The notes under the pieces: generated by a model
Told to the model about the DNA's origin: nothing
Databases searched by the model: none
The model's input: only the letters and a program-made list of their open reading frames with translations
Shown here: positions 1 to 64,000 of the stretch, piece by piece
Numbering within the stretch: position 1 is the stretch's first letter
Layout: each line of letters opens with the position of its first letter
Made by a program: the position numbers and the translations under genes
NCBI RefSeq assembly: GCF_005771675.1
Contig: NZ_VAJM01000008.1
Span: 248,001-312,000, forward strand
Source: Hymenobacter jeollabukensis
GTDB taxonomy: Bacteria > Bacteroidota > Bacteroidia > Cytophagales > Hymenobacteraceae
Reading direction: 5' to 3'
DNA: 64,000 nt

Positions 1-1910
1 CCTACGGGGCGGTGCGCGAGGTGGTGGGCGAAATCAGCGGCGCCATCATTGCCATTACCGTGCTGATGACGGCCGTGTTCGTGCCCGTCGCCTTCATGAG
101 CGGCCCGGTGGGCATTTTCTACCGGCAGTTCTCCATCACCATGGCCTCCAGCATCGTCATTTCGGGCATCGTGGCCCTGACCTTGACGCCGGTGCTCTGC
201 GCCATGATTCTGAAGAACAACCACGGGCAGCCGCGCAAGAAGACGCCCATCAACCGCTTCATCGACTGGTTTAACCGCGGCTTCGAGCGCCTGACCGGCC
301 GCTACGTGAACTTCCTGGAGAAGCTGGTCGACCGCCGCCTCATCACCTTCCTGATTCTGCTGCTCTTCGGCTTCGGCATCTTCGGCATCTCGTCCACGCT
401 GCCCTCAGGCTTTATTCCGGCCGAAGACCAGGGCATGCTCTACGCCATCATCCAGACGCCGCCCGGCTCGACGCTGGAGCGCACCAACGCCCTCTCGCAG
501 CAGCTTTCCAAGCTGGCCAAGGAGGTGCCCGGGGTGGAAAGCATATCCTCCCTGGCCGGCTACGAGGTGCTGACCGAGGGCCGCGGCTCCAACGCCGGTA
601 CCCTGCTCATCGACCTGAAGCCCTGGCACGAACGGAAGCAGTCGATCCACGACGTGGTGGAAGGACTGGAGGAAAAGGCCAAGGAAATTCCGGGCGCGAC
701 CATCGAATTCTTCGAGCCGCCGGCAGTACCGGGCTACGGCGCGGCGGGCGGCTTCCAGCTGCAGCTGCTCGACAAAACCGCCACCGGCGACTACAAGGCG
801 CTGGAAAAGGTGAACAACGAGTTCATGACGGAGCTGAAAAAGCGCAAGGAGCTGGCCGGGCTGTTTACCTTCTTCTCGGCCAACTACCCGCAGTACGAGC
901 TGCAGATCGACAACCAGCTGGCCATGCAGAAGGGCGTGAGCATTGGCAACGCCATGAACACGCTCAGCATCATGGTGGGCTCGACCTACGAGCTGGGCTT
1001 CATCAAGTACCAGCGTTTCTTCAAGGTGTTCGTGCAGGCTTCGCCCGAGTACCGCCGCCTGCCCAAGGACATCCTGGACATGTGGGTGAAAAACGACAAG
1101 GGCGAGATGGTGCCGTTTTCGGCCTTCATGAAAATCGTGAAGGGCCAGGGCGCCAACGAAATCAACCGCTACAACATGTACCCCACCGCCTCCATCCGCG
1201 GCGACGCGGCCCCGGGTTACAGCTCGGGTGAGGCCATCAAGGCGGTGCAGGAAGTGGCCGCCAAAACCCTGCCCCGCGGCTACGACATCGACTGGGGCGG
1301 CCTCTCGAAAGACGAGGTGTCGCGCGGCAACGAGGCCATCTACATCTTCCTGGTGGTACTGGCTTTCGTGTACCTGGTGCTGGCCGCGCAGTACGAAAGC
1401 TTCCTGCTGCCGCTGGCCGTTATTTTCTCCCTGCCGGCGGGCATCTTCGGCTCCTTCCTGCTCATCAAGGGCTTTGGGCTGGCCAACAACATCTACGCCC
1501 AGGTGGGCCTGGTGATGCTGGTGGGCCTGCTGGGCAAGAACGCGGTGCTTATCGTAGAATTCGCGGTGCAGAAGCGCGAGGAGGGCATGACGGTGCGTGA
1601 GGCGGCCATCGAAGGCGCCAAGGTGCGCTTCCGGCCGATTCTGATGACCTCGTTTGCCTTCATTGCCGGCCTGATTCCGCTGGTTATTGCCACCGGCGCC
1701 GGCGCCATCGGCAACCGCACCATCGGCACCTCGGCCCTGGGCGGGATGCTGTTCGGGACGATTTTCGGCGTCATCATCGTGCCGGGCCTGTACTACATCT
1801 TTGGCACCCTGGCCGACGGCCGCAAGCTGATCAGCGACGAAAACGAGCACCCGCTGTCCGAGTTCGAGCCCCACGTTTTAGTTGAAGAAGGAGTTGAGAC
1901 TCATGCTTAA
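1..1910 (+). CDS. RND efflux pump inner-membrane permease (HAE1/AcrB-like), 5' end outside window
   Basis: C-terminal 635 residues of a proton-driven RND drug exporter; the frame is already open at base 3, so the true start lies upstream. Family members are about 1,040-1,070 residues, so roughly 60% is present. Visible parts are the membrane block after TM4 (AFMSGPVGIFYRQFS, LTPVLCAMIL), the second periplasmic porter/docking domain, and the last membrane helices with the family's GLLGKNAVLIVEFA stretch. The enzyme forms a trimer that pumps amphiphilic substrates to an outer-membrane channel. The next gene encodes that channel and overlaps this one by 8 bp, so they are translationally coupled. 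The periplasmic adaptor gene is probably upstream, outside the window. Substrate unknown. Confidence 0.95.
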   Translation, partial: YGAVREVVGEISGAIIAITVLMTAVFVPVAFMSGPVGIFYRQFSITMASSIVISGIVALTLTPVLCAMILKNNHGQPRKKTPINRFIDWFNRGFERLTGRYVNFLEKLVDRRLITFLILLLFGFGIFGISSTLPSGFIPAEDQGMLYAIIQTPPGSTLERTNALSQQLSKLAKEVPGVESISSLAGYEVLTEGRGSNAGTLLIDLKPWHERKQSIHDVVEGLEEKAKEIPGATIEFFEPPAVPGYGAAGGFQLQLLDKTATGDYKALEKVNNEFMTELKKRKELAGLFTFFSANYPQYELQIDNQLAMQKGVSIGNAMNTLSIMVGSTYELGFIKYQRFFKVFVQASPEYRRLPKDILDMWVKNDKGEMVPFSAFMKIVKGQGANEINRYNMYPTASIRGDAAPGYSSGEAIKAVQEVAAKTLPRGYDIDWGGLSKDEVSRGNEAIYIFLVVLAFVYLVLAAQYESFLLPLAVIFSLPAGIFGSFLLIKGFGLANNIYAQVGLVMLVGLLGKNAVLIVEFAVQKREEGMTVREAAIEGAKVRFRPILMTSFAFIAGLIPLVIATGAGAIGNRTIGTSALGGMLFGTIFGVIIVPGLYYIFGTLADGRKLISDENEHPLSEFEPHVLVEEGVETHA

Positions 1911-3342
1911 GAAACGCATCTGCCAGGGCCTGAGCGCCGCGGCCCTCGCCCTGGCGGTGGGCGCGTGCAAGACGCCCACCCTGGTGCAGAAAACCGAAAA
2001 CCGCACCATTGCCGGCAGCTACGCCGGCACTACGGCGGACTCGACCAGCAACGTGGGCAAGCTGCGGTGGCGGGAGTTTTTCACCGACCCCAACCTGGTG
2101 GCCCTCATCGACACGGCCCTGCAGCGCAACCAGGAGCTGAACATCACCCAGCAGGAAATCGAAATTGCCCGGCAGGAGGTGCGCGCCCGCAAGGGCGAGT
2201 ACCTGCCCACCGTGGGCCTCGGAGCCCAGGCCGCCGCCGACCGCGTGGGGCGCTACACCATTCAGGGCGCCACGGAGGAAAACATCGACATCCGGCCCCG
2301 GCAGCGCACGCCCGACCCGCTGACCAACTTCCAGGTGGGCGCCTTTGCCAGTTGGGAAGTCGACATCTGGCACAAGCTGCGCAACGCTAAAAAGGCCGCC
2401 AATTACCGCTACCTGGCCTCGGTGGAGGGCCGGAACTTCACCGTCACCAACCTGGTGGCCGAAATTGCTACCTCGTACTACGAGTTGCTGGCCCTCGACA
2501 ACCAGCTGGCCATTCTGCAGCAGAACATTGCCATTCAGCGCAATGCGCTGAACGCCGTGCGCCTGCAGAAGGAAGCCGCCCGGGTGACGGAGCTGGCCGT
2601 GCAGCGCTTCGAGGCGCAGGTGCAAAACACCAGCAGCCGACAGTACCTGATCCAGCAGCGCATCGTGGAGACGGAAAATCGGATCAACTTCCTGGTGGGC
2701 CGCTACCCGCAGCCGGTGGTGCGCAACGACGCCACGTTCAACGACCTGGTGCCCAGAGTGGTGCAAACCGGCGTGCCCGCCCAGCTGCTGCAAAACCGCC
2801 CCGACATCCGGCAGGCCGAGCAGAACCTGGCCGCCGCCAAGCTCGACGTGACCGTGGCCCGCGCCAACTTCTACCCGCGCCTCGATATTTCGGCTGCGGC
2901 CGGCTTCCAGGCCTTCCGCCCGGGCTTGCTGGTCAACGCGCCGGAGTCCATGCTGCTGTCCTTGGCCGGCGACCTGGCCGCGCCGCTCATCAACCGCAAC
3001 GGCATCAAGGCGCTGTACTACTCGGCCAACGCCCGCCAGACCCAGGCCGTGTACGACTACGAGCGGACCATCCTGAACGCCTACATCGAGGTGGCCAACC
3101 AGATGGCCAATATCAGCAACCTGCAAAACAGCTACGAGGCCAAAGCCCGCGAGGTGCAGGCGTTGAACCAGTCCATCAACATCTCCACCAGCCTCTTTAA
3201 CTCGGCCCGCGCCGATTACACCGAAGTGCTCTTCACCCAGCGCGACGCCCTGGAATCGAAGTTCGACCTGATCGAAACCAAGATGCAGCAGCTCAACGCC
3301 TCGGTAAACGTGTACCGGGCCCTGGGTGGCGGCTGGAAATAA
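1903..3342 (+). CDS. Outer-membrane efflux lipoprotein (NodT/OprM family)
   Basis: A 479-residue TolC-type outer-membrane channel of the RND system encoded just upstream. The N-terminus is a lipoprotein signal with lipobox VGAC (Cys22), followed by two OEP repeats rich in Ala, Gln and Asn with long helices, and the typical QNRPDIRQAEQNLAAAKLDV segment. The ATG at 1903 overlaps the pump stop codon and has GAAGGAG upstream; a TTG 21 bp earlier stays open but would spoil the signal peptide. A strong hairpin follows the stop codon. Lipid anchoring places it in the outer membrane. Confidence 0.94.
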   Translation: MLKKRICQGLSAAALALAVGACKTPTLVQKTENRTIAGSYAGTTADSTSNVGKLRWREFFTDPNLVALIDTALQRNQELNITQQEIEIARQEVRARKGEYLPTVGLGAQAAADRVGRYTIQGATEENIDIRPRQRTPDPLTNFQVGAFASWEVDIWHKLRNAKKAANYRYLASVEGRNFTVTNLVAEIATSYYELLALDNQLAILQQNIAIQRNALNAVRLQKEAARVTELAVQRFEAQVQNTSSRQYLIQQRIVETENRINFLVGRYPQPVVRNDATFNDLVPRVVQTGVPAQLLQNRPDIRQAEQNLAAAKLDVTVARANFYPRLDISAAAGFQAFRPGLLVNAPESMLLSLAGDLAAPLINRNGIKALYYSANARQTQAVYDYERTILNAYIEVANQMANISNLQNSYEAKAREVQALNQSINISTSLFNSARADYTEVLFTQRDALESKFDLIETKMQQLNASVNVYRALGGGWK

Positions 3343-3361
3343 GCGCCCCGACTACCTACTA

Positions 3362-3401
3362 CCACCGCGCCCCGGATGCTCAAGCGTCCGGGGCGCGGTG
3401 G
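3362..3401. terminator. Strong hairpin between efflux operon and AraC gene
   Basis: Perfect 15-bp inverted repeat (3362-3376 with 3387-3401) around a 10-nt loop, 20 bp after the efflux operon stop codon. There is no clear T-run, so it may act as an RNA-stabilising or bidirectional stop structure between convergent genes. Confidence 0.6.
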
Positions 3402-3485
3402 CGTTTGGGCGAGTGGTGGTTCGGTTCGACTCCGCTCGGCGCGCCGTTTCATCTCATTTGTTCAACGTTTGCAGGCGTTCCAACT

Positions 3486-4460
3486 TCAGCGCAGCTCCCG
3501 CGGGCTCACGCCGAAGCGCTTCTTGAACGCCGCGCTCAAGTGCTGCAAGGACGAGTACCCCAGCTCGAACGCCAGCTCGCTGGCCGTCTTGCCGCCCTCA
3601 ATGAGCTGGGCCCGGGCTTCGAGCAGACGGTACTCAGCCAGGTAGGCGAAGACGGGCTGGCCGAACAGCTCCTTGAAGCCGTTTTTGAGCTTGAACTCAT
3701 TGAGGCCGGCAATGCGGGCCAGCTCGGGCAGGCTGGGCGGCAGGTGTAGGTGCTGGATAAGGTAGTCGCGGGCGAAGAGCAGGCGCTCCTGGTCGTACTC
3801 GGTGCGCACGTGGCGCTGGGGGCGCTGTTGGGCAAAGGCCTCGGCCTGCAGCACCAGGATTTCCAGCGCCTTGGCGTGCAGGTAGAGCTTCTTCAGCGGG
3901 GCCGGCAGGCGGCAGCTCAGCACTTCCCGGATGGCCTGGTGCAGCGGCAGGCTCAAAGCCAGGCTTCGCTCGCCGAGCAGCAGCGGGCGGCCCGCCAGCA
4001 TCTGCTCCCCGAAGCGGCGCAGGCCCTCGTCGGCCTGGGCGGCCAGGCGCAGAAACACCGGCCGCGTGAACTGCACCATGAAGGTTTCGGCCTCCCGGTC
4101 GTCGTAGCGGTGGGTCCCCTCGAAGCCGGGCGAATACATCAGGTTGTGCTGATACGCGCCCAGCGTGAGCACCCGGCCCAGCTGCCGGTGCTCGATGCTG
4201 AGGCGGCCGCGCAGGTTGAACTGCAGGTGCACCACGTCCAGCTCGGAGCGCCACTGCTGGGTGCAGGGCTCCTGGAACTGCCAGCGGGCGTGGCCCAGCC
4301 GGATGCCGTCGAAATACCAGTGCCGGAGCGTGCCGCGGCCGCCGGGAAATTCCCGCTCGCCGGTTTGCTCCACCAGCTCGGGCACGTCGAAGTCCGGCGC
4401 CACGTGCTCGTTGCGGTGGATTAGGTGGTTGTCGCGGCTGTCGCGGACTTCGAGGGGCAT
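3486..4460 (-). CDS. AraC-family transcriptional regulator (PchR-like)
   Basis: 324 residues. The C-terminal third has the two helix-turn-helix motifs of the AraC family (LPELARIAGLNEFKLKNGFK and ELAFELGYSSLQHLSAAFKK, ending FGVSP). The layout resembles PchR-type regulators, with a long helix before the DNA-binding domain. The N-terminal part is the expected ligand-sensing domain, but no ligand can be inferred. It converges on the efflux operon. The chosen ATG (cat at 4458-4460) gives the normal domain length; an upstream in-frame start at 4517 adds only Pro/Arg-rich residues. A TATCTTTA box lies 5 nt upstream of the ATG, suggesting a leaderless mRNA. Confidence 0.9.
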   Translation of the reverse strand: MPLEVRDSRDNHLIHRNEHVAPDFDVPELVEQTGEREFPGGRGTLRHWYFDGIRLGHARWQFQEPCTQQWRSELDVVHLQFNLRGRLSIEHRQLGRVLTLGAYQHNLMYSPGFEGTHRYDDREAETFMVQFTRPVFLRLAAQADEGLRRFGEQMLAGRPLLLGERSLALSLPLHQAIREVLSCRLPAPLKKLYLHAKALEILVLQAEAFAQQRPQRHVRTEYDQERLLFARDYLIQHLHLPPSLPELARIAGLNEFKLKNGFKELFGQPVFAYLAEYRLLEARAQLIEGGKTASELAFELGYSSLQHLSAAFKKRFGVSPRELR

Positions 4461-4465
4461 GGCGG

Positions 4466-4473
4466 TAAAGATA
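4466..4473 (-). promoter_or_regulatory. -7 promoter box of the AraC gene
   Basis: TATCTTTA on the minus strand (Bacteroidota -7 consensus TAnnTTTG), 5 nt from the ATG at 4460. No clear -33 TTG was seen. Confidence 0.55.
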
Positions 4474-4681
4474 GGCGCCGCCGGCAGTGGCCGGGAGCGG
4501 GCCGGGCGCCGATACAAAGCTGCGCCGCCGAGCCGCTGGGGACATTACACCTGCCGGAGCCCGACTTACAATTGTCGGAATTTTGGCGCGGTCCGCGTCG
4601 GCACCGGAGCGGCCCGCCCCAGCGCCCCCTGGACCGCCGGGGCGGGAAAGCAGTCGTCTTTGGCTTACTTGCGGGCCGTTT

Positions 4682-5665
4682 ATGCGCGTACCTATGCTTG
4701 AGTTTTGGGGTCGGGGACGGCCGCTGCGCCGACTGGTTTGCGGCCTGGGGCTGCTGCTCAGCTGGCCGGGGCAGGCCGCCGCGCCCGCCGCCCCGCCGCG
4801 GCCGGTGGTCATCCTGTTCGTGGGCAACAGCTTCACCCACGGCAAGTACCAGCCGGTGCTGCAGTACAACGCGGCCGGCATCACTGACGAAAACCACAAC
4901 CTGCCCGCCGGCAACCCGCGCCGCCCGCGCTACGCCCACGAGCCTGGGCCCTGGGGCGGGGTGGCGGGCATCTTCCAGCGACTCACCGCCGAAGCCGGCC
5001 TGCGCTACGAGGTGCACCTGGAAGCCGTCAGCGGGCAGACGCTGCAGTTTCACTACGACAGCGCCCGCAGCGTCATCGACCGGCCTGCCGGCTGGGACGC
5101 GGTGGTGCTGCAGGAGTACAGTACCCGCCCGCTGCCCGCCAGCCGCCACGGCCAGCCCGCGCTGTTCGGCAAGTACGCCACCCGCCTGGAGCAACTGGTG
5201 CACGCCCGCAACCCCAAGGCCCGGGTGTACCTGTATGAAACCTGGGCCCGCGCCGATCAGGTGTACCCCGCCAACGCGCCCTACCACGGCCTGCCCCTCG
5301 ATTCGATGGCCCAGGACCTGCACCGCGCCGCCTATGCCCTGGCCCGCCAAAACCGCCGCCTCCAGGCCGTGGCCCCCGCCGGCGACGCCTGGCTGCGCGC
5401 CGTGCGGCAGGGCGTGGCCCAGCGCAACCCTTACGCGCCCGAAGCCGGCAAAGTCGACCTCTGGGGCGAGGACCACTACCACCCCGGCAGCGCGGGTGCT
5501 TACCTGAGCGCCTGCGTACTCTTCGCCCAGATTACCGGCCGCGACCCGCGCCGCCTGGGCCCCCGGGAGCAAGCCGCGGCCGACATCGGCCTTAGTCCCG
5601 AGCTGACTGCCCAGCTGCAGCGCGTGGCTTACGAGCAAGTGAAAGCCGGGCGAAAAGCGAAATAG
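4682..5665 (+). CDS. Secreted SGNH-hydrolase-fold protein (DUF4886-like)
   Basis: 327 residues from the ATG at 4682 (a second ATG lies at 4694). An N-terminal hydrophobic signal of about 33 residues is followed by ILFVGNSFTHG, the block I motif of SGNH/GDSL hydrolases with nucleophile candidate Ser50. Near residue 264 the block V motif appears as DHYHP, giving the Asp/His pair. These are the hallmarks of DUF4886-type esterases found in Bacteroidota exported proteins. Substrate unknown; sugar-ester or lipid-ester hydrolysis is typical of the fold. The frame is open upstream to 4487, but that extension is Pro/Arg-rich and would bury the signal peptide. It is divergent from the AraC gene. Confidence 0.78.
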   Translation: MRVPMLEFWGRGRPLRRLVCGLGLLLSWPGQAAAPAAPPRPVVILFVGNSFTHGKYQPVLQYNAAGITDENHNLPAGNPRRPRYAHEPGPWGGVAGIFQRLTAEAGLRYEVHLEAVSGQTLQFHYDSARSVIDRPAGWDAVVLQEYSTRPLPASRHGQPALFGKYATRLEQLVHARNPKARVYLYETWARADQVYPANAPYHGLPLDSMAQDLHRAAYALARQNRRLQAVAPAGDAWLRAVRQGVAQRNPYAPEAGKVDLWGEDHYHPGSAGAYLSACVLFAQITGRDPRRLGPREQAAADIGLSPELTAQLQRVAYEQVKAGRKAK

Positions 5666-5798
5666 CCTATTTGCCGCCCCAGGCTGAAATTCCGAATTCT
5701 ATAACTCCCGCTCCTGAAGCTGTAACGTGCCGGCTTCGGCGCCGCGCCACCTTTGCATCGTCGGGGCGGGCCTGGATGATGGGCCGCGCCGGAGTGCT

Positions 5799-6032
5799 AT
5801 GCTGCTGCCAGACCTGGAAATCTTTCGCACCTCGCTCACCTGTCCCGTAGCCGCGGCCGCGCTGCGCGAACGGCTGCTGCGGGGCCTGCCCGACGGGGCG
5901 CGCGTGAGCTTCGATCTGGACGACTGCGACCGGGTGCTGCGCGTGCACACGCCCGGCCGGCCGCTCGACGTGGCCCGGGTAGTGGCAACGCTGCGGGAAA
6001 GCGGTTATCTATGCGAACCGTTGCCCGATTAA
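5799..6032 (+). CDS. Small HMA-like ferredoxin-fold protein lacking CxxC
   Basis: 77 residues. The pattern of a short strand (EIFRTSL), helix (AAAALRERLLRG), strands (VSFDLDD, RVLRVHT), helix (VARVVATLRESG) and final strand resembles a heavy-metal-associated (HMA) domain. Where HMA proteins carry CxxC there is only one Cys (SLTCPV), so copper binding is doubtful. The frame is open upstream to 5727, but the ATG at 5799 opens the fold. A CACCTTTG box lies at 5748-5755. It ends 26 bp before the GIN-domain gene and is probably co-transcribed with it. Confidence 0.6.
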   Translation: MLLPDLEIFRTSLTCPVAAAALRERLLRGLPDGARVSFDLDDCDRVLRVHTPGRPLDVARVVATLRESGYLCEPLPD

Positions 6033-6058
6033 CCACCCCGCTTCCGACTCGCTTCTGT

Positions 6059-6748
6059 ATGGTTTCCTTCAAACAGCTTCGTCAGATGATGCAAGTTCAG
6101 GGCAGCGGCGTGCTCGTCAGCCGCGAATACCCCGTCTCCTCGTTTACCCGCCTGCACCTGAGCGCCCACGGCCTCGTGGAACTGGTGCACGGCTCGGAAG
6201 AAAAAGTAGTGGTGGAGTGCGACGACAACCTGCTGGAGCACCTGCAGGTGGCCAATTCCGGCCGCACGCTCTACGTCACCAGCGAAAACAAGCTGCGCGC
6301 CCCGGCCTTCACCGACCTGCGCGTGACGGTGTACCTGCGCCAGCTCGATCAGCTGCACTGCGCCGCCCGCGGCGGCGAGGTGAGCACCCGCAACACCCTC
6401 GTCGGCGCGGTGCCGCTGGCGCTGAAGGTGATGTCCAGCGGTACCACCCGCCTGAGCGTCGACGTGCCCAAGCTCACCGTCAACTTGGCCTGCCAAGGCG
6501 ACGTGACGCTGGCCGGCACCGCCGAGGAGGTGCAGATTCAGACCGCCGCCGAGGGCAACCTCGACTGCCGCGAGCTGCGCGCCCAGCACCTGCGCCTGCG
6601 CAATGCCTCGGCCGGCAACATCGACCTCTACGCCGAGCAAACCATCAGCCTCACCCACCTGGGCGCCGGATACATTCATTACCGTGGCCCCGCCCGTCTC
6701 GCCGACGTGCGCCAGTACGGCGCCGGCGACATCCGCCACGTCGAGTAG
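6059..6748 (+). CDS. GIN-domain protein (DUF2807, putative adhesin head)
   Basis: 229 residues made of a right-handed repeat of short strands with many Gly, Asn and Asp turns (VSSFTRLHLSAHGLVELVHG, LRVTVYLRQLDQLHCAARGG, AGNIDLYA). This is typical of the Bacteroidota GIN domain (PF10988). Unusually, no signal peptide is visible, although GIN proteins are usually exported; the frame can be extended to 6011, but that gives no clear signal either. Role unknown. It follows the HMA-like gene and is closed by a strong terminator. Confidence 0.72.
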   Translation: MVSFKQLRQMMQVQGSGVLVSREYPVSSFTRLHLSAHGLVELVHGSEEKVVVECDDNLLEHLQVANSGRTLYVTSENKLRAPAFTDLRVTVYLRQLDQLHCAARGGEVSTRNTLVGAVPLALKVMSSGTTRLSVDVPKLTVNLACQGDVTLAGTAEEVQIQTAAEGNLDCRELRAQHLRLRNASAGNIDLYAEQTISLTHLGAGYIHYRGPARLADVRQYGAGDIRHVE

Positions 6749-6806
6749 CCGGCCGTCGCGCCCGGCTGGGCGCGGCAGTAAGTCAGCAAGCCATAGGGGC
6801 ACCAAC

Positions 6807-6840
6807 GCAAAACGGCCGGGCAGTCAGCCCGGCCGTTTTT
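6807..6840. terminator. Bidirectional intrinsic terminator
   Basis: Inverted repeat aaaacggccgggc / gcccggccgttttt with A-run on one side and T-run on the other, placed between convergent genes 6059-6748 (+) and 6865-7320 (-). Confidence 0.85.
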
Positions 6841-6864
6841 GGCAGTAGTCCGCAAGTCGGCGGC

Positions 6865-7320
6865 TTAGCCTTTCAGCTTCTGCTCAATCAGCGTGATGAC
6901 GTCCTTGTTGCCGCCGGCCTTGGCGGCGGCCAGCAGCGTGGCGCCCTGACCGTCGGCGGCCTTCACGTCGGCGCCGTTTTGCAGCAGGTACTCCACGATG
7001 GCCTTGTTGCCGAGCGTCGCGGCGGCAATCAGGGCCGTTTCGTTGCCCGCGTCCTTTGCGTTTACCTGGGCCTTGTGCTGCACCAGCGACTTGACAATGT
7101 TCAAATTGCCGTTGGTGGCGGCGGTGATGAGGAAGGTAGTACGGAAGCCGGGCATCACCTCGATGGGCGCGTTGGCGTCGGCGCCCCCGGCCAACAGGGT
7201 TTCGGCGCTAGCCGCGTCGTTTTTCATCACGGCCTTAAACAAATCCTTGGTGGGCGTCTGGGCCGCAGCGGTGCCGAGCAGGCCCAGCGTGAGGGCCAGC
7301 AGGAGCAGGTAATTCTTCAT
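6865..7320 (-). CDS. Exported ankyrin-repeat protein
   Basis: 151 residues. The N-terminus is a signal peptide (KNYLLLLALTLGLLGTAAAQ) cleaved after AQ. The rest is three to four ankyrin repeats, recognisable by FKAVMKNDAASAETLLAGGAD, ITAATNGNLNIVKSLVQHKAQ and AAATLGNKAIVEYLLQNGAD. These mediate protein-protein contacts in the periplasm; the partner is unknown. The start at 7320 is chosen because an upstream in-frame ATG at 7383 precedes the signal peptide. The mRNA ends at the bidirectional terminator at 6807-6840. Confidence 0.85.
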   Translation of the reverse strand: MKNYLLLLALTLGLLGTAAAQTPTKDLFKAVMKNDAASAETLLAGGADANAPIEVMPGFRTTFLITAATNGNLNIVKSLVQHKAQVNAKDAGNETALIAAATLGNKAIVEYLLQNGADVKAADGQGATLLAAAKAGGNKDVITLIEQKLKG

Positions 7321-7512
7321 GGAAAACCAGAAATGGCGGAGGGGAAAGACCGTAAAAATACCAAACGCCACCAACGTGTACAAGTGCAGTCTTCGCCGCT
7401 CCAGGTAAGTGCCGCTAAGTCAGTTACAAGAGTTTTTGGGCCGCCGGTGGCCGGGCGGAGCGTACTCGTACCAAGTAGCCCGGTCAGCGTGATGCTAACG
7501 GCGGGGCGCCGC

Positions 7513-8895
7513 CTACTGCTTCACCAAGCGCTGCTGTAGTAGCTGCCCGTTGGCCAGCGTGGCCGCCACCACGTACACACCGGCGGGCAGGCCGCTCAGG
7601 TCGAGCGTGAGGCTCGGTTCAGGACGACTGGGCAGCGGGAACGAGCAAACCAGCCGGCCACTGAGGTCGAGCAGGCGGAGCGTACGCGGCGCGGGGCCAG
7701 CCGGCAGGTCGAGGCGCACGGTAGTCGTGGCCGGGTTGGGGTAGAGCGTCAGCGGCCCGCTGACCGCGCGTGGGCGGGTGGCGGTGACGAGGCTGGCGTC
7801 GGTCCAGTACACGCGCTCATCTAGGTGCTGCACCATCAGCAGCTTGCCGTCGGAGGCTTCGGCGAACAACTGCGGCCCGCGGCGGCCGTTCACATCGAGG
7901 CCCAGACCGTATTGCACGCGCCGCCAGCTGCGGCCCTGGTCCTGCGAAACGAGGGTGGCGCCGGTGTTGATGCTGCCCACGCAGGAGCTGTACCAGTCGC
8001 CGTTGCGGGCGAAGTGGACGCGGTTGAGCACGGTGCCGTCCCACCACCAAGAGCTGAACAGGGCGGGCTGAATGGTCCAGAACGCGGCCCCGTCAGCTAC
8101 GTCGGTCAGACTTTTGGTCAGGTTCAGCGCCACGCCGAAGTTGCCGCCCGAGCCGGTGAAGCTCAGCATCAACGAGTCCTGCCGCGGGCGCACCGCCAGC
8201 GCCGTCACTTGGTAGGCTGTCAGGTATCCGAAGCCGTGCCCGATGCGAATGGCTTGGTGCTGCCAGCTCAGGCCGTTGTCGGTGGAGCAGTACAGGCCAG
8301 GCTGGTTGGCCGCATCATCGTCGGCCACGCTGAGGAAAACGCGGCCGCTGCGGTCGGCGGCCAGCTGGTTGACGAAGCGCCCGGCGCCCAGTCCGTTGTT
8401 GCGGGCCGTCCAGCTGCGCCCGTTATCGGCCGAAAAAAACACGCCACTGCCCAGAAACCCATCGACCACATCGAGCACGCCCACGCCGGCGAACAGCCCA
8501 CCCGCAGGCGTTTCGACGAAACTGGCCACCGGGTAGGGCGAAGGCACGGTCACCGAGTCCCAGCTCAGGCCGGCGTCGAGGCTGCGGTAGATGCGGCCAC
8601 GGCCACCGGCCAGCAGCAGGCCGGCGCGGGTGGTGTAGAAGGCGTTGACGCCGCGGGCGCGCAGGGCCAGCGTCCAGGAGCGGCCCTGGTTGCCGGTGCG
8701 CAAAATGCCCTTGCCCACGGCCGTGCACAGCACCGAGTCGCCGACGCTGGCGAGGCCAGTTTTGGGGCCTTCGGGAAAGTCGCGGGTGGTCAGCCAGAAG
8801 CGCTGGGCCTGGGCCGCCGGGGTCAGGTGCAGCAGCGGCCAGAGCAGCACCAGCAGCCAGCGGCTGGTTGGGCGGAAGAAGGTAAGTTTGGACAT
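7513..8895 (-). CDS. T9SS-secreted protein with BNR/Asp-box repeats
   Basis: 460 residues. It has a signal peptide (about residues 1-31, ending AQAQ) and then a beta-propeller-like region with Asp-box motifs SLDAGLSW, SADNGRSW, STDNGLSW and SQDQGRSW, as in sialidase or VPS10-type propellers. The last 75 or so residues form a type IX secretion sorting domain starting LTLYPNPATT and ending in QLLQQRLVKQ. It is therefore secreted through the Bacteroidota T9SS and possibly surface attached. No sialidase catalytic residues are evident, so enzymatic activity is not claimed. The start at 8895 is chosen over 8943 because it begins just before the signal peptide. Confidence 0.88.
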   Translation of the reverse strand: MSKLTFFRPTSRWLLVLLWPLLHLTPAAQAQRFWLTTRDFPEGPKTGLASVGDSVLCTAVGKGILRTGNQGRSWTLALRARGVNAFYTTRAGLLLAGGRGRIYRSLDAGLSWDSVTVPSPYPVASFVETPAGGLFAGVGVLDVVDGFLGSGVFFSADNGRSWTARNNGLGAGRFVNQLAADRSGRVFLSVADDDAANQPGLYCSTDNGLSWQHQAIRIGHGFGYLTAYQVTALAVRPRQDSLMLSFTGSGGNFGVALNLTKSLTDVADGAAFWTIQPALFSSWWWDGTVLNRVHFARNGDWYSSCVGSINTGATLVSQDQGRSWRRVQYGLGLDVNGRRGPQLFAEASDGKLLMVQHLDERVYWTDASLVTATRPRAVSGPLTLYPNPATTTVRLDLPAGPAPRTLRLLDLSGRLVCSFPLPSRPEPSLTLDLSGLPAGVYVVAATLANGQLLQQRLVKQ

Positions 8896-9003
8896 AGCGA
8901 GGCAGGGGAGAAGCAGTGCCCCAAAGCTACCGCACCCCCGCAAGCGCCGCTACCGCATATACATGTGGCCCGCAGGGGTGCAACCCGGCGCCCCGTGGGC
9001 GAC

Positions 9004-10053
9004 TCAGGCCGCCGCGGGCACCGGCCGGGCCGCCATGCGCTGGCCCACGCGCTGGGCAATGATGCTGGCCAGGATGATCTGCAGGGCGTGGTAGAGCATC
9101 AGCGGCAGCAGCAGCGCGCCCGAGGCCACGGTGCCGGCGAAGAGAATCTTGGCCAGCACCGAGCCGTGGACCAGGGACTTTTTGGAACCGCAGAACACGG
9201 CCGTAACCTGATCTTCGGCGGCGAAGCCGAGCAGGCGGCTGACCAGCGTAATCAGCCCCAGCACGGCCAGGAACAGCGCCACCATGCCGGCGGCCAGGCC
9301 CAGCAGGTCGGCCCAGCTGTAGTCGCGGAACACGTTGCGGGCGAAGGACTCGCAGAACGAGGTGTAGACCAGCACCAGGATAATGCACTGGTCGAATTTG
9401 CGCAGCTGGCCCTTGCGGGCCTCGGCCCAGGCCCCGAAGCGGCGGTGCAGCAGCAAACCCAGGCCCACCGGCGCCACCACCTGCAGCACCAGATCGAGCA
9501 CCAGGGGCCCCAGGTGGCCGCCGCCGGCCGCGCCGGTGTTCAGAATCAGACTCACCCAGAGCGGCGTCATAATCAGGCCGATGAGGCTGGAAATGCTGGC
9601 GTTGAAGATGGCCGCCGGCAGGTTGCCGCCCGCCACCGAAACCATCACCACCGAGGTGGACACCGTGCTGGGCACCGTGCAGAGGTAGAAAATGCTGCTC
9701 CACAGCGTCACGCTCTGCGCATCGGTGCCGAACAGCGGGCGGATGGCCAGCCCAATGAGCGGAAACAGCAGAAACGTGCTGGCCTGCACCAGCAGGTGCA
9801 GGCGCCAGTTGCGCATACCGGTGCGCAGGCTTTCGGGGCTCAGGCGCAGGCCGTAAAAGAAAAACACCAGCGCCACGCCGAAGGTCAGCAGCCGGTCCCA
9901 GGGCACCGGGCTGGCTTCGCTGCCGATGCCGGGGCGCAGGTAGGCGAGGGTGACAGCCAGGATCAGGCCGAGGAGAAACCAGTCGATGCCGACGCGGCCG
10001 AGGAGGGCCACGAGGCGGTTGGGGGAAGCCGCAGGGGCGGAGGATTGGGGCAT
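9004..10053 (-). CDS. SBF-like (bile acid:sodium symporter family) transporter, RCH1/YfeH-like
   Basis: 349 residues with about ten membrane helices and the family's central segment (STSVVMVSVAGGNLPAAIFNAS) plus FCGSKKSLVHG near the end, typical of PF13593 proteins such as YfeH and yeast Rch1. Characterised fungal members influence calcium uptake; bacterial substrates are mostly unknown. The ATG at 10053 is preferred; the frame is open to 10206, but the extra 51 residues are not membrane-like. Single gene between convergent and divergent neighbours. Confidence 0.88.
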   Translation of the reverse strand: MPQSSAPAASPNRLVALLGRVGIDWFLLGLILAVTLAYLRPGIGSEASPVPWDRLLTFGVALVFFFYGLRLSPESLRTGMRNWRLHLLVQASTFLLFPLIGLAIRPLFGTDAQSVTLWSSIFYLCTVPSTVSTSVVMVSVAGGNLPAAIFNASISSLIGLIMTPLWVSLILNTGAAGGGHLGPLVLDLVLQVVAPVGLGLLLHRRFGAWAEARKGQLRKFDQCIILVLVYTSFCESFARNVFRDYSWADLLGLAAGMVALFLAVLGLITLVSRLLGFAAEDQVTAVFCGSKKSLVHGSVLAKILFAGTVASGALLLPLMLYHALQIILASIIAQRVGQRMAARPVPAAA

Positions 10054-10353
10054 AGAAAGCGAAATGGCCGAGAAGCGGGCCGGTAAGCACATACGGGCCG
10101 CCCCGGCAAGGGGCGGTCCGGCCGGTGCCTGGAGCACCGAAACAGTAGGAATGACCAGCAGCGCCCCGCTTTTGTTTGGGCCAGCGGCCATTTCAGCGGC
10201 ATTCAATCACGCGCTGCAGCTGTCCGCTGGTCAGGAACGAGCATCGAAAGCGGTTGCCACGGGCATCAAATGCCCGACGCGCAGCAGCAGAATCAAGCAC
10301 ATCAGGCAGCGCAACAGCACAAGATCAGAGCGACAACAGCGGCATTCTGGTGA
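10054..10353. other. Intergenic stretch without recognisable gene
   Basis: About 300 bp between two minus-strand genes. It should hold the promoter of the SBF transporter. No convincing ORF, tRNA or terminator is visible; frames crossing it are low-complexity. Confidence 0.4.
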
Positions 10354-10614
10354 CTACACCATCTGCCCCGTCAGGCGCAGCACCAGCAGCCCCAGCGTTA
10401 GCAGCATCAGGGCGCCGGCCAGCAGCGTGGCCCAGCGCGGCCGCCCCGGCGTGGCCGGAAAGCGGCCCAGCACCCAGAAAATGACCACCAGGGCGGCGAA
10501 GATGACCAGGCGCGACCAGGTAGCACCGTTGACCACCCCCAGGCCCAGCGCCACGGCCGAAGCCAGCGCCGCCAGCCAATAGAGAAAACCGGTAGAAGGA
10601 GCAGGACGAGGCAT
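10354..10614 (-). CDS. Small membrane protein, unknown function
   Basis: 86 residues with three predicted membrane helices (FLYWLAALASAVALGLGVV, RLVIFAALVVIFWVLG, WATLLAGALMLLTLGLLVLRL) joined by short Arg-rich loops. No domain recognised. TTTCTTTG at 10619-10626 resembles the -7 box and lies only 4 nt upstream of the ATG. It is a single gene, divergent from the TSUP gene across a tandem repeat. Confidence 0.6.
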   Translation of the reverse strand: MPRPAPSTGFLYWLAALASAVALGLGVVNGATWSRLVIFAALVVIFWVLGRFPATPGRPRWATLLAGALMLLTLGLLVLRLTGQMV

Positions 10615-10675
10615 CGGGCAAAGAAAGCAGAGAAAACCGCAGCGAAAGAAACCAGCGTCACCACAGTCAGTACGT

Positions 10676-10733
10676 CCTAATCACCTAATCACCTAATCAC
10701 CTAATCACCTAATCACCTAATCACCTAATCACC
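10676..10733. repeat. Tandem repeat of 8-nt unit cctaatca, 7 copies
   Basis: Seven perfect consecutive copies of cctaatca (10676-10731) followed by a partial unit. It lies between divergent genes, so copy-number change could alter promoter spacing of the TSUP gene starting at 10761. Confidence 0.95.
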
Positions 10734-10760
10734 GCCCTGAACCTATCTTCGCCGCCTCTT

Positions 10761-11540
10761 ATGGAGTTTCTTGACGCGACGCTGGCGCTGCTGTGCGCTT
10801 TTGCCTTCCTGGCCGGGTTTGTGGATTCGATAGTGGGCGGCGGCGGGCTGATTCAGCTGCCGGCCATGCTGCTGCTGCTCCCGGGTGTGCCGGTGCCCAC
10901 GGTGCTCGGCACCGGCAAGGTATCGTCGGCGGCGGGCACGGCGGTGGCGCTGCGGCGCTACGCGGGGCAGGTGCCGGTGCGCTGGCGGGCGGTGGGGGCG
11001 GCGGCCGTCACGGCGGGCGTGTTTTCGTTTCTGGGCGCGCGGGCGGTGAGCCTGCTGCCCGCCGAGCTGCTGCGGCCCTTGGTGCTCGGGCTGCTGGTGG
11101 TCATTGCCATCTACACCTTCTGGCGCAAGGACTTCGGCGCCATTCACGCCCCGCGCCTGTCCGAGCAAAAGGAGCCGCTCTACGGCGTGGCCGTGGGCCT
11201 GGTCATTGGCTTCTACGACGGCTTTTTCGGGCCCGGCACCGGCTCGTTTCTGCTCTTTGCCTTTGTGGGCCTGTTCGGCTACGACTTCCTCAGCGCTTCG
11301 GCCTCGTCGAAAGTCGTGAACCTGGCCACCAACCTTACCAGCCTGGCCTATTTCGCCTACACCGGCCACATTCTCTGGCACGTGGCCCTGCCCATGGCCG
11401 CCTGCAACATGCTCGGCTCGGCCCTGGGCGCCCGCCTGGCCCTCCGGCAGGGCGTGGGCTTCGTGCGGGTGCTGTTCCTGGTGGTGGTCTGCGCCATCAT
11501 CCTGAAGCTGGGCTGGGAAACGTTCAAGCCCCTGCCGTAG
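10761..11540 (+). CDS. TSUP-family anion permease (TauE/SafE)
   Basis: 259 residues, eight membrane helices in two similar halves, each with the family's signature near its start: GFVDSIVGGGG and GFYDGFFGPGTG. Family members export or import sulfite, sulfonates or other organosulfur anions; the substrate here cannot be told. A TATCTTCG box lies at 10744-10751, just after the tandem repeat. The next gene follows 42 bp downstream on the same strand. Confidence 0.9.
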   Translation: MEFLDATLALLCAFAFLAGFVDSIVGGGGLIQLPAMLLLLPGVPVPTVLGTGKVSSAAGTAVALRRYAGQVPVRWRAVGAAAVTAGVFSFLGARAVSLLPAELLRPLVLGLLVVIAIYTFWRKDFGAIHAPRLSEQKEPLYGVAVGLVIGFYDGFFGPGTGSFLLFAFVGLFGYDFLSASASSKVVNLATNLTSLAYFAYTGHILWHVALPMAACNMLGSALGARLALRQGVGFVRVLFLVVVCAIILKLGWETFKPLP

Positions 11541-11582
11541 CTCCCGTTCCAGCCTTTCTTACCTCGCTGCACCCCGATCCGC

Positions 11583-12002
11583 ATGGCCCTCTGGCACGTT
11601 TCCGCCCGCAACAACTCCGGGCTGCGCCTCTGGCGCACCGGGCGCTACGCGTTTCGGGTAGTCGAGGCGGGGGCGCCGGCCGACCTGCTGACCAACTACG
11701 ACTACGTGCTCGTCCACCGCAAATATGAAGGCGCCTTGCGCAGTACCGGTGCTCAGCTACAGCTCACGCCGGTGGTCGTTACCGACGAGGTGCGTGGGCT
11801 GGTGTGGCGGCACTACCTCGAAGCGGCCATCCGGCACGAAGCTACCGGCGAGGAAATCTGGCAGTCGACCGCGCCCGGGCCGCTCATCCGCCGCATGGGG
11901 CCCGAAAACGACGTGTTCGTGTCGGAGGCGCTGAAAACCCTGCTGCAGCTCGTCGACGGGCAGCGGCTATGGTTTAGCTACGGGCTGTCGTGGTTTGCGT
12001 GA
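11583..12002 (+). CDS. Hypothetical protein
   Basis: 139 residues, soluble, no signal peptide and no domain that I recognise. It is rich in aromatic residues and Leu (RLWRTGRYAFRVVEAG, YDYVLVHRKYEGAL) with a mixed alpha/beta look. It lies 42 bp after the TSUP permease on the same strand and converges on a HAD phosphatase, so it may be co-transcribed with the permease. Codon use matches the neighbours. Confidence 0.6.
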   Translation: MALWHVSARNNSGLRLWRTGRYAFRVVEAGAPADLLTNYDYVLVHRKYEGALRSTGAQLQLTPVVVTDEVRGLVWRHYLEAAIRHEATGEEIWQSTAPGPLIRRMGPENDVFVSEALKTLLQLVDGQRLWFSYGLSWFA

Positions 12003-12023
12003 TGCGGGCAGCCCGCGGCGGGG

Positions 12024-12653
12024 CTACAGCAGCCGCTGCAAGTCGCTGAGCTGCTCGATGCGGGCCTCAAACGCGGGCACTTCGCCGAAGCCATAGGCCG
12101 CGAAGACGAACGGAATATCGTTGGCGCGGGCGGCGAGGTAGTCGCCCTCGGTGTCGCCCACGTAGGCGGGGCTGCCGAGGCCGAAGTGGCGGATGACGGC
12201 CCGCACGTTGTCGGCCTTGGGCTGCTGCCGGGCCCCGAAGCAGGTGTGGCCCTCGAAGTAGCGCCCCGTCTGGGTATGGGCCAGAAAGGCCTCGATGTAG
12301 CCCTGTTGGCAGTTGCTGACGATGAACAGCCGGTACTTCGCGGCCAGATACTCCAGCGTGGCTTGCAGCTGCGGGTACGGCTCGCCGCCCTGCTGCCGGG
12401 CGCTGAGCAATTCCTCGCGGGCGCAGATGTGGCGGAATTCCTCGCGCTGCTCGGCCGTCAGGTACGGAAACAGCCGCTCGTACACCACCGGGTAGGGCTG
12501 GCCCGTGACGGCCTGCACGGCCTCCTCCGTGATGTCGCTGTGCACGTAGCTGACGCGCTTTTGGGCCTGGCGGAAGCCCTGCGTAACGGTGGCCGAGGCA
12601 TCCCAGAGCGTACCGTCGAGGTCGAAAATGAGGCTGTCGATTTCTAGCTGCAT
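12024..12653 (-). CDS. HAD-family hydrolase (phosphoglycolate phosphatase-like)
   Basis: 209 residues with all four HAD motifs: I (FDLDGTLWDA, nucleophile Asp11), II (IVSNCQ), III (Lys in QPKADN) and IV (GDTEGDY). The helical cap between motifs I and II marks subfamily I, as in phosphoglycolate phosphatase and related enzymes. Substrate unassigned. The ATG at 12653 puts motif I at the expected position; upstream ATGs at 12677 and 12827 give non-conserved extensions. It converges on the hypothetical gene ending at 12002. Confidence 0.87.
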   Translation of the reverse strand: MQLEIDSLIFDLDGTLWDASATVTQGFRQAQKRVSYVHSDITEEAVQAVTGQPYPVVYERLFPYLTAEQREEFRHICAREELLSARQQGGEPYPQLQATLEYLAAKYRLFIVSNCQQGYIEAFLAHTQTGRYFEGHTCFGARQQPKADNVRAVIRHFGLGSPAYVGDTEGDYLAARANDIPFVFAAYGFGEVPAFEARIEQLSDLQRLL

Positions 12654-12809
12654 AAGGGTGGAAACTAGGTGCAACATGAGCCGGGTGGCGCCGGCCGTTC
12701 CAAGGGGCAACTTCCTGAATACGCGCTTTGTTGCCGGACGGCCGGTTTTGGGCCGGCGGGGCTGTGCCCGCACGACCTGCTGACCAAGCATTGCCCCGGC
12801 CCAAAAAAA

Positions 12810-12845
12810 AGCAGCGGGCTGCCCCAAAAAGGACAGCCCGCCGCT
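12810..12845 (-). terminator. Intrinsic terminator of the TPR gene
   Basis: 12-bp stem (12810-12821 with 12834-12845, one mismatch) followed on the minus strand by a run of Ts, 24 bp after the stop codon at 12869. Confidence 0.75.
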
Positions 12846-12868
12846 TACGAATTCAGTTTGAGGGCCGG

Positions 12869-13420
12869 TCAGCGCACGGCCATGCTGTACTTGTTGGCCA
12901 GCTCGGTGTACCGGGCGGCTTCCTCGGGCTTGCCCTGGCTGGTGTAGGCCTTGGCCATACCGGCGCAGGCCTGCCCGTTCTTCTTGTAGCGGCCCAGGGC
13001 TAGGTCGTAGTAGCTGATGGCGCGGGCGGGGTTGGCTTCGGCCATAGCCTTGTCGCCCTTCAGCACGTAATAATCCGACCAGTCGCGCGGGGTGAGGTCT
13101 TTCAGCGCAAACACCACCGGCGCGGTAAAGCGGGCCGACTGTTCGCTGCGCCGGGCCAGCGCCAGGGCGGTGGGCGGTATCAGCAGGGTGGTCGGGTCGT
13201 TGACGGCCTGCACCGCCAGCGCGTCGAGGCCGTAGCCCAGGCCCTGCAGTACCCGCGTCGAGTCGGGCATGACGCGGCCCTGCCGGTCCAGGGCGTAGCT
13301 GATCTGCACCTTCCCCTCGATCTGCCGGTCAATGGCCTCGAAGGTGTAGTGCTTGCCGATGTTCTGAGCCCGTCCCGCGACGGAACTCAGCAATAACATG
13401 CCCAATAGTGCCAGTCGCAT
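12869..13420 (-). CDS. Exported TonB-C-like / TPR protein
   Basis: 183 residues with a signal peptide (LALLGMLLLSSVAGRAQ). Residues about 25-75 (GKVQISYALDRQGRV, LDALAVQAVND) resemble the C-terminal TonB fold, and the rest holds a TPR-like helical pair (ANPARAISYYDLALGRYKKN, CAGMAKAYTSQGKPEEAARY). It probably acts as a periplasmic interaction protein. No enzymatic motif. An intrinsic terminator follows. Confidence 0.65.
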   Translation of the reverse strand: MRLALLGMLLLSSVAGRAQNIGKHYTFEAIDRQIEGKVQISYALDRQGRVMPDSTRVLQGLGYGLDALAVQAVNDPTTLLIPPTALALARRSEQSARFTAPVVFALKDLTPRDWSDYYVLKGDKAMAEANPARAISYYDLALGRYKKNGQACAGMAKAYTSQGKPEEAARYTELANKYSMAVR

Positions 13421-13516
13421 ACGCCCGAGGATTTTTGGTGGAACGGAAGAAGGTGAGTGAATACTCAGTTCTTCTTCAATATACGAAAATTCCTATCGGA
13501 CGCAACTGCCCGGGGC

Positions 13517-13993
13517 TTATTCCTCGCCGCGGCCGGGCGGCAGGCCGGGCACGGCGTTGCCCTGGTTGCCCTGCACGTTGGGCACGCCCATTTTCTTTTC
13601 GCGAGCCTGCTGGTACTTGTTGAACTGCGCGGGCGTCAGCACGTCCTTCAGCAGGGTCAGCCGCGAGCCGCCGATGTCGTCGATAACCGAGTTGAGCTTG
13701 CGCAGATCCTGGCGGTACTGCATGCGGGCCACTTCCACCTGCCGGATGCTGCGCTGGTTGATCTGCAGCACTTTCTCTTCCTGTAGGGGCGTCAGGCCCA
13801 GGGCCTGCTTCAGGTTCTGGGTCAGGGTCTTGGCCTGCGCTTCGATCTTGGCATCGTCGATTTGCGCGGCCGGCGCCGGGGCCGCCGGGGCGGTGGTCTT
13901 CGTCTTGGTCTTGACGGTCGTCGTCTGGGCCCAGGCGGCGGGGGCGGCCAGCAGCAGGGCGGCGAGTAGCAGGAAACGGGGGGAAGTACGCAT
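13517..13993 (-). CDS. Exported Spy/CpxP-like helical protein
   Basis: 158 residues. It has a signal peptide ending AWAQ, then a Thr/Lys/Ala/Pro-rich linker and a helical region with LGLTPLQEEKVLQINQ and VLTPAQFNKYQQ. Two LTPxQ-type segments are typical of Spy/CpxP-like and heavy-metal-resistance periplasmic proteins of Bacteroidota. It may bind unfolded proteins or metals; this is inference. The ATG at 13993 or the one at 14005 could be used. It is divergent from the SDR gene. Confidence 0.68.
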   Translation of the reverse strand: MRTSPRFLLLAALLLAAPAAWAQTTTVKTKTKTTAPAAPAPAAQIDDAKIEAQAKTLTQNLKQALGLTPLQEEKVLQINQRSIRQVEVARMQYRQDLRKLNSVIDDIGGSRLTLLKDVLTPAQFNKYQQAREKKMGVPNVQGNQGNAVPGLPPGRGEE

Positions 13994-14172
13994 GGGATTC
14001 GGCATCAGCGGTAGCGCCGCTCGGGCGGCACGGGCGAGTCGGGGACACGAAAATAGCGTGCCAACCCGCTCGGTGATGCCCTAACGCCGCCGACGCCCGG
14101 AATATTCCCCGATTCGGCGGCATTTCACGGCCGGGGCGCAACCTTTCGGGCGCGGGCCTCATAGAAAGCAGC

Positions 14173-15228
14173 ATGAAGCAAGCATCCTCCCGTTCCACCT
14201 GGCTGAAGGCCGCCGGCATCGGCGCCGCCGTGGCCGCCGCCGCGCTCTGGGCCAACCGCCGCGGCTCCTACGACCTGCGCGGCCGCGTCGTGCTCATCAC
14301 CGGCGGCTCGCGCGGCCTCGGGCTGGTGCTGGCCCGGCAGGCCGCCGCTGAGGGCGCCAAAGTCGCCATCTGCGCCCGCGACGCCGACGAGCTGGAGCGC
14401 GCCCGCCAGGAAGTGGTCGACAGCGGTGCCGCGCAGGTGCTCACCTTCGTGCGCGACCTGGCCGACGAAACCGCCGTGCGCACCCTCGTCAGCGAAGTGC
14501 GCCAGCAGCTCGGCCCCATCGACGTGCTCATCAACAACGCGGGCATCATCACCGGCGGCCCGCTAGAGCACATGGACGTGCGCGACTATCAGGAAACCAT
14601 GGACATCCATTTCTGGGCCGCCCTGCACGCCATGTACGCGGTGCTGCCCGAGATGAAAAAGCGCCGCGAGGGCCGCATCATCAACATTGCCTCGGTGGGC
14701 GGGAAGGTATCGGTGCCGCACCTGGCGCCCTACTGCGCCAGCAAATTCGCCTTGGTGGGCCTCTCCGAGGGTTTTCGGGCCGAGCTGCTGCGCTACGGCG
14801 TGTACGTCACCACGGTATGCCCGGGGCTGATGCGCACCGGCTCGGCCCGGCACGCGGTGGTGAAGGGCCAGCACCTGCTGGAATTCGCCTGGTTTATGCT
14901 CTCCGACTCCTTGCCAGCCCTCACCGTCAGCGCCGAGTACGCCGCCCGGCAGATCTGGAACGCCGCCCGCCGCGGCGACGCCGAGCTGATTCTGGGTGTG
15001 CCCGCCAAGCTGATTTCGCTGCTGCACGGCGTGGCGCCCGGCTCGGTGGCCAACCTGATGAGCTGGGTGAACCGCACCCTGCCCGACGCCACCGGGCCCG
15101 CCGGCGACGTGCGCCGCCGCGGCTTCGAAAGCGAGTCGGAGGTGACGGACTCGTGGCTGACGGGCCTTACCCGCCAGGCCGAGCGCGACAACAACCAGTT
15201 GAACAACCACCCGCCGTACCCGGCCTAA
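14173..15228 (+). CDS. SDR-family oxidoreductase with N-terminal membrane anchor
   Basis: 351 residues. A hydrophobic N-terminus (AAGIGAAVAAAALWA) precedes a classical short-chain dehydrogenase domain: cofactor motif GGSRGLG (44-50), NNAG (121-124), and catalytic Ser174, Tyr187 and Lys191 (YCASK). An Arg after the Gly-rich loop and CARD at the end of the second strand fit NADP(H) preference. A C-terminal extension of about 100 residues follows. Substrate unknown; anchored SDRs often act on lipids. It is followed by the attenuator of the hydroxylase gene. Confidence 0.9.
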   Translation: MKQASSRSTWLKAAGIGAAVAAAALWANRRGSYDLRGRVVLITGGSRGLGLVLARQAAAEGAKVAICARDADELERARQEVVDSGAAQVLTFVRDLADETAVRTLVSEVRQQLGPIDVLINNAGIITGGPLEHMDVRDYQETMDIHFWAALHAMYAVLPEMKKRREGRIINIASVGGKVSVPHLAPYCASKFALVGLSEGFRAELLRYGVYVTTVCPGLMRTGSARHAVVKGQHLLEFAWFMLSDSLPALTVSAEYAARQIWNAARRGDAELILGVPAKLISLLHGVAPGSVANLMSWVNRTLPDATGPAGDVRRRGFESESEVTDSWLTGLTRQAERDNNQLNNHPPYPA

Positions 15229-15287
15229 CAGGGGAATTGGCGGCGGCAGCCGCACCGCATCAACTCCCGGGTTCCAGAATTTCCTTG

Positions 15288-15295
15288 CATCTTTG
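15288..15295 (+). promoter_or_regulatory. -7 promoter box of the leader-phhA transcript
   Basis: CATCTTTG, one mismatch from TAnnTTTG, 4 nt before the leader ORF ATG at 15300. The start site would fall at or next to the leader start codon. Confidence 0.5.
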
Positions 15296-15299
15296 TGCC

Positions 15300-15401
15300 A
15301 TGCTCACCCGCTTTTCGTCGCGCTATTATTACCGCTCCTGCCAGCCCACCGGCTTCGGCAGTGGTCGTGTATGCGCGACGGCACCCGAGCAGACGACGTA
15401 A
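15300..15401 (+). CDS. Leader peptide of phenylalanine hydroxylase, 3 consecutive Tyr codons
   Basis: 33-codon ORF beginning MLTRFSSRYYYRSC, with Tyr codons 9-11 (tat tat tac, 15324-15332) and Phe codons 5 and 19. It starts right after a -7 box, ends 28 nt before a perfect intrinsic terminator, and lies directly upstream of the gene that makes tyrosine from phenylalanine. These are the parts of a classical translation-coupled attenuator. Ribosome stalling at the Tyr codons when Tyr-tRNA is scarce would be expected to prevent termination. The peptide itself probably has no other function. Inference from layout; no experimental support is known to me. Confidence 0.65.
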   Translation: MLTRFSSRYYYRSCQPTGFGSGRVCATAPEQTT

Positions 15402-15429
15402 CGTCGCCGCCAGGAACCGCTTCATACCC

Positions 15430-15467
15430 GCCCCTCTCCGATAGCCGGAGAGGGGCTTTTTGTTTTT
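15430..15467 (+). terminator. Attenuator terminator upstream of phhA
   Basis: Perfect 11-bp GC-rich stem (15430-15440 with 15446-15456), 5-nt loop, then TTTTTGTTTTT. It lies 24 bp before the hydroxylase ATG and after the leader ORF, so it can only act on the phhA transcript. A candidate competing helix is 15363-15373 with 15423-15433 (9 of 11 pairs), which would take up the first bases of the terminator arm. Confidence 0.85.
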
Positions 15468-15491
15468 CACCCCTTCCAAATCATCCGAGCC

Positions 15492-16235
15492 ATGACCCTG
15501 CTCCAACAACACTACGATCAGTACACCGCCGAGGACCGCCACGTGTGGCAGCTGCTCTTCGAACGCCAGTTGCAAGCCCTGCCCGGCCGCGCCGCTCCCG
15601 AGTTTATGGAGGGCCTGGCCCGCATCGGCTTCACCGCCGACCAGATTCCGGATTTCCGCCAGACCAACCAGGTGCTGCGCCGCCTCACCGGCTGGGAGCT
15701 GGTGGCCGTGCCCGGCATCGTCGACGACGCGGTGTTTTTCGGGCTGCTGGCGGCCCGGCAGTTTCCGGCTACCACCTGGCTGCGCAAGCTCGCCGAGCTG
15801 GACTACCTGGAAGAGCCCGACATGTTCCACGACGTGTTCGGCCACGTGCCCTTGCTCACCAACCCGGCGTTTGCGCGCTTTCTGCACCAGCTCGGCCACA
15901 TCGGCCTGCGCCACGCCGCCGACCCGGCCGCCGTGGAGCTGCTGTCCCGGCTCTACTGGTTTACGGTGGAGTTCGGCCTGATTCGCGACGCGGGCAGCGG
16001 CGCGGCGCGCATCTACGGGGCGGGCATCCTCTCCTCGGCCGGTGAAACGCGCTACAGCCTCGGCCCCGAGCCCCGGCGGCACTCGTTTGCGGTTGAAAAC
16101 GTGCTCGACACGGCCTTCCGCAAGGACGTGTTCCAGACCGACTACTTCGTGCTCGATTCGCTCGACCAACTGTTCGATACCCTGCCCGAGGTGCAGCGCC
16201 AGCTGCGCGCGGTTTCGATAGGAGTGGAGGTCTGA
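15492..16235 (+). CDS. phhA: Phenylalanine 4-monooxygenase
   Basis: 247 residues, the size of bacterial monodomain phenylalanine hydroxylases. It oxidises L-Phe to L-Tyr with O2 and a tetrahydropterin. The non-heme iron ligands are visible: His113 and His118 in MFHDVFGHVP and Glu160 in YWFTVEFGL. The pterin/Phe pocket segment around YGAGILSS is also present. No regulatory ACT domain is present; control may be at transcription through the Tyr-codon leader immediately upstream. No pterin carbinolamine dehydratase gene is nearby. Confidence 0.96.
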   Translation: MTLLQQHYDQYTAEDRHVWQLLFERQLQALPGRAAPEFMEGLARIGFTADQIPDFRQTNQVLRRLTGWELVAVPGIVDDAVFFGLLAARQFPATTWLRKLAELDYLEEPDMFHDVFGHVPLLTNPAFARFLHQLGHIGLRHAADPAAVELLSRLYWFTVEFGLIRDAGSGAARIYGAGILSSAGETRYSLGPEPRRHSFAVENVLDTAFRKDVFQTDYFVLDSLDQLFDTLPEVQRQLRAVSIGVEV

Positions 16236-16319
16236 CGAAGCTGCAAGCGCTCCGCTTGGTTGCCGGGCGGAGCGCGGGTTGCTCGGGCGAGTTACGGCCG
16301 GCTGCCTATCTTGCCCGCC

Positions 16320-17126
16320 GTGACGTTTCCCGTTCAGCTTCACCTCGGCCCCGTAGCCCTGCCGGCCCACCTGCTCTTCGAGGTGCTGGCCTACTCGCTG
16401 GGCTACCGCTACTACAGCTACCTGCGCGCCCGCACCCCCGACCGCATCAGCACCGACCACCGGCTGTGGATATTCATCGGGGCCGCCGCCGGGGCCCTGC
16501 TTGGCTCGCGCGTGCTGGGGCTGCTGGAGCACCCGCAGGCGCTGCTGCACCCGCCCGGCGGCTGGCTGTACTATTTCACCAACAAAACCATCGTCGGCGG
16601 CCTGCTCGGCGGGCTGATCGGGGTGGAATGGACCAAGAAGCGCCTCGGCGTCACCGCGTCCTCGGGCGACCTGATGGTGTACCCCATCGTGCTGGGCATG
16701 GTGCTGGGGCGCACCGGCTGCTTCCTCTCCGGCCTCGAAGACGGCACCTACGGCACGCCTTCCGCCTTGCCCTGGGCGATGAACCTCGGCGACGGGGTGC
16801 CGCGCCACCCCACCAACCTCTACGAAATCCTATTCTGGCTGCTGCTGGGCGCCGCCTTGTGGCTGCTGGAGCGCCGCCGCCCGCTGCCCGACGGCTGGCG
16901 CTTCCGCCTCATGCTCAGTTCTTACCTGCTGTTCCGGCTGCTGGTGGAGTTTATCAAGCCCACGCCGCCGCTGCCGGGCCTGCTACTGACCAGCATTCAG
17001 TGGGCCTGCGTGGCCGGGCTGCTGTACTACGCCTGGCTGTGGGCCCGCGACGCCCGCCGGCCTCGGGCTGACGGCCCGCCGTCGGCCGTCCCGGTTCAGG
17101 CTGCCGTTTCTTCGTTTTCTGACTAA
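16320..17126 (+). CDS. Lgt-like membrane protein (prolipoprotein diacylglyceryl transferase family, divergent)
   Basis: 268 residues, seven membrane helices, with the Lgt-type order: PAHLLFEVLAY helix, GGLLGGLIGVEW loop, GRTGCFLSGLEDG motif and a C-terminal HPTNLYE segment. True Lgt transfers diacylglyceryl from phosphatidylglycerol to lipoprotein Cys and has HGG in the loop and GRxGNFxN in the signature. Here the loop reads VGG and the signature GRTGCFLSG, so catalytic His and Asn positions are changed. It is therefore probably a paralogue with another role. GTG at 16320 is chosen because it follows TATCTTGC (16307-16314); upstream ATG at 16260 lies before that box. First gene of a tight four-gene run. 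Confidence 0.75.
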   Translation: MTFPVQLHLGPVALPAHLLFEVLAYSLGYRYYSYLRARTPDRISTDHRLWIFIGAAAGALLGSRVLGLLEHPQALLHPPGGWLYYFTNKTIVGGLLGGLIGVEWTKKRLGVTASSGDLMVYPIVLGMVLGRTGCFLSGLEDGTYGTPSALPWAMNLGDGVPRHPTNLYEILFWLLLGAALWLLERRRPLPDGWRFRLMLSSYLLFRLLVEFIKPTPPLPGLLLTSIQWACVAGLLYYAWLWARDARRPRADGPPSAVPVQAAVSSFSD

Positions 17127-17140
17127 AATATTCCATCCAG

Positions 17141-17701
17141 ATGCCTATGCCTGCTTTCCCTGTTGCGCCGCTCTCAGTCCGTCGGTGGCCTTCTCTCGTG
17201 TTTCTGTGGCTGGCCGTACTGCTGCCGGTCTTTGGTTTCGCCCAAGCCAAGCCGCTCAGCGACGAAGTACGCCGCGCCAACCTCGAAACCCAGGTCACGG
17301 CTATGGAGCAGGCCTTTCTGAAGGAAGACTTCGAAACCTTCGCCGACTTCATGCACCCCGACGTGGTGCGGCTGGCCGGCGGGCCCGATGTGCTGGCCCG
17401 GCAGCTGCGCAAGGGCATGGAGGAAATGAGTGCCCAGGGCGGCAAAGTCAGCAACGTCACGCACGGCGCGCCCACGCGCATCGTCGCCGTCGACCGGCAG
17501 CTGCAGTGCACCCTGCCGCAAACCACCGAATTCCAGCTGGCCGCCGCCACCAAAACCACCCAGTCGACCCTGCTGGCCGTGTCGGCCGATGGCGGCAAGA
17601 CCTGGGCCTTCCTCGATACGGCCGGCAAGGACTGGGAAACGGTGCGGCGCTTGGTGCCCAACCTGAGCCGGGAAATCGTGCTGCCGGCGAAGAGCAACTA
17701 G
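17141..17701 (+). CDS. Secreted NTF2-like protein
   Basis: 186 residues. It has a signal peptide (VFLWLAVLLPVFGFAQA) and then a compact alpha+beta domain opening with a helix (LETQVTAMEQAFLKEDFETFADFM) and the HPDVVRLAGG turn typical of SnoaL/NTF2-like folds. The C-terminal half is beta-rich (TTEFQLAAATKTTQSTLLAVS, KTWAFLDTAGKDW). No catalytic residues can be named. It starts 14 bp after the Lgt-like gene and lies 70 bp before the radical SAM gene on the same strand. Confidence 0.65.
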   Translation: MPMPAFPVAPLSVRRWPSLVFLWLAVLLPVFGFAQAKPLSDEVRRANLETQVTAMEQAFLKEDFETFADFMHPDVVRLAGGPDVLARQLRKGMEEMSAQGGKVSNVTHGAPTRIVAVDRQLQCTLPQTTEFQLAAATKTTQSTLLAVSADGGKTWAFLDTAGKDWETVRRLVPNLSREIVLPAKSN

Positions 17702-17771
17702 CGTGGCAGGCTAGGGCGGCCCGCGGAAAGTTGCTAGGTTGCGGCCAGCCTCTCACGATACCCGCCGCCCC

Positions 17772-19169
17772 ATGCCCGAACGCCCCTATACCTACTACGA
17801 CTTCACCCTAAGTCTCTGCCCGCACTGCCTGCGCCGCGTGGAGGCCAAAATCGTCTTTCAGGACGAGGCGGTGTACATGCTCAAGCGCTGCCCCGAGCAC
17901 GGCCGGCAGAAGGTGCGCATTGCCTCCGACATCGAATACTACAAGCAGATTCGCAACTACGTGAAGCAGAGCGAGGTGCCGCGCCGCTTCAATACCGCCA
18001 CCCACTATGGCTGCCCCTACGACTGCGGCCTCTGCACCGACCACGAGCAGCACTCCTGCCTCACGGTCATCGAAATAACGGACCGCTGCAACCTGACCTG
18101 CCCCACCTGCTACGCCGAAAGCAGCCCCACCCACGGTCGGCACCGCACCCTGGAGGAAGTCGAGCAGATGATTGACACGCTCGTCGCCAACGAGGGCGAG
18201 CCGGACGTGGTGCAGATTTCGGGCGGGGAGCCCACGCTGCACCCGCAGTTCTGGGAAATCCTCGACATGTGCAAGCGCAAGCCCATCAAGCACCTGATGG
18301 TGAATACCAACGGCGTGCGGCTGGCCAAGGACGAGGAGTTCGTGGCCCGCCTGGCCACCTACATGCCCGCCTTCGAGGTGTACCTGCAGTTCGACTCCTT
18401 CAAGGAAGAAGCCCTGCTCCAGATGCGGGGCCGCGACCTGCGCCAGGTACGCCTCGACGCGCTGGCCCACCTCAACAAGCACAACCTGAGCACCACGCTG
18501 GTAGCCACCCTGCAAAAGGGGCTGAATGACGACGAGGTCGGCCAGATCATCGACTTCGCCCTGCAGCAGCGGTGCGTGCGCGGCGTCACGTTCCAGCCCA
18601 CCCAGGCCGCCGGCCGCCTCGACCATTTCGACGACGACGGCCGCATCTCGCTCACCGACGTGCGTACGGCCATTCTGGAGCAGAGCCCGGTGTTTTCGGC
18701 CGACGACCTGCTGCCCGTGCCCTGCAACCCCGACGCGCTGGCCATGGCCTACGCCCTCAAGCTCGACGGCGAAGTGTACCCGCTCACGCGCTACATCAAG
18801 CCCGCCGAGCTGTTGCAGAACTCGCGCAACACCATCGTGTTTGAGCGCGACCCGCGCCTGCAGGGCCATTTGATGCGCATGTTCAGCACCGCCAACACGG
18901 TGGACACCGTCACGCCCGAGCTCAACCAGCTCCTGTGCTGCCTGCCGCTGGTGCAGGCGCCCACCTTGCGCTACGAAAACCTGTTCCGCGTCATCATCCT
19001 GCAGTTCATGGACGCCTGGAACTTCGACGTGCGCGCCGTGAAGAAGTCCTGCGTGCACATTGTCTCGAAGGACAACAAAATCATTCCCTTCGAGACGATG
19101 AACATCTTCTACCGCGACCAGCCCAAACAGGAGCGCCTGGAAGTGCTGCGCGACATTCCCGTGCTCTAG
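17772..19169 (+). CDS. Radical SAM enzyme of the Tes/MJ0619-like family
   Basis: 465 residues. An N-terminal Cys cluster (CPHC at 16-19, Cys40 in KRCPEHG) is followed by YGCPYDCGLC (Cys81, 85, 88, plus Cys96) and then the radical SAM CxxxCxxC motif CNLTCPTC (106-113) and the SAM-binding SGGEPT. This layout, including the CPEHG and CPYDCGLC segments, matches the family with MJ0619 and the archaeal tetraether synthase Tes, which joins lipid alkyl chains by C-C bond formation. The bacterial role is not known. The ATG at 17772 is preferred to 17739. A small membrane protein gene follows 3 bp later. Its place after an Lgt-like gene suggests lipid or lipoprotein modification; that is inference. Confidence 0.82.
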   Translation: MPERPYTYYDFTLSLCPHCLRRVEAKIVFQDEAVYMLKRCPEHGRQKVRIASDIEYYKQIRNYVKQSEVPRRFNTATHYGCPYDCGLCTDHEQHSCLTVIEITDRCNLTCPTCYAESSPTHGRHRTLEEVEQMIDTLVANEGEPDVVQISGGEPTLHPQFWEILDMCKRKPIKHLMVNTNGVRLAKDEEFVARLATYMPAFEVYLQFDSFKEEALLQMRGRDLRQVRLDALAHLNKHNLSTTLVATLQKGLNDDEVGQIIDFALQQRCVRGVTFQPTQAAGRLDHFDDDGRISLTDVRTAILEQSPVFSADDLLPVPCNPDALAMAYALKLDGEVYPLTRYIKPAELLQNSRNTIVFERDPRLQGHLMRMFSTANTVDTVTPELNQLLCCLPLVQAPTLRYENLFRVIILQFMDAWNFDVRAVKKSCVHIVSKDNKIIPFETMNIFYRDQPKQERLEVLRDIPVL

Positions 19170-19172
19170 CCC

Positions 19173-19466
19173 ATGTACACGCCGCCGCCCACGCCGCCCC
19201 AGCCGCCCGGCCACCTCGGCCGGGTGCTGCTTGCTCACCTGGCCCTGGTGCTCGTGCTGCACCTGGGCCGGCAGTGGCTCGACGACGACGCGGGCATCTT
19301 TTTCATCCTCTTCGGCCTGGCTTTCCTCGACGGGCTGGCGTTTCTGGTGCTGATTACCACGGGCCGCGCGCGCCTGGGCCTGAGCTTCGTGCTCAGCGGC
19401 CTGCTGATGTTCGTCATCGGCTTCGGCGACTGCGCCACCCACCTGAAGCTGGGCAATATGCACTAA
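19173..19466 (+). CDS. Small membrane protein next to radical SAM enzyme
   Basis: 97 residues with three hydrophobic helices (VLLAHLALVLVLHLGRQWL, IFFILFGLAFLDGLAFLVLI, LGLSFVLSGLLMFVIGFG) after a Pro-rich start. No recognised domain. It starts 3 bp after the radical SAM stop codon, so the two are translated from one mRNA and may work together, for example by membrane placement of the enzyme or its substrate. Confidence 0.68.
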   Translation: MYTPPPTPPQPPGHLGRVLLAHLALVLVLHLGRQWLDDDAGIFFILFGLAFLDGLAFLVLITTGRARLGLSFVLSGLLMFVIGFGDCATHLKLGNMH

Positions 19467-19565
19467 AGCACGGGTGCCTGCGGCCGGCGCGTACCCTGGC
19501 GCCTTCCGCCGCGGAGGTACGGCCTCGGCCAACTCCGCCTAATCAATAGCGTAAGAACCAAGGCC

Positions 19566-19844
19566 ATGCTCTCCGATTACAACCGCCGCGTCGTACGCAC
19601 CAACCTGCTGATTGTGCTGGCCGGCGCCGTGGCGTTCGGAATGCTGGCCAAACTGAACGACGGCAGCGTCTTCGTCTTTTTCGGTGTCCTGATCGTGTTG
19701 CAGGCGCTGGTCAATGCGGTGCTGGGCCTTGTGCACAGCTTCGGTAAGTCCCAGGGCACGGCGGCCGGTTACTGGCTGAGCGCGCTGCTGGTGCTCATCA
19801 TCGGGCCCGGCTCCTGCGGCCTGGCCGCGGCCCTCATCCAATAG
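19566..19844 (+). CDS. Small membrane protein, unknown function
   Basis: 92 residues, three membrane helices (LLIVLAGAVAFGMLAKL, VFVFFGVLIVLQALVNAVLGLVH, WLSALLVLIIGPGSCGLAAAL). Similar in size and layout to the preceding small protein but without clear sequence identity. It lies 99 bp downstream on the same strand, so membership of the same operon is possible. Function not assignable. Confidence 0.58.
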   Translation: MLSDYNRRVVRTNLLIVLAGAVAFGMLAKLNDGSVFVFFGVLIVLQALVNAVLGLVHSFGKSQGTAAGYWLSALLVLIIGPGSCGLAAALIQ

Positions 19845-19883
19845 CGCCACGACAGCTCTGCCCGAGCCCGTAGGGCAGAACAT

Positions 19884-19915
19884 AAAAAAACGCCCGACCA
19901 CACAGTGGCCGGGCG
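19884..19915 (-). terminator. Intrinsic terminator of the lipocalin-like gene
   Basis: 11-bp stem with one mismatch around a 3-nt loop (19891-19915), followed on the minus strand by a run of seven Ts (19884-19890), 46 bp beyond the stop codon of the gene at 19962. Confidence 0.75.
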
Positions 19916-19961
19916 CCCCCGCTGGGTGGAGCCAGCGGGACTTGGGAAATCAACAATTCGC

Positions 19962-20468
19962 TTAATGCGAGAAAGTGCTTTCGAAGCTCACGGCCTTGTC
20001 GTCCGTGCCCTCGGTGAGCTTCAGGCGCAGCGTGGTGGCGGTGAGTTCCTCCACCGAGTACACGCGCTCCAGGTTGGGCAGCGTCACCGTGAGGGTCTTG
20101 TTGTCTTCGCTCAGCTTGTAGCTGCCCGCTTTCTGCTGGGCCATGGCCGGGTTGAGCTTGGTGGCGCCTTCGTCCTGAATGTAGCGGCCATCGGCCGTGA
20201 ACTGGGTCAGGTTGTCGCGCATGGTGGGCTTGAGCTGCCCGAAGATGCTCACCGTAACCGCGTCGGTCGAGCCGGCGGCTTTGCTGGTGGTCTTCAGGTC
20301 GGTCAGGTGCCACTGGCCGCCCGAAAGCAGCTGCAACGGCGTTTGTTGGGTCTTCGCATCAGCCGCCGCTTGGGCCGCGGGCTGGGCTACTTCATCAATT
20401 TCTTTTTCACACGATGCCAAACCAGCAAGGGTCAGCGCCAGGCTCAGGTAAACGGTCAGTTTCTTCAT
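19962..20468 (-). CDS. Lipocalin-like lipoprotein
   Basis: 168 residues. The lipoprotein signal ends in the lipobox LASC (Cys20) followed by EKE, which is compatible with surface or periplasmic lipoproteins. The body has the Bacteroidota lipocalin-like pattern (LLSGGQWHLTDL at its start, FTADGRYI, GSYKLSEDNKTLTVT). These small lipoproteins are common in the phylum and their ligands are unknown. The ATG at 20468 is used because it opens the signal; the frame is open to 20540. Confidence 0.8.
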   Translation of the reverse strand: MKKLTVYLSLALTLAGLASCEKEIDEVAQPAAQAAADAKTQQTPLQLLSGGQWHLTDLKTTSKAAGSTDAVTVSIFGQLKPTMRDNLTQFTADGRYIQDEGATKLNPAMAQQKAGSYKLSEDNKTLTVTLPNLERVYSVEELTATTLRLKLTEGTDDKAVSFESTFSH

Positions 20469-20767
20469 GAAAACGGGTAAATGGTTTGGTGAAGAAGATC
20501 GAGCTCCTCGCTCGGTCGGCGTTTTGCTTTCAGTACACATTCCAACTTCACGTCTGAGGCCAAGGTGGCTGGCCCTGCGTTGTCGTCACAATGCTAAGCT
20601 AGTATAGATAGTTCGGGTTTTCGCGGAAAAAGTCAATAATTCAAACATTATATCTGAAAAATTCAATGCAATTTATATTTGTACTTTTGAATGTAGATAA
20701 AATGCAAAAGCCGCTTGCAGAACTTGCAGAGCGGCTTTTGGTTAGGGGTGATTTGGAGCGGCAGCGC
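20469..20767. other. AT-rich intergenic region with terminator hairpin
   Basis: About 300 bp before the lipocalin-like gene (which is read away from it) and after the Fpg gene. Bases 20630-20705 are strikingly AT-rich for this genome and contain TATATTTG, a good -7 box on the plus strand, but nothing is encoded after it except the hairpin at 20706-20739 (aaaagccgct / agcggctttt), which serves as the Fpg terminator on the minus strand. Confidence 0.5.
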
Positions 20768-21583
20768 CTAATGTAGTTTCTGGCACTCCGGGCAGTAGTA
20801 AGTAGCCCGTCCACCGACGTACTTTTTTACAATTGTCTGCTGGTCCGTCGGACAATACTTATAAGCCTCCGACCCCGGCACCGGGTACGCGTCCCACTCC
20901 CGGGCGTGAATCAGAAACGAGGTCGGAAACAGGTGGTAGTTGGCCTCTGCCTCGATGGCCGTGGTTAGCACCAGTCCAATGGCCGCGTGCAGCTGAACCA
21001 CTTCCGCGGGCGTGAGCGAGCCGGCCACCCGCTCGGGGTGCAGCCGGGCCTGAAACAGTACCTCGTCGACAATCCAGTTGCCGAGGCCGGCGGCCAGGCG
21101 CTGGTCGAGCAGCAGGGGCTTAAGGAGCGTCTTGCGCCCGCGCAGGGCCGTCTGCAACTCCGCCAGCGTCAGATCCAGCGCGTCGGGGCCCAGCTTCTTC
21201 TGTCGCTGGAAATCGGCCACGCTGTCGGCCAGGCGGATGCGGCCAAACTTGCGCGGGTCGATGAAGGCTACGCGCAGGCCGTCGGCCAGCTCGAAGGCCA
21301 CGCGGGTAAAGCGCGGCCGGTCGTGCTCGTCGCGGTAAGCACCCACGTCGCCGGTCATGCCGAAGTGCAGGGCCAGCACCCGGCCGGTGGAGAGTTCGAG
21401 AAACAAGTTTTTGCCCAGCCGCCGGGTGCCCGTGACGCTGGCGCCCACCACGGCCTGGCGCAGCGCGGCCTCCGGCTCGGCCAGCACGTGAGCGTCGAAC
21501 ACGAAGAGCTGCCCAATGGTCTGGTGCAGCAGCAGTTCATCCAGGAAACGGCGGTAGGTTTCGACTTCGGGTAGTTCGGGCAT
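20768..21583 (-). CDS. mutM: Formamidopyrimidine-DNA glycosylase family protein (Fpg/Nei)
   Basis: 271 residues. It starts with the catalytic MPELPEVE (Pro1 after Met removal, Glu2), has Lys in RRLGKNLF, the helix-two-turn-helix QRLAAGLGNWIVDEVLF, and a C-terminal zinc finger. The enzyme excises oxidised bases such as 8-oxoguanine and cuts the strand by beta/delta elimination. The finger reads CPTD...YCPECQ, so the second ligand is Asp instead of the usual Cys; Asp may still hold zinc. Length is normal. Single gene with its own hairpin terminator. Confidence 0.92.
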   Translation of the reverse strand: MPELPEVETYRRFLDELLLHQTIGQLFVFDAHVLAEPEAALRQAVVGASVTGTRRLGKNLFLELSTGRVLALHFGMTGDVGAYRDEHDRPRFTRVAFELADGLRVAFIDPRKFGRIRLADSVADFQRQKKLGPDALDLTLAELQTALRGRKTLLKPLLLDQRLAAGLGNWIVDEVLFQARLHPERVAGSLTPAEVVQLHAAIGLVLTTAIEAEANYHLFPTSFLIHAREWDAYPVPGSEAYKYCPTDQQTIVKKYVGGRATYYCPECQKLH

Positions 21584-21746
21584 GTTATTAATAGAGAGTG
21601 TTCTGCGTGACTGGCCGAAAAACAGCCCGTCCCGTGTCTACGATAACATCAATGCTCCAGCTTAAATCCCATCCGCTGGCAAACATTATTTGGTCGCTGG
21701 TACGCCGCTAAACGGGCGTCATGCCGAGCCCGGTAAGCGCCAAACG

Positions 21747-21782
21747 AAAACCGCCCGCTGCCAGCAAAGGCAACGGGCGGTT
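21747..21782 (-). terminator. Intrinsic terminator of the M48-like gene
   Basis: Stem aaccgcccg / cgggcggtt around a 16-nt loop; on the minus strand it ends in TTTT. It lies 26 bp after the protease stop codon. Confidence 0.7.
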
Positions 21783-21807
21783 ACGTAGTCCGACCACTTA
21801 CTACTCG

Positions 21808-22686
21808 TTACGACGGATCGGTCAGGCGGCCGATTTGTTGGCCCTGGGGATTGAAGATGCCGCCCTGCGCGCTGACGTAAAGCCGGCGCTGTTGCCCGTC
21901 GATGAGCACAAAGGGAAAATCGGCGCTGTTGGAGCGCGTGAGGCGGCCCACCACAGCGGCGGTGCGGTCGTCCTGATCCACGCGCACGATGTTCAGGCCC
22001 TTGGTCACGTACAGCGGCTGGGCGGGGTTGTCGCGGAAGGTAAGCTTGCCCACGAAGCTGATCTGCTGCTGGGCCACCGGCTGGGCCTGCACCGGGCGCG
22101 GCGTAATGGCTATGGGCTGGGCCGAGGGCATCGAGGTGCGGGCGCTGGCCGCAATCTGCCCGCTGGCCTGCTGCCAGCCGCGGTTGATGGCCGCCAGGCG
22201 CGTGCTGCGGCCCGGGTGAGTCGGCGAGTCGTATTCCTGCGACACCACGGCCAGGGCCGTCTGGGCTTCGGCCAGGCTGGCGCCCATCTTGCGGAGCACG
22301 AAGCCCGAAAACTCGTCGGCCTCCAGCTCGTCGGCGGGGTTCGAGCCGCCGCCCTGCAGGGTGTGGCCGTTCAGGTGGTGACCCATTTCGTGGGCCAGAA
22401 TGCTCACGCCGGCCCAGTCGGTGCGGCTGGCGCGGTTCACGGCCGCCACGAAGTTGGGGTTGTATAAGAGGTAGCGCTTGCCGCCGGATACCACGGCGGC
22501 GGCGTTTTCGACCTGGGTGGTGGCGCGCAGCTCGAAGCGGGGCTTCAGGCCGACGACGTCGGTGATTTCACGCAGCACGTCACGCTGCGGCGCCGGTTGG
22601 GCGGCTTGGGCCACGCCGCTCGTCAGCAGCCCTACGAAGAGGAGCGCGCTGGTCAGCAGCTGGCGGAAAGTGCGGGTGCGGTTCAT
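21808..22686 (-). CDS. Exported M48-like zinc metalloprotease
   Basis: 292 residues with a signal peptide (to about residue 29). The zinc site is HEMGH at 99-103 with a downstream glutamate helix ELEADEFSGF (120-129), as in M48 peptidases (HtpX, BepA/LoiP types). The C-terminal 90 residues form a beta-rich domain with no known name (GKLTFRDNPAQPLYV, FVLIDGQQRRLYVSAQG). Likely periplasmic protein quality control. The ATG at 22686 is chosen since it begins the signal peptide; 22734 is also in frame. Confidence 0.85.
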   Translation of the reverse strand: MNRTRTFRQLLTSALLFVGLLTSGVAQAAQPAPQRDVLREITDVVGLKPRFELRATTQVENAAAVVSGGKRYLLYNPNFVAAVNRASRTDWAGVSILAHEMGHHLNGHTLQGGGSNPADELEADEFSGFVLRKMGASLAEAQTALAVVSQEYDSPTHPGRSTRLAAINRGWQQASGQIAASARTSMPSAQPIAITPRPVQAQPVAQQQISFVGKLTFRDNPAQPLYVTKGLNIVRVDQDDRTAAVVGRLTRSNSADFPFVLIDGQQRRLYVSAQGGIFNPQGQQIGRLTDPS

Positions 22687-23043
22687 GAAAAAATCCTTTT
22701 GTTTCAGCGTGGAGTTTTGCAAGAATGCTGCCAAAGTCGGCCGGGAGCCGTCCTGTCATCTGGCATTAGTATAACGTGCGTTGCCCCGCTTTTCGTTTAT
22801 TCTCGACAGCACTATTTACCGGCCGCAGCGGCATTGGACCTGACTTTATTAAGGGTCCGGCTGCTTCGAGGCAACGGTATTCCTGCTCAAGTACAAAGCC
22901 GATAGCTCAACGCGTAGCCCCCCGCTGCCCACGGCGGGCATCCAAAGCCGCCCGGGATGCCAACCGGTGCCCCAGCAACGCCGAGCGCCCTGCTGAAGTC
23001 AGCAGGGCGCTCGGTTGTTGGCGTTGAAGAAGAACTGATTGGG
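22687..23043. other. Intergenic region with strong hairpin
   Basis: About 360 bp between two minus-strand genes. A perfect 14-bp stem (22981-22994 with 23001-23014) lies 30 bp beyond the ABC transporter stop codon and is its likely terminator. The remainder should hold the promoter of the M48-like gene; no ORF or RNA gene is convincing. Confidence 0.5.
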
Positions 23044-24858
23044 TTAAGCCGGAAGCGTCACCGGGCGCGCCACGCCGTCGGGCGCTGCCAGCGCAGCCGG
23101 CCGTTGCCGCTCCCCGATCTGCTGCCGCCACATGGCGTAGTACAGACCTTTGCGCTCCAGCAGCTCCTCGTGCCGGCCGGCTTCCACGATGCGGCCCCGC
23201 TCCAGCACGTAGATGCAGTCGGCGTGCAGAATGGTGCTCAGGCGGTGGGCAATGAGGATTGTGAGGTGGCGCCGCGTGGCCGACAGCTCGCGCACCGTCC
23301 GGCTGATTTCCTCCTCCGTGAGCGAGTCCAGGGCCGAGGTGGCTTCGTCGAACACCAGCAGGGTGGGGCGCCGCAGCAGGGCCCGGGCGATGCTTAGGCG
23401 CTGCTTTTCGCCCCCCGACACCTTCACGCCGCCCTCGCCGATGACCGTATCGAGCCCCAGCGGCGCCCGGCGCAGCAGGGAGTCGGCGGCGGCTTCGTGC
23501 AGGGCGCGCAGGCACTCCTCGTCGGTGGCCTGCGGGGCCACGAAGAGCAGGTTGTCGCGGATGCTGCCGGCGAAAAGCTGCGGGTCCTGGGTCACGAAGC
23601 CAATCTGCTCGCGCAGGGCGTCGAGGTCGAGCTGCTGGCCGGGCACGTCGTTGTAGAGGATCTGGCCCTGCGCGGGCGGGTAAAGGCCCACCAGCAGCTT
23701 CACCAGCGTGGTTTTGCCCGAGCCCGAAGGCCCCACGAAGGCCACCGTCTGGCCCAGCTCGGTGCGGAAGGAAATGCCATCCAGCGCCGGGGTATTGGCC
23801 GTGAGGTGGCGGAAATGCACGTTGTCGAATTCCAGGGTGCGCAGCTCGCCGATGGCGGCGGGTGCGGTGGGCTTCACGTCGCGGGGCGTATCAAGAATCT
23901 GCTGGAAATTGGCCAGCGAAGCCTCGGTTTCGCGGTAGATGTTGATGATGTTGCCCAGCTCCTGCAGCGGCCCGAAAATGGCGAAGGAGTAGATGAACAA
24001 GGAGAAAAAGTCGCCCATCGAAATCCGGTGCTGCACCACCAGAAACAGCAGTAGCAGCAGAATGGCGCTGCGCAGCGTGTTTACGAAGGTGCCCTGCACG
24101 AACGACAACGAGCGGATGTAGCGCACCTTTTTCAGCTCCAGCTGCAGAATGCGGGCCGTGGTAGCATTCAGGCGCGCGGTTTCCTGCTGGGCCAGCCCCA
24201 GGCTTTTCACCAGCTCGATGTTGCGCAGGCTCTCCGTGGTCGAGCCGGCCAGGGCAGTGGTTTCGGCCACGATGGTCTTCTGCACCACCTTGATTTTCTT
24301 GCTCAGCAGGGAGCTGACGATGCCCAGAATCGGGATGGTCAGAAAGTAAGCGGGGGCAATCGGCCAGTACACTTTCAGCGAGTACCACATCACGAAGATG
24401 ATACCCACCACCGAAGTGAAGAGCACGTTGACGAAGTTCTGGATGAGCTTCTCCACGTCGGTGCGCACCTTCTGCAGCTTGCCCAGGGTTTCGCCGCTGC
24501 GCTGGTCCTCAAACACCTGGTAGGGCAGGTCCAGCGAGTGGCTGAGCCCGTCGGAGTACATCTGCGCGCCCAGCCGCTGCGTGATGACGTTGACGAAGTA
24601 ATCCTGGAAGTTCTTGGCGATGCGCGACACCATGGCCACGCCCATGGCCTGCAGAATCAACAGGCCGGCGCCGCCGGCCAGAAACTGCGCAAAGCTGGGC
24701 CGGAGCGTGGTGCTGAGCGCGGGCGTTACGTGCCGGTCGATGATTTGCCGGAAGATGTAGGGGTCGAGCAGGGAAAAAACCTGGTTGATGGCCGCCAGCA
24801 GCAGGGCCAGCGCGAGCAGGCCCCAATACTGGCGCAGGTAACCGAACAGCAGTTTCAT
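23044..24858 (-). CDS. ABC transporter, fused permease-ATPase (exporter type)
   Basis: 604 residues: a six-helix membrane domain (about 1-320) followed by an ATPase with Walker A GPSGSGKT (376-383), Q-loop VTQDPQ, signature VSGGEKQR (480-487), Walker B LLVFDE (500-505) and switch His in IAHRLS. This is the MsbA/MDR half-transporter layout, working as a dimer. It could move lipids, drugs or peptides; the sequence does not decide. It stands alone, so a homodimer is likely. The hairpin at 22981-23014 lies downstream. Confidence 0.94.
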   Translation of the reverse strand: MKLLFGYLRQYWGLLALALLLAAINQVFSLLDPYIFRQIIDRHVTPALSTTLRPSFAQFLAGGAGLLILQAMGVAMVSRIAKNFQDYFVNVITQRLGAQMYSDGLSHSLDLPYQVFEDQRSGETLGKLQKVRTDVEKLIQNFVNVLFTSVVGIIFVMWYSLKVYWPIAPAYFLTIPILGIVSSLLSKKIKVVQKTIVAETTALAGSTTESLRNIELVKSLGLAQQETARLNATTARILQLELKKVRYIRSLSFVQGTFVNTLRSAILLLLLFLVVQHRISMGDFFSLFIYSFAIFGPLQELGNIINIYRETEASLANFQQILDTPRDVKPTAPAAIGELRTLEFDNVHFRHLTANTPALDGISFRTELGQTVAFVGPSGSGKTTLVKLLVGLYPPAQGQILYNDVPGQQLDLDALREQIGFVTQDPQLFAGSIRDNLLFVAPQATDEECLRALHEAAADSLLRRAPLGLDTVIGEGGVKVSGGEKQRLSIARALLRRPTLLVFDEATSALDSLTEEEISRTVRELSATRRHLTILIAHRLSTILHADCIYVLERGRIVEAGRHEELLERKGLYYAMWRQQIGERQRPAALAAPDGVARPVTLPA

Positions 24859-24931
24859 GGGAGGAAGGTAGGGGAGAAAGGTCCCCCAACAACCGCCCGC
24901 GTCGGCAGAAGTTTTTCCGCTGCCGCCGTGC

Positions 24932-25258
24932 CTACGCGGGCTCCTCTTCGGCCATTTCGGGCCGGGCCTCGGGCGCTACGTCGGCAAAGGCCTGACGCAC
25001 GGCGAGGGAGGTAGGGCCGAGCACCAGCCGCACCGAGCGGCGGCCCAGCAGCTTCTGGTAGCGCAGCAGCAGGTCGCGGGCCGCGGCGGGCAGGTGGTGC
25101 AAGCGGCTGCAGTCGATCCAGACGCTGGTTTTGCCGCTGCGCCCGGCCTGCAGCAGGCAACGGGCGAGGGTATCGGCGGCCGAGCTGGCCGCGGGCGAGG
25201 CGCTATCGGCCAGCAGCAGGACGTAGCGGTCGGGCAGGATTTCGTGGTAAACGTCCAT
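24932..25258 (-). CDS. Small STAS-like protein
   Basis: 108 residues starting MDVYHEILPDRYVLLLADSA, followed by a pattern of strand (TSVWIDCSRLHHLP), helix (AARDLLLRYQKLLG) and strand (RSVRLVLGP) like that of STAS-domain anti-sigma antagonists. The phospho-acceptor Ser of true antagonists cannot be located with confidence. It lies 73 bp upstream of the ABC exporter on the same strand and may share its mRNA. The ATG at 25258 is chosen; 25333 is open in frame but poorly conserved in character. Confidence 0.5.
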   Translation of the reverse strand: MDVYHEILPDRYVLLLADSASPAASSAADTLARCLLQAGRSGKTSVWIDCSRLHHLPAAARDLLLRYQKLLGRRSVRLVLGPTSLAVRQAFADVAPEARPEMAEEEPA

Positions 25259-25787
25259 GGGTGGGAAGGGGCGGAGCGGGTGAACGGGGGGCAACGCCGG
25301 CCGCAAAAAGAAGCTGGCCCGGTTGATACGCACGAAGGGGCCGAAAAGATAAGCTATTGATTATGAAATCGGTTGGCTGTAAGGAGCATTCCTTGCCGGA
25401 TTGGCAGTTGTGCCGCGGCTAGCTGCAAAATCCGTATTTATCGCACCAAATCCGGAGCCGCGTTTTTCCGGGTGCTTCAGGCGTTGCCGGTATTTGCGCT
25501 TGTGGGCTGCCGGTCACCAGCGGCAACGGACGTGGCCTCCGGTGCGGGCCCCGACGTAACTGGCAGCCCGCCTTTTTGTGCCCGATTCCGAGCCCGAACG
25601 GGGCTAAGCTGCCCCGCGTCAGCGGCGTCGGGCACGCTTGCGGAGCGGGCCGTTGAGCTAGTTGGAAAAATTTCGGCCTGAAAATCAGGTCAATTTCACT
25701 GCAAATGCACTTTTTTTGCGTGATGGTATTGCGGAGAAAGATGACCTGTCTATCTTTGCACCATCAAACGGCAGCGGCTAGTTATCT
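25259..25787. other. Long intergenic region upstream of tRNA genes
   Basis: About 530 bp without a credible protein gene. Bases 25504-25577 can fold: an 11-bp stem (25504-25514 with 25559-25569, one G-U-type mismatch) closes a 44-nt inner region and is followed by GCCTTTTT, as in a terminator or small structured RNA, but no clear promoter precedes it. The tRNA promoter lies at 25729-25758. Confidence 0.45.
25729..25758 (+). promoter_or_regulatory. Promoter of the tRNA-Glu pair
   Basis: TTG at 25729-25731, 19 nt spacer, TATCTTTG at 25751-25758: a full match to the Bacteroidota -33/-7 promoter. The first tRNA begins 29 nt downstream. Confidence 0.85.
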
Positions 25788-25859
25788 GGTCCGTTCGTCT
25801 AGGGGTTAGGACTGCAGATTTTCATTCTGCCAACAGGGGTTCGATTCCCCTACGGACTA
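25788..25859 (+). tRNA. tRNA-Glu (anticodon UUC), copy 1
   Basis: 72-nt cloverleaf: acceptor GGTCCGT / ACGGACT, D arm, anticodon stem GCAGA / TCTGC with loop TTTTCAT (anticodon TTC), and T arm AGGGG-TTCGATT-CCCCT. The CCA end is not encoded. Discriminator base is A. A 10-bp perfect inverted repeat (25764-25773 and 25867-25876) flanks this copy. Confidence 0.96.
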
Positions 25860-25880
25860 CTCCGATTGCCGTTTGAACCT

Positions 25881-25952
25881 GGTCCGTTCGTCTAGGGGTT
25901 AGGACTGCAGATTTTCATTCTGCCAACAGGGGTTCGATTCCCCTACGGACTA
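25881..25952 (+). tRNA. tRNA-Glu (anticodon UUC), copy 2
   Basis: Identical in sequence to the first copy, 21 bp downstream, in the same transcript. Also without encoded CCA. A strong terminator follows. Confidence 0.96.
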
Positions 25953-25965
25953 CTTCCAATGAAAA

Positions 25966-25997
25966 CCGCCCTGCAACTACTGCAGGGCGGTTTTTTT
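25966..25997 (+). terminator. Intrinsic terminator of the tRNA operon
   Basis: 10-bp stem ccgccctgca / tgcagggcgg with a short loop and a run of seven Ts, directly after the second tRNA. Confidence 0.9.
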
Positions 25998-26043
25998 GTG
26001 GGCAAATCCAAACCCCGAGGCGTCATTGTCGACCCGTAACAAC

Positions 26044-26102
26044 AAGCCGGCTCCCGCTTTAGCAACCCGTCAAACGCGCGTTGCAAAGCAGGAGCCGGCT
26101 TG
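26044..26102 (-). terminator. Long hairpin downstream of alcohol dehydrogenase gene
   Basis: 11-bp outer stem (26044-26054 with 26092-26102) extended by further pairs (gcttt/aaagc and gcaac/gttgc). It lies 14 bp after the stop codon at 26116 and is the likely end of that mRNA. Confidence 0.65.
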
Positions 26103-26115
26103 GTGCTGTACGGCC

Positions 26116-27156
26116 CTATAGGCTGGCGGTGTCGATGACGAAGCGGTAGCGCACGTCGCCCTTTACCATCCGCTCGTAGGCCTGGGTGATGTCCTGAATG
26201 TTGATCAGCTCAATGTCGGACACGATGTTGTGCTCGGCGGCGAAATCCAGCATTTCCTGGGTTTCCTGAATGCCGCCGATAGTGGAGCCCGACACGCTCT
26301 TGCGGCCCGGAATCAGCGCAAAGGCGGGCACTTCCAGCGGCTTGGGCGGGGCGCCTACCAGGATGTGGGTGCCGTTGGTTTTGAGCAGCGAGAGGTACAT
26401 GGGCAGGTCGTGGTCGGCGGCTACGGTGTCGAGGATGTAGTCGAACGAGCCCTGCACGGCCTTGAGCTGCTCCTCGTCCTTGGTGACGACGAAGTGGTGC
26501 GCGCCCAGGGCCTTGGCATCGGCTTCCTTCGAGGGGGAGGTGCTGAGCACGGTCACGTCGGCGCCGAAGGCCACGCCCCACTTCACGCCCATGTGGCCCA
26601 GGCCTCCCAGGCCCACCACGGCCAGCTTGTGGCCCTGGCCCACACCCCAGTACTTCAGGGGCGAGTAGGTGGTGATGCCGGCGCAGAGCAGCGGCGCCAC
26701 GGCGGCCAGGTCCAGGTTCTCGGGCACGCTCACCACGAACTCCTCGCGCACCACGATGGTAGTGGAGTAGCCGCCGTAGGTGGGCTGCCCGTCGCGGCCG
26801 AGGTTGTTGTAGGTCTGCGTGTTGCCTTCCACGCAGTACTGCTCCTCGCCGGCGCGGCAGTTTTCGCATACCTGGCAGGAGTCGACCATGCAGCCCACGC
26901 CGGCCAGCTGGCCGACCTGGAATTTCTTGACATGGTCGCCGACGCGGCTGATGCGGCCCACGATTTCGTGGCCGGGCACCATGGGGAAGATGCCGGGAAA
27001 CCACTCGTTGCGGATCTGGTGCAGGTCGCTGTGGCACACGCCACAGAAGAGAATGTCGATTTGCACGTCGTGCGGGCCCACTTCGCGGCGCTCAAAGGTC
27101 CAGGGTGTGAGGTCGGAGGTTGGGCTTTGGGCGGCGTAGCCTTTGGTCTGGGTCAT
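26116..27156 (-). CDS. Zinc-dependent NAD(P) alcohol dehydrogenase / aldehyde reductase (YahK/CAD-like)
   Basis: 346 residues of the cinnamyl-alcohol-dehydrogenase-like MDR family. The catalytic zinc site is GVCHSD with PGHE (His63), and the structural zinc cysteines are 94, 97, 100 and 108. The Rossmann motif is GLGGLGHMG. Relatives such as E. coli YahK reduce a broad range of aldehydes with NADPH. It is the last gene of a minus-strand block of aldehyde and redox genes and has its own promoter with an AraC-type operator at 27223-27258. The ATG at 27156 is used; 27180 is in frame but adds only a hydrophobic stub. Confidence 0.93.
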   Translation of the reverse strand: MTQTKGYAAQSPTSDLTPWTFERREVGPHDVQIDILFCGVCHSDLHQIRNEWFPGIFPMVPGHEIVGRISRVGDHVKKFQVGQLAGVGCMVDSCQVCENCRAGEEQYCVEGNTQTYNNLGRDGQPTYGGYSTTIVVREEFVVSVPENLDLAAVAPLLCAGITTYSPLKYWGVGQGHKLAVVGLGGLGHMGVKWGVAFGADVTVLSTSPSKEADAKALGAHHFVVTKDEEQLKAVQGSFDYILDTVAADHDLPMYLSLLKTNGTHILVGAPPKPLEVPAFALIPGRKSVSGSTIGGIQETQEMLDFAAEHNIVSDIELINIQDITQAYERMVKGDVRYRFVIDTASL

Positions 27157-27190
27157 AAGGAAGAAAACGGAATGCAACAATTACGTGCCC

Positions 27191-27198
27191 CAAAGCTA
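27191..27198 (-). promoter_or_regulatory. -7 box of the alcohol dehydrogenase gene
   Basis: TAGCTTTG on the minus strand, a perfect TAnnTTTG, 34 nt from the ATG. No -33 TTG is present at the usual distance; an operator lies there instead, which fits an activator-dependent promoter. Confidence 0.7.
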
Positions 27199-27222
27199 GC
27201 TGCGGCCCCGCGGGGCGGCGCT

Positions 27223-27258
27223 ACAGCTTTCAACGGGATGCGTACACTTTTCAAAAAA
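27223..27258 (-). promoter_or_regulatory. AraC-type operator B (direct repeat, 21-bp spacing)
   Basis: Two half-sites on the plus strand, acagctttcaacggg (27223-27237) and acacttttcaaaaaa (27244-27258), start exactly 21 bp apart, as expected for two AraC-family DNA-binding domains on one face of the helix. Over 33 bp it agrees at 27 positions with operator A at 31774. The near edge is 24 bp from the -7 box. Confidence 0.7.
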
Positions 27259-27264
27259 GGGCAG

Positions 27265-29610
27265 CTAAGCCGGCTGCCGCAGCGCGTCGAGCACCTTGTC
27301 GGGGGTGATGGGCAGGCTGCGCAGGCGCCGGCCGGTGGCGTGGAAAATGGCGTTGCCGACGGCGGCGGCCGTGCCCACGATGGACACTTCGCCGATGCCC
27401 TTTACGCCCATGGCGTTGATGTAGGGGTCGTGCTCGTCGATGAACTCCACGGTCATGTCCGGCACGTCGGCGTTGACGGGAATGTGGTAGTCGGCCAGCG
27501 AGGCATTGGTGTAGCGGGCCAGGTTCTGGTCGCGCACCGTCTGCTCCATCAGCGCCGCCCCGATGCCCATGATGGCCCCGCCCATAATCTGCGAGCGGGC
27601 GGTTTTGGGGTTCAGGATGCGGCCGCCGGCAATGACGCTGACCCACTTGGTGACGCGCACGGTGCCCAGCTCCGGGTCGACCTTCACCTCGCAGAAGTGT
27701 GCCCCGAAGGAGTGCATGCTGTGCTGGCCGGCGTCGTCCTTGCCCGCGTCGTCGGATTTGGCGTTGAGCGCGGCCTGGGCCGACTCGTAGCCCGCGCCGT
27801 AGCGGCCGGTGGCCATGCCTTCCACGTCGTCGAGGCCCGCGCGCTTCATCAGGGCGGCGAAATCTTCGCCCTTGCCGGGTGTCGCCTTGAGCTGCAGGCG
27901 GCCCTGCACCACTTCCACATCGGCCGGCTTGGCCCGGAACAGCGGCGACTTGGCGTCCATCACGGCCACCTTGATGAGCTTCTGCCAGGCATCCTGCGCC
28001 GCCAGGTATACCGACGACGACACGGTGCCGGCGGCCATCGAGCCGCCCGAAATGATGGTGGTCGGCAGCACCGTGTCGCCCAGCTCGAAGCGGACTTTGT
28101 CGGGGGTGAGGCCCAGGGCATCGGCGGCCACCTGCGTCATCACGGTGTAGGTGCCGGTGCCCAGGTCGGTGGCGGCGGCCTGGGCCACGGCGTGGCCGTC
28201 GGCGTAGAGGCGCACGCGGGCGTTGCCCTGCCCGCTGTGCACCGGGTAGCTGGCCGTGGCCATGCCCCAGCCCACCAGCAGTTTCCCGTCGCGGGTCTGG
28301 CCGTTTTGGGCGTTGCGTTGGCTCCAGCCAAACAGCTCGGCCCCGCGCTGGTAGCACTGCTTCAGGCTCTTACTGCTCCAGGGCTTGCCGGTGCTCGGGT
28401 CCTTGTCGGCGTGGTTGAGCAGGCGAATCTGGATGGGGTCCACGCCGACGCGGTAGGCCAAATCGTCCATGGCGCTTTCCAGGGCGAAGGAACCGGGTGC
28501 CTCGCCGGGCGCGCGCATGTAGGTGCTGGTCATCACGTTGGCCCGCGCCAGCTGCAGCTTGGCCTCGAAGGCCGGGCACTGGTAAAGCATGCCGATGATT
28601 TTGGCGTTGGTTTCGGCGTAGTCGTCCCAGGGCGAAGTAGTGGAGGTTTTCTCGTGCAGCAGGGCCAGTAGCTTGCCGTCCTTGGTGGCGCCCAGGCGCA
28701 GGGTTTGTTCCTGGTCTTCGCGGTGGCCCATGCCCGTAAACATCTGCGGGCGCGTCAGGGCCAGCTTCACCGGCCGGCCCACGGCCTTGGCGGCCAGCAC
28801 CGTCAAGATGGTGTGGGGCCAGGTGCTGCCCTTGCAGCCGAAGCCGCCGCCGAGGTACTTCGTGATGACGCGCACCTGGTCGGCGGGCAGGCCCAGCATT
28901 TTGCTCAAGGACTTCTGCATCCAGGCCATGCCCTGGGCCGTGTCGTACACCAGCAGCCGGTCCGGGGCTTCCCAGTGGGCCGTGGTGGCGCCCGGCTCCA
29001 TCGGGTTGTGGTGGTTCAGGGCGTGGGTGTAGGTGCCCGACAGCTGGATGGGCGCGCTGGCAAAGGCCGCCGCCGCGTTGCCGCGGCCTTCACCCGCGCC
29101 TTTGCCCTTGCTCGGGTCAAACCGCTGCGCTTTGGCGTCCTGGTACGAGGCGGTAGGGGCCTCGGGCGCTACCTGCACGCGCAGCAGGGCGGCGGCATGC
29201 TGGGCGTGCTCCAAGGTGTCGGCCACCACCATGGCCACGGGCTGGGCGGCGTAGTGAATCTGGTCGGAGGTCAGCGGTAGAAAGCCCATTTGCACGCCCA
29301 TGCCAATGGTTTTTTTGCCCTCGGGCGTGTTGGGCGACACGGCAGGCTGGGGCAGGTTCTGGTGGGTAAGGATGGCCAGCACGCCGGGTACCCGTTGGGC
29401 CGCGCTGGCGTCGAAACCGGTGATGCGGCCCTTGGCCACGTCGCTGGTTTTGAAGACGGCGTGCGCCAGACCGGGCAGGTGGTTGTATTCGGCCGAGTAC
29501 TTAGCCTGGCCCGTCACTTTGGCCCGACCGTCGACGCGGCTGAGCGGCTGGCCGACGACGCCCGGCGCGGCGTTGGTTTCGAAGAAAGCCGGTTCGGTTT
29601 CGGTGTTCAT
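27265..29610 (-). CDS. Molybdenum aldehyde oxidoreductase, large subunit (PaoC/YagR-like)
   Basis: 781 residues, the xanthine dehydrogenase/aldehyde oxidase molybdopterin subunit. The N-terminal domain has the (a/b)-hammerhead (GQPLSRVDGRAKVTGQAKYS), then the Mo-pterin-binding parts (KYLGGGFGCKG, STYMRAPGEAPG) and near the end the catalytic GIGE (Glu741). Together with the next two subunits it should oxidise aldehydes to carboxylic acids in the periplasm, as E. coli PaoABC does. The maturation chaperone (PaoD/XdhC type) is not in the window. Substrate range is unknown. Confidence 0.93.
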   Translation of the reverse strand: MNTETEPAFFETNAAPGVVGQPLSRVDGRAKVTGQAKYSAEYNHLPGLAHAVFKTSDVAKGRITGFDASAAQRVPGVLAILTHQNLPQPAVSPNTPEGKKTIGMGVQMGFLPLTSDQIHYAAQPVAMVVADTLEHAQHAAALLRVQVAPEAPTASYQDAKAQRFDPSKGKGAGEGRGNAAAAFASAPIQLSGTYTHALNHHNPMEPGATTAHWEAPDRLLVYDTAQGMAWMQKSLSKMLGLPADQVRVITKYLGGGFGCKGSTWPHTILTVLAAKAVGRPVKLALTRPQMFTGMGHREDQEQTLRLGATKDGKLLALLHEKTSTTSPWDDYAETNAKIIGMLYQCPAFEAKLQLARANVMTSTYMRAPGEAPGSFALESAMDDLAYRVGVDPIQIRLLNHADKDPSTGKPWSSKSLKQCYQRGAELFGWSQRNAQNGQTRDGKLLVGWGMATASYPVHSGQGNARVRLYADGHAVAQAAATDLGTGTYTVMTQVAADALGLTPDKVRFELGDTVLPTTIISGGSMAAGTVSSSVYLAAQDAWQKLIKVAVMDAKSPLFRAKPADVEVVQGRLQLKATPGKGEDFAALMKRAGLDDVEGMATGRYGAGYESAQAALNAKSDDAGKDDAGQHSMHSFGAHFCEVKVDPELGTVRVTKWVSVIAGGRILNPKTARSQIMGGAIMGIGAALMEQTVRDQNLARYTNASLADYHIPVNADVPDMTVEFIDEHDPYINAMGVKGIGEVSIVGTAAAVGNAIFHATGRRLRSLPITPDKVLDALRQPA

Positions 29611-29688
29611 GGGGTTGGTGCTTGGTAGTTGGGGCTTGGGCAGCTTGCCTTGGGATATAATGCTGTTAAGTCGTCATGCAACTAGGTC

Positions 29689-29725
29689 GTCATGTCGAGC
29701 GAAGTCGAGACATCTCGCGTGCTGA
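29689..29725. repeat. REP-like element, half unit
   Basis: One arm of the family gtcatgtcgagcgaagtc...acatctcgcgtgctga, the same word as at 38464, 39132 and 41582. It lies between two genes of the molybdenum enzyme operon. Confidence 0.8.
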
Positions 29726-29741
29726 GGTTGCGCCTCGTGTG

Positions 29742-29787
29742 CGCCTCACCCCCTGGCCCCCTCTCCGAAAAGGAGAGGGGGAGCTGG
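29742..29787. repeat. Copy of the cctcaccccctggccccctctcc hairpin element
   Basis: The unit starting cgcctcaccccctggcccc ends in a hairpin cccctctcc / ggagagggg. The same unit occurs twice, in opposite directions, at 40358-40535. Confidence 0.8.
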
Positions 29788-29872
29788 ACAAAGCGGTAGA
29801 GATGCTTGACTACGTCGACCTTCGGTTCGTGGGGCCATGACATTCTTACTTCCGTCAATCGAAGCGGCTGGC

Positions 29873-30856
29873 TTAGCCGGCGACTTGCTGCAGGGCGCGC
29901 ACCAGGGTGTTCTGGGCCAGCTCTACTTTGTAGCGGTTATGTTCCCGGGGCTGGGCGCCCTGCAGGGCGGCGGCGGCGGCGGCGCGGAAAGTGGCTTCGG
30001 TGGCGGGGGCACCGGTCAGCACCTTTTCGGCTTCGGGGCTGCGCCAGGGGCGGGTGCCCACGCCGCCCAGGGCCACGCGGGCCGCGCGGATGGTGCCCGA
30101 TTGCACGTCGAGGCCCACGGCGGCCGAGGCCAGGGCGTAGGCGTAGCTGGCCCGTTCGCGCACTTTCAGGTAGGTGGAGCGGCGGGCGTGGGCGGTCAGC
30201 GGCAGGGTCACGGCCACAATCAGCTCCCCAGGCTCCAGCACGGTTTCGCGCTGGGGCGTGGTGCCGGGCAGCAGGTAAAACTCCGTTACGGGCACGCGGC
30301 GCTGCTTGCCCTTGGGGTTTTCCAGGGTCAGCACCGCGTCGAAGGCGGTCAGGGCCACGGCCAGGTCGCCGGGGTAGGCGGTGGCAATGCAGGCCTCAGA
30401 AGTGCCCAGGATGGCCAGGTTGTGGTTGTCGCCCTGCAAGGCGGGGCAGCCCGAGCCGGGCACGCGCTTGTTGCAGGGAAAGGCCGCGTCGCGGAAGTAG
30501 CCGCAGCGGGTGCGCTGCAGGATGTTGCCGCCGATGCTGGCCATGTTGCGCAGCTGGGGGGAGGCCGCCAGCAGCAAGGACTCCGACACGGCCGGAAACA
30601 GCTCCCGCACCAGGGCATGCTCGCCCACGTCGTTCATGCGCTCCATGGCCCCGATGCGCAGCCCGTCCTTGGTTTGCTCCACGCCCTTGAAGGGCAGCAG
30701 GTTGATGTCGATGAGCTGGGCGTGCTCCTCCAGGTTGGCCTTCATCAAATCCAGCAGCGTGGTGCCGCCGGCAATGTAAGCCGCCGTGGGCTCGTCTTTG
30801 CGCTGGCGCGTGGCTTCTTTGGCCGTGGTGGCCTGGGTGTAGCTGAAGTTGTTCAT
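29873..30856 (-). CDS. Molybdenum aldehyde oxidoreductase, FAD subunit (PaoB/YagS-like)
   Basis: 327 residues of the CO-dehydrogenase flavoprotein family: FAD motifs AGGTTLLDLMK and SIGGNILQRTRC, and a C-terminal CODH-FAD domain. Cys118, 128, 137 and 156 (RCGYF, FPCNK, GSGCPAL) match the extra [4Fe-4S] insertion known in PaoB-type subunits and absent from most flavoproteins of the family. It passes electrons from the [2Fe-2S] subunit to an acceptor. ATG at 30856; the upstream frame to 30946 is repeat-derived. Separated from its neighbours by a palindromic repeat (30866-30975) and a REP region. Confidence 0.92.
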   Translation of the reverse strand: MNNFSYTQATTAKEATRQRKDEPTAAYIAGGTTLLDLMKANLEEHAQLIDINLLPFKGVEQTKDGLRIGAMERMNDVGEHALVRELFPAVSESLLLAASPQLRNMASIGGNILQRTRCGYFRDAAFPCNKRVPGSGCPALQGDNHNLAILGTSEACIATAYPGDLAVALTAFDAVLTLENPKGKQRRVPVTEFYLLPGTTPQRETVLEPGELIVAVTLPLTAHARRSTYLKVRERASYAYALASAAVGLDVQSGTIRAARVALGGVGTRPWRSPEAEKVLTGAPATEATFRAAAAAALQGAQPREHNRYKVELAQNTLVRALQQVAG

Positions 30857-30865
30857 CCTTCGATT

Positions 30866-30975
30866 GGTGAAATGGTGAGATGGTGAACTGGTGAGTTTGG
30901 TGTTCAGGAAGCCGGTACCGCGCAGCTTGCGCAGGCAGAACGACACTCACTAATTCACCATCTCACCATTTCACC
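30866..30975. repeat. Long inverted repeat of ggtga/aatggtgag words
   Basis: Perfect 22-bp inverted repeat (30866-30887 with 30954-30975), each arm made of imperfect copies of ggtgaaat/ggtgagat, with further ggtgag/ctcac pairing inside. It fills the gap between the FAD and [2Fe-2S] subunit genes and would form a large RNA hairpin inside the operon. Confidence 0.9.
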
Positions 30976-31599
30976 TCAGCCCCGCTGGGCCACCTCGCGC
31001 ACGGCGGCCAGGATGTTGGCGTAGGCCCCGCAGCGGCAGAGGTTGCCGCTCATCCACTCGCGGGCCTGTGCGTCGGTGCCCGCGTGGCCTTCTTTCACGC
31101 AGGCCACGCCCGACATAATCTGGCCGGGCGTGCAGTAGCCGCACTGAAAGCCGTCGTGCTTGATGAAGGCTTCCTGCATGGGATGTAGCTGCTCGCCCTG
31201 GGCCAGGCCCTCAATGGTGGTTATTTCTTTGCCCTGCTGCATCACGGCCAGCGTCAGGCAGCTGTTGATGCGCCTGCCGTCGACGTGGACGGTGCAGGCG
31301 CCGCACTGGCCGTGGTCACAGCCCTTCTTGGTGCCCGTCAGGTCCAGGTACTCGCGCAGGGCGTCGAGCAGGGTCACCCGCGGCTCGATGCGCAGGGTGC
31401 GGGCCTGCCCGTTCACGCGCAGCGTCACCTCGGTAGCGCCCTCGATGGTTTTGGAGTAGGCCGTCAGGCGCTCGGCCTGCGCCACCAGCGGCGGGGCCAG
31501 GGCCAGACCCAGAATGCCCCCGGCCTGCTTCATAAAGGAGCGGCGGGAGCTGTCGTCCGGCTGCGGCGCGTCGGAATCAGGGAATAGATCAGACTGCAT
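30976..31599 (-). CDS. Molybdenum aldehyde oxidoreductase, [2Fe-2S] subunit with Tat signal (PaoA/YagT-like)
   Basis: 207 residues. The N-terminus carries a twin-arginine signal (SRRSFMKQAGG, Arg19-Arg20), so the folded complex is exported to the periplasm, as for E. coli PaoABC. The plant-ferredoxin cluster uses Cys94, 99, 102 and 114; the second, all-helical cluster uses Cys153, 156, 188 and 190. It is the first gene of the three-subunit operon. A -7-like box and an AraC-type operator lie upstream at 31743-31809. Confidence 0.95.
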   Translation of the reverse strand: MQSDLFPDSDAPQPDDSSRRSFMKQAGGILGLALAPPLVAQAERLTAYSKTIEGATEVTLRVNGQARTLRIEPRVTLLDALREYLDLTGTKKGCDHGQCGACTVHVDGRRINSCLTLAVMQQGKEITTIEGLAQGEQLHPMQEAFIKHDGFQCGYCTPGQIMSGVACVKEGHAGTDAQAREWMSGNLCRCGAYANILAAVREVAQRG

Positions 31600-31742
31600 G
31601 GTGTTGAGGTTGGGTGAGGAAAAGCCGGCGCGGAAGCGCGGGTCCCGACGGAGCGACTGGAAAGGCTCCGATGGTAAGGAGCCGTTTCAGCCGAAGGATA
31701 AATGGCGTTGAGCAAAATCGTAGTGAATACGATGCTTATCCG

Positions 31743-31750
31743 TAAAAGTA
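31743..31750 (-). promoter_or_regulatory. Candidate -7 box of the molybdenum enzyme operon
   Basis: TACTTTTA on the minus strand (one mismatch to TAnnTTTG), 23 bp from operator A. The distance matches the arrangement before the alcohol dehydrogenase gene to within 1 bp. Confidence 0.5.
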
Positions 31751-31773
31751 TCGGCCAATTATTCGCGTGGCTT

Positions 31774-31809
31774 ACAACTTTCAAACGGATAACTACACTT
31801 TTCAAAGGG
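31774..31809 (-). promoter_or_regulatory. AraC-type operator A (direct repeat, 21-bp spacing)
   Basis: Half-sites acaactttcaaacgg (31774-31788) and acacttttcaaaggg (31795-31809) match at 12 of 15 bases and start 21 bp apart. It lies between the AraC gene stop codon and the molybdenum enzyme operon, and resembles operator B at 27223. Confidence 0.72.
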
Positions 31810-31920
31810 TAGGCCGGAAGGGCCCAACGACGGCCAGACGCACGGGCTGGCCGACAGCAAGCAACGCCCGTGCAGGCTGCGCATTCCGCCAGGGCTGTTT
31901 GGGGAAACGCGGGTGCTGGG

Positions 31921-32895
31921 TCAGGCCAGGGCTACGTGCGCCCGGCGGAAGGTGAGCGGGGTGGTGCCGGTGTGCTTCTTGAAGAAGTTATTGAAATAGG
32001 TCGGGTATTCAAAGCCCAGGCTGTAGGCAATTTCACCCACGCTCCAGTCGGTATGGGCCAGCAGCAGCTTGGCTTCCATCACCAGCCGCTCGTTGATGTG
32101 GCTGGTGGTCGACCGGCCCGTCACCTCCTTCACCATGGCATTCAGGTGGTTGACGTGGATGGCCATGCGGTCGGCGTAGTCGCTGGCGGACTTGAGCACC
32201 GGCTCCCGCAGCTGGGCCGTGACAGGGAACTGCACTTCCAGCAGGTTCAGAAACAGCGAGGTGATGCGCTCCGCCGCGTTGACGGGCGCGTGCTGGGCCG
32301 TGGCGGGCTGCAGGCGGGCGGCTTCGTGGATGATGATGGAGAGCTGGTTGCGCAGCAGGTCGTCCCGGTGGGCGTAGTCCGACTGCAAGTCCCGGCGCAT
32401 GCGGGTGAAGGCGTCGGTGAAGTAGCGCAGCTGCTCCGCGTCGAGGAAGTACACCGGGTTGCCTTCCACCTTGTAGAGCACGGTGTCTTTCAAGCTCACG
32501 CCGCGCATGGCCGAGTGCAGAAACGACTCGGAAAAGCAGCACAGGTGGCCCTGCTGGTCGGTGGAGCCCTCCACCACTTCCCAGGCGTAGGGAATCAGGC
32601 GGTTGGTAAACACCAGCGCGGGCCGGTCGACGGCGTAGCTGCGGGTGGTATAGTGCAGCTCGTTGGCGCCTTCCACCACCAGCACCACCTTGAACATGTC
32701 GCGGCGGTCGAAGTTGCTCATGCCACAGCGGGCTTCGTGCATGGTCAGCACTTCGATGTCCGCGGTGGCGAAAACCGGTGCAGGCGGCGGGAAGGCGCGG
32801 GAAGTGGTCATGGGGTTGCTCAGCGCTTTGGCCAACAGGCGGCGTTGCTGTAAACCTGTAACAGACGCGGGCAGCTGGGGTTTTGTTGCCGACAT
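31921..32895 (-). CDS. AraC-family regulator, likely controlling the aldehyde/redox block
   Basis: 324 residues. The N-terminal half is a cupin-like sensing domain (FKVVLVVEGANELHY...RPALVFTNRLIPY); the C-terminal 100 residues hold the AraC DNA-binding domain (MAIHVNHLNAMVKEVTGRS, VGEIAYSLGFEYPTYFNNFFKKHTGTTP). It is surrounded on both sides by same-strand genes for aldehyde conversion, cupins and CMD proteins. Direct repeats with 21-bp spacing lie upstream of three of these transcription units, so it probably activates them. The signal may be a reactive aldehyde or quinone, as for E. coli YqhC; inference. ATG at 32895; 32811 also possible. Confidence 0.9.
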   Translation of the reverse strand: MSATKPQLPASVTGLQQRRLLAKALSNPMTTSRAFPPPAPVFATADIEVLTMHEARCGMSNFDRRDMFKVVLVVEGANELHYTTRSYAVDRPALVFTNRLIPYAWEVVEGSTDQQGHLCCFSESFLHSAMRGVSLKDTVLYKVEGNPVYFLDAEQLRYFTDAFTRMRRDLQSDYAHRDDLLRNQLSIIIHEAARLQPATAQHAPVNAAERITSLFLNLLEVQFPVTAQLREPVLKSASDYADRMAIHVNHLNAMVKEVTGRSTTSHINERLVMEAKLLLAHTDWSVGEIAYSLGFEYPTYFNNFFKKHTGTTPLTFRRAHVALA

Positions 32896-32980
32896 AAGCG
32901 CAAACGAAAGGAGAAGAGGAACAACGGCTTTTACCAGGCGGGCAGCGGGAACAGATGCCGGGCCCTCCCGGGCCGCCGCG

Positions 32981-33349
32981 TTAGGGCAGCAATTCCAGCT
33001 TCACCATCACCGGGCCAGCCGCGCGAAACACCTCCACGTCGCCCTCCAGCTTGCCCAGTACTACCAGGCCAGCGGAGTGGCGGAAGGGGCGGTAGAACAG
33101 GGCCAGGTTGCCCCAGGGCGCGTAATAAGCCAGGTCGCCAGCGGCGGGCGTGTGCCCGGTGGGGGCGCCCTGGGTAGATAGCCGCGCGGGCAAGTCACTG
33201 ATTTTTTCGGTGCCGGCGTAGTCCTGCAGGCTAAGGGTGAGCGGCAGCAACGCCGCAAAGTCGCGGGCCGCGGCGTTGTCGTACAGCGTGGCGGTCAGCA
33301 CCTGCGCACCCATGCTAATGCGCAGCTTTGGCGGATTCAGCGTTTCCAT
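32981..33349 (-). CDS. Cyclophilin-like fold protein (PF18050 type)
   Basis: 122 residues starting with strand LRISMGAQVLTATLYDN and helix AARDFAALLPL, then LTLSLQDYAGTEKI and the segment GDLAYYAPWGNLALFYR. This is the cyclophilin-like family common next to AraC, cupin and CMD genes in Bacteroidota and Firmicutes. It is not a known prolyl isomerase; function unknown. It lies 18 bp from the upstream cupin gene on the same strand. Confidence 0.82.
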   Translation of the reverse strand: METLNPPKLRISMGAQVLTATLYDNAAARDFAALLPLTLSLQDYAGTEKISDLPARLSTQGAPTGHTPAAGDLAYYAPWGNLALFYRPFRHSAGLVVLGKLEGDVEVFRAAGPVMVKLELLP

Positions 33350-33367
33350 CGGGTTGGGGTCGGGCAG

Positions 33368-33862
33368 TCACTGGTAGCTGTTGTACTCCTGGTCCGTCAC
33401 CGGCCGGCCCCAGGTCACGATGCCCTTTTCGGTGTTGACGTTGAGGGCAATATGCGTCATGGCCTGCCGGGGCGAGGCGCCGTGCCAGTGCTCCACGCCG
33501 GGCAGGGCCTTCACCACCTCGCCCTTGCGCAGCAGCCGCACCGGCTGGCCCTTTTCCTGGTAGTAGCCCACGCCATTGGTTACCATCAGAATCTGGCCGG
33601 CCGGGTGGGTGTGCCAGTTCGAGCGGGCGCCGGGCGAAAAGCTCACGCTGCTGCTCGTGCAGTTGAAGGCCGGCTCGTCCTTCACCAGCGGGTACACGTG
33701 CACCACGCCGGTAAAATTCTGGGCCGGCGCCCGTTCGCCCTTGGGAAAAATGGCGCCCGGGGCCGCCGCCGATTTGGCGGCCGGCGCCGGCGGAGTGGTC
33801 TGGGCGAAATTGACCAGGCCGATGCTTACGGCCAGGACAGAAGTCAGGGCAATGCGTTTCAT
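33368..33862 (-). CDS. Exported cupin-domain protein
   Basis: 164 residues with a signal peptide (ALTSVLAVSIGLVNFAQ). The cupin metal site is present: NWHTHPAGQILMV with two His in motif 1, and PGVEHWHGA in motif 2. Small manganese cupins of this type include hydroxynitrile lyases and quercetinase-like proteins, and they often accompany CMD proteins. It is very similar in layout to the cytoplasmic cupin at 35831-36241 (WHSHPAGQILVV, PGVVHWHGA), so the two are probably paralogues in different compartments. Confidence 0.87.
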   Translation of the reverse strand: MKRIALTSVLAVSIGLVNFAQTTPPAPAAKSAAAPGAIFPKGERAPAQNFTGVVHVYPLVKDEPAFNCTSSSVSFSPGARSNWHTHPAGQILMVTNGVGYYQEKGQPVRLLRKGEVVKALPGVEHWHGASPRQAMTHIALNVNTEKGIVTWGRPVTDQEYNSYQ

Positions 33863-33898
33863 GGAAGGGGGTTAAGGGAGTGACTTGGCAAAGGCCGC

Positions 33899-34471
33899 TT
33901 ACAGGTGCTTGACCACCCGCGCCGGTACGCCCGCCACAACGCTGTTGGCCGGCACGTCCTTGGTCACCACCGCGCCGGCGCCCACAATGGCGTTTTCGCC
34001 GATGGTCACGCCGGGCATCACCGTCGCGTTGGCCCCCAGCCAGGCGCCCCGCCGGATGACGATAGGCCTGGAATACGTGCTGCGCCGCTGCCCCGGCGCG
34101 GTCGGGTGGTTGGTGGTGATGAGGTTCACCTTCGGCCCGATCAGCACGTCGTCTTCCAGCGTGATGCCGCCCCGGTCCATGAAGGTACAGGCATGGTTCA
34201 CGAACACGTTGCGGCCGATCCGGATGTTGTGGCCGAAGTCGGTGTAGAAGGGAGGAATCAGGAAGAAGGTGTCGTCGACGGGCCGGTTGATGAGCTGGCT
34301 GAACACGCGGTTGACCTGCGCGTTGTCGTCCACCGGCATGGCGTTCAGCTCCGAGCTGAGCCGGATGGCCTGGCGGATGACGGCGTAAATCTGCGGGTAG
34401 TCCGGGTCGTCGAGAGAAATGACCTCGCCGGCCAAATCCCGCTCAAAAATGCTTCGGGCTTGGGGCTTCAT
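33899..34471 (-). CDS. Sugar/maltose O-acetyltransferase (LacA/NodL/Maa family)
   Basis: 190 residues with a helical Maa N-terminus (ARSIFERDLAGEVI...) and a left-handed beta-helix of hexapeptide repeats (IRIGRNVFVNHACTF, GPKVNLITTNHP, LGANATVMPGVTIGENAIVGAGAVV). The catalytic His is in TTNHP. It transfers acetyl from acetyl-CoA to a sugar or related hydroxyl. Genes of this type recur in AraC-linked redox clusters, but the role there is unclear. It follows the ABM-like gene after 86 bp. Confidence 0.92.
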   Translation of the reverse strand: MKPQARSIFERDLAGEVISLDDPDYPQIYAVIRQAIRLSSELNAMPVDDNAQVNRVFSQLINRPVDDTFFLIPPFYTDFGHNIRIGRNVFVNHACTFMDRGGITLEDDVLIGPKVNLITTNHPTAPGQRRSTYSRPIVIRRGAWLGANATVMPGVTIGENAIVGAGAVVTKDVPANSVVAGVPARVVKHL

Positions 34472-34557
34472 AGGTTCCGTAAGCGCAAATAGTTAAATAA
34501 GCCGCCTCCGACTTGGTGGAAGCCTCAAAATCTTCCGGGAACAAGGCTTAGGTGACG

Positions 34558-35013
34558 CTATTTCACCGGCACGTTGGGCAGCAGCGGTTCGGTTTCGGTG
34601 AGTTCGAGCGACTTTACCATGTGTTGCGTGCCAGTCTTGTATTTCAGAAAATGCGACGTCTTCAGGTGTGCTTCGTACGCGGCTTGGCTGGCGTAGATTT
34701 CCAAGATGGTAATGCGCGTGGGCGCATTTTTTTCCGCCACGGCGTAGAGCGTTAGCACACCTGGTTCCAGCCGTAGCGACGTTTCTATTTCCTCCCGAAG
34801 CGCCGCCCGGTAGCGCGGCAGCTGCTCCGGATAGATTTCTAGTCTGGCCAGTCGCACGAGCTTGCCTGGCTCCTGGGCCGCGGCCGGTCGGCTCGCCAGC
34901 AACAGCGCAATGGTGCCCGCGAGTAATAGGGCGCTACGCCGGAAGCTTCGCGCTGGGAGGGCCGGAGACTGATCGGATGCAGCCCGTACCCGTCTAAGAA
35001 GAGAAGGTGTCAT
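34558..35013 (-). CDS. Exported ABM-fold (antibiotic biosynthesis monooxygenase-like) protein
   Basis: 151 residues. A basic N-terminus and hydrophobic segment (ALLLAGTIALLLASRPAAAQ) form a signal or anchor. The remaining 100 residues match the dimeric ABM ferredoxin fold (LVRLARLEIYPEQLPRYRAALREE, VLTLYAVAE, RITILEIYASQAAYEAHLKT). Members break down quinones or act as cofactor-free monooxygenases; the activity here is unknown. It ends the overlapping pair with the CMD gene, 11 bp upstream. Confidence 0.84.
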   Translation of the reverse strand: MTPSLLRRVRAASDQSPALPARSFRRSALLLAGTIALLLASRPAAAQEPGKLVRLARLEIYPEQLPRYRAALREEIETSLRLEPGVLTLYAVAEKNAPTRITILEIYASQAAYEAHLKTSHFLKYKTGTQHMVKSLELTETEPLLPNVPVK

Positions 35014-35024
35014 AGGCTCTTGGG

Positions 35025-35753
35025 TTATTTTTTTGTGGGGTTCAGCACTTTCGTCAGTACGGCGCGGGCTGCATCGGCCTGGGGTTTGCCCACGGCCGCC
35101 TCGCTGAGCGTGATGAGCTGCTGCAGCTGCGCGGCGGTCAGCCCCACGTGCAGGCCGATGCCGAGGTGGGACTGCAGCTGGGGCTCCACGCCGCCCAGAC
35201 TCACCAGGGCGGCAATGGTGGCCAGCTCCCGCTCCGGATACGTCAGCACGTCGCGCTCGAAGATGTCGGCAAACAGGTGCTCCTTCAGAAACCGGTCGAG
35301 TTCCGGGCTGAAGGCGTTGGCGCCGGTTTTCGGATTGGGCTCCGGCCGGCCGGTCAGCTGCTCCAGGGTCTTCCGGCCGCGCTCGTACCTGGGCTCGGTG
35401 CTGCGGATAGGGGAGGCTTCTCGGCCCACCGGGTCCTGAATGCCGCGGGCTTTTCGCTCGTCCAGCACCTTCATCAGGGTGTTGATGCCGTTCAGGCTGC
35501 GCGGAAAGCCGCAGTAGGCGTAGAGCTGCACCAGCACTTCCTTGGCCTCGTTCACGCTCAGGCCCGCGTCGAGGCCCTGGGCCAGCGCGTCGTGCAGGTG
35601 GGGCAGGTCGCCCTTGGCGGTGTAAGCGGCGATGCTAACCAGGGCCTGCTGCCGTTTGGTGAGCGGGGCGGTGGATTGGGCGGTGGTGGTCATGACAAAG
35701 AATAGCAGCAGGGCGGCGGTGAAAGCGCCTGCCAGCAAAAGGGTACGCTTCAT
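35025..35753 (-). CDS. Exported carboxymuconolactone decarboxylase-family protein, two CMD domains
   Basis: 242 residues. It has a signal peptide (LLLAGAFTAALLLFFVMTTTAQ) and two CMD helical repeats (about 30-110 and 150-235). The first carries YAYCGFPRSLNGI, with one Cys where AhpD-type peroxidases have CxxC. Such proteins occur with cupins and ABM proteins in aldehyde or quinone stress clusters; decarboxylase activity cannot be assumed. Second gene of the operon starting at 36241. Confidence 0.88.
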   Translation of the reverse strand: MKRTLLLAGAFTAALLLFFVMTTTAQSTAPLTKRQQALVSIAAYTAKGDLPHLHDALAQGLDAGLSVNEAKEVLVQLYAYCGFPRSLNGINTLMKVLDERKARGIQDPVGREASPIRSTEPRYERGRKTLEQLTGRPEPNPKTGANAFSPELDRFLKEHLFADIFERDVLTYPERELATIAALVSLGGVEPQLQSHLGIGLHVGLTAAQLQQLITLSEAAVGKPQADAARAVLTKVLNPTKK

Positions 35754-35830
35754 AAGCCAGGGTTTGTGAGCAAAAAAGCCGCCGACCCCAGCCGACGGGG
35801 CGCCAGCCAGGCGGCGCGTTCAGCCGGCGC

Positions 35831-36241
35831 TTACGGATGCGCGGCGCGGTATTCTTCGTCCGTGACGGGCTGCTGCCAGTCGGCCACGCCCCGGCCGACG
35901 CCAGGATTGATGGCCAGGTGGGTAAAAAGGCTGTCGGCGGTGGCGCCGTGCCAGTGCACCACGCCGGGGGCAATGCTCACCGCGTCGCCGGCCCGCAGCA
36001 ATCGGGCGGGCTGGCCCTGCTCCTGGTAGTAGCCCCGGCCGGCCGTCACCACCAGGATCTGCCCGGCCGGGTGGGAGTGCCAGTTGTTGCGCGCCCCCGG
36101 CTCGAAGGTGACGTCGCCCACGGTGCAGTCCGTCGGGTTGGCCCCGACGAGCATGGTGACCCAGGCGGTGCCGGTGAAGTATTCCGCCGGGCCGCGCTTG
36201 GTGCCGGCCGGCGACTGAGGAGTGTTGGTTGGGTTGCTCAT
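35831..36241 (-). CDS. Cytoplasmic cupin-domain protein
   Basis: 136 residues without a signal peptide. Cupin motif 1 is NWHSHPAGQILVV and motif 2 PGVVHWHGA; the C-terminus GVADWQQPVTDEEY closely resembles GIVTWGRPVTDQEY of the exported cupin at 33368-33862, so it is a paralogue. First gene of the minus-strand run that goes through CMD, ABM, acetyltransferase, cupin and cyclophilin-like genes to the AraC gene. A possible third AraC operator lies about 155 bp upstream. Confidence 0.87.
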   Translation of the reverse strand: MSNPTNTPQSPAGTKRGPAEYFTGTAWVTMLVGANPTDCTVGDVTFEPGARNNWHSHPAGQILVVTAGRGYYQEQGQPARLLRAGDAVSIAPGVVHWHGATADSLFTHLAINPGVGRGVADWQQPVTDEEYRAAHP

Positions 36242-36363
36242 AAGGGGCAGATACGGATAGGAGGGCGAATCGGCGGCTAGCTGATGGCCAGATGCTTAGG
36301 CAGCACCCGCGGCGCCAGTTAAGGTGATTTGCAACGCCTGCCGCCGCCTCGAAAAGCACATCA

Positions 36364-36371
36364 CAAAGGTC
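36364..36371 (-). promoter_or_regulatory. Candidate -7 box of the cupin operon
   Basis: GACCTTTG on the minus strand (two bases off TAnnTTTG), 24 bp from operator C, which is the same spacing as for operators A and B. Confidence 0.35.
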
Positions 36372-36395
36372 CCCTGCCTTGCCCCGGGCTGGGTA

Positions 36396-36431
36396 ACGAC
36401 AATCAAAGCAACCAGTAAGAATTTCAAATAA
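36396..36431 (-). promoter_or_regulatory. Possible AraC-type operator C
   Basis: Two tcaaa cores at 36403 and 36424, exactly 21 bp apart and in the same orientation as operators A and B. Over 33 bp it matches operator A at 20 positions, so it is much weaker than B. The position before the cupin operon supports it. Confidence 0.4.
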
Positions 36432-36550
36432 TCAGGCCGGATGCGACGACGTGACGCGGCCAATGGATTGATAACGGCTTGGCCAGAGGCTTCTTCACGG
36501 AGAAGCGCTGACTACGGCAAGGGCGGATATAGCTGCCTAACGATTACGAA

Positions 36551-36580
36551 AAAGGCCGCTCAGCTTGCTGAGCGGCCTTT
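36551..36580 (-). terminator. Intrinsic terminator of the paa cluster
   Basis: Perfect 14-bp stem (36551-36564 with 36567-36580), followed on the minus strand by TTTT-type sequence, 49 bp after the paaY stop codon. Confidence 0.8.
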
Positions 36581-36628
36581 GGTTGTTGCATCGGCTGATG
36601 AAAGCACGGCCGTTCGGGCCGGCTGTGC

Positions 36629-37231
36629 TTATTCCGACTGGGCCTTGCGCTCGGCCCAGGTGGCGTAGCCGCCGGCCTGCACGGCGCGGTCGGCGGGCAC
36701 TTCGCGCAGCGGCTCGCAGGGCTGCAGGGTGGCGTGCAGGTCGGCCGGGAGTTGCATGTAAATCTGCGTGCCCTCGGTTTTCCAGGCCAGCATGTCGTCG
36801 CTCACCTGCCGGATGATTTTGTGCGGATTGCCCACCACCAAGCTGCGCGGCGGAATCACCTCGTCGGCCCGGATGAAGCTCAGCGCCCCGATGATGCTTT
36901 CGTCGCCGATGACCACGCGGTCCATGACGACGGCGTTCATGCCCACCAGCACGTTGCGGCCCACGGTGGCGCCGTGAATGATGGCCCCATGCCCGATATG
37001 GGCCATTTCGTGCAAATGCACGGTAGTGCCGGGAAACATGTGCACGGTGCAGTTTTCCTGCACGTTGCAGCCGTCCTCGATGATAATCTGCCCCCAGTCG
37101 CCGCGAATGGCCGCGCCGGGGCCGATGTACACCTGCCGGCCGATGATGACGTTGCCCGTCACCGTGGCCTGCGGATGCACGAAGGCCGTTTCGTGGACCA
37201 CCGGCACGATGCCGTTGAAGGAGTAAATCAT
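36629..37231 (-). CDS. paaY: PaaY, hexapeptide-repeat thioesterase of phenylacetate pathway
   Basis: 200 residues, a gamma-carbonic-anhydrase-like left-handed beta-helix (QATVTGNVIIGRQVYIGPGAAIRG, GDWGQIIIEDGCNVQENC, and metal-binding His in HIGHGAIIHGA). It is PaaY rather than a free carbonic anhydrase because it is the last gene of a phenylacetate cluster and its ATG overlaps the paaH stop by 4 bp. PaaY is a thioesterase thought to clear dead-end CoA thioesters. The C-terminal extension (WKTEGTQIYMQLPADL...) is typical of PaaY. Confidence 0.93.
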   Translation of the reverse strand: MIYSFNGIVPVVHETAFVHPQATVTGNVIIGRQVYIGPGAAIRGDWGQIIIEDGCNVQENCTVHMFPGTTVHLHEMAHIGHGAIIHGATVGRNVLVGMNAVVMDRVVIGDESIIGALSFIRADEVIPPRSLVVGNPHKIIRQVSDDMLAWKTEGTQIYMQLPADLHATLQPCEPLREVPADRAVQAGGYATWAERKAQSE

Positions 37232-38418
37232 GCGGAGTGGCTGGCTACCGTAGCGGGGAAGAACGACTGGCCGGATTTGACGAGGCGGCGCAGCAGCGGG
37301 CTGGCGCGGTAGCGGTCCTCGTGGTACTCGTCGTAGAGCGCGTCGAGGGTTTGGAGCACGGCGGGCAGGCCCAGCTCGTCGGCCCAGCGCAGCAGGCCCT
37401 TGGGGTAGTTCACGCCCTTGGTCATGGCCAGCTCCAGGTCTTCGCGGGAGGCTACGTTCAGGGCCAGTGCGTCCACGGCTTCGTTGATGAGCATGGCCAG
37501 CACGCGCTGCAGAATCTGGTGACCCAGGGCCGGGTCGCGGGTGGGTTCGGGCATGGCGGCGCCCTCGCGGTAGTCGTAGAAGCCCCGGCCCGATTTGCGG
37601 CCGTAGTAGCCGGCCTCGAACAGGCGCTTCTGGGTGAACGAGGGCTTGAAGCGCGGGTCGAAGAAGAAGGCGGTGAAGACCGATTCGGTGACGCGGTAGT
37701 TCACGTCGTGGCCGATGAAGTCCATCAGGGCAAACGGGCCCATGCGGAAGCCGCCCAGCTCGGTCAGCGCCCAGTCGATGGTGGCCGCGTCGGCCACGCC
37801 TTCTTCTAGCAGCCGGATAGCCTCGCCGTAGTAGGGCCGGGCAATGCGGTTGACAATAAAGCCCGGCGTGTCCTTGCACACGACCGGCAGCTTGCCCCAG
37901 CTCTGCACCAGCGCCTTGATTTCGTCGGCCAGCCCGGCGCGGGTCTGCACCGCCGGAATAACTTCCACCAGCTGCATCAGCGGGGCGGGGTTGAAGAAGT
38001 GGATGCCGATAAACCGCTCGGGTCGCTGGCAGGCCGCGGCAATGCTGGCAATGGACAGCGACGAGGTATTCGTGGCCAGCACGCAGCTGGCCGTTACCAC
38101 CGCTTCCACGTCGCGGAACACGGCCTGTTTCACGCCCAGCTCCTCCACAATGGCCTCGATGACCAGCCCGCAGGCGGCAAAGCACTGCAACTCGGAGCAG
38201 GTGCGCACGCGGGCAATGGCGGCCTCGACTTCGGCCGCATCGAGCTTGCCCTTTTCGGCCAGCTTGCGCAGGTTGGTGCCGATGCCGACGGTAGCGCGCT
38301 GCAGGGCGGCGGCGTTCAGGTCAAACAGGAACACGGGGTGGCCGGCCTGGGCTACCACCTGCGCAATGCCCGCGCCCATGGCGCCGCTGCCGATGATACC
38401 GATGGTAATCTTTTCCAT
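37228..38418 (-). CDS. paaH: 3-hydroxyacyl-CoA dehydrogenase PaaH
   Basis: 396 residues. N-terminal NAD-binding GSGAMGAGIAQ (11-21), HFFNPAPLMQLVEV with the catalytic His, and C-terminal dehydrogenase domain repeated partly (PGFIVNRIARPYYGEAIRLLEEG, GFRMGPFALMDFIGHD). It oxidises 3-hydroxyadipyl-CoA to 3-oxoadipyl-CoA in the late phenylacetate pathway, or 3-hydroxybutyryl-CoA in general metabolism; its position between paaD and paaY favours the first. Overlaps paaY (ATGA). Confidence 0.93.
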   Translation of the reverse strand: MEKITIGIIGSGAMGAGIAQVVAQAGHPVFLFDLNAAALQRATVGIGTNLRKLAEKGKLDAAEVEAAIARVRTCSELQCFAACGLVIEAIVEELGVKQAVFRDVEAVVTASCVLATNTSSLSIASIAAACQRPERFIGIHFFNPAPLMQLVEVIPAVQTRAGLADEIKALVQSWGKLPVVCKDTPGFIVNRIARPYYGEAIRLLEEGVADAATIDWALTELGGFRMGPFALMDFIGHDVNYRVTESVFTAFFFDPRFKPSFTQKRLFEAGYYGRKSGRGFYDYREGAAMPEPTRDPALGHQILQRVLAMLINEAVDALALNVASREDLELAMTKGVNYPKGLLRWADELGLPAVLQTLDALYDEYHEDRYRASPLLRRLVKSGQSFFPATVASHSA

Positions 38419-38463
38419 GCGGGAATAAGGTAGGAGGGAAGGGTCAGGAGTCAGACTCTCAGA

Positions 38464-38574
38464 ACGTCATGCCGAGCTTGCCGAGGCATCTCGCTCGATG
38501 GTATTCTGCTCGTTGAACGGCGTTTACTATCCGCCGTCAGCACGCGAGATGTCTCGACAAGCTCGACATGACGG
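38464..38574. repeat. REP-like inverted pair between paaH and paaD
   Basis: Two arms of the gtcatg(c/t)cgag...gacatctcgcg word, pointing at each other (38466-38490 and 38540-38574), enclosing a gtattctgctcgttgaacgg spacer. Same family as at 39132 and 41582. Confidence 0.85.
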
Positions 38575-38586
38575 GCTAACGGCCAA

Positions 38587-39093
38587 TCAGTGGCACTTGA
38601 AGTAATCGAAGGGCTCCAGGCAGTCGTTGCACTGGTAATGCGCCTTGCAGGCGGTGGAGCCGAACTGGCTGACGAGCCGGGTGTTGGTGGACTGGCAGTG
38701 CGGGCAGCGCAGCACCGGCTCCTGCCCGAACAGGTTGAGCACGTGGCCCGTAGCGTCTTGGGGCGGGGCAATGCCGTAAGCTTCCAGCTTCTGCTTGCCG
38801 GCCTCCGACATCCAGGCCGTCGTCCAGGCCGGGCTGAGCTGGTTGTGGATGTGCAGCCTGGTGATGCCCTCGGCCAGCAGCCGCAGCCGGATATCGGTGG
38901 CAATGGTGTTCATGGCCGGGCAGCCGGAGTAGGTCGGCGTGATGGTCACGTGCACCTCGTCGCCCTCCAGCCGCACCCCGCGCACGATGCCCAGGTCCAG
39001 GATGCTGAGCACCGGCACCTCGGGGTCGGAAACCTCCTCCAGCAGCTGCCAGATGCGGTCCTCGGTGAGAGAAAGGTTGGTAGTTACGGTCAT
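38587..39093 (-). CDS. paaD: PaaD, phenylacetyl-CoA epoxidase maturation/accessory subunit
   Basis: 168 residues: an MIP18/SufT-like domain (LLEEVSDPEVPVLSILDLGIV, TPTYSGCPAMNTI) followed by a zinc-ribbon-like tail with Cys130, 133, 149, 155 and 158. PaaD is required for a functional PaaABCE complex, probably for Fe or Fe-S assembly. The start ATG at 39093 fits. REP elements fill both gaps around it. Confidence 0.95.
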   Translation of the reverse strand: MTVTTNLSLTEDRIWQLLEEVSDPEVPVLSILDLGIVRGVRLEGDEVHVTITPTYSGCPAMNTIATDIRLRLLAEGITRLHIHNQLSPAWTTAWMSEAGKQKLEAYGIAPPQDATGHVLNLFGQEPVLRCPHCQSTNTRLVSQFGSTACKAHYQCNDCLEPFDYFKCH

Positions 39094-39131
39094 GCTGAGC
39101 GCGGCCAGGGCATTTAGTGGGCTTTATCGCC

Positions 39132-39238
39132 CGTCATGTCGAGCGAAGTCAAGACATCTCGCGTGCTGATATCAGGTAGCAAACTCAATGAGAGAATTAC
39201 TATCGAGCGAGATGTCTCGACTTCGCTCGACATGACGT
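39132..39238. repeat. REP-like inverted pair between paaD and paaC
   Basis: Arms gtcatgtcgagcgaagtc (39133 on) and the inverted gacttcgctcgacatgac (ending 39236), with the acatctcgcg / cgagatgt parts inside. Perfect match between outer arms except one base. Confidence 0.88.
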
Positions 39239-39252
39239 TCGTGTTGCTCGTC

Positions 39253-40050
39253 CTACCAGGTTAGGCCCGGGTAGGTACGCTGCAGGTACTGCAGCTCGGC
39301 CAGTAGGTAGCCCAGGTGCTCAGAGTGGCGGCCGGTTTTGCCGCCTTTCTGCATGAATACGCCCTGGGGCACCGGCAGCGTGGCTTCCGCGAATACCCGC
39401 GTCACGTGCTCGTCGATCTGCTGCTGAATGGCCGCGTAATCGGGCACGAAGCCGGCCTGCTGCAACGCCTGCTCGGTGGCGCTGGGCGTGGTCAGCTCGC
39501 CGCTGTAGCGCCAGAGGGCAGTAATGGCGGCTTCCACGCGGCGGCGGCTTTCATCGGTGCCGTCGCCGAGGCGGATAATCCACTCGGCGCTCCATTTCAC
39601 GTGGTAGGCGGCTTCCTTTACCGATTTCTCGGCAATGGCGGCCAGCTGCTGATCGGGGCCGGCCTGCAGTTGCAGCAGCAGGTGGTAGTGGAAGGCGTCG
39701 TAGAGGAACTGCCGCACGATGGTGTGGGCGAAGTCGCCGTTGGGCTGCTCCACCAGCAGCGGGTTACGGTACTCCACCGCACTGCGCAGGTAAGCCAAAT
39801 CATCCTCGGTGCGGCCCCGGCCTTCCAGCTCGGCCGCGTACTGGTAGTAGCTGCGCGCCTCGCCCAGCAGGTCGAGCGAGATATTGGCCATGGCCAAGTC
39901 CTGCTCCAGAATGGGGCCGTGCCCGCACCACTCCGAGAGGCGGTGGGCCAGGATGAGGCTGGTATCGGCCAGCTGCAGCACGAAGGCAAGCAGCTGCTGG
40001 CGCACTTCGGCCGACACGTCGGGCACGACGATGGTGTGGGTTTCCTGCAT
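39253..40050 (-). CDS. paaC: PaaC, 1,2-phenylacetyl-CoA epoxidase structural subunit
   Basis: 265 residues of the ferritin-like PaaA/PaaC family without the full diiron ligand set, acting as the structural partner of PaaA. Characteristic segments are LAHRLSEWCGHGPILEQDLAMANISLDLLGEARSYYQYA at the start, YHLLLQLQ and the C-terminal GKTGRHSEHLGYLLAELQYLQRTYPG. It sits 11 bp after paaB. Together with PaaA, B and E it oxidises the phenylacetyl-CoA ring with O2. Confidence 0.96.
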   Translation of the reverse strand: MQETHTIVVPDVSAEVRQQLLAFVLQLADTSLILAHRLSEWCGHGPILEQDLAMANISLDLLGEARSYYQYAAELEGRGRTEDDLAYLRSAVEYRNPLLVEQPNGDFAHTIVRQFLYDAFHYHLLLQLQAGPDQQLAAIAEKSVKEAAYHVKWSAEWIIRLGDGTDESRRRVEAAITALWRYSGELTTPSATEQALQQAGFVPDYAAIQQQIDEHVTRVFAEATLPVPQGVFMQKGGKTGRHSEHLGYLLAELQYLQRTYPGLTW

Positions 40051-40061
40051 GGTCAGCCGAA

Positions 40062-40349
40062 TTACATGTGCTTGATGGAGTCCGGCACCGTGTAGAACGT
40101 GGGGTGCCGGTAGATTTTGTCGTTGGCCGGCTCGTAGAAGGCGGCCGCGTCGTCGGGGTTGGAGGCGTGCACGTGCTTGGATTCCACCACCCAGATGCTC
40201 ACGCCTTCGAGGCGGCGGGTGTACACGTCGCGGGCGTTCTGGATGGCCATTTCGGCGTCGGCGGCGTGCAAGGAGCCCACGTGCTTATGGTCGAGGCCCT
40301 GCTTGCTGCGGATGAAAACTTCCCACAGCGGCCATTCTTTCTGGGACAT
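40062..40349 (-). CDS. paaB: PaaB, phenylacetyl-CoA epoxidase subunit
   Basis: 95 residues, matching the usual size. Recognised by WPLWEVFIRSKQGLDHKHVGSLHA near the start, the ARDVYTRR helix and the C-terminal YRHPTFY. PaaB links the two PaaAC heterodimers in the epoxidase. It lies 11 bp upstream of paaC; a large palindromic repeat separates it from paaA. Confidence 0.96.
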   Translation of the reverse strand: MSQKEWPLWEVFIRSKQGLDHKHVGSLHAADAEMAIQNARDVYTRRLEGVSIWVVESKHVHASNPDDAAAFYEPANDKIYRHPTFYTVPDSIKHM

Positions 40350-40357
40350 GTTGTAGT

Positions 40358-40535
40358 CGCCTCACCCCCTGGCCCCCTCTCCGAAAAGGAGAGGGGGGAC
40401 TAGCTCTAGCTTCTTAGTTGCTAGAACTTGTCCCAGCCAGCGGGAAGAGGTGTTAAGAGGTTGGGAGAGAAGAAGCTAAAAACTAGAAGCTAGTTCCCCC
40501 TCTCCTTTTAGGAGAGGGGGCTAGGGGGTGAGGCG
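40358..40535. repeat. Large inverted repeat (about 178 bp) between paaA and paaB
   Basis: Outer arms: cgcctcaccccctggcccc...ggagaggggg (40358-40397) and its reverse copy (40496-40535), each itself a hairpin; inner arms contain gctagttcc / agctagt-type words and aagaagct copies. A third single copy lies at 29742-29787. It would fold into a large cruciform or hairpin. Confidence 0.88.
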
Positions 40536-40546
40536 AAAAGAGGCGC

Positions 40547-41500
40547 CTAAGCCGCGGCCGTTTCAGCGCGTTGTCGGCGCTTTTCGGCGTGGGCCAGGGC
40601 GGCTTCGCGCACCCAGGCGCCGTCTTCGTGGGCCTGCACGCGGGCCTGCAGCCGTTCGCGGGAGCAGGGGCCGTTGCCCTTCACCACGTCCCAGAACTCG
40701 GCCCAGTCCACGTCGCCGAAGTCGTAGCCCTGCTTGGTTTCGTTCCACTGCAGCTTGTCGTCGGGCACGGTAAGGCCCAGGAACTCGGCCTGGGGCACCA
40801 TCATGTCCACGAATTTCTGGCGCAGCTCGTCGTTGGTAAAGCGCTTGATGCGCCACTTCATCGACTGCTCGGTGTTGGGCGAGTCGGCGTCCTTGGGACC
40901 GAACATCATCAGCGTGGGCCACCACCAGCGGTTCAGCGCCTCCTGGGCCATCTGCTTCTGGGCCGGCGCGCCTTCGCACAGGGTTTGCATGATTTCGAAA
41001 CCCTGGCGCTGGTGGAAGCTTTCTTCCTTGCACACGCGCACCATGGCCCGGGCGTAGGGACCGTACGAGGTGCGGCACAGCGGCACCTGGTTCAGAATGG
41101 CCGCCCCGTCCACCAGCCAGCCGATGGTGCCCATGTCGGCCCAGCTCAGGGTGGGGTAGTTGAAGATGCTGCTGTACTTGGCCTTGCCCGAGTGCAGGTC
41201 GGCCAGCATCTGGTCGCGGGAGGCGCCCAGGGTTTCGGCGGCGGAGTAGAGGTAGAGGCCGTGGCCGGCTTCGTCCTGCACCTTGGCCAGCAAAATGGAC
41301 TTGCGCTTGAGCGAGGGGGCCCGCGTAATCCAGTTGCCTTCCGGCAGCATGCCCACCAGCTCGGAGTGCGCGTGCTGGGAAATCTGCCGGATCAGCGTCT
41401 TGCGGTACGCCTCGGGCATCCAGTCCTTGGGCTCGATGCGCACGTCAGCGTCGATGCGGGCCTGAAATTGTTCTTCCTGGGTGAGTTCAGCCGTTTCCAT
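40547..41500 (-). CDS. paaA: PaaA, catalytic diiron subunit of phenylacetyl-CoA epoxidase
   Basis: 317 residues. Diiron-oxygenase ligands are expected in [21 protein letters not shown] and [14 protein letters not shown] (ExxH motifs EAGH and ESFH). It catalyses O2-dependent 1,2-epoxidation of the phenylacetyl-CoA ring. The ATG at 41500 follows a good -7-like box (41511-41518), and a palindrome of the known PaaR operator form lies next to it at 41521-41534. This promoter probably drives paaA, B, C, D, H and Y. Confidence 0.97.
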
Positions 41501-41510
41501 AGGAGGCTAA

Positions 41511-41518
41511 CAAAGATT
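41511..41518 (-). promoter_or_regulatory. -7 box of paaA
   Basis: AATCTTTG on the minus strand, 10 nt from the paaA ATG, directly beside the operator palindrome. A TTTTG at 41535-41539 could be the -33 element. Confidence 0.55.
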
Positions 41519-41520
41519 TA

Positions 41521-41534
41521 CTAACGGGCGTTAG
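41521..41534. promoter_or_regulatory. PaaR-type operator in paaA promoter
   Basis: CTAACGGGCGTTAG fits every fixed position of CNAACGNNCGTTNG, the operator form I recall for the TetR-type PaaR of Thermus thermophilus. It lies between the -33 and -7 elements, so binding would block RNA polymerase until phenylacetyl-CoA releases the repressor. Confidence 0.75.
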
Positions 41535-41581
41535 CAAAAGTGGGAAATATTTCTGCTGGGCTTGGAGCGGTGACTCAAGAA

Positions 41582-41696
41582 CGTCATTCCGAGCGAAGCC
41601 GAGGAATCTAGCTTGATAGTAATTCTCTCGTTGAACGAGGAGGTTACTATCGTGCATCAGCACGCGAGATGTCTCGACAAGCTCGACATGACGTTC
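41582..41696. repeat. REP-like inverted pair between paaE and paaA
   Basis: Arms cgtcattccgagcgaagccgag (41582 on) and inverted ctcgacaagctcgacatgacg (ending 41693), enclosing taattctctcgttgaacgagg. The left arm has diverged from the right arm. Same family as at 38464 and 39132. Confidence 0.85.
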
Positions 41697-41723
41697 CGTG
41701 TCGGCTCGTTCAGTGACGTCGTA

Positions 41724-42806
41724 CTACTGGTCGAAATCCACGCTGACCGTTTCCGAGGTCGGGCGGGCCTGGCAGCTAAGTACGTAGCCTTTGGCCACTT
41801 CGGTGTCGGAGAGGGAGTAGTTCACGTCCATTTCCACCGTGCCCTCCGTCACGCGGCAGCGGCAGGTGCTGCACATGCCGTTTTTGCACGAATAAGGGGC
41901 GTCGATGCCGCGCTCCAGCAGCGCGTCGAGCACCGTGTCGCCGTAGTAAGACATTTCCAGCGGGTACTTCGTGCCTTCCAACTGCACCGTCACGCGGCTG
42001 TGCTTGTCGTCTTCGCCGACAGGACGCTGCTGCTGCCGCTCCGCTTTCCGTTTCTGCCCTTCTTCGCCGGCGGTGAACATTTCGAAGTGCACCTTTTCGG
42101 GCGCCACGCCGGCTTCGGTCAGGGCTTCTTTCACGCCCAGAATCATTTCCTCCGGACCGCAGAGGAAGGCCTCGTCGATTTCCTGGGGCGGAATGATTTT
42201 CTGCAGAAACTGCTGGGCCTTAGCCTTGTCGATGCGGCCGAAAAACAAATCCGCGTCGCCGTGCTCCCGGCTCAGGATGTGGTACACGCTCAGCCGGTCC
42301 ACGAACTTGTTCTTCAGGGCCTCAATCTGCTCCTTGAAGATGATGGAGTTGCGCCCCCGGTTGCCGTAAATCAAGTACACCTGGCTGCCCGGCTCGGTGA
42401 GCAGGATGGTTTTCAGAATGGACATGACCGGCGTGATGCCCGAGCCGGCCGCGAAGGCCACGTACAGCTTCTGGTGCGCGGGGTGCAGGTCGGTGTAGAA
42501 ATGGCCCATTGGCGGCATTACCTCCAACTCCTCGCCCACGCGCAGCTGCTGCACGGCATGCGAGGAAAACCGCCCCTCCGGCACCTGCTTGATGGCCACG
42601 CGCCACTCCTTGTCGAGCGGGCTGCTGCAGATGGAGTAGGAGCGGCGCAGCTCCTCGCCGTTCAGCTCGCGCCGAAACGTGAGGTACTGCCCCTGGGTGA
42701 AGCGAAACGTGTCCTGCAAATCGGCCGGCACGTCCAGGGCCACCGATACGCAGTCCGGCGTCTCGCGCACGATGCTCTTGATCTTGACTTTATGAAAACG
42801 GCTCAT
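41724..42806 (-). CDS. paaE: PaaE, reductase subunit of phenylacetyl-CoA epoxidase
   Basis: 360 residues. An N-terminal FAD/NAD(P)H reductase domain (FAD motif RRSYSICSSP, nucleotide-binding GSGITPVMSILKTIL, FLCGPEEMI) is followed by a plant-type [2Fe-2S] ferredoxin with Cys307, 312, 315 and 345. It supplies electrons from NADPH to the diiron centre of PaaA. Unlike E. coli, where it follows paaD, it is placed before paaA with a REP element between, so it has the tetR gene as its nearest upstream neighbour. Confidence 0.96.
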   Translation of the reverse strand: MSRFHKVKIKSIVRETPDCVSVALDVPADLQDTFRFTQGQYLTFRRELNGEELRRSYSICSSPLDKEWRVAIKQVPEGRFSSHAVQQLRVGEELEVMPPMGHFYTDLHPAHQKLYVAFAAGSGITPVMSILKTILLTEPGSQVYLIYGNRGRNSIIFKEQIEALKNKFVDRLSVYHILSREHGDADLFFGRIDKAKAQQFLQKIIPPQEIDEAFLCGPEEMILGVKEALTEAGVAPEKVHFEMFTAGEEGQKRKAERQQQRPVGEDDKHSRVTVQLEGTKYPLEMSYYGDTVLDALLERGIDAPYSCKNGMCSTCRCRVTEGTVEMDVNYSLSDTEVAKGYVLSCQARPTSETVSVDFDQ

Positions 42807-42814
42807 GTGTTTTA

Positions 42815-42891
42815 GTTGTCCGTTGTCAGTTGCGAGTTGTCAGGCAGAAGTCAGTAAGAGCTGACAACGGACAACCCGAAACTGGCAACTC
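42815..42891. repeat. Inverted repeat of gttgtccgttgtcag words
   Basis: Perfect 15-bp inverted repeat (42815-42829 with 42861-42875), followed by further degenerate copies of the same words (gagttgtcag, actggcaact). It fills the gap between tetR and paaE and ends at the tetR stop codon. Confidence 0.88.
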
Positions 42892-43474
42892 ATTTAGCCA
42901 GCCCGCTCAGCAGCATGGCGACGATGTCATTTTCCAGCTCCTCGGCCGACAGCTCCCGGCCGGGGCGGTACCACAATTCCACCCAGCGCACCGCCGAGAG
43001 GATGGTGAACAGGGCCACTGAGGGGTGCAGGGCCTGAAACTCACCGGCCGCCACGCCCTGCTCGATCAGCCGGGCAAAGCCCTGCTCGTAGCTCTTGCGG
43101 GCCTGCTTGAAGGCGGTCAGCTGGGGCTCGGGCAGGTATTTCCAGTCGTGGTTGGCCACCGATACGGCCGGGCCTTCCTCCACCATCAGCCGGATGTGCA
43201 GCCGGATCAGCGCCTCCACCTTGGCCGCGTACGTGGCCTGCGGGGTCTGCTCGATTTCGGCCAGCTGGGAGATGTAGATACCGGCAATGCGCTGGCAGAT
43301 CAGCTCCAGGATTTCGTCCTTCGACTTGATGTAGTTGTACATGCTGGCCGCCTCCAGCCCCACGTTGCCGGCCAAATCGCGCATGGAGGTGCCGCCGTAG
43401 CCCTTCTCCTTGAAGAGCTTGGCCGCTTCGTCCAGAATAAACTGGCGGCGGATGGTTTTCTTGGTCGTGAGCAT
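42890..43474 (-). CDS. paaR: TetR-family repressor, probable PaaR
   Basis: 194 residues with the N-terminal TetR helix-turn-helix (LFKEKGYGGTSMRDLAGNVGLEAASMYNYIKSKDEIL). It is divergent in sequence from E. coli PaaX but of the type used to control paa genes in Thermus and Burkholderia. Two palindromes of the PaaR operator form lie in the paaA promoter (perfect) and 49 bp upstream of its own start (two symmetric changes), so it likely represses the pathway and itself, and is released by phenylacetyl-CoA. The gene is followed by a hairpin repeat and then paaE. Confidence 0.85.
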   Translation of the reverse strand: MLTTKKTIRRQFILDEAAKLFKEKGYGGTSMRDLAGNVGLEAASMYNYIKSKDEILELICQRIAGIYISQLAEIEQTPQATYAAKVEALIRLHIRLMVEEGPAVSVANHDWKYLPEPQLTAFKQARKSYEQGFARLIEQGVAAGEFQALHPSVALFTILSAVRWVELWYRPGRELSAEELENDIVAMLLSGLAK

Positions 43475-43505
43475 GCTGGTGGGAGGGAAGGGCGAGTCGG
43501 GGCAG

Positions 43506-43513
43506 GCAAGTTA
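43506..43513 (-). promoter_or_regulatory. Possible -7 box of tetR
   Basis: TAACTTGC on the minus strand, 9 bp from the operator palindrome at 43523-43536 and 31 nt from the tetR ATG. It is a partial match to TAnnTTTG. Confidence 0.35.
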
Positions 43514-43522
43514 CTGCTTTTT

Positions 43523-43536
43523 CTAACAACTGTTCG
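43523..43536. promoter_or_regulatory. Second PaaR-like operator, upstream of tetR
   Basis: CTAACAACTGTTCG keeps 8 of 10 fixed positions of CNAACGNNCGTTNG; the two changes are symmetric (A and T in place of the inner G and C), so the palindrome is preserved. Its place suggests autoregulation. Confidence 0.55.
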
Positions 43537-43742
43537 TAAGAGCTGGGCAGTCGAAAATTTCGGCAAACAAGCCGGGCCAGCGGCGGTTTAAGCAGCAGAA
43601 TCCGGCTCCGCGGGGCCGGAACTCCTTGTTGTATACAAGGGCGAAACCGCGGCGGCGCGCCGGAAACAACCGGGCCAGTAGGCCCCGCTGCCGACTAATT
43701 CCGGCCTGCCCCGGCCCGGCCGGGGCAGTGCAGGAGAGTTAG

Positions 43743-44837
<1,095 letters not shown>

Positions 44838-44856
44838 GCTTCGCCTAGCTGATTTG

Positions 44857-44892
44857 AAAGCCAGCTCCGTTTCGGCGGGGCTGGCTTTTTTG
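44857..44892 (+). terminator. Intrinsic terminator of GAPDH gene
   Basis: Stem agccagctccg / cggggctggct with small loop, followed by TTTTTT, 20 bp after the stop codon. Confidence 0.85.
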
Positions 44893-44930
44893 CTGAATGC
44901 AGTTGAATAGGTATCATACGACGGTAGCAC

Positions 44931-45230
44931 CAGCAGTCATTGCGAGCGAAGCGAAGCAACCTTTCCGCTAGCAGCACCGCCGATACAATCCCTATAAACC
45001 GAATCCAAAGCGGCTTATTTCGGGCGGTGTTCATTTGGCAGTCGGATGCTTGCCAGGACCGACTGCTTCGCCTTGTTCGCAATGATTGCCAGTGCGCCGC
45101 CGCTGAAATGAGCACCGCCCGAAACCGGTAATGCCCGTTTCAGGCGGTGCCGTTTTGGACGGTGCGGGTCGAGCCGTCGTGCCGCGAGAGGAAGGATTGC
45201 TTCGGCTGCGCCTCGCAATGACTGCCGTCC
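44931..45230. repeat. REP-like array (cattgcgagcgaagcgaagcaa family)
   Basis: A direct copy (gtcattgcgagcgaagcgaagcaa, 44935 on), an inverted degenerate copy (gactgcttcgccttgttcgcaatgattg, near 45060-45088) and another inverted copy (attgcttcggctgcgcctcgcaatgact, near 45196-45223). It differs in word from the REP elements in the paa cluster. Confidence 0.8.
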
Positions 45231-45261
45231 GAACCGTCCGCATCCGTTCCCATCAGCCCTC

Positions 45262-45269
45262 TATCTTTG
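45262..45269 (+). promoter_or_regulatory. -7 box of lipid kinase gene
   Basis: TATCTTTG, perfect consensus, 7 nt before the ATG at 45277; a leaderless transcript is expected. No -33 TTG. Confidence 0.65.
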
Positions 45270-45276
45270 CCGCCCT

Positions 45277-46176
45277 ATGCCCGCCAACCTGTCGCGCCTG
45301 TGCTTCATCTTCAACCCGATTTCGGGTACCAACCGGCGCTTTGACCTGGCCGGGCTGCTGCATCGGCAGCTAGGCAAGCAGTACGCGCTGACCTACGAAA
45401 TCCGCCCCACGGAGTACGCCGGCCACGCCGAGGAGCTGGCCCACGCGGCCGCGGCGGAGGGTTTTGGCATCGTGGTGGCGGTGGGCGGCGACGGGACGGT
45501 GAACGAGGTGGGCCGCGGGCTGCTGGGCACCGGCGCGGCTATGGCCGTGCTGCCCCGGGGCTCCGGCAACGGCCTGGCCCGGCACCTGGGCATCCCAATG
45601 GACGCGGCCGCGGCCGTCAGCCTGCTGCGCCGCCCCCGGGTGCTGCCTATCGACGTGGGCCGGCTGAACGGACGGCCGTTTTTCTGCACCGCCGGTTTGG
45701 GCTTCGACGCCCACGTGAGCCGCTGCTTTGCCGAAGCCGGCACCCGCGGCCTGGCCACCTACGTGCGGGTAGCTTTGCGCGAGTACGGCCGCTACCGCCC
45801 CACGCCCGTCACCATCGAGCTGGGCGAGCAGCAGCTGACGTCGGACTGCTACATGCTGGCCTTTGCCAACGCGGCCCAGTACGGCAACAACGCTTACATT
45901 GCCCCCCTGGCCGACATCCGTGACGGGCTGCTGGACCTTTGCCTGATCGACCAGATGCCGCTGAGCCGGGCCGTGCGCGTGGCCTACGGCCTGGCCGCCG
46001 GCACCCTGCCCAGTTCCGGGGCCGTAGTCTACCACACCGCCCGCACCATCCGCGTCACGGCGCCCAGGCCCCTGGGCTTCCACCTCGACGGCGACTTTGC
46101 CGGCGAAGCAGCCAGCTTCAGCGTGGAACTGGAGCCCCTGGGCCTGCCGGTGGTGGTCGGTACGGAGTTTAAGTAA
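45277..46176 (+). CDS. Diacylglycerol kinase-family lipid kinase (YegS/DgkB-like)
   Basis: 299 residues. The nucleotide-binding motif GGDGTVNEV with upstream NPISGTN and downstream PRGSGNGLARHLG are those of the DAGK catalytic domain. It phosphorylates diacylglycerol or a similar lipid, recycling lipid into phosphatidic acid. C-terminal beta-sandwich ending DGDFAGEAASFSVELEPLGLPVVV is complete. Start is fixed by the -7 box. Confidence 0.93.
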   Translation: MPANLSRLCFIFNPISGTNRRFDLAGLLHRQLGKQYALTYEIRPTEYAGHAEELAHAAAAEGFGIVVAVGGDGTVNEVGRGLLGTGAAMAVLPRGSGNGLARHLGIPMDAAAAVSLLRRPRVLPIDVGRLNGRPFFCTAGLGFDAHVSRCFAEAGTRGLATYVRVALREYGRYRPTPVTIELGEQQLTSDCYMLAFANAAQYGNNAYIAPLADIRDGLLDLCLIDQMPLSRAVRVAYGLAAGTLPSSGAVVYHTARTIRVTAPRPLGFHLDGDFAGEAASFSVELEPLGLPVVVGTEFK

Positions 46177-46183
46177 ATTGTCA

Positions 46184-46266
46184 AATGGTCGAATGGCCGA
46201 ATGGCTGGCCGTTCTGACTCCGGAACGACCAGCCATTTAGCCATTTAACAATTCAGCCATTTAAAA
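46184..46266. repeat. Intergenic hairpin built from aatggc/gccatt words
   Basis: Left arm aaatggtcgaatggccgaatggctggccgttc, right arm gaacgaccagccatttagccattt: the same word aatgg(c/t) repeated with increasing divergence and then inverted. It fills the gap between the lipid kinase and the SUI1-like gene. Confidence 0.85.
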
Positions 46267-46267
46267 G

Positions 46268-46606
46268 ATGAGCAAGCAGAACCGCACCGGGGTGGTGTAC
46301 TCGACCAACCCCGATTTCGAGTACCAGAACAACGAGGAGCCCACCGCCGCCACCCTGCCGCCCCAGCAGCAGCAGCTGCGCGTACAGCTCGATAAGAAGC
46401 AGCGCGGCGGCAAGCAGGTAACGCTGATTACCGGCTTCGTGGGCTGCGACGAGGACCTGCAGACCCTGGGCAAGACCCTGAAAACCAAGTGTGGCGTGGG
46501 CGGCAACGCCAAGGACGGCGAAATCCTCATCCAGGGCGACTTCCGCGAGAAAGTGCTGGCCGAGCTGCTCAAGCTGGGCTACAAGGCCAAGAAAATCGGC
46601 GGGTAG
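46268..46606 (+). CDS. SUI1/eIF1-like translation factor (YciH)
   Basis: 112 residues. The second half is the SUI1 fold ([50 protein letters not shown]). Related bacterial YciH proteins affect start-codon and initiator tRNA selection. The ATG immediately follows the repeat hairpin, leaving almost no space for a leader. Confidence 0.94.
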
Positions 46607-46615
46607 TCTTTTTTA

Positions 46616-46696
46616 ATTCTGAATGATGAATTAAGGACTGGCGGATGGCAGGCAGATAACTGCTTTACAGCCATCCTCAAATTCATAATTCAGAAT
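46616..46696. repeat. Intergenic hairpin built from attctgaat/gaatt words
   Basis: 17-bp inverted repeat (46616-46632 with 46680-46696, one mismatch) around a GC-rich loop. The right arm overlaps the last codons and stop of kdsB, so the repeat has become part of its 3' end. Confidence 0.88.
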
Positions 46697-47436
46697 TCAC
46701 CGCGCAGCTGCCGCAGGGCGCGCACCACGTCGTCGGGCGTGTCGATGCCGTGGGTGGCCAGGTCGGTTTCGGCGGTGCGGATGCGGAAGCCGTGGGCCAG
46801 CCAGCGCAGCTGCTCCAAGGACTCGGCCAGCTCCAGCGCGTCGGGAGCCAGCTGGGTGAGCTGCCGGAGCACCGCGGGGCGGTAGGCGTAGAGGCCGATG
46901 TGGCGCAGGAAGCGGTGGTGCTCCAGCCAGCTCATGCTCGGGTACTGGCGCAGGTAGGGGATGGGGTGGCGGCTGAAGTACAGCGCCTCCTGCTGGGCGC
47001 CGAGCACCACTTTCGGCAGGTGGGGGCTGAACAGCTCCTCCTGGCTGATAACCTGCTTGACCAGCGTCGCAATCTGCGTGTCGGGGTCGGCAAACAGGTC
47101 GATGAGGGCGTTGATCTGGGCAGGCTGAATGAACGGCTCGTCGCCCTGGATGTTGACCACGCAGTCCGCTTCCTGCCCGATTTGCTGGTAGGCTTCCCAC
47201 ACCCGGTCGGTGCCGCTGGGGTGGTCGGGGCGGGTGAGCACGGCCTCGCCGCCGAAACCCAGAACGTGGGCCAGAATCCGCTCGTCGTCGGTGGCCACCA
47301 CCACGCGGTCGAGGGCGGCGCGGCGGGCCTGCTCCACCACGCGCTGAATCATGGACTTGCCGGCGAGGTCGACCAGCGGCTTGCCGGGCAGGCGGGTGGA
47401 GGCGTAGCGGGCGGGGATGATGCCGATACTGTGCAT
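46690..47436 (-). CDS. kdsB: 3-deoxy-manno-octulosonate cytidylyltransferase (CMP-KDO synthetase)
   Basis: 248 residues. N-terminal nucleotide-binding signature PARYASTRLPGKPL and the VATDDERI, VVNIQGDEPFI and RHIGLYAYR blocks. It activates KDO with CTP for lipopolysaccharide inner core synthesis. The ATG at 47436 gives the normal start; the frame is open upstream to 47529. The last two codons and stop lie in a palindromic repeat. Confidence 0.97.
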   Translation of the reverse strand: MHSIGIIPARYASTRLPGKPLVDLAGKSMIQRVVEQARRAALDRVVVATDDERILAHVLGFGGEAVLTRPDHPSGTDRVWEAYQQIGQEADCVVNIQGDEPFIQPAQINALIDLFADPDTQIATLVKQVISQEELFSPHLPKVVLGAQQEALYFSRHPIPYLRQYPSMSWLEHHRFLRHIGLYAYRPAVLRQLTQLAPDALELAESLEQLRWLAHGFRIRTAETDLATHGIDTPDDVVRALRQLRGEF

Positions 47437-47649
47437 AAAAAGCGCGAAATGAGGGGCTAGGCGGCAGGGGCGCCGCGGCGGGGCGGGAGGTAGGACTGAG
47501 GCCGGCAAAATTGGCACGATGCTAGCCAAAATCCTGCGCCGCAGGCAACTTTCCGTATCTTTCGCCGAAGCAGCGCGGGGTTTGAGGGGACTGAACCACT
47601 TCTTTAACCCTGGCCCCCCGCGCGCTCTTTGCCGTACGCTTCCCTCCGT

Positions 47650-48696
47650 ATGCCCCGAATTTCACCGACTCTCTCCGCCTTTTGCCTTTTCCTGTTTCCC
47701 CTGACTGCCCCGGCGCACCCCGCGCCGGCGCCCGACTCCCTGGGCGTGTTGGTGCAGCAGAATAAAACCTTCGTCCGGCACCGCGTAGCGCCTGGTGAAA
47801 CGCTCTACGGCCTGGCCCGCCGCTATAAGGTATCGGTGGAGCAGATCATGGAAGCCAACCCCGGCATCAAGGGCGCCCTCGTCACGGGTCAGGAAGTGCT
47901 GATTCCGCGGGTACGGGCCGTGCTGCCCGCCACCTCGGGCACCGCTGCGGCCAAGCCCGCCGCTACGCCGGCCAGCAGCGCCTCCGCCCGCAGCCTGCCG
48001 ACTGATGCGGCCGGCAACCACGTCTATAAAGTGCAGCCCGGCCAGACGCTGTTTGCCGTGGCCCGCAAGTTCGGCGTCAGCGCCAGCGCCCTGCAGAAGT
48101 ACAACAGCAAGCAGCTGCCCGCCGATGGCGCCGTGAAAGCCGGCCAGACGCTCATCATCGTGCCCGCCGCCGGTGGCGCCGCCTCGGAGCCAGTAGCCGC
48201 CGCCCCGGCCTCTAAGCCCGCCCCGCCCACCAGCCGCCCCGAGCGCGACGACGAGGCCGAAAAGGAACGGGCCCGCGAGCGGGAAGCTGAGCGCGCCCGC
48301 GAAGCCGATAAAGCCCGCGAGACGGCGGCAGCAGCGTCGTCGCCAGCGGTCAGCAGCCCGGCCGCTCCGGCGCCCACGGCCGCTGCCGACGAGGAGAAAG
48401 AGCCTACCCGCGCCAGCGAAATCGTGCGCAAGGTGACGGAAAGCGGGGTAGCGGCCATCATCGAGGGCGGCAACTCCGAGAAGTACCTGGCCCTGCACAA
48501 AACCGCCCCGGTGGGCACCATCATGATGGTGCGCAACATCATGAACGGGCAGGTGGTGTACGTGCGCGTCATCGGCAAGCTGCCCGATACCGGCGACAAC
48601 AGCGCCGTGCTCATCCGCCTTTCCCGCAAGGCCGTGGCCAAGCTGAACACGCCCGACCAGCGCTTCCGCGTCGAAACCTCCTATTTGCCGGAGTAA
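47650..48696 (+). CDS. Exported LysM protein with RlpA-like C-terminus
   Basis: 348 residues with a signal peptide, two LysM domains (VAPGETLYGLARRYKVSVEQIMEAN and VQPGQTLFAVARKFGVSASALQKYN), a low-complexity Ala/Pro/Glu/Arg-rich coiled linker, and a C-terminal DPBB domain resembling RlpA (GVAAIIEGGNSEKYLALHKTAPVGTIMMVRN, VYVRVIGKLPDTGDNSAVLIRLSRKA). LysM binds peptidoglycan; RlpA-like domains act in cell separation or bind denuded glycan. ATG at 47650 preferred to 47629. Confidence 0.88.
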   Translation: MPRISPTLSAFCLFLFPLTAPAHPAPAPDSLGVLVQQNKTFVRHRVAPGETLYGLARRYKVSVEQIMEANPGIKGALVTGQEVLIPRVRAVLPATSGTAAAKPAATPASSASARSLPTDAAGNHVYKVQPGQTLFAVARKFGVSASALQKYNSKQLPADGAVKAGQTLIIVPAAGGAASEPVAAAPASKPAPPTSRPERDDEAEKERAREREAERAREADKARETAAAASSPAVSSPAAPAPTAAADEEKEPTRASEIVRKVTESGVAAIIEGGNSEKYLALHKTAPVGTIMMVRNIMNGQVVYVRVIGKLPDTGDNSAVLIRLSRKAVAKLNTPDQRFRVETSYLPE

Positions 48697-48699
48697 GCC

Positions 48700-49305
48700 G
48701 TGCGTCCGCCCGCTGATCCGGCCGTGGCGTTTGGGCCCGCCCACGAAATCGGCATGAGCGGACCGGCCGTGGCGCCGGCATGCTTCCGCGGCCAGCAGTT
48801 GCGTGGGGAGTTTTTAGCCGATTCCGCCGTGCGTTCCGACTGCGGCCGCTACGTGGTGTTGAGCCAGTTTCGCCCTTCTAAACGGACGCAGCGTTGGCGT
48901 ACGGGAGCTGCCGCAGGCTTCGTTTTGGTCTTTGCGGTGGCAATAGGCACCGATAAATGGCCTTGGCTGGATGCGGTGGCTGGCGGCTTAGCCGTCGCGG
49001 CCGCCGTTCTGCTGGCAGGGGTGACGGTGGGCGGTGCGTTTCTCTCGCTCCTGGCACCGCTTACCGGGGCGGGGCGGTTCGGCGGACCGTTTCGCTTGCT
49101 GCTGCTCGATGAGCACACCGGGCAATGCTGGGTGCAGCGCGGGGGGGATGAGGTAATCGTGCCGCTGGAGCTGAATCGTGCCGGCCGCCTGCGCTACCAG
49201 CCGGCTTTGGCCGACTGGGCACCGCGTACGGTGAAAGTCGGTACGGCAACTTTCCGCAAGCGGCGGCCGGAGCAGGTTTTTGCGGCGGCGGAATTGCTGG
49301 CGTAA
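48700..49305 (+). CDS. Hypothetical membrane protein
   Basis: 201 residues with two hydrophobic helices in the middle (AAAGFVLVFAVAIGTDKWPWL, AVAGGLAVAAAVLLAGVTVGGAFLSLL) and a beta-rich C-terminus (GPFRLLLLDEHTGQCWVQRGG). No known domain. The GTG at 48700 is 3 bp after the LysM gene stop; the ATG at 48754 is an alternative. Possibly co-transcribed with the LysM gene. Confidence 0.55.
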   Translation: MRPPADPAVAFGPAHEIGMSGPAVAPACFRGQQLRGEFLADSAVRSDCGRYVVLSQFRPSKRTQRWRTGAAAGFVLVFAVAIGTDKWPWLDAVAGGLAVAAAVLLAGVTVGGAFLSLLAPLTGAGRFGGPFRLLLLDEHTGQCWVQRGGDEVIVPLELNRAGRLRYQPALADWAPRTVKVGTATFRKRRPEQVFAAAELLA

Positions 49306-49388
49306 CATCATTGTTGAGCTACCCGCGGCGCACCGGCCGCGTTTTCATCTACCTGCTGCGGCTGCGGCCGCGGGTTGCCCTTCTGCTC

Positions 49389-50147
49389 TTGACTCACTCC
49401 GAAATCCAGGCCCTGCTCGACGACCGGTACCGGCGCTACGATCAGCCGGCCTTCATTGCGCCCGACCCCATCAGCCTGCCGCACCGCTACTCGCAGCGGG
49501 CCGACATCGAAATCAGCGGACTGTTTGCGGCCCTGCTGGCCTGGGGCAAGCGCAGCATCATTCTCAAGAAGATGGACGAGCTGCTCGCGCGCATGGACCA
49601 CGCCCCGCACCAGTTCATCCTCGGCCACCAGGACGACGACCTGCGCCGGCTGGAAAAGTTCTGCCACCGCACCTTCTGCGACACCGACCTGCTCTACTTC
49701 GTGCACTGGCTGCGCTGGTACTACCGGCAGCACGAGACGCTGGAAGACGCCTTTCTGCACGGCGCAACGCAGCGCGAGCGGCTGGAAAACTTCCATCACC
49801 TGTTCTTCAGCCTGCCCGACGCGCCCGCGCGCACCCGCAAGCACGTGGCCACGCCGGCCCGCAACTCGGCCTGCAAGCGCGTGAACATGTACCTGCGCTG
49901 GATGGTGCGCCGCGACGAATACGGCGTCGACTTCGGCCTCTGGACGCGCCTCTCGCCCGCCGACCTCGTCTGCCCGCTCGACGTGCACGTGGAGCGCGTG
50001 GCCCGGCGCCTGGGCCTGCTCACGCGCAAGCAAACCGACTGGCAGGCCGCCACGGAGCTGACCGCCCGCCTGCGCGAATTTGACCCCACCGACCCGGTGA
50101 AGTACGACTTCGCGCTGTTCGGGCTGGGCATCGACGAGAAGTTCTAA
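49389..50147 (+). CDS. TIGR02757 (DUF2400) family protein
   Basis: 252 residues. Matches the TIGR02757/DUF2400 family of Bacteroidota by DPISLPHRYSQRADIEISGLFAALLAWGKRS, RRLEKFCHRTF and the C-terminal LVCPLDVHVERVARRLGLL. Function unknown; the helical repeats and pattern of basic residues recall HhH-type DNA glycosylases. No ATG is available; the TTG at 49389 lies at the expected place, with an earlier TTG at 49311. Confidence 0.85.
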   Translation: MTHSEIQALLDDRYRRYDQPAFIAPDPISLPHRYSQRADIEISGLFAALLAWGKRSIILKKMDELLARMDHAPHQFILGHQDDDLRRLEKFCHRTFCDTDLLYFVHWLRWYYRQHETLEDAFLHGATQRERLENFHHLFFSLPDAPARTRKHVATPARNSACKRVNMYLRWMVRRDEYGVDFGLWTRLSPADLVCPLDVHVERVARRLGLLTRKQTDWQAATELTARLREFDPTDPVKYDFALFGLGIDEKF

Positions 50148-50329
50148 GGGCGGCGGAGCCAGCTGCCCCGTAACTTGATTTAATAATCCGCCGCCACCCG
50201 CGAAGAAACCGGTATCGTATAGCTTTGCCTGAATCTTTCTGCCCCCGTGGCTGTTAGAGAAGGCTGCCGCTGCCGTCCGCGGCCGGCCCTTGTTCCTCCT
50301 CCCGACTACCCCGTACCCCCGATACCCTT

Positions 50330-52747
50330 TTGATTTACCCGCAAACCTTCGAGCAGAAAATCGGCTTCCAGCAGGTGCGTGAGCGGCTGAGTGAGCTGTG
50401 CCTGAGCCAGCTGGGCCGCCACTACGTGCAGAAAATGCAGTTTCAGCCCCGCGCCGACGAACTGAAAAAGCTGCTGCTCCAGACCGACGAATTCCGCCAG
50501 CTGCTCAACGCCGGCGCCGACTTTCCCAGCCAGTACTACCACGACGTGCACCCGCACCTGCTGCGGGCGCAGCTGCCCGGCGCCTTCCTGGAAGTGGCCG
50601 CGTTCTTCCAGATCAAAATGTCCTTGCGCACCATCCGCGAGGCGCTGACCTTTTTCACCCAGGCCCCCGAAGGGCTGTACCCCACGCTGCGCCTGCTCGG
50701 CATCGGCGTGCAGGCCGACCGCAACCTGCTCCTGGCCCTCGACAAGGTAGTGGACGACGAGGGCCACGTGCGCGACGACGCGACGCCCCTGCTGCGGCAG
50801 TTGCGCCAGGAGCTGATCAACCGCCAGGGCATCCTGCGCCGCTCCATTGCCGACGTGCTGCGCAAGGCCCGCTCCGAGGGCTGGACGCCCGAGGGCGCCG
50901 AGCCCACCATTCGCGGCGGGCGCCTGGTGCTGCCCATCGTGGCCGAGCACAAGCGCCGCATCAAGGGCCTGATCCACGACGAATCGGCCACGGGGCAGAC
51001 GGTGTACATCGAGCCGGAAGCGGTGTTCGAGCTCAATAACGACATCAAGGACCTCGAAAATGCCTGGCACCGCGAGTTGGTGCGCATCCTGATCAGCCTG
51101 ACCGACCAGCTGCGCCCCCACATTCCGGATTTGCGCCGCGCCTACCAGTTCCTGGGTTTGCTGGACTTCGTCCGCGCTAAGGCCCGCCTGGCCCAGCAGC
51201 TCGAAGCCGTGCTGCCGCGTCTGCACCCGCGCCCGCTCATCCGCTGGGAGCAGGCCCGCCACCCTTTGCTGTACCTCAACTTCAAGGAGCAGGGCCGCGA
51301 GGTGGTGCCGCTGGACCTGGAGCTGACGCCCGAGCAGCGCATCCTGGTTATTTCCGGGCCGAACGCCGGCGGTAAGTCGGTGGCCATGAAGACGGTGGGA
51401 CTGGTGCAGTACATGCTGCAGTGCGGCCTACTCATTTCCGTGCGCGAGGGTTCCGAAGCCGGCGTGTTCGACGACATCTTCCTCGACATCGGCGATGAGC
51501 AGAGCCTGGAAAACGACCTGAGCACGTATTCCTCGCACCTGACGCACATGAAGCAGTTTCTGCTCCTGGCCAACAAGCGCAGCCTGGTGCTCATCGACGA
51601 ATTCGGTACCGGTACCGAGCCGGTGCTCGGGGGCGCCATTGCCGAAGCAGTGCTGAGCGAGCTGAACCGGGTGCGGGCCTTCGGCGTCATCACCACGCAC
51701 TACACCAACCTGAAGAACCTGGCCGAGCGCACGCCGGGCCTCGTCAACGGGGCCATGCGCTACGACCCGAAGCACCTGCAGCCGCTCTACCGGCTGGAAA
51801 CGGGCAAGCCGGGCTCGTCCTTCGCCCTGGAAATTGCCCGCAAGATCGGTCTGCCCAAGACCATCGTGGAGCGGGCTTCGCAGCTCGTGGGCAAGGAAAA
51901 AGTGCGCTACGACCGGCTGCTGGAAGAGCTGGAAGCCGAAAAGGCCCAGCTGGAAAAGCGCAGCGCCGAAGCCGAGAAAAACGAGCGGCGCATGAAAAAG
52001 CTGGCCCAGGAGTACCAGGAGCTGAAAAACCACGTCGAAGAAACCCGGCAGGACGTTATCCGCGAGGCCAAGCAGAAAGCCAAGCTGCTGCTCAAGGACA
52101 CCAACGCCCAGATCGAGGCCACCATCCAGGAAATCCGCACGGCCGGGGCCGAGAAGGAACAAACCAAAGCCGCCCGCCAGAAGCTCGACTCTTTCGTGCA
52201 GAAGGAGCTGAAGACGGAGCTGCCCAAGCCCCGCGGCACCCGCGAAGTGGCCGACCCCAAAGCCCTTAAGCCCGGCGACAAGGTGGCCCTGATCGGGCAG
52301 GAAGGCTACGGCGAGCTGGTGGGCCTGAAGGGCAACACGGCCGAGGTGCTCTTCGGCGGGCTGAAAACCATCGTGAAGGTGGCCCAGCTGGAAAAGGTGA
52401 CGCGCTCCGAAATCCGGGAGCGGGAAAAGGAAGCCGCCCGCAAGGCCCCGGCCTCCGAAGCCCGCAGCGGCAGCAACATGGACGTGACCGGGCGCATGGC
52501 CGGCTTCAGCACCACCCTCGACCTGCGCGGGGAGCGGGCCGAAGATGCCCTGCAGCGCGTGATGAACTACGTCGACGACGCCATCATGCTCGGCGTGCCG
52601 GAGCTGAAGTTCATTCACGGCCGCGGCAACGGCGTGCTGCGCCAGGTAGTGCGCGACTACCTGCACTCCCAGCGGGCCGTGGCCAGCGTGGCTGACGAGC
52701 ACGCCGACCGCGGCGGCGACGGCGTGACGGTGGCCGTGCTCAAGTAA
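50330..52747 (+). CDS. mutS2: MutS2 family ATPase/endonuclease
   Basis: 805 residues. MutS core with Walker A SGPNAGGKS (about 341-349), Walker B LVLIDEFGTGTEP, a long charged coiled coil (about 520-640), and a C-terminal Smr nuclease domain with LDLRGERAEDAL and HGRGNGVLR. MutS2 suppresses homologous recombination or rescues stalled ribosomes in different bacteria. It starts with TTG at 50330, preceded by no clear RBS. Long GC-rich terminator follows. Confidence 0.96.
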   Translation: MIYPQTFEQKIGFQQVRERLSELCLSQLGRHYVQKMQFQPRADELKKLLLQTDEFRQLLNAGADFPSQYYHDVHPHLLRAQLPGAFLEVAAFFQIKMSLRTIREALTFFTQAPEGLYPTLRLLGIGVQADRNLLLALDKVVDDEGHVRDDATPLLRQLRQELINRQGILRRSIADVLRKARSEGWTPEGAEPTIRGGRLVLPIVAEHKRRIKGLIHDESATGQTVYIEPEAVFELNNDIKDLENAWHRELVRILISLTDQLRPHIPDLRRAYQFLGLLDFVRAKARLAQQLEAVLPRLHPRPLIRWEQARHPLLYLNFKEQGREVVPLDLELTPEQRILVISGPNAGGKSVAMKTVGLVQYMLQCGLLISVREGSEAGVFDDIFLDIGDEQSLENDLSTYSSHLTHMKQFLLLANKRSLVLIDEFGTGTEPVLGGAIAEAVLSELNRVRAFGVITTHYTNLKNLAERTPGLVNGAMRYDPKHLQPLYRLETGKPGSSFALEIARKIGLPKTIVERASQLVGKEKVRYDRLLEELEAEKAQLEKRSAEAEKNERRMKKLAQEYQELKNHVEETRQDVIREAKQKAKLLLKDTNAQIEATIQEIRTAGAEKEQTKAARQKLDSFVQKELKTELPKPRGTREVADPKALKPGDKVALIGQEGYGELVGLKGNTAEVLFGGLKTIVKVAQLEKVTRSEIREREKEAARKAPASEARSGSNMDVTGRMAGFSTTLDLRGERAEDALQRVMNYVDDAIMLGVPELKFIHGRGNGVLRQVVRDYLHSQRAVASVADEHADRGGDGVTVAVLK

Positions 52748-52769
52748 GCAGCAACGATACGCGAACTGC

Positions 52770-52846
52770 GGCACCCTGCCGAAAACGCCAACGGGCCGGC
52801 TCTTCCTTGCGAAGAGCCGGCCCGTTGCTGTTTTCGGCAGGGTGCC
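52770..52846. terminator. Very long two-part bidirectional terminator
   Basis: Outer arms 52770-52786 / 52830-52846 (17 bp, perfect) and inner arms 52789-52804 / 52812-52827 (16 bp, perfect) separated by 2-nt bulges. It ends two convergent genes. Confidence 0.88.
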
Positions 52847-52849
52847 GGT

Positions 52850-53884
52850 TTACTTCTTGCGGGTAATCATCGGTACGGCCGGCTGGGTGCTGATGCCCAT
52901 GCTGTTGCCCGACGACACACGGATGTAGTAGGTGGTGCCGGCCTGCAGGTCGGTCAGCGTCATCTGGTGCTGGGTGACGGGCGTCTTGTCCTCCACCACG
53001 CCGCCCAGGGCGGGGCTGGCACCGTACTCAATCTTGGTGGTGCCGGGGTTTATCGTGCTGAAATCAACCGTGATGCTGTTCTTGGTTACGGCCACCGGTA
53101 CCGGCTCACCCTTGATGACGGGCAGGCCGCCGGCCACCACGAAGTCGGTGCTCAGGCGGGGCAGCAGCTGGTAGCCGGTGGGCGTACCGGTAGGGGAGTG
53201 CTGGCCCACCACGCCCACCAGGTCAAACTTGCCTTCGGGCGGGGTGAAGCCCACCAGGCCGTTGGGGCCGGTGGACGGGGCCGAGATGCGCACGATGGCA
53301 CCGGCCTGCCCGTTGATGAGGTAGTTCACGTTGCCCACCAGGGCCGGGGCGGGCTGGCCGCCGGTGGTGCTCAGACGCTCCACTTCGGTAATTTTCACCA
53401 GGCGGCCTTCGTAGGCTTCGCTCAGCACCTTGGTCAGCTCGGCGGCGGGCACCGTCACGGCCCCGAACTTCCGGCCCGAGGCGAGCTTCTTCACCGACTG
53501 CACCGGGTCCATTTCCAGCAGGCTGTTGTAGTTTTTCAGCACGCCGTGGGCTTCCACGCTGTCACCGGGCATCAGGTTTTTCAGGTCTTCCAAGGTGTTG
53601 GAGAACAAACCCAGCCCGCCTTCCTTGTCCTGGATATAGCGGATGTTGCCCAGCTCCGGGCCGTTGACGACCACGCCGCGCACCGTGACGGTAGCGCCAG
53701 GCTCGGTCGTGCGCACCGAAGCCAGCGTGGGCGGGCCAGCCGGTGCCGCCGGGGCAGCGGGCGTAGCCGGGGCCTTGGTGGTCGTGGTGGTGGTAGTGGT
53801 ACGCTTGGTGGTCCGGGTCTGCTGGGCCCGGGCGGTCATCAGGGCGCTGCTAAGCAGCAGCGCTAAAAGAGTCAATTTTTTCAT
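52850..53884 (-). CDS. Exported OB-fold (DUF5689-like) plus fibronectin type III protein
   Basis: 344 residues. A signal peptide is followed by a Thr-run (residues about 23-36), then an OB-fold-like domain (TVTVRGVVVNGPELGNIRYIQDKEGGLGLF, MPGDSVEAHGVLKNYNSLLEMDP) seen in DUF5689-type proteins, and a C-terminal fibronectin type III domain (TTKIEYGASP, MTLTDLQAGTTYYIRVSSGN). Adhesive or scaffold role likely; partner unknown. Confidence 0.75.
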   Translation of the reverse strand: MKKLTLLALLLSSALMTARAQQTRTTKRTTTTTTTTKAPATPAAPAAPAGPPTLASVRTTEPGATVTVRGVVVNGPELGNIRYIQDKEGGLGLFSNTLEDLKNLMPGDSVEAHGVLKNYNSLLEMDPVQSVKKLASGRKFGAVTVPAAELTKVLSEAYEGRLVKITEVERLSTTGGQPAPALVGNVNYLINGQAGAIVRISAPSTGPNGLVGFTPPEGKFDLVGVVGQHSPTGTPTGYQLLPRLSTDFVVAGGLPVIKGEPVPVAVTKNSITVDFSTINPGTTKIEYGASPALGGVVEDKTPVTQHQMTLTDLQAGTTYYIRVSSGNSMGISTQPAVPMITRKK

Positions 53885-54087
53885 TGGAGGCGAGGAGGCG
53901 GCAATAGGTATAGGGGCGGCAAGCTCTACACAAATTTGGGCTTAGTTCCTGAGACTATTGCAATGAGAAGGGTGGGTATTCCTGAAATTTAATATTTAAG
54001 TCCTGTTTTTAAGCCATTACTCGTGTAGTAAGCCCGCGCCGCAGCGTTCAGGGCCGATTTCCCAAAGTCGTGCCAACGTCTGCCGGG

Positions 54088-55128
54088 CTAGATGATGTTG
54101 ACTTCCGGGTGCAGCTCGATGCCGAATTTCTCGCGCACCGAGGCAATAATTTCCTCGGCCAGGGCGCGCACTTCGAGGCCGGTGGCCCCGCCGTGATTCA
54201 CCAGTACCAGCGCCTGCCGGTCGTGCACGCCGTAGCGGCCCTCCCCGGCGCGGTGGCCCTTCCAGCCGCACTGCTCGATCAGCCAGCCCGCGGGCACCTT
54301 CACGCCGCCGGGCACCGGGTAGCCGGGTAGCTCGGGGAACTGCGCCTTGAGCGCGTCGAACTTGGCCTGCGACACCTCCGGGTTCTTGAAGAAGGAGCCC
54401 GCGTTACCGATCTGGGCCGGGTCGGGCAGCTTGCTGCGCCGGATGCTGATGACGGCCTGGCTGACCTGCTGCGGGGTGGGCTCCTCGGTCACGCCCATTT
54501 CCTCCAGCGTCGTGCGGATGGCCCCGTACGAGGTATTGGCCTGGGGCCGGCGGTGCAGGCGCAGCACCACGCCCGTCACGATGTACTGGTTGCGCAGTGG
54601 GCCCTTGAATACCGATTCGCGGTACCCGAAGCCACACTCCTCGCGCGAGAAGCGCCGCTGCGTGCCGCTGCTGATTTCCACCGCTTCGAGGTACTCAAAG
54701 GCGTCCTTTAGCTCCACGCCGTAGGCCCCGATGTTCTGCAGCGGGGCCGCGCCCACCGTGCCCGGTATCAAGGACAGGTTTTCGATGCCCGACAGGCCCT
54801 GGCCAAGCGCGTACTCCACCAGCCCGTGCCACGACTCGCCCGCCCCGGCCCGCACCAGCACGGTGCCGTCGGCCTGCTCGTCGAGGGTTTCCAGCCCGCG
54901 GATTTCGTTTTTGAGCACTACGCCGTCGAAGTCCTGGGTGAAGAGCAGGTTGGAGCCGCCGCCGAGCACCAGCTTCGGGGTCTGCTGCACCTCGGGCAGC
55001 TGCAGCAGGGCGCGCAGCTCCTCGGCCGAGCGGAAGGGGGCAAACAGGCGGGCTTTGGCGTCGATGCCGAAGGTATTGTAGGCGCGCAGCGACACGTCGT
55101 GCTGCAGGGCGGGAGAAGCGCTAGACAT
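54088..55128 (-). CDS. murB: UDP-N-acetylmuramate dehydrogenase
   Basis: 346 residues, E. coli-type (type I) MurB. FAD-binding LGGGSNLLF, the loop IPGTVGAAPLQNIGAYG, active-site Ser in GNAGSFFKNP and the C-terminal Glu in LHPEVN. It reduces the enolpyruvyl group to form UDP-MurNAc for peptidoglycan. The ATG at 55128 is 4 nt downstream of a perfect -7 box, so the mRNA is probably leaderless. Confidence 0.97.
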   Translation of the reverse strand: MSSASPALQHDVSLRAYNTFGIDAKARLFAPFRSAEELRALLQLPEVQQTPKLVLGGGSNLLFTQDFDGVVLKNEIRGLETLDEQADGTVLVRAGAGESWHGLVEYALGQGLSGIENLSLIPGTVGAAPLQNIGAYGVELKDAFEYLEAVEISSGTQRRFSREECGFGYRESVFKGPLRNQYIVTGVVLRLHRRPQANTSYGAIRTTLEEMGVTEEPTPQQVSQAVISIRRSKLPDPAQIGNAGSFFKNPEVSQAKFDALKAQFPELPGYPVPGGVKVPAGWLIEQCGWKGHRAGEGRYGVHDRQALVLVNHGGATGLEVRALAEEIIASVREKFGIELHPEVNII

Positions 55129-55132
55129 GGGG

Positions 55133-55140
55133 CAAAGATA
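55133..55140 (-). promoter_or_regulatory. -7 box of murB
   Basis: TATCTTTG on the minus strand, perfect consensus, 4 nt before the start codon. No -33 TTG is evident. Confidence 0.7.
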
Positions 55141-55226
55141 GCGGGGGCGGCGCGCCAGCGGCGAAAACAGCCGCGCCCGCTACCAACAGAGGCAGCGGGC
55201 GCGGCAAAACGCGGGTAACGACCGGC

Positions 55227-56633
55227 TTAGCGCACGCGGTAGCCGCTCACGGCGTAGTAGAGCAGGTAGGCGTAGCAGAGGGCGGGCAGCAGGAAGGCCA
55301 CGCGCAGGCCGCCGGCGTAGGTGGCCGCCCAGCCCATCAGCAGCGGCACGATGGCCCCGCCCACGATGGCCATGATCAGGTACGAGGAACCCTGCTTGGT
55401 GAATGGCCCGAGGCCTTTGATGGCCAGCGGGAAAATCACCGGCCACATAATCGAGTTCATCAGCCCGCAGAGCACCACCAGCCACAGGGCCGCCTCGCCG
55501 CGCACCGCAATGGAGGCCAGCACGAACACCACCCCGGCGGCGCACACTGCCGCCAGGGCCTTCCGGTCGTTGATGCGGGTGAGCAGCGGAATGCCCACCA
55601 CCCTGCCCACCAGGGAGCCAAACCAGTAGGAAGCCACCAGCACCGCGCCCACGGCCTTGGTGAAGCCGGCGGTGGTGTCGATAGCGGCCGGGGCCTGCCC
55701 GAAGAGCACGGCCAGGAAGTTGGTGGCCACGTTCAGCCCGCGCACCAGCGCCTGGGTGAAGTCGCTGAGCTGGGTGATGCCCTGGGCCTCGCCGTAGCGG
55801 ATCAGGAAGGAGCCCAGGCCCACTTCCACACCCACGTAGAGGAAGATGGCCGCCACGCCCAGGCGCAGGTGGGGGAAGTCCAGCGCCGACTTGCGGCCGC
55901 TGCCGGCCGTCAGGTCCGGGGTGTCGGCTTCGTTGTCGGCCTGCATGCCTTCGATTTCGGGCAGCTTCAGCAGGAAGAACACCCCGGCCAGCACGGCCAG
56001 GAAGGCGGCCAGGCCCAGGTAGGGCGCTTTCACCAGCGTAGCTTCTTCGGCCAGACGCTCGGCCGCCGGCAGGGCCGCCAGGCGGGCCTTGAGCACGGCC
56101 GAGCCGCCGAATAGCAGCATGCCGCCGAGCAGGGGCGAGAGGGTGCCGCCGAGGTTGTTGGCCACGCCCACAATGCTCACGCGGCTGGCGGCGCGGCTGG
56201 CCGGCCCCAGCACCGATACGTAAGGATTGGCCGCGACTTGCAGCAAGGTTACGCCCGCCCCGAGCACGCCCAGGCCGAGCAGGAACACGGCGAAGGTGCG
56301 CGAGTTGGCCGCCGGCACGAAGAGCAGCGCGCCCGCCGCCATCACCAGCAGCCCCAGCACGATGCCGCGCTGATAGCCCAGGCGCCGCAGCACGTAGCCC
56401 GCCGGCAACGACATCAGGAAGTAGGCCCCGAAAAAGGCAAACTGCACCAGGGACGACTGCAGGTCGGTGAGCTGACACACGTCCTTGAGGTAGGGCATCA
56501 GCACGTCGTTGAAGTTGGTGACGGCCCCGAACAGGAAGAACAGCGAGGTCATGGCCGCCATGGGCAGCGCGTAGCTGCGGGCGGGGCCGGCGGCGACGGT
56601 GGTGGGAGTGGAGGAAGTAGTGGGAGCGGCCAT
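55227..56633 (-). CDS. Sugar:proton symporter (FucP/GluP-like MFS)
   Basis: 468 residues, twelve membrane helices. The FucP/GluP type is indicated by FFLFGAVTNFNDVLMPYLKDVCQLT in helix 1 and the loop YVLRRLGYQRGIVLGL. The longer central loop carries Glu/Asp (EGMQADNEADTPDLT). It would import fucose, glucose, galactose or a similar sugar. ATG at 56633 fits. Divergent from the rRNA methyltransferase gene. Confidence 0.9.
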   Translation of the reverse strand: MAAPTTSSTPTTVAAGPARSYALPMAAMTSLFFLFGAVTNFNDVLMPYLKDVCQLTDLQSSLVQFAFFGAYFLMSLPAGYVLRRLGYQRGIVLGLLVMAAGALLFVPAANSRTFAVFLLGLGVLGAGVTLLQVAANPYVSVLGPASRAASRVSIVGVANNLGGTLSPLLGGMLLFGGSAVLKARLAALPAAERLAEEATLVKAPYLGLAAFLAVLAGVFFLLKLPEIEGMQADNEADTPDLTAGSGRKSALDFPHLRLGVAAIFLYVGVEVGLGSFLIRYGEAQGITQLSDFTQALVRGLNVATNFLAVLFGQAPAAIDTTAGFTKAVGAVLVASYWFGSLVGRVVGIPLLTRINDRKALAAVCAAGVVFVLASIAVRGEAALWLVVLCGLMNSIMWPVIFPLAIKGLGPFTKQGSSYLIMAIVGGAIVPLLMGWAATYAGGLRVAFLLPALCYAYLLYYAVSGYRVR

Positions 56634-56748
56634 CGAGGCGGGGGTAGCGGGGAAGGAGGCCTTAAATATAGGAAACCGCCGCGCTAAGCCGGGTTGCTGC
56701 GGGCTTTTGCGCACCTTTGCAGCCCCGTTTTCCTTTCCCCATTTGCGT

Positions 56749-57930
56749 ATGGCTTCCCGCGCCGCCGAATTGTACCTGACCGCCACCACCCAGTTTGGCC
56801 TCGAAGAGTTGCTGGCCGAAGAGCTACGCCAGCTGGGCGCCACCGACCTGCAGGTGGGCACCCGCGTGGTGGAGTTCAAGGGCAACAAGCAGCTGCTCTA
56901 CGAAGCCGTGCTCTGGTGCCGCACCGCCGTGCGCATCATGCTGCCCTTCGCCGATTTCGCCGCCCCCGACGAGCGGAGCCTCTACCGCGAGGTCAGCCGC
57001 ATCGACTGGAGCCAGTACCTGCGGGCCGACCAGACCTTCGCCATTACGGCCGTCACCAACCGCTCCAACCTGGAGCACTCCCTCTACATCGCCCAGCTCA
57101 CCAAGGACGCCATCGTCGACCAGTTCCGGGCGCGCACCGGCCAGCGGCCCAGCGTCGACCCGGTGAAGCCCGACGTGCGCCTGCACCTGCACTTGTTCGA
57201 GAACGAGGCCGTCCTCTCGCTCGACGCGGTGGGCGAGTCCCTGCACCGGCGCGGCTACCGGCAGCTCACCAACGAGGCGCCCATGAACGAGGTGCTGGCC
57301 GCCGGCCTGATCATGCTCAGCGGCTGGGACGGCCGCCGGCCCCTCATCGACCCGATGTGCGGCTCGGGCACCATCCTCTGCGAGGCGGCCATGATTGCCC
57401 AGCGCATCGCGCCCGGCCTCTACCACCAGGGCGACTTCGCCTTCCAGCACTGGCCCGACTTCGAGCAGGCGCTCTGGGACTCGGTGGTCATGGATGCCAA
57501 ACAGGCCCGCCTCGAAGAGCCGCAGGCCTACCTGGCCGGCTCCGACCTCTCGGCCGAAACCCTGGAGCGGGCCCGCCAGAACGTGGCCGCCGCCGACCTG
57601 GAAGACTACATCCGGCTGGCCGTGCGCGACGTGCGCGACGCCCAGCCGCCCAAAAACGAGGAGCCCGGCATCCTGCTGATGAACCCGCCCTACGGGGAAC
57701 GAATCGGCGCCGAAGCGGAAATGGCCGGCCTCTACAAAACCATCGGCGACACGCTCAAAACCAACTTCCAGGGCTACGACGCCTACATCTTCACCGGCAA
57801 CGCGGAAGCGGCCAAAAGCGTGGGCCTGCGCACCTCGCGCCGCATCCCGCTCTACAACGGCCCCATCGAGTGCCGCCTGCTGAAATACGAGCTATACCGC
57901 GGCACCCGCAAAGGCCCGAAGGAGGAATAG
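56749..57930 (+). CDS. THUMP-domain 23S rRNA methyltransferase (RlmL/YpsC-like)
   Basis: 393 residues. N-terminal THUMP RNA-binding domain (about 1-160) and a Rossmann methyltransferase with PMCGSGTILCEAAMIA, a DLSAETLERARQN acidic loop and the catalytic NPPYGER. Members methylate N2 of a guanine in 23S rRNA (m2G2445 in E. coli RlmL). ATG at 56749; a CACCTTTG box lies 29 nt upstream. Confidence 0.95.
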   Translation: MASRAAELYLTATTQFGLEELLAEELRQLGATDLQVGTRVVEFKGNKQLLYEAVLWCRTAVRIMLPFADFAAPDERSLYREVSRIDWSQYLRADQTFAITAVTNRSNLEHSLYIAQLTKDAIVDQFRARTGQRPSVDPVKPDVRLHLHLFENEAVLSLDAVGESLHRRGYRQLTNEAPMNEVLAAGLIMLSGWDGRRPLIDPMCGSGTILCEAAMIAQRIAPGLYHQGDFAFQHWPDFEQALWDSVVMDAKQARLEEPQAYLAGSDLSAETLERARQNVAAADLEDYIRLAVRDVRDAQPPKNEEPGILLMNPPYGERIGAEAEMAGLYKTIGDTLKTNFQGYDAYIFTGNAEAAKSVGLRTSRRIPLYNGPIECRLLKYELYRGTRKGPKEE

Positions 57931-58049
57931 CCGGACACGGGCTTCGGCTTGACAAATCAGTTAGTTACACCCTGGCGCGGTGGTTTCATTGGCGTAGCGG
58001 TGGTTTCTCCCCGAGTCCGTTGGCCGCTGCCAACCGATTCTGTTGGCCT

Positions 58050-58484
58050 TCAATCCAACGCCGAACCTGCAGTGGCTGCCGGCGCCGGCCGCCGCGTGTA
58101 CTGCCACGCCCACAGGATGAGCAGGCCTTGCAGCGGCAGCCGCGCCCACAGCAGCCACTGCGGCGCCCCGATACCGCCGCCGGGCAGCCGGGCCATGTAC
58201 ACGTTGGCCGGAAACACGGCTACCAGCAGCGCCACCAGTCCCCAGGCCGCCAGCCGCCGCGTGCGCCGCGGCAGCAGCAGCAGCCCCAGCCCGATTTCGG
58301 CCGCCCCGCTCAGATATACCAGCGCCTCGGGCGCGGGCAGTCCCGGCGGCACGATGCGCACGAAGGGCCCGGGCCGCAGGAAGTGGAACACGCCGGCCGT
58401 GACGAACAGGGTAGCCAGGGCCAACAGGCTGAAGTGGGGCAACAGGCGGGCGGCGACGAGCGAAAATCGGGCGGCGGTAACCAT
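58050..58484 (-). CDS. DoxX-like membrane protein
   Basis: 144 residues with four membrane helices: LLALATLFVTAGVFHFLRP, ALVYLSGAAEIGLGLLLLP, RLAAWGLVALLVAVFPANVYMA and WLLWARLPLQGLLILWAWQY. The pattern GVFHFLRP...GAAEIGLG...FPANVYMA is that of the DoxX-like family, linked in some bacteria to redox or stress protection. Single gene. Confidence 0.86.
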   Translation of the reverse strand: MVTAARFSLVAARLLPHFSLLALATLFVTAGVFHFLRPGPFVRIVPPGLPAPEALVYLSGAAEIGLGLLLLPRRTRRLAAWGLVALLVAVFPANVYMARLPGGGIGAPQWLLWARLPLQGLLILWAWQYTRRPAPAATAGSALD

Positions 58485-58550
58485 GCAAAGGAAGTCAGGC
58501 CCCGGTAGTAGCGCGCTGCTCGGGAAAATGTTGCCGCATACGCCGTCGGG

Positions 58551-59240
58551 CTAAAACCGGCGGTAGTTGGCGGCCCAGTAAGCCTCGATAAACCGGTGCT
58601 GGTTGCCCTGATAGCGGGGCTGAGCCAACTGTTCGGCGGGCAACTGCTGCAGCAGGGTTTGGGCGTCGCCCCGCTGGCGGTAGATCCAGATGCCGTCGTC
58701 GGGCTGGCCGGTGGCGCGCGCACGGATAACGCCGACGACTTGCTCCCGCCAATCGACGAGCCGGATCAGGTGGCTTTCCCAGCAGTCGTTCCCGCAACCG
58801 ACGCGGACGTAGTTGTGGTAAAGCGCGGTGCCGGGGAGCCGAACGAGGTATAGGTTTTCACCAACTATCAGCCGGTAAGTGCGCGTCCTCGGGTCGAACA
58901 GCCAGTTCTGGCACGCGTGCGGGTCGCTGGCAAATAGCGCCGCCTGGATGTCGGTGTAGCCGTCCGCGTTGATATCGAGGAATTCCAGCTCGAAAACGCC
59001 CTCATTGGCGCGGATAACGGAGTCGCCAGCAGCGGTGCACAGGCCGGTGAAAGTGCGGCCGGCGTAGCTAGCCAGCAGACGTTGCCCGTTAAGACGCAGG
59101 GTATCCACCCGCCGCGGGGCCGGCTCGGCGGCCGGCGCGGGCCGCTGCAGACGATCCGCCTGGCGGGGCGGGGGCTCGGCGGAGCAAGCGGCCAGCATTG
59201 TCAGGAGAAACGCAATGGGTAGATGAACTTGCAAAATCAT
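58551..59240 (-). CDS. Lipoprotein, unknown function
   Basis: 229 residues. Lipobox LAAC (Cys19). The mature part has a calcium-binding-like or FG-GAP-like DINADGYTDI at about residues 88-97 and four further Cys (ACQNW, GCGNDCW). No family is recognised; it looks like the phylum's FG-GAP lipoproteins that display a short mixed-beta domain. Single gene between DoxX-like and methyltransferase genes on the same strand. Confidence 0.68.
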   Translation of the reverse strand: MILQVHLPIAFLLTMLAACSAEPPPRQADRLQRPAPAAEPAPRRVDTLRLNGQRLLASYAGRTFTGLCTAAGDSVIRANEGVFELEFLDINADGYTDIQAALFASDPHACQNWLFDPRTRTYRLIVGENLYLVRLPGTALYHNYVRVGCGNDCWESHLIRLVDWREQVVGVIRARATGQPDDGIWIYRQRGDAQTLLQQLPAEQLAQPRYQGNQHRFIEAYWAANYRRF

Positions 59241-59295
59241 TGATTGCTTGGTGGTTAGGTGCTATGGTTATGGGGCGTAGTACTTGATGTCGGCG

Positions 59296-59931
59296 TTACT
59301 GCTTGCGCGCAAGAAGGATGCAGTGCGTATCCGCCGGCCTGTCGGCCCGCGGGTAGGGCTTGCGAAATTCCTCCACCAGCGCAAAGCCCGCCGCGGCCAG
59401 GTTGGCCCGCACCTCGGCGGCCGGGTGGTAGTACACGTAGGCCGTAGCCTGCCCGTTGCTCGACGCCTCGAAGCCCGAGCGGGCCGCCTCGTCGTCGATA
59501 AAACTCAGGTAGAGCAGGCCCTCGGGCGTGAGGCGGGCGTGGGCGTCGCGCAGCAGCTGGGCGCCTTCGGCCGGCGCGAGGTAGGGCAGGCAGAAGCCGG
59601 CCACCACGGCCTCGAACTGCCGGGGTGCCAGCTGACCAATGGCCCGGGCGTCGAGCAGCTGGCACTCGGCGGCGGGGTTGTTCTGCCGGGTCAGCCGGAG
59701 CATGTTCGGGGCCGGGTCGGTGGCCAGGATATGCAGGTCGGGGCGGCGGCGCAGCAGGGCGCGGGTGACGTTGCCGGGGCCGCAGCCCAACTCCAGCACC
59801 CGGGCTGAGGGCGGGAGCAGCTGCGCCAGCCGGTCGTAGCTGTCGTCGTAGAGGTCCAGGTCCATGAACTTGTCCTGGTAAGCCTGGGCCAGCTGGTCGA
59901 AGGCGGCAATGCTGAGGGCGTGGTGGTCCAT
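59296..59931 (-). CDS. SAM-dependent methyltransferase, class I
   Basis: 211 residues. SAM motif I is VLELGCGPGNV, motif II ATDPAPNML, and the post-motif EAVVAGFCLPYL. The N-terminus (DHHALSIAAFDQLAQAYQDKFMDL) resembles UbiE/COQ5-type small-molecule methyltransferases. Substrate unknown. The frame is open to 60078, but the ATG at 59931 gives the usual length. Confidence 0.87.
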   Translation of the reverse strand: MDHHALSIAAFDQLAQAYQDKFMDLDLYDDSYDRLAQLLPPSARVLELGCGPGNVTRALLRRRPDLHILATDPAPNMLRLTRQNNPAAECQLLDARAIGQLAPRQFEAVVAGFCLPYLAPAEGAQLLRDAHARLTPEGLLYLSFIDDEAARSGFEASSNGQATAYVYYHPAAEVRANLAAAGFALVEEFRKPYPRADRPADTHCILLARKQ

Positions 59932-59963
59932 GGGCGGGAAACGGCGGTGACGGGGTGGTGAGT

Positions 59964-60152
59964 TTACTTTGGCTTGTAGGCGGTGTATCGGGCGCGCACC
60001 AGCTCCCGGCGGACGGCCGCCAGGTACTGCCTGCGCAGCATCTTCTGCGGCGGGCGGGCTTCGTGCTGCGCCTGCCACAACTCGTAGCCGAAGCTGTTAG
60101 GGCACAGGAACTCCAGTCGGCGGGTAAGATACTGCCGGGCTACCACCGGCAA
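59964..60152 (-). CDS. Possible small basic protein
   Basis: 62 residues, rich in Arg and Tyr (FGYELWQAQHEARPPQKMLRRQYLAAVRRELVRARY). The coding strand agrees with neighbouring codon use, but the start is TTG and no domain is known. A CACCTTTG-type box lies about 25 nt upstream. May be real; evidence is weak. Confidence 0.35.
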   Translation of the reverse strand: MPVVARQYLTRRLEFLCPNSFGYELWQAQHEARPPQKMLRRQYLAAVRRELVRARYTAYKPK

Positions 60153-60276
60153 CGTCGCGCTCCGGGCGCGGCGGGAGCAAAGGTGAAAATTGTCGACCAG
60201 GGCCGGCGCACCATTTTAGCTTTTCTCTAGTTTCTTTAGCTTCAAACTCCCGCCAAACCGCCGTATTTTTACCCCG

Positions 60277-62535
60277 ATGTTAGCAGCTACCCAGCCCCTC
60301 ACGCCCACGCTCGAATCGGCCCGGCGCGTCCTGAAGCAGTACTACGGCTACGACCAGTTCCGGCCGATGCAGCAGGATATTATCCAGTCGATTCTCTCAG
60401 GGCAGGATACCGTCGTGCTCATGCCCACCGGCGGCGGCAAATCCGTCTGCTTCCAGGTGCCGGCCATGGTGCAGGAGGGCGTGTGCGTGGTCGTGTCGCC
60501 GCTGATTGCGTTGATGAAGGACCAGGTGGAGGCCCTGAAAGCCAACGGTATATCCGCCGCTTGTATCAACAGCAGCATCGGCCAGGCCGAGCAGAGCAGC
60601 ATCGGCCGCGCCTGCCAGGCCGGAATGCTCAAGCTCCTGTACGTCTCGCCCGAAAAGCTGCTGTCCGAGGGCTTTCTGAGCTTCCTGCACCGGCTTAAAG
60701 TCAGCATGTTTGCCATCGACGAAGCGCACTGCATCTCGTCCTGGGGCCACGACTTTCGCCCTGAGTACACCCAGCTGCGGGTGCTGCGCGAGCAGTTTCC
60801 CGAGGTGCCCATCATTGCCCTCACCGCCACCGCCGACCGCCTCACCCAGCGCGACATCCAGCAGCAGCTGCGCCTGACCGAGCCGAAGGTGTTCCTCTCC
60901 TCGTTCGACCGGCCCAATCTGAGTTTGAGCGTGCGCCCGGGCCAGGACCGCGTCAACTCGGTGGTCAACTTCCTGAAAACCCACGAAAACGAGGCCGGCA
61001 TCGTGTACTGCCTCTCGCGCAAGCAGTGCGAGACGCTGGCCGGCAAGCTCAAGGAGAAAGGCATCCGCGCCGGTTTCTACCACGCGGGCATGACCGACCG
61101 CAGCCGTTCCGACGTGCAGGAGCAGTTTCTGCGCGACGATCTGCAGGTGATTTGCGCCACCGTCGCCTTCGGCATGGGCATCGACAAGAGCAACGTGCGC
61201 TGGGTGCTGCACTACAACCTGCCCAAGAACATCGAGGGCTACTACCAGGAAATCGGCCGTGCCGGCCGCGACGGGGCCCCCGCCGAAGCCGTGCTGTTCT
61301 ACTCGTACGCCGACGTGGCCCAGCTGCGCGACATGATTACCAAGGACGCCGACCCGCGCCTGGCCCAGCTCAATAGCACCAAGCTGGAGCGCATGCAGCA
61401 GTTTGCCGAAGCCGCTTCGTGCCGCCGCCGCATCCTGCTGGCCTACTTCGGCGAGGTGCTGGAAAAAGACTGCGGCAACTGCGACATCTGCCGCAACCCG
61501 CCCTCTACCTTCGACGGCACCGAGCTGGCCCAGAAAGCCCTGTCGGCCGTGGCCCGCACCCGCGAAGCCGCCCCGCTCTCCGTCATCTGCGACGTGCTGC
61601 TGGGCCGCCGCAACCAGGGCGTCATCTCGCGCGGCTACGACCAGATCAAAACCTTCGGTGCCGGCGCCGACCTGAGCTTCCTCGATTGGCAGAGCTACCT
61701 ACACCAATTGCTCAACGACGGCCTTCTCTACATTGCCTACGAGCAGGGCTACGCCTTGAAGCTCACTGACCTTGGCTGGCAGGTGCTCAAGGGCGAAAGG
61801 AAGCAGGCCCTGAAGCAGTTTCAGGTGCCGCAGAAGGCCGAAAAAGCCCCCAAAGGCCGCGCCGCCAAAGCCGCCACCGGCCAGCGCCTGCCCTCCATTG
61901 CCGACGAGCTGTTCGACCGCCTGCGCCAGCTGCGCAAGCAGATTGCCGACGAGCAGGGCGTGCCGCCCTATGTGGTCTTCTCCGACGCCACGCTGCAGGA
62001 AATGGCCATCGAGCGGCCCCGCACCCGCACCGCCATGCTGGCCGTGTCGGGCGTGGGCATGAAGAAGTTCGAAACCTACGGGGAGCGGTTTATCGACCTC
62101 ATCACCCAGCACGCCGGCGCCCCCTCACCCGACGACGTGCCCGACGTACCCAGCGACGAGGACGACACGCCCGCGCCGGCTAAGAAGCGCAGCCCCGGCA
62201 CGCCCAGCGGCACCGCCCTCGACAGCTGGAAAATGCACCGGCAGGGCCTCTCGGTGGAGCAGGTGGCCGAGCAGCGCGGCCTGGCCGTCAGTACCATCAA
62301 GTCGCACCTGGAGGCCTTGTACGAGCGGGGCTACCAGCTGCGCACCGAGGAGTTTATCAGCCAGGACGACTACGCCCGCATCAAAACCGCCGTGCAGGAG
62401 CTGGGCCCCGATTTCCGCCTGCGCGACCTGTTCGACCACCTGCGCGAGCAGTACGACTACTTCCAGCTGCGCGTGGCCCTCACCTACGACAAGCGCCTGC
62501 GCGGGGAGCTGCCCAACCAGCCGCCGGTGGAGTAA
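60277..62535 (+). CDS. recQ: ATP-dependent DNA helicase RecQ
   Basis: 752 residues. Walker A TGGGKS (51-56), DEAH (148-151), the AFGMGIDKSNVRWVLHYNLPKNIEGYYQEIGRAGRDG motif VI region, the zinc site Cys382, 399, 402, 405, the winged-helix RQC, an HRDC domain (about 560-630) and a C-terminal HTH_40-type extension (LSVEQVAEQRGLAVSTIKSHLEALYERG). It unwinds DNA in recombination and replication-fork repair. The ATG is 5 nt after TATTTTTA, suggesting a leaderless mRNA. Confidence 0.97.
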   Translation: MLAATQPLTPTLESARRVLKQYYGYDQFRPMQQDIIQSILSGQDTVVLMPTGGGKSVCFQVPAMVQEGVCVVVSPLIALMKDQVEALKANGISAACINSSIGQAEQSSIGRACQAGMLKLLYVSPEKLLSEGFLSFLHRLKVSMFAIDEAHCISSWGHDFRPEYTQLRVLREQFPEVPIIALTATADRLTQRDIQQQLRLTEPKVFLSSFDRPNLSLSVRPGQDRVNSVVNFLKTHENEAGIVYCLSRKQCETLAGKLKEKGIRAGFYHAGMTDRSRSDVQEQFLRDDLQVICATVAFGMGIDKSNVRWVLHYNLPKNIEGYYQEIGRAGRDGAPAEAVLFYSYADVAQLRDMITKDADPRLAQLNSTKLERMQQFAEAASCRRRILLAYFGEVLEKDCGNCDICRNPPSTFDGTELAQKALSAVARTREAAPLSVICDVLLGRRNQGVISRGYDQIKTFGAGADLSFLDWQSYLHQLLNDGLLYIAYEQGYALKLTDLGWQVLKGERKQALKQFQVPQKAEKAPKGRAAKAATGQRLPSIADELFDRLRQLRKQIADEQGVPPYVVFSDATLQEMAIERPRTRTAMLAVSGVGMKKFETYGERFIDLITQHAGAPSPDDVPDVPSDEDDTPAPAKKRSPGTPSGTALDSWKMHRQGLSVEQVAEQRGLAVSTIKSHLEALYERGYQLRTEEFISQDDYARIKTAVQELGPDFRLRDLFDHLREQYDYFQLRVALTYDKRLRGELPNQPPVE

Positions 62536-62556
62536 GAAACGTCAGCCGTACAATTG

Positions 62557-62600
62557 TCAGCCGGGTTGGTGCCGTGAGGTGCGGGCCCGGCTGATTTGTT
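62557..62600 (+). terminator. Intrinsic terminator of recQ
   Basis: Stem tcagccggg (62557-62565) with cccggctga (62586-62594) and a following TTTGTT. Confidence 0.65.
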
Positions 62601-62759
62601 GTGCGGGTGTCTGGTTACCGCTGGTTGATGACAACCATAAACTAGCAGCTCAAAATATTCGACCGCCTTTATACAATGGCGCGGCAATAATCCGTTCAGC
62701 AGATGCAAACGGCTCGTGGCAAATTGCTACTTTACCTCAGGTTCGCTTTTCCGTTGTCT

Positions 62760-63470
62760 ATGGCTGCTGCCGCCTCCTTTTCCCGCGTCTTTCAGGGCCT
62801 GTTCGGCTTGGGCGTGGTGCTGTTTACGGGCCTGATGCTCACCAAAGTGGTGCCCTACCTGAGCTTCGAGCCTGGCATTGACTTTCTGACCACCAAATCG
62901 GCCGAAACCAACGCCAGCGCGCTGTTCCGGCTGGGCTTCTACGTGCATATCACCAGCAGTCTGTGGGTTATGGCCACCGGGCTGGTGCAATTTTTTCCGC
63001 GCCTCTGGGCCGGACGCCGGGCCCTGCACCGCACGCTGGGCAAGGTGTACGTGGCCTCCGTTCTGCTGCTGGCCGCGCCCTCGGGGCTGATTCTGGCCCT
63101 GTACGCCAACGGCGGGCTGGTGGCCAAAGTTGGCTTCACGCTGCAGTGCCTCGTGTGGTGGCTGAGCACCTGGCAGGCCTACCGCACGGCCCGGCAACGC
63201 CAGTGGCAGCCCCACACCGACTGGATGCTGCGCAGCTACCTTGTCACCCTGGCCGCCATGAGCCTGCGCCTGGAAAGCTTCGGCCTGTTCTACCTGTTCC
63301 AGACCAAGCCCATCGAAACCTACCTCACCGTCACCTGGCTTTCCTGGACCGGCAACCTCGTGCTGGCCGAAGTGCTCATTCAGGCCGGCGTGACCCGCCG
63401 CCTGCTGCGCACGGCCCTGGCTGCCGCGCCCCAACCCTCTGCTACCACCGCTAAGCCTCAACTGGTATGA
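62760..63470 (+). CDS. DUF2306-family membrane protein
   Basis: 236 residues with about seven helices. Characteristic are LGFYVHITSSLWVMATGLVQFFPRLW, RRALHRTLGKVYV and HTDWMLRSYLVTLAAMSLRLE (conserved His and Arg), the pattern of DUF2306. Function unknown. The frame opens at 62703, but the ATG at 62760 is preferred. The stop codon overlaps the next ATG (ATGA), so the two genes are coupled. Confidence 0.82.
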   Translation: MAAAASFSRVFQGLFGLGVVLFTGLMLTKVVPYLSFEPGIDFLTTKSAETNASALFRLGFYVHITSSLWVMATGLVQFFPRLWAGRRALHRTLGKVYVASVLLLAAPSGLILALYANGGLVAKVGFTLQCLVWWLSTWQAYRTARQRQWQPHTDWMLRSYLVTLAAMSLRLESFGLFYLFQTKPIETYLTVTWLSWTGNLVLAEVLIQAGVTRRLLRTALAAAPQPSATTAKPQLV

Positions 63471-64000
63471 TTTCGCGCACCGCTTGCCTCGCCGGCCTCG
63501 GCAGCTTGGCCCTGCTGACGGCCCTGGTGGCCGCCCGCCCCGCTACTCCGGCCGCGCCGGCCCCCCGCACTGCGCCCGCGGCCAAAACCCGCACCCTGCT
63601 CTCGACGGCCGCCACCCAGAGCTTCTGGCGGCGCTACAGCTGCGCCCCGCTCTGGCAGCTCTCCTCGTCCGGCAACAGCGCCCGCAGCGGCTTTTTCGGC
63701 CAGAGCGGCTTTCGCATCGATTTTGCCCTGCTGCGGGTGCAGCGCGACGCGAGTAACCCCAACATCTACCGCGTGGAGGGCAAAAGCCGTTGCCTGAAAA
63801 ACATTGCCGTGCCGTTCGAGGGCGTCATCGTACTCAAGCAGGTGTATCAGGCCCCGGCCGAGGCCAATACGCCGTCCCGCTATACCGTCGTGGGCACCTT
63901 CGAATTTGTGGAGCAGCGCATTGCCCGCAACACCGGCACCTACCGCGGCACCGTGTCCGCCGATGTGGCACCGGACGGCAGCAGCCTCGCGCTGACGCGT
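63467..64000 (+). CDS. Exported protein coupled to DUF2306 gene, 3' end outside window
   Basis: 178 codons up to the window edge, no stop. Starts MISRTACLAGLGSLALL, a signal peptide, then Ala/Pro-rich linker. The exported part includes SFWRRYSCAPLWQLSSSGNS, FRIDFALLRVQRDASNPNIY and SRYTVVGTFEFVEQ, a beta-rich domain without recognised family. ATG at 63467 overlaps the DUF2306 stop codon by 4 bp. Two Cys (YSCAP, SRCLKN) may pair. Confidence 0.75.
   Translation, partial: MISRTACLAGLGSLALLTALVAARPATPAAPAPRTAPAAKTRTLLSTAATQSFWRRYSCAPLWQLSSSGNSARSGFFGQSGFRIDFALLRVQRDASNPNIYRVEGKSRCLKNIAVPFEGVIVLKQVYQAPAEANTPSRYTVVGTFEFVEQRIARNTGTYRGTVSADVAPDGSSLALTR

What the first reader, a model, noticed from the sequence alone, without database searches (positions are those of the whole stretch)
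15288..15491. Tyrosine-codon attenuator in front of phenylalanine hydroxylase
Seen: a 33-codon ORF with three consecutive Tyr codons (15324-15332) starts 4 nt after a -7 box, and an 11-bp GC-rich hairpin with a T-run (15430-15467) lies between it and phhA. Known: Trp/His/Phe leader attenuators have this layout. Inferred: low Tyr-tRNA stalls the ribosome and lets phhA be read, so the hydroxylase works here as a tyrosine-making enzyme under tyrosine control. A competing helix 15363-15373/15423-15433 is possible (9 of 11 pairs). I am not aware of an attenuator described for phhA.
Basis: partly seen in the sequence, partly recalled or inferred. Interest (0 to 1): 0.85.

Follow-up and report, generated by a model that had tools for sequence, protein, structure and literature searches.

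The report
Tyrosine-sensing switch before phenylalanine hydroxylase
In front of the gene that turns phenylalanine into tyrosine lies a short reading frame rich in tyrosine codons and an RNA stop signal, which together should switch the gene on when the cell runs short of tyrosine; the same device recurs in many related bacteria, some of which seem to have no other way of making tyrosine.

Summary
A 33-codon ORF (15300-15401, ...RYYYRSC...) starts 4 nt after a -7-like box, followed by a terminator (15430-15467) and phhA (15492-16235). Tyr run, terminator and spacing are kept in 8 of 8 same-genus genomes (own included). With very different flanks they recur before phhA in mostly Cytophagales records: at least 4 Tyr in 6 codons in 29 of 79 upstream regions, 0 in shuffles. 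The antiterminator runs along the whole 5' arm of the terminator. Folding with the ribosome stalled on Tyr favours it over the mean of shuffled leaders in 35 of 36 loci; with the ribosome at the leader stop it is mostly lost. The window alone is not significant in these tests; the case is comparative. PhhA looks anabolic: homogentisate dioxygenase 0 of 8; four of the 8 genomes lack detectable TyrA and PheA, leaving PhhA as the apparent only tyrosine source. One relative has Tyr leader-aminotransferase-tyrA-phhA. Published Echinicola fitness data point to tyrosine synthesis by this enzyme. I judge it a ribosome-mediated attenuator with a new amino-acid/target pairing. No expression data exist here.

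The parts
15288..15295 (+). -7-like promoter box CATCTTTG (Bacteroidota consensus TAnnTTTG), 4 nt before the leader ATG, so the leader RNA is probably leaderless
   Evidence: Sequence; such a box 4-8 nt before an in-frame leader ATG in 28 of 36 Tyr-leader loci. Transcription start not measured.
15300..15401 (+). Leader peptide ORF, 33 codons, MLTRFSSRYYYRSCQPTGFGSGRVCATAPEQTT, stop TAA 15399-15401
   Evidence: kept in 8 of 8 genus genomes, length changes inside the ORF are whole codons.
15324..15332 (+). Control codons TAT TAT TAC (three consecutive Tyr)
   Evidence: 3 to 5 Tyr in the genus; TAT and TAC both used across 36 loci (126 and 60).
15315..15336 (+). Segment 1: pairs with segment 2 (15360-15381) when the ribosome has gone on to the stop codon
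   Evidence: MFE of the 5' part with ribosome at stop (coordinates).
15338..15361 (+). Small hairpin CTGCCAGCC-CACC-GGCTTCGGCAG inside the leader, conserved in this genus
15356..15377 (+). Segment 2: 5' strand of the antiterminator (core GUAUG 15369-15373); encodes the GxGRV part of the leader
   Evidence: equivalent block in other lineages.
15418..15440 (+). Segment 3: 3' strand of the antiterminator (core CAUAC 15423-15427), overlapping the 5' arm of the terminator
15430..15467 (+). Intrinsic terminator: GCCCCTCTCCG/CGGAGAGGGGC (15430-15456) and T-run (15457-15467)
   Evidence: terminator arms covary in relatives.
15492..16235 (+). phhA, phenylalanine 4-hydroxylase (aromatic amino acid hydroxylase), the regulated gene
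   Evidence: Pfam PF00351, E 6.1e-44; best solved relatives are phenylalanine-4-hydroxylases, E 4.8e-74.

Best explanation
This is a ribosome-mediated transcription attenuator that senses tyrosyl-tRNA and controls phhA. RNA starts at or very near the leader ATG (inferred). When Tyr-tRNA is charged, the ribosome passes the Tyr codons and reaches the leader stop. Segment 2 is then tied up with segment 1 (in relatives with a short leader it is probably covered by the ribosome itself), the terminator 15430-15456 forms, and phhA is not transcribed. When Tyr-tRNA is short, the ribosome stalls at 15324-15332 and covers segment 1. Segment 2 pairs with segment 3 along the 5' arm of the terminator before its 3' arm is made, and RNA polymerase reads on into phhA, which makes tyrosine from phenylalanine. 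Shown here: the anatomy, its conservation, the mutually exclusive structures by computation, and the anabolic genome context. Inferred: transcription start, leader translation, and Tyr-dependent read-through.
For: Tyr-run leader and terminator in 8 of 8 genus genomes. At least 4 Tyr in 6 codons in 29 of 79 phhA upstream regions, against Ala 3, His 3, Ile 1 and 0 for the other 16 residues, and 0 in ten dinucleotide shuffles. Terminator found by script after 35 of 41 Tyr leaders and by eye in 5 more. Starved-state antiterminator pairing mean 0.58, against 0.34 for shuffled leaders and 0.05 with the ribosome at the stop; above the shuffle mean in 35 of 36 loci, under 0.05 individually in 19 of 36, combined z 4.7 over 12 lineage groups that I defined. 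Terminator arms covary, score reached by 0 of 500 shuffles. HgmA 0 of 8, pterin carbinolamine dehydratase 8 of 8, TyrA over cut-off 4 of 8, PheA 4 of 8 (the same four), chorismate synthase 8 of 8. Tyr leader, aminotransferase, tyrA and phhA in a row in L019 (families). The same genus has a His4-5 leader before hisG and Phe/Tyr leaders before the pheA-tyrA operon in the two genomes examined. Echinicola PAH fitness data (PMC7311316).
Against: No expression data. The window alone is not significant (duplex p 0.59; partition function 12% of shuffles as high); by duplex energy only 12 of 36 loci reach p under 0.05, and the own partner ranks first among the other lineages' partners in only 7 of 36. 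Once the RNA reaches the T-run, the MFE holds the terminator even with the ribosome on Tyr, so the switch must be kinetic, as usual for attenuators (recalled). Antiterminator covariation on the sequence alignment is only moderate (70.3% of cells paired; covariation score 8 of 500, pairs changed on both sides 117 of 500). The RNA model built from other lineages does not find the window's own element. 46 of 79 regions fail even the 3-of-6 Tyr rule, among them the Algoriphagus records, whose leader where seen is His-rich with 1-2 Tyr. TyrA is present in the window's genome.
Confidence: 0.9

Rival explanations
1. The hairpin is just the terminator of the upstream SDR gene (14173-15228) and the Tyr ORF is a chance reading frame.
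For: The SDR gene has the same orientation, and 71 nt separate its end from the leader.
Against: Leader, terminator and spacing go with phhA over many genera whose sequence upstream of the leader differs; no Tyr leader plus terminator elsewhere in 1.53 Mb.
Confidence: 0.02
2. The leader controls phhA but by another output: translation of phhA coupled to the leader, Rho, or a peptide or small RNA that acts in trans.
For: A leader peptide acts in trans in Sinorhizobium (PMC7298713, start of abstract in search listings).
Against: A strong intrinsic terminator with a competing helix at the same place in many lineages fits transcription attenuation without further parts.
Confidence: 0.05
3. The attenuator senses a mix of residues or slow translation in general, and not tyrosine as such.
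For: His codons are mixed in (Roseivirga YHYHYYY, Algoriphagus HHSYH); L165/L168 have YYHSNKYYHYSFFF.
Against: Tyr is the only residue enriched at 4 of 6 (29 against at most 3 of 79); pure Tyr runs of 3 to 7 in many lineages; the pheA-tyrA operon of the same genus uses Phe plus Tyr, so the choice looks specific.
Confidence: 0.03
4. PhhA serves phenylalanine catabolism, and the Tyr codons only signal amino acid shortage.
For: Bacterial PhhA is usually described as catabolic (PMC7311316 passage).
Against: HgmA absent in 8 of 8 genus genomes; phhA sits behind trpB-trpA-aroG in L021 and behind aminotransferase-tyrA in L019; TyrA and PheA not found in four genomes that keep phhA and its leader.
Confidence: 0.03

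Closest known systems
Ribosome-mediated (leader-peptide) transcription attenuators of amino acid operons (E. coli trp, his, pheA; recalled)
   Same: Control-codon run, terminator, mutually exclusive antiterminator, 1:2 pairing in the window, target enzyme makes the sensed amino acid.
   Different: Tyr as the only sensed residue and phenylalanine hydroxylase as target; start codon right after the -7 box, so probably leaderless; outside the window's genus the leader stop lies on or close behind the antiterminator strand in many loci, so that the ribosome itself could mask it.
His leader before hisG and Phe/Tyr leaders before pheA-tyrA in the same genus
   Same: Same genomes, same kind of device.
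   Different: Other control residues; the aromatic operon carries two tandem Phe/Tyr leaders. Their terminators and antiterminators were not analysed here.
Predicted attenuator before the Bacteroides thetaiotaomicron pheA-hisHb-aro-tyrA operon (PMC1173090 Table 7, parts seen as passages)
   Same: Same phylum and pathway.
   Different: Precedes the tyrA operon; the table is about tyrA operons and the parts that I saw name no phhA.
Putative leader-peptide attenuation upstream of amino acid operons in Flavobacterium psychrophilum (PMC9723704, passages)
   Same: Same phylum, same inferred mechanism.
   Different: No tyrosine case in the main text: the word tyrosine does not occur there; its supplements were not read.
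T-box leaders
   Same: Also sense uncharged tRNA (recalled).
   Different: No T-box or other Rfam family reached its gathering score in 9 loci and none was among the weak hits in the window; the sensor here is a translated ORF (inferred).

Membership tests
Ribosome-mediated transcription attenuator | Short leader ORF with a run of codons for the regulated amino acid | tested here: met
Ribosome-mediated transcription attenuator | Intrinsic terminator between leader and structural gene | tested here: met
   Window 15430-15467; 35 of 41 by script, 5 more by eye.
Ribosome-mediated transcription attenuator | Antiterminator exclusive with the terminator and favoured when the ribosome stalls on the control codons | tested here: met
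   Computation only: (35 of 36 above the shuffled mean, 19 of 36 under 0.05; 36 of 36 above the replete state); not significant for the window alone; covariation moderate.
Ribosome-mediated transcription attenuator | 1:2 helix that blocks the antiterminator when the ribosome reaches the stop | tested here: met
   Window and three genus relatives by MFE, without a shuffle control; not tested systematically elsewhere.
Ribosome-mediated transcription attenuator | Target enzyme makes the sensed amino acid | tested here: met
   By family and genome content and published data on a relative; not assayed here.
Ribosome-mediated transcription attenuator | Promoter upstream of the leader | tested here: inconclusive
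   A -7-like box only; no transcription start data.
Ribosome-mediated transcription attenuator | Leader translated and read-through depends on Tyr-tRNA charging | not testable with these tools
   Whole-codon length changes and mixed TAT/TAC usage are indirect support for translation.
Known Rfam leader, riboswitch or T-box family | Score at or above the family's gathering score | tested here: not met
   0 matches in 9 loci incl. L081, the window's own locus; in the window only hits far below gathering score, best Atu_C7 at 19.1 of 45 bits.
PhhR/TyrR-type control of phhA | Regulator gene beside phhA or operator sites | not tested
   Only the direct neighbours were looked at: an SDR gene and an LGT-family gene.

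The most novel reading that the evidence does not exclude
Cytophagales carry a common, probably leaderless attenuator cassette whose antiterminator strand encodes the GxGxV motif of the leader, and which is fitted to pathways by exchanging control codons: Tyr for phhA (or aminotransferase-tyrA-phhA), Phe plus Tyr for DAHP synthase and pheA-tyrA, His for his genes. On phhA it has let several lineages lose TyrA and even PheA, so that they live like animals, making tyrosine only from scavenged phenylalanine under Tyr-tRNA control.
Probability: 0.55. Interest if true: 0.75.

Novelty: new member of a known kind. Interest (0 to 1): 0.66.

Why it matters
It ties a phenylalanine hydroxylase, usually described as catabolic in bacteria, to a tyrosine-specific starvation sensor, which is an independent genomic argument that PhhA is a biosynthetic enzyme in Cytophagales. 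It gives a regulatory reason behind the two-route tyrosine synthesis proposed for Echinicola. It predicts Phe-auxotrophic but Tyr-prototrophic bacteria, and it extends leader-peptide attenuation in a phylum where my searches of the held library met only hints of it.

Tried and rejected
Rfam was searched with permissive and curated thresholds: nothing usable. A first genus alignment used wrong coordinates for three minus-strand loci (A1); it was discarded and replaced by A2. One search read six minus-strand loci on the wrong strand; one search corrected this. The L001 row was cut short in the starved state and is not used. The MAFFT alignment A3 shifts the first antiterminator block in the Marivirga rows, so I rely more on per-locus duplex and partition-function tests. 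Leaders of the Algoriphagus type (1-2 Tyr, His-rich) were not counted as Tyr leaders. L035 met the 3-of-6 rule but was judged spurious and dropped, together with L002, L003 and L004 (same contigs as L084, L085, L088) and L018 (same leader peptide as L016), before the 36-locus tests. L074 was dropped because its upstream DNA is not held. Outside the order little was found: one search examined 29 hydroxylase loci from the phylum sample, 7 of them from the same order; only L108, from outside the order, has a Tyr-run leader. 49 of 296 genomes in that sample match the hydroxylase at E 1e-30; the places without a locus were not examined. The link between TyrA loss and the leader is weak statistically (13 of 16 genomes without TyrA over cut-off against 15 of 33 with, Fisher p 0.03, phylogeny ignored, L035 counted as no leader, one of the 33 only just over cut-off). 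Nearby tyrA loci showed no Tyr leader within 1500 nt; the Phe/Tyr leaders lie farther upstream. No structure prediction was run.

Full report
Observation. The stretch folds better than all 200 shuffles, z -4.6.

Conservation in the genus. The phhA orthologue is in 8 of 8 same-genus genomes, the own one included, and every one has the leader: MLTRFSSRYYYRSC (own genome and G006), MLTRFSSRYYYYRSC (G002), MLHLCQSQYYYYRPC (G005), MSRFRQSFYYYYPTC (G001), MHLFSQSYYYYYPTC (G003, G004, G007). Tyr runs are 3, 3, 4, 4, 4, 5, 5, 5. In the alignment of these eight plus H. gummosus, length changes inside the ORF are whole codons. The Tyr codons, the hairpin CCTGCC..GGCA, the block GG(T/A)CGTGTATG, the TTCATA/CTCATA block before the terminator and the terminator base are among the most conserved stretches.

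Conservation beyond the genus. Of the 80 nearest records (by title mostly Cytophagales, some only Bacteroidetes or Bacteroidia) 79 have held upstream DNA. An ATG ORF of 10-60 codons with at least 4 Tyr in 6 codons is found in 29. No other residue exceeds 3, and ten dinucleotide shuffles and the reverse strand give 0. At 3 of 6 the count is 33 (Leu 18, His 17; shuffles mean 1.0). The flanks differ widely: Fulvivirga MTNMNSKYYYYYYYRITPFGVGVVCS, Marivirga MNFTHNTYYYYYQAPKGIGNGSVMHMM, a second Hymenobacter type RYYAYAYYAP, Roseivirga AYYYHYYHNP, Pontibacter YSYYSYYYRYY, Echinicola YHSYYYHYF. A terminator follows the leader stop in 35 of 41 rows by script and in five more by eye. TAT and TAC are mixed (126 and 60 in 36 loci), so the residue and not the letters is kept. 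In 28 of 36 loci a box close to TAnnTTTG lies 4-8 nt before an in-frame leader ATG, which suggests leaderless leaders. That is uncommon for mRNAs of this phylum (5.5% in F. psychrophilum, PMC9723704; about 3.7% of 5' UTRs under 10 nt in B. thetaiotaomicron, PMC7366714; passages read).

Switch structure. With the ribosome on the last Tyr codon and the polymerase just past the terminator's 5' arm, the minimum free energy fold in the three genus members examined that way (L081, L086, L085) pairs GUAUG with CAUAC. In L081 the ribosome-at-stop fold ties segment 2 to the Tyr and Arg codons (15315-15336 with 15360-15381) and leaves the terminator free. When the RNA is taken on to the T-run, the MFE holds the terminator in every state, so the switch must act while the RNA is being made. 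The duplex in the window has 17 pairs, 15356-15377 with 15418-15440. In other lineages the pairing lies in the same place: GGAAUCGG..GGUAGUGUU with AUAUACC..CCGGUUCC in Marivirga, GAAUCGG..UUGUAUGU with ACAUAUAA..CCGGUUC in L014, GGAA.UGGGC..UAUUG with CAAUA..GCCC.UUCC in L075. Partition functions over 36 loci give a mean pairing of the pre-terminator and terminator 5' arm with the leader of 0.58 when stalled, 0.34 for shuffled leaders and 0.05 with the ribosome at the stop. 35 of 36 exceed the shuffled mean, 19 of 36 are under 0.05 individually, all 36 exceed the replete state, and the combined z is 4.7 over 12 lineage groups that I defined. The window's own value is 0.55 against 0.30, reached by 12% of shuffles. 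Against: by duplex energy only 12 of 36 reach p under 0.05, the window does not (p 0.59), and the own partner ranks first against other lineages' partners in 7 of 36. Covariation on a sequence alignment of 16 rows is moderate for the antiterminator (register as given better than slides by 1 to 3) and strong for the terminator (98.5% of cells paired, 5 of 9 pairs changed on both sides, covariation score reached by 0 of 500 shuffles).

Specificity. In 1.53 Mb of held DNA, both strands, three consecutive Tyr codons in a short ATG ORF with a terminator close behind occur 30 times (26 distinct loci). All are before phhA, except that in L019 the leader MKYMNNIYYYYYRFKEIGVSGVCS stands before an aminotransferase, tyrA and phhA in a row (families). 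Most of this DNA was fetched because it holds phhA. An RNA model built from 16 rows outside the window's genus, with only the terminator as structure, run over 194 genomes of the order matched 46 at E 0.01, but not the window's own genome. Of the 30 loci fetched, I read 6 before phhA (one, L149, with the same leader peptide as the training row L014), 6 before DAHP synthase (FFYFYF leaders), 1 before a chorismate mutase, 2 before a glutamine amidotransferase that I read as hisH (one with a His leader), and 15 with no clear leader or another gene. Pfam confirms three of the phhA, one of the DAHP synthases, the chorismate mutase and both amidotransferases; the rest is my reading of the proteins. 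The device therefore looks like one of a set of similar attenuators. The same genus has a leader with four to five His codons in a row before hisG in 8 of 8 genomes. The pheA-aminotransferase-tyrA operon in the two genomes examined has two tandem Phe/Tyr leaders, FFSYYFYY and FFFGCYYCFY in the own genome.

Role of PhhA. In the genus homogentisate dioxygenase is absent in 8 of 8 and pterin carbinolamine dehydratase present in 8 of 8. TyrA is over cut-off in 4 of 8 (own genome, G002, G005, G006; G004 has one match below cut-off). PheA is present in the same 4 and not found in the other 4, while chorismate synthase is in 8 of 8. So G001, G003, G004 and G007 are predicted to need phenylalanine and to make tyrosine only by PhhA, unless unrelated enzymes stand in; they hold runs of 4, 5, 5 and 5 Tyr codons. 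Among 49 further genomes TyrA is below cut-off in 16, of which 13 have the Tyr leader, against 15 of 33 with TyrA (Fisher p 0.03, phylogeny ignored). Of the 16, 8 also lack PheA, which is missing in 9 of the 49. Completeness of these 49 is not given by the tool and some are MAGs. Where the leader is missing, phhA can sit in an aromatic operon instead: trpB-trpA-aroG-phhA in L021, and directly behind a DAHP synthase gene in L017, L020 and L025. [quoted passage not shown] the authors propose both routes make tyrosine (PMC7311316, passages). Two other Echinicola species in my set carry the Tyr leader (L057, L070).

Literature. Ten full-text searches of the held library (one search listed 8 of 415) showed no title or abstract start that describes an attenuator for a phenylalanine hydroxylase gene or a Tyr leader in Bacteroidota. 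PMC1173090 tabulates predicted attenuators for tyrA operons (parts seen). PMC2965389 (2010) states that to its authors' knowledge leader-peptide systems had been shown only in Proteobacteria and Actinobacteria, and adds Firmicutes (passages). Subscription journals are mostly not in the library, so this is no proof of absence.

Verdict. A tyrosine-specific, ribosome-mediated transcription attenuator of phhA, confidence 0.9; new member of a known kind with an unexpected target and clear physiological logic. The step still missing is an expression measurement.

Noticed in passing
L141 (G000:C1:583000-589500) and L089-L096: The second aromatic amino acid hydroxylase paralogue (43-48% identical) has its own conserved leader ORF, for example MLHQTINCNFTMYVQPLKGPGAVPLQTVWK in G000, with terminator, in the 8 genus genomes, and a relative with in-frame gaps in L112. 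It has no single-residue codon run, an ATGCAAC/GTTGCAT-like inverted repeat in several, and no Rfam match in the loci scanned (L089, L141, L142); its signal is unknown.
   Followed up: partly
L139 (G000:C13:30000-36500) and L140: Two tandem Phe/Tyr leader ORFs (MLTSQASTFFSYYFYYAHA and MLRTACFFFGCYYCFYRKQRGPYCAV in G000) precede the pheA-aminotransferase-tyrA operon.
   Followed up: partly
G000:C13:32681-33198: pheA of the window's own genome is split over two reading frames: a frameshift or an assembly error. If real, this strain too may be losing Phe synthesis.
   Followed up: no
G001, G003, G004, G007: Neither TyrA nor PheA is found over cut-off although chorismate synthase is kept: predicted phenylalanine auxotrophs that make tyrosine only by PhhA.
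   Followed up: partly
L151, L154, L155, L156, L158, L159: Leader MLITAAIYFTFFYFYFRSENRIGAVYCLAKN and relatives before DAHP synthase, found with the phhA attenuator model (family of L151 confirmed).
   Followed up: partly
L131-L138: Leader ORF ending GHAGHHHHHSS(P/T)GEE (GHAGHHHHSSQEE in one) before hisG in 8 of 8 genus genomes.
   Followed up: partly
L033, L041, L054, L102-L105: phhA leader MNPTPRT(Y/F)(V/I)HHS.. (L102: MNQTYHSYSHYHTSFWG) in the same position but rich in His and poor in Tyr; why is unclear.
   Followed up: no
L165, L168: phhA leader MMKCKTTTYYHSNKYYHYSFFFRGMRQ.. (L168 begins MKCKTTTYYHS) with both Tyr and Phe runs.
   Followed up: no
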